Shown here piece by piece: positions 1 to 14,269 of a stretch of DNA of 14,269 bases; position 1 is the first letter of the stretch, and each line of letters begins with the position of its first letter. The position numbers and the translations under genes were made by a program. The notes beneath the pieces are model-generated. The model worked only from the letters and a program-made list of their open reading frames with translations. It ran no database searches and had not been told where the DNA came from. The stretch is from Betaproteobacteria bacterium (GTDB taxonomy: Bacteria; Pseudomonadota; Gammaproteobacteria; Burkholderiales; SG8-41): NCBI GenBank assembly GCA_021300125.1, contig JAJTHX010000006.1:1-14269 (forward strand), read 5' to 3'.

Positions 1-1364
1 GGCGCCTGCGGCTGGGCCTGGTGGAAGGCGAGCACCTGATTGACCGCGGCTTCGTGCAGCGCCTGCAGCCGCGTGCGCGGCAGGGCGATGCGCCGCTCGC
101 GGCCGACCACTGTGAGGCCGGCCTCGGCATAGGCCGCGGCCGCGATTTCCGGGAGCAGGTTGTAGATGGCCTCGAAATGGGCGAGATCCAGCGGCCGCCT
201 GGCATCGCCGGCCAGTGCCTGCAGTGCGGCGCGCGGTTGCGCCGATTCCAGCGCTGCAAGTACGGATTCCCGCGACTTGCTGCGGCGTGATGCGGGCGGC
301 AGCGGGTCGATGATCACGCCGCCGCCAAGGGTGCGTACGGCCGACTGGTCGCGCAGGATGAAGCGGTCGCCATGCAGCGCCGTCACCGCTTCGTCGAGCA
401 CCAGCTGGGCGATGGCGTTTTCACCGGGGGCCAGCGCTTCGCCGCGGCGAAGCGATACGCGCGCGGTGACATCAGCGGTGGCGAGGTGCAGATGCACCGG
501 CGTCCAGTGCCTGAGCGGCCGGCTCTCGCCGGCAAGCATGGCAATGCGCACGTCGAGGCGCTTCGTCGGGCGGTGGATCGCCTCGTGCAGCACCCAGTCG
601 CCGCGGCGCACCGATTCGACGTCGGCGCCAGTCAGGTTGAGGGCGCAGCGCTCGCCGGCACGCGCTTGCTGGGCGGCCTTGCCGTGGATCTGGATACCGC
701 GTACACGGACTTCACGGCCGGCGGGCGAAATCACCAGCTTGTCGCCGGTTTTGACGCAGCCGTTGAACACGGTGCCGGTGACCACGGTGCCGCTGCCGGC
801 GATGCTGAAGGCGCGGTCGATCGCGTAACGCAGGTGCTGGCCTGCGGCATCGCGAGCGCCCTGTGACGCGGCTTCGCGCAGCAGCAGGGCCTTGAGTTCG
901 TCGATGCCGCTGCCGCTGACTGCGGACACCGGCAGCAGCGGCGCCTGCGCGAGCAGGGTGGGGGCGAGCAGGGCCTGCACCTGGGCGCGCACCTGCTCGA
1001 CGCGGGCGCCATCGACCCGGTCGGTCTTGGTGATCGCGACCGCGCCGCGCGGGATGCGCAGGAGGTCGAGGATCTGCAGGTGTTCGACGGTCTGCGGCAT
1101 CACGCCGTCATCGGCGGCGACCACCAGCAGCGCGTAGTCGATGCCGGAAACCCCGGCGAGCATGTTGCGGATGAAGCGTTCGTGGCCGGGCACATCGACA
1201 AAGCCGATGAGTCCGCCCCCGGGCTGCGGCAGATAGGCGAAACCGAGGTCGATGGAGATGCCGCGCGCCTTTTCCTCGGGCAGGCGGTCGGTGTCGGTGC
1301 CGGTCAGCGTGCGTACCAGCGAGGTCTTGCCGTGGTCGATGTGGCCGGCAGTTGCGACAATCAT
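1..1364 (-). CDS. selB: Selenocysteine-specific elongation factor SelB (C-terminus cut by window edge)
   Basis: SelB is the GTP-dependent factor that carries selenocysteinyl-tRNA to the ribosome at UGA codons marked by a SECIS hairpin. The frame stays open from the ATG at 1364 to the window edge, giving 454 codons of a protein that is usually about 610-640 residues, so most of the C-terminal SECIS-binding winged-helix region is missing. Visible motifs are the P-loop GHIDHGKTS (residues 7-15), DVPGH (57-61) and the guanine-specificity motif TKTD (112-115). A domain-2 segment [18 protein letters not shown] closely resembles E. coli SelB, as does the N-terminus [16 protein letters not shown]. 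The start codon overlaps the selA stop as ATGA, so the two genes are very probably translationally coupled. The TKTD variant of NKxD is normal for SelB and argues against plain EF-Tu. Confidence 0.96.
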
Positions 1365-2764
1365 CGGCTGGCCTTCAGGTGCTGCAGCTGGGTGACGAAT
1401 TCATCCTCGTGGTCGAGGCAGCGCAGGTCGAGCGTCAGCGTGCCGTCGCGGATGTGGCCGATCACCGGCACCGGCAGCGCACGCAGCGCGGCCGCCAGTT
1501 TGTTGAGGTTGCCTTTTTTTTCCGCCGGGGCGATGGCGAGGCCGCAGCTCGGCATGGAGTCCACCGGCAGCGCGCCGCTGCCGATCTGCGATTTGCAGTC
1601 GGTGATCTCGACCCGCCAGTGCCCGCCCAGTGCGGCAGCCAGTGCCGGCTGCACGCGCGCGGCCTGGGCTGCTATGTCGTCGCGGTCGCGGGTGAGCAGG
1701 CGCAGCGCCGGCAGTTCCTCGCGCAGTTTTTCCGGGTGCAGGTACAGGCGCAGCACCGCATCGAGCGCAGTCAGCGTCATCTTGTCCAGGCGCAGCGAAC
1801 GCTTCATCGGGTTTTTCGCGATGCACGCCATCAGGTCCTTGCGGCCCACGATCAGCCCCGCCTGCGGGCCGCCGAGCAGCTTGTCACCGCTGAAAGTCAC
1901 CACGTCGGCGCCATCGGCCAGCGTCTCGCGCGGGGTGCGCTCGTGCGGGATGCCGTAGTCCTCGAGGTTGATCAGCGAGCCGCTGCCGAGATCCACCAGG
2001 AAGGGCAGGTTATGTTGATGCGCGAGTGTCGCCAGGTCGGCCTCGGGCACTGCAGCGGTGAAACCCTGCACCACATAGTTGCTGGTATGCACCTTCATGA
2101 TCGCCGCGGTGCGCGGGGTGATGGCTTCGGCAAAATCCTTCAGGTGCGTGCGGTTGGTGGTGCCGACCTCGACCAGTTTCACCCCGGCGCGCGACATGAT
2201 GTCGGGGATGCGGAAGGCGCCGCCGATCTCGATCAGCTCGCCGCGCGATACCAGCACCTCTCGCTTGAGGCCCAGCGTATTGAGCACGAGGTAGACCGCC
2301 GCGGCATTGTTGTTGACCGCCACAGCCTTCTCGCCGCCGGTGAGTTCGTGCAGCCAGCGCTCGACATGGCTGTCGCGTTCGCCGCGCGCCCCGCCGTCGA
2401 GATCGAATTCAAGGTTCACCGGCCGCGTCATCGCCGCATACACGGCTTTGGCCGCGCTTTCCGGCATCACTGCGCGGCCGAGGTTGGTGTGGAGCACGGT
2501 GCCGGTGAGGTTGAATACCGGTTTCAGCGATGGCGCGCTGGTGCACGCGAGCTGCGCCGCGCAGCGCTGCAGAAAGCCGGTTTCGTCGTAGGGTGCTGCG
2601 CCGTCCTGCGCCAGGCGTTCGCGCTCCGCATCGAGGGCGGCACGCAGGGTTGCAGTGATGCGGGTGCGGCCATACTGGGCGATCAGCGCAAGGACTGCTT
2701 CGGTTCCGAGGAGCCGGTCCACCGCAGGCAACGCGCGACGCGCGGCTGGGGCGGGATTCAGCAT
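1361..2764 (-). CDS. selA: L-seryl-tRNA(Sec) selenium transferase SelA
   Basis: SelA is a cytosolic pyridoxal-phosphate enzyme that converts seryl-tRNA(Sec) to selenocysteinyl-tRNA(Sec) using selenophosphate from SelD. The 467-residue length matches E. coli SelA (463). Conserved blocks include LPAVDRLL near residue 12, [14 protein letters not shown] (85-98), VNNNAAAV (150-157), [15 protein letters not shown] (174-188) and [12 protein letters not shown], whose Lys295 should be the PLP-binding lysine. The ATG at 2764 is the only in-frame start before an upstream stop, and it lies at the expected distance from the first conserved block. The sequence before it shows no good ribosome binding site. 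It is first in an operon with selB (four-base ATGA overlap) and is divergent from the ABC exporter operon. selD and selC are not in the window. Confidence 0.97.
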
Positions 2765-2893
2765 GGTGGAGAGACGTGCCGCGGGACGCGGATCGTTGGG
2801 CGGGGCATGGCTGGAACAAGGCGCGGTCGTTGAGGCGGCAGTGTAGCCCAGCGGGGGGTGATGGCGCCAGCGAGCGGCTTAGGGCACCATTTC

Positions 2894-2907
2894 CTGATCT
2901 GCATCAA
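2894..2907 (+). promoter_or_regulatory. FNR/ANR-type binding site upstream of the ABC operon
   Basis: CTGAT-CTGC-ATCAA matches the FNR-family consensus TTGAT-N4-ATCAA at nine of ten defined positions. Its centre lies between 2900 and 2901. A -10-like TAGGAT at 2931-2936 would put transcription start at about 2942-2943, so the site would sit near -41.5, the usual activating (class II) position. Both the site and the promoter are predictions. The site could also influence the divergent selAB genes, but I found no suitably spaced -10 on that side. Confidence 0.5.
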
Positions 2908-2942
2908 GGGTGTGGGTAGTCCATGCGGAATAGGATCGGTCC

Positions 2943-3689
2943 ATGAATCTGACAGATCCGCTTGCAGAGAATCCGGCATCACCAGGGGCGCCGGTATTCC
3001 ACGTCCACGGCGTGAGCAAGGTGTATCACATGGGCGAGGTGGCCGTGCATGCCCTGCGTGGCATCGACCTCGATCTATATGCCGGCGAGCTGGTTGTGCT
3101 GCTCGGGGCCTCGGGCAGCGGCAAGTCGACCCTGCTCAACATACTTGGCGGCCTTGACGTACCGAGCAGCGGCGAGGTCTTCTACCTCGATCATGCACTC
3201 ACTGCCGCGTCCGAGGAGGAGCTGACGCGCTTCCGGCGGGAGCATGTCGGTTTCGTGTTCCAGTTCTACAACCTGATCCCCAGCCTCACCGCGCTCGAGA
3301 ACGTTGCACTGGTGACGGAGATTGCGCCACGGGCGATGCCGCCGGCAGAGGCGCTGGAACTGGTGGGGCTGAGGGAACGCCGCAATCACTTCCCCTCGCA
3401 GCTCTCCGGCGGGGAGCAGCAGCGGGTGGCTATAGCGCGCGCGGTGGCTAAGCGGCCCGATGTATTGCTCTGCGATGAGCCCACCGGGGCGCTGGATTAT
3501 GCGACCGGCAGGATTGTGCTCGAGGTGCTGGCGCGGGTGAACCGCGAGTTGGGCACCACCACGGCGCTGATCACCCATAATGCCGCGATCGCGGGCATGG
3601 CCGACCGTGTGATCCAGATGAGCAGCGGCCGCATCGTCACCACGGCGCGAAACACGAGACGCCTGACGCCAGCGGATCTGTCCTGGTGA
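2943..3689 (+). CDS. ABC transporter ATP-binding protein (LolD/MacB type)
   Basis: This 248-residue cytoplasmic ATPase drives the permease encoded next. It has a complete nucleotide-binding domain: Walker [10 protein letters not shown] (55-63), Q-loop glutamine 107 in VFQFYNLIP, signature LSGGEQQR (154-161), Walker B VLLCDEP (174-180) and the H-loop histidine 212 in LITHN. The [16 protein letters not shown] segment is typical of the MacB/LolD/FtsE class that pairs with FtsX-type permeases. An AGGA lies seven bases before the ATG, although the same bases can be read as a -10 hexamer (TAGGAT). The stop overlaps the permease start by four bases (GTGA). The substrate cannot be inferred from the sequence. 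Confidence 0.93.
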
Positions 3690-6049
3690 ACGCGCGGCAT
3701 CGCATGCTGCTGCGTGACCTGTGGCACCAGCGCGGCCAGCTGCTCGCCGCCGCGCTGGTGGTCGCCTGCGGAATTGCGTCATTCGTTTCGATGCGTCTGA
3801 CCTACGAGTCGCTGCTTGCAGCACGCGACAGTTATTACCGCGTGCACCGCTTTGCCGATGTGTTCGTGCACCTGAAGCGGGCACCGGATGTCATGGCGCA
3901 GCGGCTGCGCGAGATACCCGGCGTCGCCGAAGTGCACACCCGCGTGGTGATGGGGGTGACGCTGGACGTGCCCGGTCTTGCCGAGCCGGCCACGGGGCGG
4001 CTGGTGTCGGTGCCGGACCGCCGCCAGGCCATGCTCAACGACCTGTTCCTGCGCCGAGGTCGCTACATTGAGCCTGGCAGTACCGAGGAAGTCATCGCCA
4101 GCGAGGCTTTCGCAGCCGCCAACCGCCTCGATGTCGGAGACCGCGTCGGCGCGGTCATCAACGGGCGATGGAAGTCCTTGCGCATCGTCGGGATTGCCCT
4201 GTCGCCGGAGTTCATTTTCGAGGTCGGTCCGGGTGCGCTGTTTCCCGACAACCGCCGTTTTGGCGTGCTGTGGATGGGCCACCAGGCTCTGGCTTCGGCC
4301 TTCGACATGGACGGGGCATTCAACGACGCCGTGTTCGGGCTCGCCGCCGGCGCGGTCGTGCCCGATGTCCTGTCCCGCATTGATCTCGTGCTGGAGCGCT
4401 ACGGCGGGCTCGCGGCGTACGGGCGGGACGACCATGTATCGCACCGGTTCATCACTGACGAGATTGCGCAGAACCGGATCTCCTCGACCTGGATCCCGGG
4501 AATCTTCCTCGGCGTGGCGATGTTTCTGCTGCACCTCGTGCTGTCGCGGCTGGTATCGCTCCAGCGCACCCAGATCGGCCTGCTCAAGGCCTTTGGCTAC
4601 GGCCGAGGCCCCGTCAGCCTGCATTATCTGCAACTTGCTGGCGCAACGGTGTCGCTGGGCGTCGTTCTCGGAACCGGCGCCGGCCTTTATCTGGGCGAGG
4701 GGCTCACCGCGCTGTATTTGGACTATTACCGCTTTCCCGCCCTGCCGCTGGTGTTCAGTCCCGAGGTGGTGGGCGCCGGGGTCGGCCTCAGTCTTGTCGC
4801 TGCCGGGCTGGGTGCGGCAGGTGCGGTTGCCCGCGCGTTTGAATTGCCGCCGGCCGAAGCCATGCGGCCGGAGCGGCCCTCCAGTTTCCATCCAGGCGTT
4901 CTGGAGCGCACCCGGCTGCGGCGGCTGCTGCCGCCCGCAGGCCGCATGATTCTGCGCAGCATTGCGCGCCGGGGCTGGAAGTCGGTGCTTTCGGCGCTGG
5001 GCATCGCGTGCGCGGTCGGTCTGCTGGTGCTCGGCGGATTTTTCATGGACACCCTCGATTACATGCTGCGCGTGCAGTTCCAGGATGTGCAGCGCGACAA
5101 CGTCACGGTGTATTTCAACCAGCCGGGGTCCGCTGCAGTCCAGCATGACGTGCGGCACCTGCCCGGGGTGCTGCACGCCGAGCCGTTCCGTACCGTGCCG
5201 GCACGGCTGCGTTTCGAGCACCGCAGCCGCCGCACCGAGGTCACCGGCCTTGACGCCGGGGGCGACCTCTATCAGCTGCTCGACCGCAGGCTGCGCAGGG
5301 TCGGGCTGCCTGCCGACGGGCTGCTGCTCTCGCGCAAGCTGGCGGACGTGCTGCAGGTGGGCGCCGGCGATCGGGTGACGGTGGAAGTGCTGGAGGGCGA
5401 GCGCTTGGTGCGCAGCCTGGAAGTCGCCGGCGTCGTCGATGACCTGGTGGGCATATTCGCCTACATGGACCGCGCCGCGCTGAACCGGCTGCTGCGCGAG
5501 GATTCCGTGGCCTCAGGTGCGAGACTGAGGATTGATGTGCGCCAGTCGGCGCAGCTATACGATACGCTCAAGCATATGCCTGCGGTGGCGGGCTCGATTT
5601 TTCAAGAGGCTGCGCTTGACAGTTTCGAGCAGATACTCGACCGTAGCCTGCGCGTGTCCACGTTGATCAACGTGGTATTCGCCTGCGTCATTGCCTTCGG
5701 CGTGGTCTACAACGGCGCCCGGGTTGCTCTGTCTGAGCGCGGTAACGAGCTGGCGTCGCTGCGGGTGCTTGGGTTCACCCGGCGCGAGGTTGCCGCCATG
5801 CTGCTCGGGGAACAGGTGGTGCTCATGCTACTCGCCATCCCCTGCGGTTTTACCTTGGGGACTTGGGTGAGCTGGTTCCTGTCGATCCAGCTTGATACGG
5901 AGATGTATCGCGTGCCATTGGTGCTGACACCGGCGAGCTTCGCGTTCTCGGCTTTGGTCGTGATTGCGGCGGCCCTGGTTTCAGGCATTATCGTGGCGTC
6001 GCGCATTAACCGGCTGGATCTCATAGCAGTGCTCAAGACTCGGGAATAG
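3686..6049 (+). CDS. FtsX-family ABC transporter permease, duplicated-domain type
   Basis: This 787-residue inner-membrane permease appears to have two repeats of the FtsX/MacB permease unit. Hydrophobic segments lie near residues 17-36, 268-290, 315-340 and 360-384, then 432-455, 655-680, 707-732 and 748-772, so about eight membrane helices. Large extracytoplasmic domains occupy about 40-265 and 460-650. The cytoplasmic coupling segments are recognisable in each half: [16 protein letters not shown] (292-307) and [20 protein letters not shown] (683-702). The GTG at 3686 overlaps the ATPase stop; an internal ATG (residue 7) is an alternative start. The adaptor gene starts four bases after the stop. 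Permeases of this kind export lipids, lipoproteins, peptides or antibiotics, and nothing here decides which. Confidence 0.9.
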
Positions 6050-6053
6050 AGGT

Positions 6054-7217
6054 ATGGGGATACGCTGGCAAAAAGTGATCTACCTCCTGCTGGGCCTTGG
6101 CGTTACAGCGGTGTTCGCGCTGGCTTTCGTGTCCGATCCTGTCATGGTGGATGTCGCGATGGTCGCGCGTGGCGAACTGCAGGTGACCGTTGACGAGGAT
6201 GGAGAAACACGTGCGCGCGATCGCTACGTCATCAGCGCCCCGGTGGCGGGTCGGGTAAAGCGCATTGACTTGCGCGAAGGCGATCCGGTCCGGGCGGATC
6301 AGGTCGTAGCCGAAATCCGGCCGCTGCCGCTGTCGGCTCGGGAGCGCGATGAGCAGTTGGCGCGCATTACGGCCGCGCAGGCCCTGGCGCGTGAGGCGCG
6401 CGAACGTGCCCGCCATGCCGCTGCCGACCACGAGCAGGCGCGCCGTGAATTGCAGCGTGTCGAGAAGCTGGCCCGAGACGGTTTTGTATCTGCGCAGGCG
6501 TTCGAGCGGGCGCAGGTCTCCGAGACCACTGCGGCCAACGAGTGGTTGGCGCTGGATTTCCATGCCCGTTCCGCGGAGGCGGATGCGAGGTCAGCGCGCG
6601 CGGCGTTGATGGCGATCGGTGGCAGCGGGCTGCAGGGGGCCGTATCGCTGCGGTCTCCGATTGCGGGCCGCGTGTTTCGCATCAGCGAGCGCGTCGTGGC
6701 GCCTGGAGCCGTTCTGATGATGATTGGCAGCCCGGAGGTGCTTGAAATTGTGCTGCAAGTCCTGTCTGGCGAGGCGGTCAAGATCAAGCCCGGCATGCCG
6801 GTGTTGATCGGGGGTTGGGGCGGTTCCGGCATGCTGCAGGCCCGGGTGCGCCTGGTCGAGCCGTTTGCCTTCACCAAGGTGTCGGCACTCGGAGTCGAGG
6901 AACAGCGGGTAAATGTCGTCGCTGATTTCATGGAGTCGCCGCAGGACCTCGGCGACGGCTACCGCGTTGAGGCGCGCATCGTGCTTTGGAGCGGCCGCGA
7001 TGTGCTGAAGGTGGCATCAAGCGCGCTGTTCCGTCGCGGCGATGATTGGGCCGTGTTCGTGATGGACGGCCGGCACGCCCGCCTGCGGTTGGTGAAGCCG
7101 GGGCACCGAGCGCCCCTCGAAACCGAGGTGCTGGAGGGTCTGGTGCCAGGTGAGCGAGTAATAGTGCACCCGCCCAACGACATCGCAGACGGGGCACGCG
7201 TGCGCAGCCGGAGGTGA
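6054..7217 (+). CDS. Periplasmic adaptor (HlyD/MacA-like membrane fusion protein)
   Basis: This 387-residue adaptor should link the inner-membrane ABC transporter to the periplasm or to an outer-membrane channel. One N-terminal membrane anchor spans about residues 8-27. A biotinyl-lipoyl half-motif follows ([18 protein letters not shown], 62-79). A long Ala/Arg/Glu-rich helical hairpin runs from about 93 to 190, and the second lipoyl half is [18 protein letters not shown] (201-218). A beta-barrel region and a membrane-proximal C-terminal domain ([15 protein letters not shown]) complete the expected order. It is the third gene of the operon; the AGAGG before the ATG overlaps the permease stop and is unusually close. 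No TolC-like outer-membrane gene is in the window. MacAB or Dev-type exporters are the nearest analogues. Confidence 0.9.
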
Positions 7218-7269
7218 ACGGGGGCGGCGCACCGCACCGCAACAAGTCGCTACCAGCCGGGTTGCAGGC

Positions 7270-8040
7270 TTATTCCCACAGTCTTTCAGGTAGGGGCAGT
7301 CCTGCAAGCTGTTCTGGCGTGAGCGACCGGTCGGGGGTGATGCCGTTGCGTTCGAGCACGGCCGCGAGCTGCCGCGCGTGCTGGGCGCTGTGCCAGGTGG
7401 AGCGCTCGTAGAGCATGTAGATGGGCTGCATGCCGAAGAAGGTCTTGATCTTCTGCTGGCAGCTCTTGTCTTCGAGCTTGTTCCACCAGTTCTGCAGCCG
7501 TGCGATGATGGTATCGCCATAGCGCGCGATCTCCTCGCCGGTCATGAACGTGCCGTCCTGGGGCGGCACGTTGGCGAGCTGCACTGCGTATTCGACGCCG
7601 CCCTCGACCGATTCGAGGAAGGCTTCGCCGATGCGGAAGATGTGGTGGCACATCAGCCGGATCGAGCGGTCACGGTTGGGGATCACGCGCTCCAGCAGTT
7701 GCGCGTCGGGCATCTGGCGCATCAGGCGCTGCGCGGTCTGCAGGATCACGATCCAGCGCTTGATCAGCTCTTCCGGCGGCAGCGGCTTGTGGCCGGTGCC
7801 CTGGAGGCCGACGAACTCGGCGACGTCCTCGAGGTTCTGGCCAAACACGAACTGGTCGCCCTTGGCCACCACCGGCACGTTGCGCACACCGAGTTTGAGC
7901 AGCTGCTCGCGGCCGGCGGGGTCGTTCAGGACATCAATGGCCACGAAATCAATTTGTTTGCGCGAAAGAAACTCTTTCGCCCGGAGACAGCTGCTTCACC
8001 CAGGCTGGGTGAACAGGATGAACTTGTCGGCAGCGCCCAT
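7270..8040 (-). CDS. Selenocysteine-containing glutaredoxin-like / DinB-like fusion protein (in-frame UGA = Sec15)
   Basis: From the ATG at 8040 the frame encodes 256 residues with one in-frame TGA at 7998-7996. Residues 1-85 form a glutaredoxin/thioredoxin-like domain: strand KFILFTQPG, active site U15-S-S-C18, then LRAKEFLSRKQIDF and a cis-proline motif NVPVV (Pro56). The TGA sits exactly where the first redox cysteine belongs. Residues from about 90 resemble the DinB helical-bundle family, with H132/H133 in CHHIFR and H217-x3-H221 in WHSAQHARQL as probable metal ligands. Some DinB-fold enzymes are thiol S-transferases. GGAG lies five bases before the ATG, and a promoter-like pair lies upstream. 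A SECIS-like hairpin follows the TGA, and selA and selB are in the window. A caller treating TGA as stop would begin at the GTG at 7944 and lose the active site. Selenocysteine insertion is inferred; the frame and motif are seen directly. The substrate is unknown. Confidence 0.9.
7962..7980 (-). promoter_or_regulatory. Putative bacterial SECIS hairpin
   Basis: Read on the minus strand, GCGAAAGA (7980-7973), loop GUU (7972-7970) and UCUUUCGC (7969-7962) form a perfect 8-bp stem with a three-base loop. The stem starts 16 nt and the loop G lies 24 nt after the UGA. Known bacterial SECIS elements have a G in the first two loop positions at about this distance, and E. coli fdhF has an apical GU. 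No bulged U in the 5' arm, as in fdhF, is evident. The hairpin is inside the coding region (codons 21-27). Confidence 0.78.
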
Positions 8041-8045
8041 GATGA

Positions 8046-8049
8046 CTCC
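8046..8049 (-). promoter_or_regulatory. Ribosome binding site that fixes the selenoprotein start
   Basis: GGAG on the minus strand lies five bases before the ATG at 8040. It supports a start upstream of the in-frame TGA rather than the GTG at 7944. Confidence 0.75.
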
Positions 8050-8076
8050 ATGCAAGGCGGGTGGAAGGGGAAGTTA

Positions 8077-8105
8077 AGACTAATTCGGGCGGCGTTGGGC
8101 GTCAA
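8077..8105 (-). promoter_or_regulatory. Sigma70-like promoter of the selenoprotein gene
   Basis: On the minus strand TTGACG (8105-8100), a 17-base spacer and TAGTCT (8082-8077) predict transcription start near 8070 and a leader of about 30 nt. The -35 is strong and the -10 weak. The -35 box overlaps that of the divergent promoter by one base. Confidence 0.45.
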
Positions 8106-8123
8106 GGAACGCAGTGCTATAAT
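8095..8123 (+). promoter_or_regulatory. Sigma70-like promoter of the glutathione S-transferase gene
   Basis: TTGGGC (8095-8100), a 17-base spacer and a perfect TATAAT (8118-8123) predict transcription start near 8130, about 32 nt before the ATG. The -10 is consensus; the -35 is poor, which suggests help from an activator. Confidence 0.6.
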
Positions 8124-8161
8124 TCGAGCGCAATTCGCGACACCCTCCTTCCGAAATCCAT

Positions 8162-8767
8162 ATGCTGAAGCTGCTCGGGACTGCCACCAGTCCCTTCACC
8201 CGCAAGGTGCGGGTTGTCCTCGCCGAGAAACGCATGGAGTGCGAGTTCGTCGTGGATGCGCCGAACACGCCGCAAAGTGTGGTGGTGCGCCACAATCCGC
8301 TTGGCAAGATTCCGGTGCTGATCCTCGACGACGAGCACAGCCTCTTCGATTCGCGCGTGATCGTTGAATACCTCGACAATGCGAGTCCCGGCAACCGGCT
8401 GATTCCCGCCGAGAAACGTTCCCGCATCCAGGTGCGGCGCTGGGAGGCGCTGGCCGACGGCTGCCTCGACGCAGCGATCGCGTTGGTCAACGAAAAAAAG
8501 AAGCCGGCGGAGCAGCAGTCGGCCGACTGGATCCTGCGCCAGCAGGGCAAGGTCGATCGCGCGCTGCAGGCGATGGCTGACGAGCTTGCGGCAAAAGCCT
8601 GGTGCGCCGGGGATTTTTTCACACTCGCCGACATTGCCGTCGGCTGTTGTCTGGCTTGGCTCGAACTGCGCCTGCCCGCCATTGCCTGGCGCCAGAACCA
8701 TCCCAACCTCGCGCGGCTTGCCGACAAGCTCGCGCAGCGTCCCTCGTTCCGCGATACCGCGGCCTGA
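8162..8767 (+). CDS. Glutathione S-transferase family protein (YibF-like)
   Basis: This 201-residue cytosolic protein has the standard two-domain glutathione transferase layout. The thioredoxin-fold N-terminal domain begins MLKLLGTATSPFTRKV, with Ser10 at the likely catalytic position. It continues with NPLGKIPVL (cis-Pro51) and FDSRVIVEYL (62-71), whose Asp-Ser pair normally contacts the glutathione gamma-glutamyl group. The helical C-terminal domain carries the N-capping motif DFFTLADIAVGC. The overall pattern is like E. coli YibF; the substrate is unknown. There is no convincing Shine-Dalgarno sequence before the ATG at 8162, but the alignment of the first strand supports this start. It is divergent from the glutaredoxin-DinB selenoprotein and ends directly against the mnmA stop codon with no spacer. 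Confidence 0.92.
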   Translation: MLKLLGTATSPFTRKVRVVLAEKRMECEFVVDAPNTPQSVVVRHNPLGKIPVLILDDEHSLFDSRVIVEYLDNASPGNRLIPAEKRSRIQVRRWEALADGCLDAAIALVNEKKKPAEQQSADWILRQQGKVDRALQAMADELAAKAWCAGDFFTLADIAVGCCLAWLELRLPAIAWRQNHPNLARLADKLAQRPSFRDTAA

Positions 8768-9916
8768 TCAGTTTCCGGGGAGGGCTTCGGGCGGGCAGCC
8801 GCCGTCCAGCGGCAGCGCGGGCGGCGCTTCGCGCGCCGACTCGATGATGCCGCCGCCGAGGCAGACGCGGCTTTCGTAGATCACCACCGACTGGCCCGGT
8901 GTCACCGCCCACTGGTTCTCGGAAAAATCGACCACGCAGCCTTCGCGGTCCGCCCGCGCCAGCGAGCAGGCCGAATCACGCTGGCGGTAGCGCGTTTTTG
9001 CGCCGTAGACCCAATGCGTGCGCGGCGGCTCGCCGCTGACCCAGCTGACATTGACCGCGGTGAGCTGGTCGGAGAGCAGGCGCGGGTGGTCGTGCCCCTG
9101 CACCACCACCAGACGGTTGTTGGCCATGTCCTTTTCCGCGACGTACCAGGCTTCGCCGTCGCCATCGCGGGACCCGCCGATGCCCAGTCCCTGGCGCTGG
9201 CCCAGGGTGTAGAAGGTGAGGCCCATGTGGCGCCCCACGCGGCGGCCCTCGGGGGTCACGATGTCGCCGGGATTGCCCGGCAGGTAGCGGTTGAGGAACT
9301 CACGGAACGGGCGCTCGCCGATGAAGCAGATGCCGGTGGAGTCCTTCTTGTCGTGGTTGGGCAGACCTTCGCGGCGCGCGATCTCGCGCACCTCGCGCTT
9401 GTAGAGCGTGCCGAGGGGGAACAGCGTTTTTGACAGCTGCTGCTGGTTCAGGCGGTGCAGGAAGTAGCTCTGGTCCTTGGTGCCGTCCTCGGCCTTGAGC
9501 AGCTGGTGCAGGCCGTCGACTTCGCGCACCTGGGCATAGTGGCCGGTGGCGATGCGGTCGGCTCCCAGGTTGATCGCGTGGTCGAGGAAAGCCTTGAACT
9601 TGATCTCGGCGTTGCACAGCACGTCGGGGTTGGGCGTGCGGCCGGCTTTGTACTCGCTGAGGAACTCGCTGAACACGCGCTCCTTGTACTCGGCGCTGAA
9701 GTTGACCGCTTCGATGTCGATGCCGATGCGGTCGGCGACGGCCACCGCGTCAACAAGATCCTGGCGCGAGCTGCAGTATTCGTCGCTGTCGTCATCCTCC
9801 CAGTTCTTCATGAACAGGCCCGCGACCTCGAAGCCCTGCTGTTTGAGCAGCAGCGCCGCGACCGAGGAATCGACGCCGCCGGACATGCCGATGACGATTT
9901 TCTGTTTGCGGCTCAT
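8768..9916 (-). CDS. mnmA: tRNA-specific 2-thiouridylase MnmA
   Basis: MnmA makes 2-thiouridine at wobble position 34 of Lys, Glu and Gln tRNAs, using ATP and sulfur relayed by the Tus system. The 382-residue protein has the PP-loop [10 protein letters not shown] (10-19). It also has the catalytic cysteine 101 in [14 protein letters not shown], the persulfide-carrying cysteine 197 in [13 protein letters not shown], and the C-terminal CLGGGII. About 27 residues follow CLGGGII, a Pro-rich extension ([18 protein letters not shown]) that looks dispensable. The ATG at 9916 overlaps the nudJ stop as ATGA, so the two genes are probably translationally coupled. This matches the nudJ-mnmA order of E. 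coli. Confidence 0.97.
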
Positions 9917-10386
9917 GCTGGGTTCCGGTCAAAGTGGTGGATCGCCTGCAGCGGATAGCGCTGGCCGGCCAGATGGTCGTCCACGCAGCGCTGCAGCAGC
10001 GGGCTGCGGTGGCGGTCGGCGCAGGCGCGGATTTCGCCGGCGCTCATCCACAGCGCGCGGCGGATGCCGGCGTCGAGCTGCAATCCCGGCCTGGGCTCGG
10101 ACACGGTGCCGGTGAAGGCGAAGCGCAGGTAGGTCACGCCATCGCCGGGGTGCGCATGCTGGTAGATGCCCAACAGCGCGTTCGGGGTGAAGTCGCGGGC
10201 GGATTCCTCGAGGGTTTCGCGGATCACGGCTTCGATCAGCGATTCTCCGTCCTCAAGATGCCCGGCCGGCTGGTTGTAGCGGATGCCGTAACGGGTGTCT
10301 TCTTCGACCAGCAGGAAGCGGCCGTCATGCTCGATCACCGCGGCGACGGTGACATTGGGTTTCCATTGGTGCTCACGCGGATTCAT
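9913..10386 (-). CDS. nudJ: Nudix hydrolase NudJ (phosphatase, HMP-PP/thiamin-PP type)
   Basis: This 157-residue Nudix enzyme hydrolyses phosphate from nucleotide or pyrimidine diphosphates; E. coli NudJ acts on thiamin precursors. The Nudix box [20 protein letters not shown] (residues 42-61) has every metal-binding glutamate. Flanking blocks [20 protein letters not shown] and GQRYPLQAI are close to E. coli NudJ (YmfB), and the neighbour mnmA is the same as in E. coli. No Shine-Dalgarno sequence precedes the ATG. Instead TAAAAT lies eight bases before it and could be a -10 box for a nearly leaderless transcript. The gene starts downstream of a strong terminator that isolates it from the peptide gene before it. 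Confidence 0.93.
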
Positions 10387-10443
10387 GCGGCCGTATTTTA
10401 ACGGCCGGCCGTCCCGGGACGGGAATGCGGCAAAACGCGGGCG

Positions 10444-10470
10444 AAAAAAAAGCAGGGCCGAAGCCCTGCT
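10444..10470 (-). terminator. Rho-independent terminator after peptide gene 1
   Basis: On the minus strand an 8-bp stem AGCAGGGC/GCCCTGCT closes a UUCG tetraloop and is followed by a T-run (complement of the A-run at 10444-10451). The structure lies 20 bases after the stop codon of the small peptide gene. Confidence 0.93.
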
Positions 10471-10489
10471 TTCGAGATCCAGCCGGAGA

Positions 10490-10609
10490 TTACTTCTTCT
10501 CGGCTTTTTTCTCGGCTTTTTTCTCGTCTTTCTTGTCGGCAGCGAAAGCCGGCGAGACGGAGACGATCGAGAACAGGGCGGCCACGAAGGCGGCGAACAG
10601 TTTGGTCAT
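10490..10609 (-). CDS. Small secreted Lys/Glu-rich peptide 1
   Basis: This 39-residue product starts MTKLFAAFVAALFSIVSVSP and has a clear Sec-type signal peptide ending AFA. The predicted mature part is only about 16 residues, almost all Lys, Glu, Asp and Ala, ending in repeats of AEKK. GAGG lies before the ATG at 10609 with a five-base spacer, and a UUCG terminator follows the stop. The longer frame starting at 10705 is rejected, because it would hide the signal peptide behind a Pro-rich tail without a ribosome binding site. A paralogue with the same ribosome-binding segment lies directly upstream. I do not recognise a characterised family. A periplasmic role such as a helical, highly charged stress peptide is a guess. 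Confidence 0.78.
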   Translation of the reverse strand: MTKLFAAFVAALFSIVSVSPAFAADKKDEKKAEKKAEKK

Positions 10610-10663
10610 GATTTCCTCATTTTTGGTGGATTGACCGGGTGGATCCCGGAGCCCCGCCGGAAA

Positions 10664-10689
10664 CATGCCGGCCGGAAGTGGCCGGCATG
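10664..10689. repeat. 10-bp inverted repeat in the leader of peptide gene 1
   Basis: CATGCCGGCC (10664-10673) and GGCCGGCATG (10680-10689) are perfect complements around a six-base loop. There is no T-run on either strand, so it is not a simple terminator. It lies 55 bases before the peptide 1 start and could be an RNA hairpin in the leader or an operator. Confidence 0.6.
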
Positions 10690-10723
10690 AGGCGTTGCAG
10701 GCCACACTGTAACAATCCGCTCC

Positions 10724-10759
10724 AAAAAAGAAAAGGCAGGGGGGTACCCCCCTGCCTTT
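10724..10759 (-). terminator. Rho-independent terminator after peptide gene 2
   Basis: A perfect 28-base palindrome (10732-10759, arms AAAGGCAGGGGGGT and ACCCCCCTGCCTTT) is followed on the minus strand by a T-rich tract interrupted by one C (complement of 10724-10734). It lies 17 bases after the peptide 2 stop codon. Confidence 0.9.
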
Positions 10760-10776
10760 CCCAGAGAAATGCGAGA

Positions 10777-10908
10777 TTACTTCTTCTCGGCTTTTTTCTC
10801 TTCTTTCTTCTCGGCCTTTTTCTCTTCCTTCTTCTCGGCGGCAACGGCCGGGGCGATGGCGACGGTCGAGAACACGGCGGCGATGATGGCGGCGAACAGT
10901 TTGTTCAT
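10777..10908 (-). CDS. Small secreted Lys/Glu-rich peptide 2 (paralogue of peptide 1)
   Basis: The frame from the ATG at 10908 encodes 43 residues, starting MNKLFAAIIAAVFSTVAIAP with a signal peptide ending AVA and a mature tail of EKKEEKKAEKK-type repeats. The start region AATGAGGAAATCATG is identical to that of peptide 1, and both proteins begin M-T/N-K-L-F-A-A, so the pair arose by duplication. Each copy has its own terminator, which suggests separate transcripts and possibly different control. The predicted mature peptide is about 20 residues and strongly charged, with no Cys and no aromatic residue. Function unknown. Confidence 0.76.
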   Translation of the reverse strand: MNKLFAAIIAAVFSTVAIAPAVAAEKKEEKKAEKKEEKKAEKK

Positions 10909-10923
10909 GATTTCCTCATTAAT

Positions 10924-10935
10924 GGTTGATCAACC
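10924..10935. promoter_or_regulatory. 12-bp palindrome before peptide gene 2
   Basis: GGTTGATCAACC is a perfect palindrome 15 bases before the ATG of peptide 2. A second hairpin (GACCGA/TCGGTC, 10953-10968) lies just upstream in the leader. They may be an operator and a leader RNA structure; no factor can be named. Confidence 0.35.
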
Positions 10936-11010
10936 AGGCTGTTTGAGCCCTGGACCGAAAAGTCGGTCAGAGCCAATAACGCCGGCTATCGGGGGCGGTT
11001 GACAGCCGGG

Positions 11011-11036
11011 GGAGGGATTTCGTCAGGAATCCCTCC
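11011..11036. repeat. Inverted repeat spanning the rluE stop codon
   Basis: GGAGGGATT (11011-11019) and AATCCCTCC (11028-11036) form a 9-bp stem around an eight-base loop that contains the rluE stop (11023-11025). No T-run follows, so it may be a 3'-end stabiliser rather than an intrinsic terminator. Confidence 0.55.
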
Positions 11037-11604
11037 GTCTGGCGCGACTGAAAAAATTATCATTTATTATCAATGACTTATGATTTCCCGGGGGAAGGCC
11101 GTCGATGGACCAGGGCCCCACGCTGTAGCGGATCAGGTGCAGGGTGGGCAGACCCACTGCAGCGGTCATCCGTCGCACCTGGCGGTTCTTGCCCTCACGC
11201 AGGGTGAGTACGAGCCAGCTGGTGGGGATGTGCTGGCGCACCCGGATCGGCGGTTGCCGCGGCCATAGCCACTCCGGTGCCTCTGCGATGCGGACTTCGG
11301 CCGGCAAGGCCCGGAAGTCGCCCAGGTCGATGCCAGCCCGCAGCGGAGCCAGCGCCTCATCCGTGGCGGCGCCATCGACCTGGGCCCAGTAGGTCTTGGC
11401 CATCTTGTGGCGGGGATTAGCGATCTGATGTTGCAGCGCACCATCATCGGTCAGCAGCACCAGGCCTTCGCTGTCGGTGTCCAGCCGGCCGGCCGGGTAG
11501 ACGCTGGGCTGGTCAATGAACTGCCTCAGCGTGGGCTTGTCGCCCGAAGGGCTGAACTGGCAGATCACGCCGCAGGGCTTGTTGAACAGGATCAGCGTGG
11601 CCAT
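11023..11604 (-). CDS. rluE: 23S rRNA pseudouridine synthase RluE
   Basis: RluE isomerises a uridine (2457 in E. coli numbering) of 23S rRNA in the peptidyl transferase region. The 193-residue protein belongs to the RsuA/RluB/E/F family but lacks the N-terminal S4 domain. The catalytic motif is AGRLDTDSEGL with Asp42; LILFNKPCGV (4-13), WLWPRQPPIRVRQHIPTSWL and EGKNRQVRRMTAAVG match E. coli RluE closely. The last 17 or so residues are encoded by an unusually AT-rich patch (about 11050-11085). There is no Shine-Dalgarno sequence; TAGAAT lies six bases before the ATG at 11604. The neighbours nudJ and mnmA match the E. coli order, here with two peptide genes inserted. Confidence 0.95.
   Translation of the reverse strand: MATLILFNKPCGVICQFSPSGDKPTLRQFIDQPSVYPAGRLDTDSEGLVLLTDDGALQHQIANPRHKMAKTYWAQVDGAATDEALAPLRAGIDLGDFRALPAEVRIAEAPEWLWPRQPPIRVRQHIPTSWLVLTLREGKNRQVRRMTAAVGLPTLHLIRYSVGPWSIDGLPPGNHKSLIINDNFFSRARRRDS
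11056..11072. repeat. AT-rich direct repeat ATTATCA-TTT-ATTATCA inside the rluE 3' end
   Basis: Two exact copies of ATTATCA at 11056-11062 and 11066-11072 repeat at a 10-base period, one DNA turn, in an otherwise GC-rich region. The half-sites resemble GATAAT units of a Fur box, but the spacing is not the usual one. It lies about 150 bases upstream of the peptide 2 start. Confidence 0.4.
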
Positions 11605-11648
11605 GTGGCGATTCTAGTGCGGTGTGACGGGAGCCCTGCGGCTGCCGC

Positions 11649-11680
11649 AAAAGACAACGCCCGCGGTTGCGGGCGTTGTC
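11649..11680 (-). terminator. Rho-independent terminator after the 458-residue gene
   Basis: GACAACGCCCGC (11653-11664) and GCGGGCGTTGTC (11669-11680) form a perfect 12-bp stem with a four-base loop, followed on the minus strand by TTTT. It starts 33 bases after the stop codon at 11714-11716. The T-run is short, but the stem is very stable. Confidence 0.88.
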
Positions 11681-11713
11681 GGTGGTTCTGCGGCCTGTGG
11701 GGCCGGATGGGGT

Positions 11714-13090
11714 TTACTTGCTGCCCCAGGGCTTGATGGCCTCTTTCAGCTTGTTGTAGCCATCGAGGTAGCGCGGACGCTTGCCGGCGTAGATCTTGTC
11801 GAAGGTCGCGAGCTGGGCATCGAGCCAGGCCGCGAGTTCCTTGTTGCCGGGGTTGGCCGCCTTGTAGGCCTCGTTGATCAGCACGAAGTGGATGCGCGGA
11901 TCGTAGGGGTCCTTGGTGCCGCCGACGGTTTCGTCGCCGGCGAGCAGGCGCATCAGCATCGCGTCAGCCGAGCCGAGGGTCTGTTCGTAGATCGGCGCGC
12001 CTTCCATGCGGTACATGACGCTGGTCATGTCCTTGCCGTTGGTCATGGTGAAGCCCATTTCCTTCCACACGTCGGCCATCTTGCGGCCGGTCTTGGCGTG
12101 GTCGAGCACCATCTGGCCCCATTTGCGCAGCACATCCGGCGCGTCGGCCATCAGGTCGGTCAGGCGGTCGCCGTCGAGGTCGGTCGAATAGACGATGCAC
12201 TCGCGCTGCTCGATCATGTCGTGCAGCAGCAGGCCGAAGTTGGTGTCCGAGATGTGCTCGTAAATGTCGCCGCTCCAGGTCTCCATGCCTTTCTTGAAGT
12301 CCTTGGGCAGCAGCGCGACGATGGCGTCGACATTTTCCTTGTGCTCCTCGTAGGCGTCCACGGCGTACTGGCGCTTGAGCTTGAACTGGGTGCCCTGGAT
12401 CAGCCAGCGGAACAGGCCCGCGTTGACCGCGTCTTCCTTGGCCTGGGTCGGCTTGGTGGCCACACGGCCGATGCAGCCGCGGTCCTTGACCAGCTGCAGG
12501 AACAGGCGCGCGGCATAGGCCATGCGCACGCCGGGGGTGTTCATTTCCGAATGGATGTTGCCGGTCTCTTTCTCCACCTTGAACTTCTTGTTGTCCTGAG
12601 AGTAGGGCAGGCCGGGCATGAAGCGTACGTTGGTGATCGAGCCGTAGGGGCGGACATTGCAGTACACGCCGGCGGCGGTTCGCAGCGGGGCGTTGGCCGA
12701 CTTGCCGGCGACGACGACTTTCTTGCCGCCGTCATTGACCATGAAATCGCCCGCGGTGGACCATTTCAGACAGGTGTAGTCCATCTTGCCGAACCACTCC
12801 AGCGACTTCAGCTTGGTGTCATGGCGGAACTGGGCCATCATCGGAACGCCGAGGAAGGGCAGGCCGAGCACATCGAGCGCCATGATGGTGCCGTTCAGGG
12901 CGAAGGTGTCGGTGAGCGCGTGGGCAACCGGATTGACGCCCCCGGCGAAATTGCCGCCTTCCCAGATGATCGCGTCGCTGATGCCGCGCGGCTGGGTCTT
13001 GGAGCGCTTGAACACGCTGTCCAGGTATTTGAAGAGGTCGCCGCCGTTTTCTTCCTGCGCGATTTTCAGCAGGTCCAGTTTTCCGCTCAT
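11714..13090 (-). CDS. Unrecognised 458-residue cytosolic protein
   Basis: I do not recognise this family. The protein has no signal peptide, no membrane segment, no P-loop and no GxGxxG dinucleotide motif. Notable stretches are WEGGNFAGGVNP (43-54), four scattered cysteines (107, 144, 206, 298), an Asp-rich TDLDGDRLTD (303-312) that could bind a metal ion or a phosphosugar, and GSADAMLMRLLAGDE (373-387). GGAG lies seven bases before the ATG and a strong terminator follows the stop. Codon use is like its neighbours, so it is a resident, probably well-expressed gene. As I recall, several betaproteobacteria carry icd (isocitrate dehydrogenase) beside the csp-clpS-clpA genes, but this protein does not resemble either isocitrate dehydrogenase type. 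It is probably an enzyme. Confidence 0.88.
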   Translation of the reverse strand: MSGKLDLLKIAQEENGGDLFKYLDSVFKRSKTQPRGISDAIIWEGGNFAGGVNPVAHALTDTFALNGTIMALDVLGLPFLGVPMMAQFRHDTKLKSLEWFGKMDYTCLKWSTAGDFMVNDGGKKVVVAGKSANAPLRTAAGVYCNVRPYGSITNVRFMPGLPYSQDNKKFKVEKETGNIHSEMNTPGVRMAYAARLFLQLVKDRGCIGRVATKPTQAKEDAVNAGLFRWLIQGTQFKLKRQYAVDAYEEHKENVDAIVALLPKDFKKGMETWSGDIYEHISDTNFGLLLHDMIEQRECIVYSTDLDGDRLTDLMADAPDVLRKWGQMVLDHAKTGRKMADVWKEMGFTMTNGKDMTSVMYRMEGAPIYEQTLGSADAMLMRLLAGDETVGGTKDPYDPRIHFVLINEAYKAANPGNKELAAWLDAQLATFDKIYAGKRPRYLDGYNKLKEAIKPWGSK

Positions 13091-13287
13091 TTAAGGTCTC
13101 CGTTCCGATTGGGGCATGCAAGATGGGCGCGCAAGGGCGCCGGGTGGGGCTTGCGGGCGCTGGCGGGGCCCGCGGCCGTGACCGCCTGCACCGTTCAAGA
13201 CGGCCGGCAGGTCAAGGAGGCGATTATCGCATTATTTGCCGGGCCTGCCAGAGGCTTGCCAGCCTTGGGGCAGGCGGCACAGGGCGT

Positions 13288-13318
13288 AAAAAAGCCCGCG
13301 CCGGAAGGCGCGGGCTTT
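13288..13318 (-). terminator. Rho-independent terminator after the cold-shock gene
   Basis: AAAGCCCGCGCC (13291-13302) and GGCGCGGGCTTT (13307-13318) form a perfect 12-bp stem with a four-base loop, followed on the minus strand by a T-run (complement of the A-run from 13288). It lies 48 bases after the stop codon. Confidence 0.92.
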
Positions 13319-13366
13319 GCCGTGCAGGGCCGCGAACCCGGAAGGGCGCGCGGCGGAAAAGCGTGT

Positions 13367-13570
13367 TCAGGCTGCTTGGATATTCGAGGCCTGTTTGCCC
13401 TTCGGGCCCTGGGTGACTTCGAAGGAGACTTTCTGGCCTTCCTTGAGCGTCTTGAAGCCGCTCATCTGGATGGCCGAGAAATGCGCGAAGAGGTCTTCGC
13501 TGCCGTCATCGGGGGTAATGAAGCCGTAGCCTTTGGAGTCGTTGAACCATTTCACAGTGCCAGTTGCCAT
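13367..13570 (-). CDS. CspA-family cold-shock protein
   Basis: This 67-residue single-domain cold-shock protein binds single-stranded RNA and DNA and probably acts as an RNA chaperone. RNP1 is KGYGFI and RNP2 is DLFAHF; the [18 protein letters not shown] start and [15 protein letters not shown] are typical. The ATG at 13570 is chosen over an in-frame start at 13654 because the family begins at this methionine; AGGCAGG lies upstream. The predicted leader is about 117 nt, as in cold-induced csp genes. It sits divergent from clpS; in E. coli cspD is next to clpS, but the sequence does not tell whether this is a CspD orthologue. Confidence 0.95.
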
Positions 13571-13693
13571 ATGCCTGCCTTGATAGAAAAGCGGATGGGC
13601 TCCGCGATTTGTTCGAGTTCCAAGGATCGCACCGGCCAAAATCTGGTATAGCACTGGTCTTGCGATGAAGCCTGAACCCCAACACCCGACTGC

Positions 13694-13722
13694 TTTCTAG
13701 GTTATTTGTGCGGGAAAGTCAA
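13694..13722 (-). promoter_or_regulatory. Sigma70-like promoter of the cold-shock gene
   Basis: TTGACT (13722-13717), a 17-base spacer and TAGAAA (13699-13694) on the minus strand predict transcription start near 13687, leaving a leader of about 117 nt before the ATG. Confidence 0.55.
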
Positions 13723-13783
13723 GTGCCGGCAGCGGTGCCCCCGGATGGGTCCGGCAAGCCCGTTTTTGGTGCCATTTCGGCAC

Positions 13784-13811
13784 TTGAAAATTTCAGGATT
13801 CCAGACACAAT
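13784..13811 (+). promoter_or_regulatory. Possible sigma70 promoter of clpS
   Basis: TTGAAA (13784-13789), a 16-base spacer and CACAAT (13806-13811) predict transcription start near 13818. The match is moderate. A small hairpin GTGCC/GGCAC lies just upstream at 13769-13783. Confidence 0.4.
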
Positions 13812-13861
13812 AGTCGCGCAGTCCCCATTGATTGAACACGGCATTCCCGACCTCACCAGGC

Positions 13862-14170
13862 ATGGCCAATCGGCAGCGTGAAGACACCGTCCTTGAGGCG
13901 AAGCGTAGCAAGACCAAGCCGCCCCCGATGTTCAAGGTGCTGCTGCTCAACGACGACTACACTCCGATGGATTTCGTGATCGGGGTATTGCAGCGGTTTT
14001 TCGGTTTGAACCGCGAGCGCGCGACCCAGGTCATGCTCAAGGTTCACCGCGAGGGCATGGGGGTTTGCGGTATCTTTCCCCGCGATGTTGCAGCGACCAA
14101 AGTCGAACAGGTAAAGTCGTACGCCAAGCAGCACCAGCATCCGTTGCAGTGCGTGATGGAAGAAAATTGA
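13862..14170 (+). CDS. clpS: ClpS, adaptor of the ClpAP protease
   Basis: ClpS binds proteins with N-degron residues and hands them to ClpA for degradation by ClpP. The 102-residue product has a flexible N-terminal tail, then [20 protein letters not shown] with the Asn-Asp-Asp segment that lines the N-degron pocket, and [23 protein letters not shown] and HPLQCVMEE as in other ClpS proteins. The ATG at 13862 gives the usual length; an in-frame TTG at 13832 would add ten residues. The ribosome binding site is weak (AGG close to the ATG). clpA starts 22 bases after the stop, so the adaptor and unfoldase are co-transcribed as expected. Confidence 0.96.
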
Positions 14171-14192
14171 GACCAGCCCAGGAACCGACACC

Positions 14193-14269
14193 ATGATTGC
14201 CCAGGAACTCGAAGTCAGCTTGCACATGGCGTTTATGGAGGCGCGGCAGAAACGGCACGAATTCATCAC
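14193..14269 (+). CDS. clpA: ClpA, ATPase subunit of ClpAP (only the N-terminus is in the window)
   Basis: Only 25 codons are present, beginning MIAQELEVSLHMAFMEARQK, which is the highly conserved start of the ClpA N-terminal domain (the ClpS-binding domain). AGGA lies before the ATG with a suitable spacer. The gene continues beyond the right edge, and its AAA+ modules are not visible. Position directly after clpS confirms the call. Confidence 0.93.
   Translation, partial: MIAQELEVSLHMAFMEARQKRHEFI

Follow-up and report, generated by a model that had tools for sequence, protein, structure and literature searches.

Does an in-frame TGA in a betaproteobacterial gene end translation, or does it encode selenocysteine (Sec) in a protein that joins a glutaredoxin domain to a DinB-like domain? 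This question arises from a 14,269-nt stretch of DNA, hereafter the window (Betaproteobacteria bacterium, GCA_021300125.1, contig JAJTHX010000006.1, positions 1-14,269). Its source genome, G000, is a fragmented assembly of 422 contigs with a completeness of 79.85%. A first-pass annotation made from the letters of the window had proposed a hidden selenoprotein. From comparisons at the sequence level, we conclude that the protein, here called Grx-DinB, is almost certainly a selenoprotein. Beyond what had been claimed, we describe a SECIS-like hairpin, linkage to sel genes and the breadth of the family.

An open frame with a TGA at the glutaredoxin motif

The minus-strand frame from 8040 to 7270 comprises 256 codons and a terminal TAA, and its sole interruption is the TGA at 7998-7996 (Table 1). 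The first-pass annotation had described this single open frame correctly, along with the GGAG five bases before its ATG. S-S-C follows the TGA directly, giving U-S-S-C and placing the TGA at the first position of the glutaredoxin CxxC. With the TGA read as Cys, both domains reach their Pfam gathering scores: residues 8-65 match PF00462 (E 3.4e-13; 50 bits, gathering score 22.9) and residues 102-225 match DinB_2 PF12867 (27.4 bits, gathering score 24.8). These matches bear out the earlier assignment of a thioredoxin-fold domain with the TGA at its first CxxC position, fused to a DinB-like domain. Within the DinB part, an alignment of 14 sequences shows no variation at His133, His217 or His221, or over most of the stretch ERxTWHSAQHARQ. 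Every NCBIfam model (release June 2026) scored the protein below its cut-off, including the glutaredoxin, YruB and NrdH models that match the glutaredoxin domain. GST-like alignments over the whole model had a high rmsd and were left unused. The mechanical list of open reading frames gives a 224-aa product starting at GTG 7944, which is what the first-pass annotation expected of standard gene calling.

Table 1 Features of the window discussed in the text
Feature	Positions	Strand	Details
Grx-DinB selenoprotein gene (predicted)	7270..8040	-	ATG to TAA, 256 residues, predicted Sec15
In-frame TGA, predicted Sec codon	7996..7998	-	codon 15; family matches covering it: 101 of 103 with TGA; more remote forms: 13 distinct ones with a Cys codon
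GGAG, ribosome-binding-like	8046..8049	-	five bases before ATG
Glutaredoxin domain, residues 8-65	7846..8019	-	PF00462
DinB_2 domain, residues 102-225	7366..7737	-	PF12867; His133/His217/His221 invariant
SECIS-like hairpin GCGAAAGA-GUU-UCUUUCGC	7962..7980	-	loop GUU 7972-7970; fold, synonymous freeze, motif
Glutathione S-transferase PRK10357, divergent neighbour in many relatives	8162..8767	+	NF007682, 187.5 bits (cut-off 181)
selA, selenocysteine synthase	1361..2764	-	TIGR00474, 574.6 bits (cut-off 267.9)
selB, selenocysteine-specific elongation factor, cut by contig end	3..1364	-	TIGR00475, 388.6 bits (cut-off 242.25)

Relatives with TGA or cysteine and a conserved hairpin

Within the GTDB family of G000, 67 of 74 genomes match Grx-DinB, some of them up to four times. 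Residue 15 is spanned by 103 of these family matches, and exactly one in-frame TGA is present in 101, across 66 genomes; the two matches without a TGA are short glutaredoxin matches with 27-31% identity. Sampling 300 genomes of the order yielded 57 with a match, many in a short glutaredoxin stretch only; among full-length matches, those in families f1, f3, f6 and f13 have TGA, and those in f11, f17 and f24 have Cys. At least two of 398 genomes in a phylum sample match at E 1e-15 (G000 and G499), a count that may be low because at most six candidates per genome were scored. A genome contig collection supplied 63 loci, eight of them Cys forms with GCSSC or GCTSC (L081-L084, L086-L088 and L090). 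The Cys and TGA-containing homologues for which the first-pass annotation had advised searching thus both exist, the latter in abundance, and homologues keep the N-terminal domain rather than lacking it. A Cys-form query retrieved 1589 proteins; among the 120 matches listed, nearly all have PF00462, many together with a DinB-type domain. A tree built from 81 Sec and 13 Cys proteins, 94 distinct sequences in all, requires three changes between Sec and Cys, with the deep order unsure because of long branches. Database homologues are 205-238 aa long among 120 matches listed of 3215, and six homologues from the protein collection all begin downstream of the TGA.

A short distance 3' of the TGA, a SECIS-like hairpin can form in the mRNA, GCGAAAGA-GUU-UCUUUCGC (7980-7962). 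Of the 81 distinct Sec forms, 80 have the sequence CGAAAGAGU(U/A)UCUUUCG at an identical offset; none of the 13 Cys forms does. Synonymous divergence (pS) is 0.018 over codons +6 to +11, compared with 0.645 in the eight codons upstream, 0.766 at +1 to +5 and 0.660 at +12 to +60. The K-E-F-L of Cys forms is mostly written with other codons (AAG, TTC, and CTC or CTG; GAG is common to both), and the residue after it is Ser in 81/81 Sec forms and 1/13 Cys forms. Fold energy is unexceptional, with non-significant z-scores, and we therefore dropped it as proof of a SECIS element. With synonymous recodings that reuse the codons of each gene as the reference, the median z is -1.34 among the 81 Sec forms and -0.17 among the 13 Cys forms, and the window's gene scores -0.31. 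Covariation is absent because the core is nearly fixed, and no Rfam match is listed at the hairpin site. A loop shared with the selD hairpin looked likely by eye, the RNAfold structure differed, and we do not claim it. One divergent group (L128, L129, L130 and L138; 25-28% identity) has the same TGA despite very different proteins, and its hairpin sequence is near-identical, with UAU for UUU in two of the four. Among the Sec forms counted, L142 from G499 alone lacks the common motif and has a different sequence at that place; since both SelB and tRNA-Sec are present in G499, it may use a different insertion element.

Selenocysteine machinery and gene neighbourhood

Our survey of the Sec machinery covered 32 Sec-form and 6 Cys-form genomes (38 chosen in all) and 14 controls, with G499 added. 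For tRNA-Sec, the RF01852 gathering score of 47 bits was non-discriminating, being passed by 37/38 genomes and 5/14 controls; because the listed matches split into those of at least 68.4 bits and those of at most 51.6, we set the cut-off at 68 bits. At this level or above, tRNA-Sec is found in 31/32 Sec-form and 3/6 Cys-form genomes. SelB exceeds its cut-off in 31/32 Sec-form genomes, the same three Cys-form genomes and 2/14 controls, and the one Sec-form genome missed, G060, has SelB pieces on two contigs. With G499, which has both, each component is present in 32 of 33 Sec-form genomes, a clear tRNA-Sec being absent only from the incomplete G000. SelD scores over its cut-off and contains a TGA in 30/32 Sec-form genomes, G000 included; G016 has a fragment only, and G075 has none over the cut-off. 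Three genomes (G308, G174 and G337) combine SelB and tRNA-Sec with a Cys form of Grx-DinB and a SelD without TGA, and gave no TGA-containing match to two formate dehydrogenase models.

The selA and selB genes of the window lie downstream of the Grx-DinB gene on the same strand, and we counted them toward the selenoprotein reading of the first-pass annotation. The order mnmA, GST (divergent), Grx-DinB, selA, selB recurs among relatives, with a variable gap before selA. Downstream on the same strand, selA is found at 31 of 50 loci (L031-L080, within at most 4 kb of DNA examined) and at all seven f13 loci (L107-L113), where identity is 44-46%. The divergent PRK10357 neighbour we take to be YibF. 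In 27 of 32 Sec-form genomes, tRNA-Sec and a Grx-DinB-type gene share a contig, about 10.5 kb apart in G015. An ABC transporter ATPase, FtsX-MacB permease and HlyD set (2943-7217, plus strand) separates the Grx-DinB gene from selA in the window; at other loci the gap is occupied by different genes (L119 has an amidase there) or spans about 0.2 kb, as in L031. After selB, L119 has a thioredoxin-reductase-like gene that scores under the NCBIfam cut-off, and clustering identifies a related one in L137. A 458-aa open reading frame of the window (11714-13090, minus strand) also occurs in the syntenic locus L119 and has no match in Pfam (E ≤1e-5) or NCBIfam (E ≤0.01). At 13288-13658 (minus strand), over a cold-shock gene, lies a cspA thermoregulator-like match that, at 68.3 bits, stays below the gathering score of 78. 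Genes near paralogues and Cys forms encode TctC, MmgE/PrpD, FAA hydrolase, 2-hydroxyacid dehydrogenase, aconitase, Iso_dh, PdxA and others, a hint of organic-acid catabolism that singles out no one pathway; a role like that of maleylpyruvate isomerase is a lead only.

We predict Sec at residue 15 because the UGA stands at the catalytic Cys of distant relatives, the hairpin sequence is near-invariant and the genomes contain Sec machinery. Were the TGA a true stop, the protein would start downstream, for example at GTG 7944, and be DinB-like without the catalytic motif. The shortened proteins in the ORF list and among the database matches listed fit such a start, as do the six sequences beginning after the TGA. 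However, the first downstream starts of the 81 Sec forms are scattered from codon +14 to +82, the GTG at codon +18 is found in 1/54, protein-level selection acts on the codons before the TGA, and the shortened form loses the first strand along with the motif, which makes a true stop very improbable. An open frame under TGA = X would by itself fit TGA reassignment or readthrough by a near-cognate tRNA equally well. That explanation is harder still to credit, given that TGA is an ordinary stop on this contig, ending 9 of the 12 genes listed, that the residue aligns with Cys, that Sec machinery co-occurs, and that SelD also carries a TGA in most Sec-form genomes. We considered both the downstream start and code reassignment, and rejected them. 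A pseudogene, or a sequencing or assembly error in one MAG, might be suspected from the fragmented, incomplete assembly; it is refuted by the relatives, since the same TGA recurs in 66 family genomes, and also in further families with identity as low as 25%, in frames that are otherwise intact, and its probability is negligible.

Proposed function and relation to known selenoproteins

Grx-DinB is, with high probability, a glutaredoxin and a DinB domain in one frame, its UGA predicted to be read as Sec15 of U-S-S-C and its product a likely thiol-handling metalloenzyme. SelB and tRNA-Sec would decode the UGA, helped by the 3' hairpin. The selenolate of Sec15 could then attack a disulfide, a glutathione adduct or an electrophile, with Cys18 as its presumed resolving thiol. 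The DinB bundle would bind a divalent metal through His133, His217 and His221, and this site may position or activate a low-molecular-weight thiol or the substrate, as in DinB/STL S-transferases. Glutathione is a candidate for such a thiol in these bacteria. The first-pass annotation had likewise combined thiol or disulfide chemistry with a metal-binding DinB bundle, a picture that fits the invariant U/CxxC and the three His, as far as sequence can tell. We infer an enzymatic role on these grounds; assignment as a thiol transferase or reductase of the proposed type is tentative, its chances somewhat short of even.

Two other roles for the selenoprotein deserve weight. It may be a plain NrdH-like redox glutaredoxin whose DinB part binds a partner or a metal outside catalysis, as might be read from the sub-threshold glutaredoxin, YruB and NrdH matches and from the thioredoxin-reductase-like genes of L119 and, by clustering, L137. 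Against this stands the invariance of the three His and of most of the ERxTWHSAQHARQ stretch, and we judge it unlikely, if a serious contender. A service to selenium metabolism, as delivery or protection for SelA, SelB or SelD, would account for the position next to sel genes, and the selA-selB linkage does hold in f1, f6 and f13 at 44-93% identity. Yet Cys forms are kept in three genomes without SelB over the cut-off or clear tRNA-Sec, paralogues are located elsewhere, and co-transfer of a client with sel genes, in the manner described in PMC1794560, also explains the linkage; we consider this role distinctly improbable.

The thiol-handling metalloenzyme that we favour has partial counterparts among known proteins. 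In the selenoprotein glutaredoxin row of Table 1 in PMC13188914 (PF00462, UxxC), a glutaredoxin domain likewise has Sec first in UxxC; that row gives PF00462 alone, whereas Grx-DinB adds the DinB fusion and selA-selB linkage. DinB appears in no row of this 119-family table (2026), and Grx-DinB is thus predicted to be a selenoprotein family absent from one full published bacterial list, as tabulated there. Searching for selenoprotein or selenocysteine together with DinB, with subscription papers, preprints and supplements outside the search, gave no report that seems related from its title and the start of its abstract. The UXX-star glutaredoxin-like selenoproteins (NF041212, NF041211, NF041114 and NF047338) resemble the glutaredoxin domain, with 43.1 bits to NF041212. 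Grx-DinB nonetheless falls below every UXX-star curated cut-off (66 bits for NF041212) and so outside these families, whose models span 70-71 positions and cover no DinB part. Judged from its model, Grx-DinB has the DinB fold of the DinB/STL metal-dependent thiol S-transferases (BstA/YfiT, mycothiol S-transferase) and maleylpyruvate isomerase, and like them it conserves three His, an HxxxH pair among them; it differs in having its own Sec/Cys redox domain. In BstA these His are H67, H160 and H164, two in HxxxH (PMC5815605), and their spacing suggests equivalence to H133, H217 and H221, a predicted metal site.

In the Sec-decoding alpha- and betaproteobacteria and Pseudomonadales studied in PMC1794560, fdhA beside selA-selB-selC is described as the only selenoprotein gene. 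The present loci likewise place a selenoprotein gene (predicted) next to sel genes, with Grx-DinB as the neighbour instead of FdhA. We searched 22 Sec-form genomes for competing selenoproteins with two formate dehydrogenase (FdhA) models, SelD still being a candidate. TGA-containing matches to TIGR01553 were found in six (G023, G034, G062, G064, G068 and G078), and the other 16 had no TGA-containing match to either TIGR01553 or TIGR01591, the matches listed for the latter (E ≤1e-60) having no stop. Since so few have a TGA-containing formate dehydrogenase, Grx-DinB, possibly together with SelD, may rank among the main selenoproteins of these genomes. A bolder proposal, which we consider more likely wrong than right by a wide measure, is twofold: that Grx-DinB is the client keeping Sec decoding alive in this betaproteobacterial group, replacing formate dehydrogenase beside selA-selB, and that its selenolate serves the DinB metal site as an internal thiol cofactor, a one-chain counterpart of the mycothiol or bacillithiol of other DinB enzymes.

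If the selenoprotein reading is true, Grx-DinB would be a new family in bacteria that had been described as having FdhA as their sole selenoprotein (PMC1794560), with a domain pairing that is not in the list of PMC13188914 and with homologues that stand in public data, among the matches listed, as shortened forms. In it, Sec-based redox chemistry would be combined with a fold known from metal-dependent thiol transferases. Its adjacency to selA-selB is relevant to why a genome retains the Sec trait, and the occurrence of Sec and Cys forms in related bacteria would allow a direct test of what selenium contributes.
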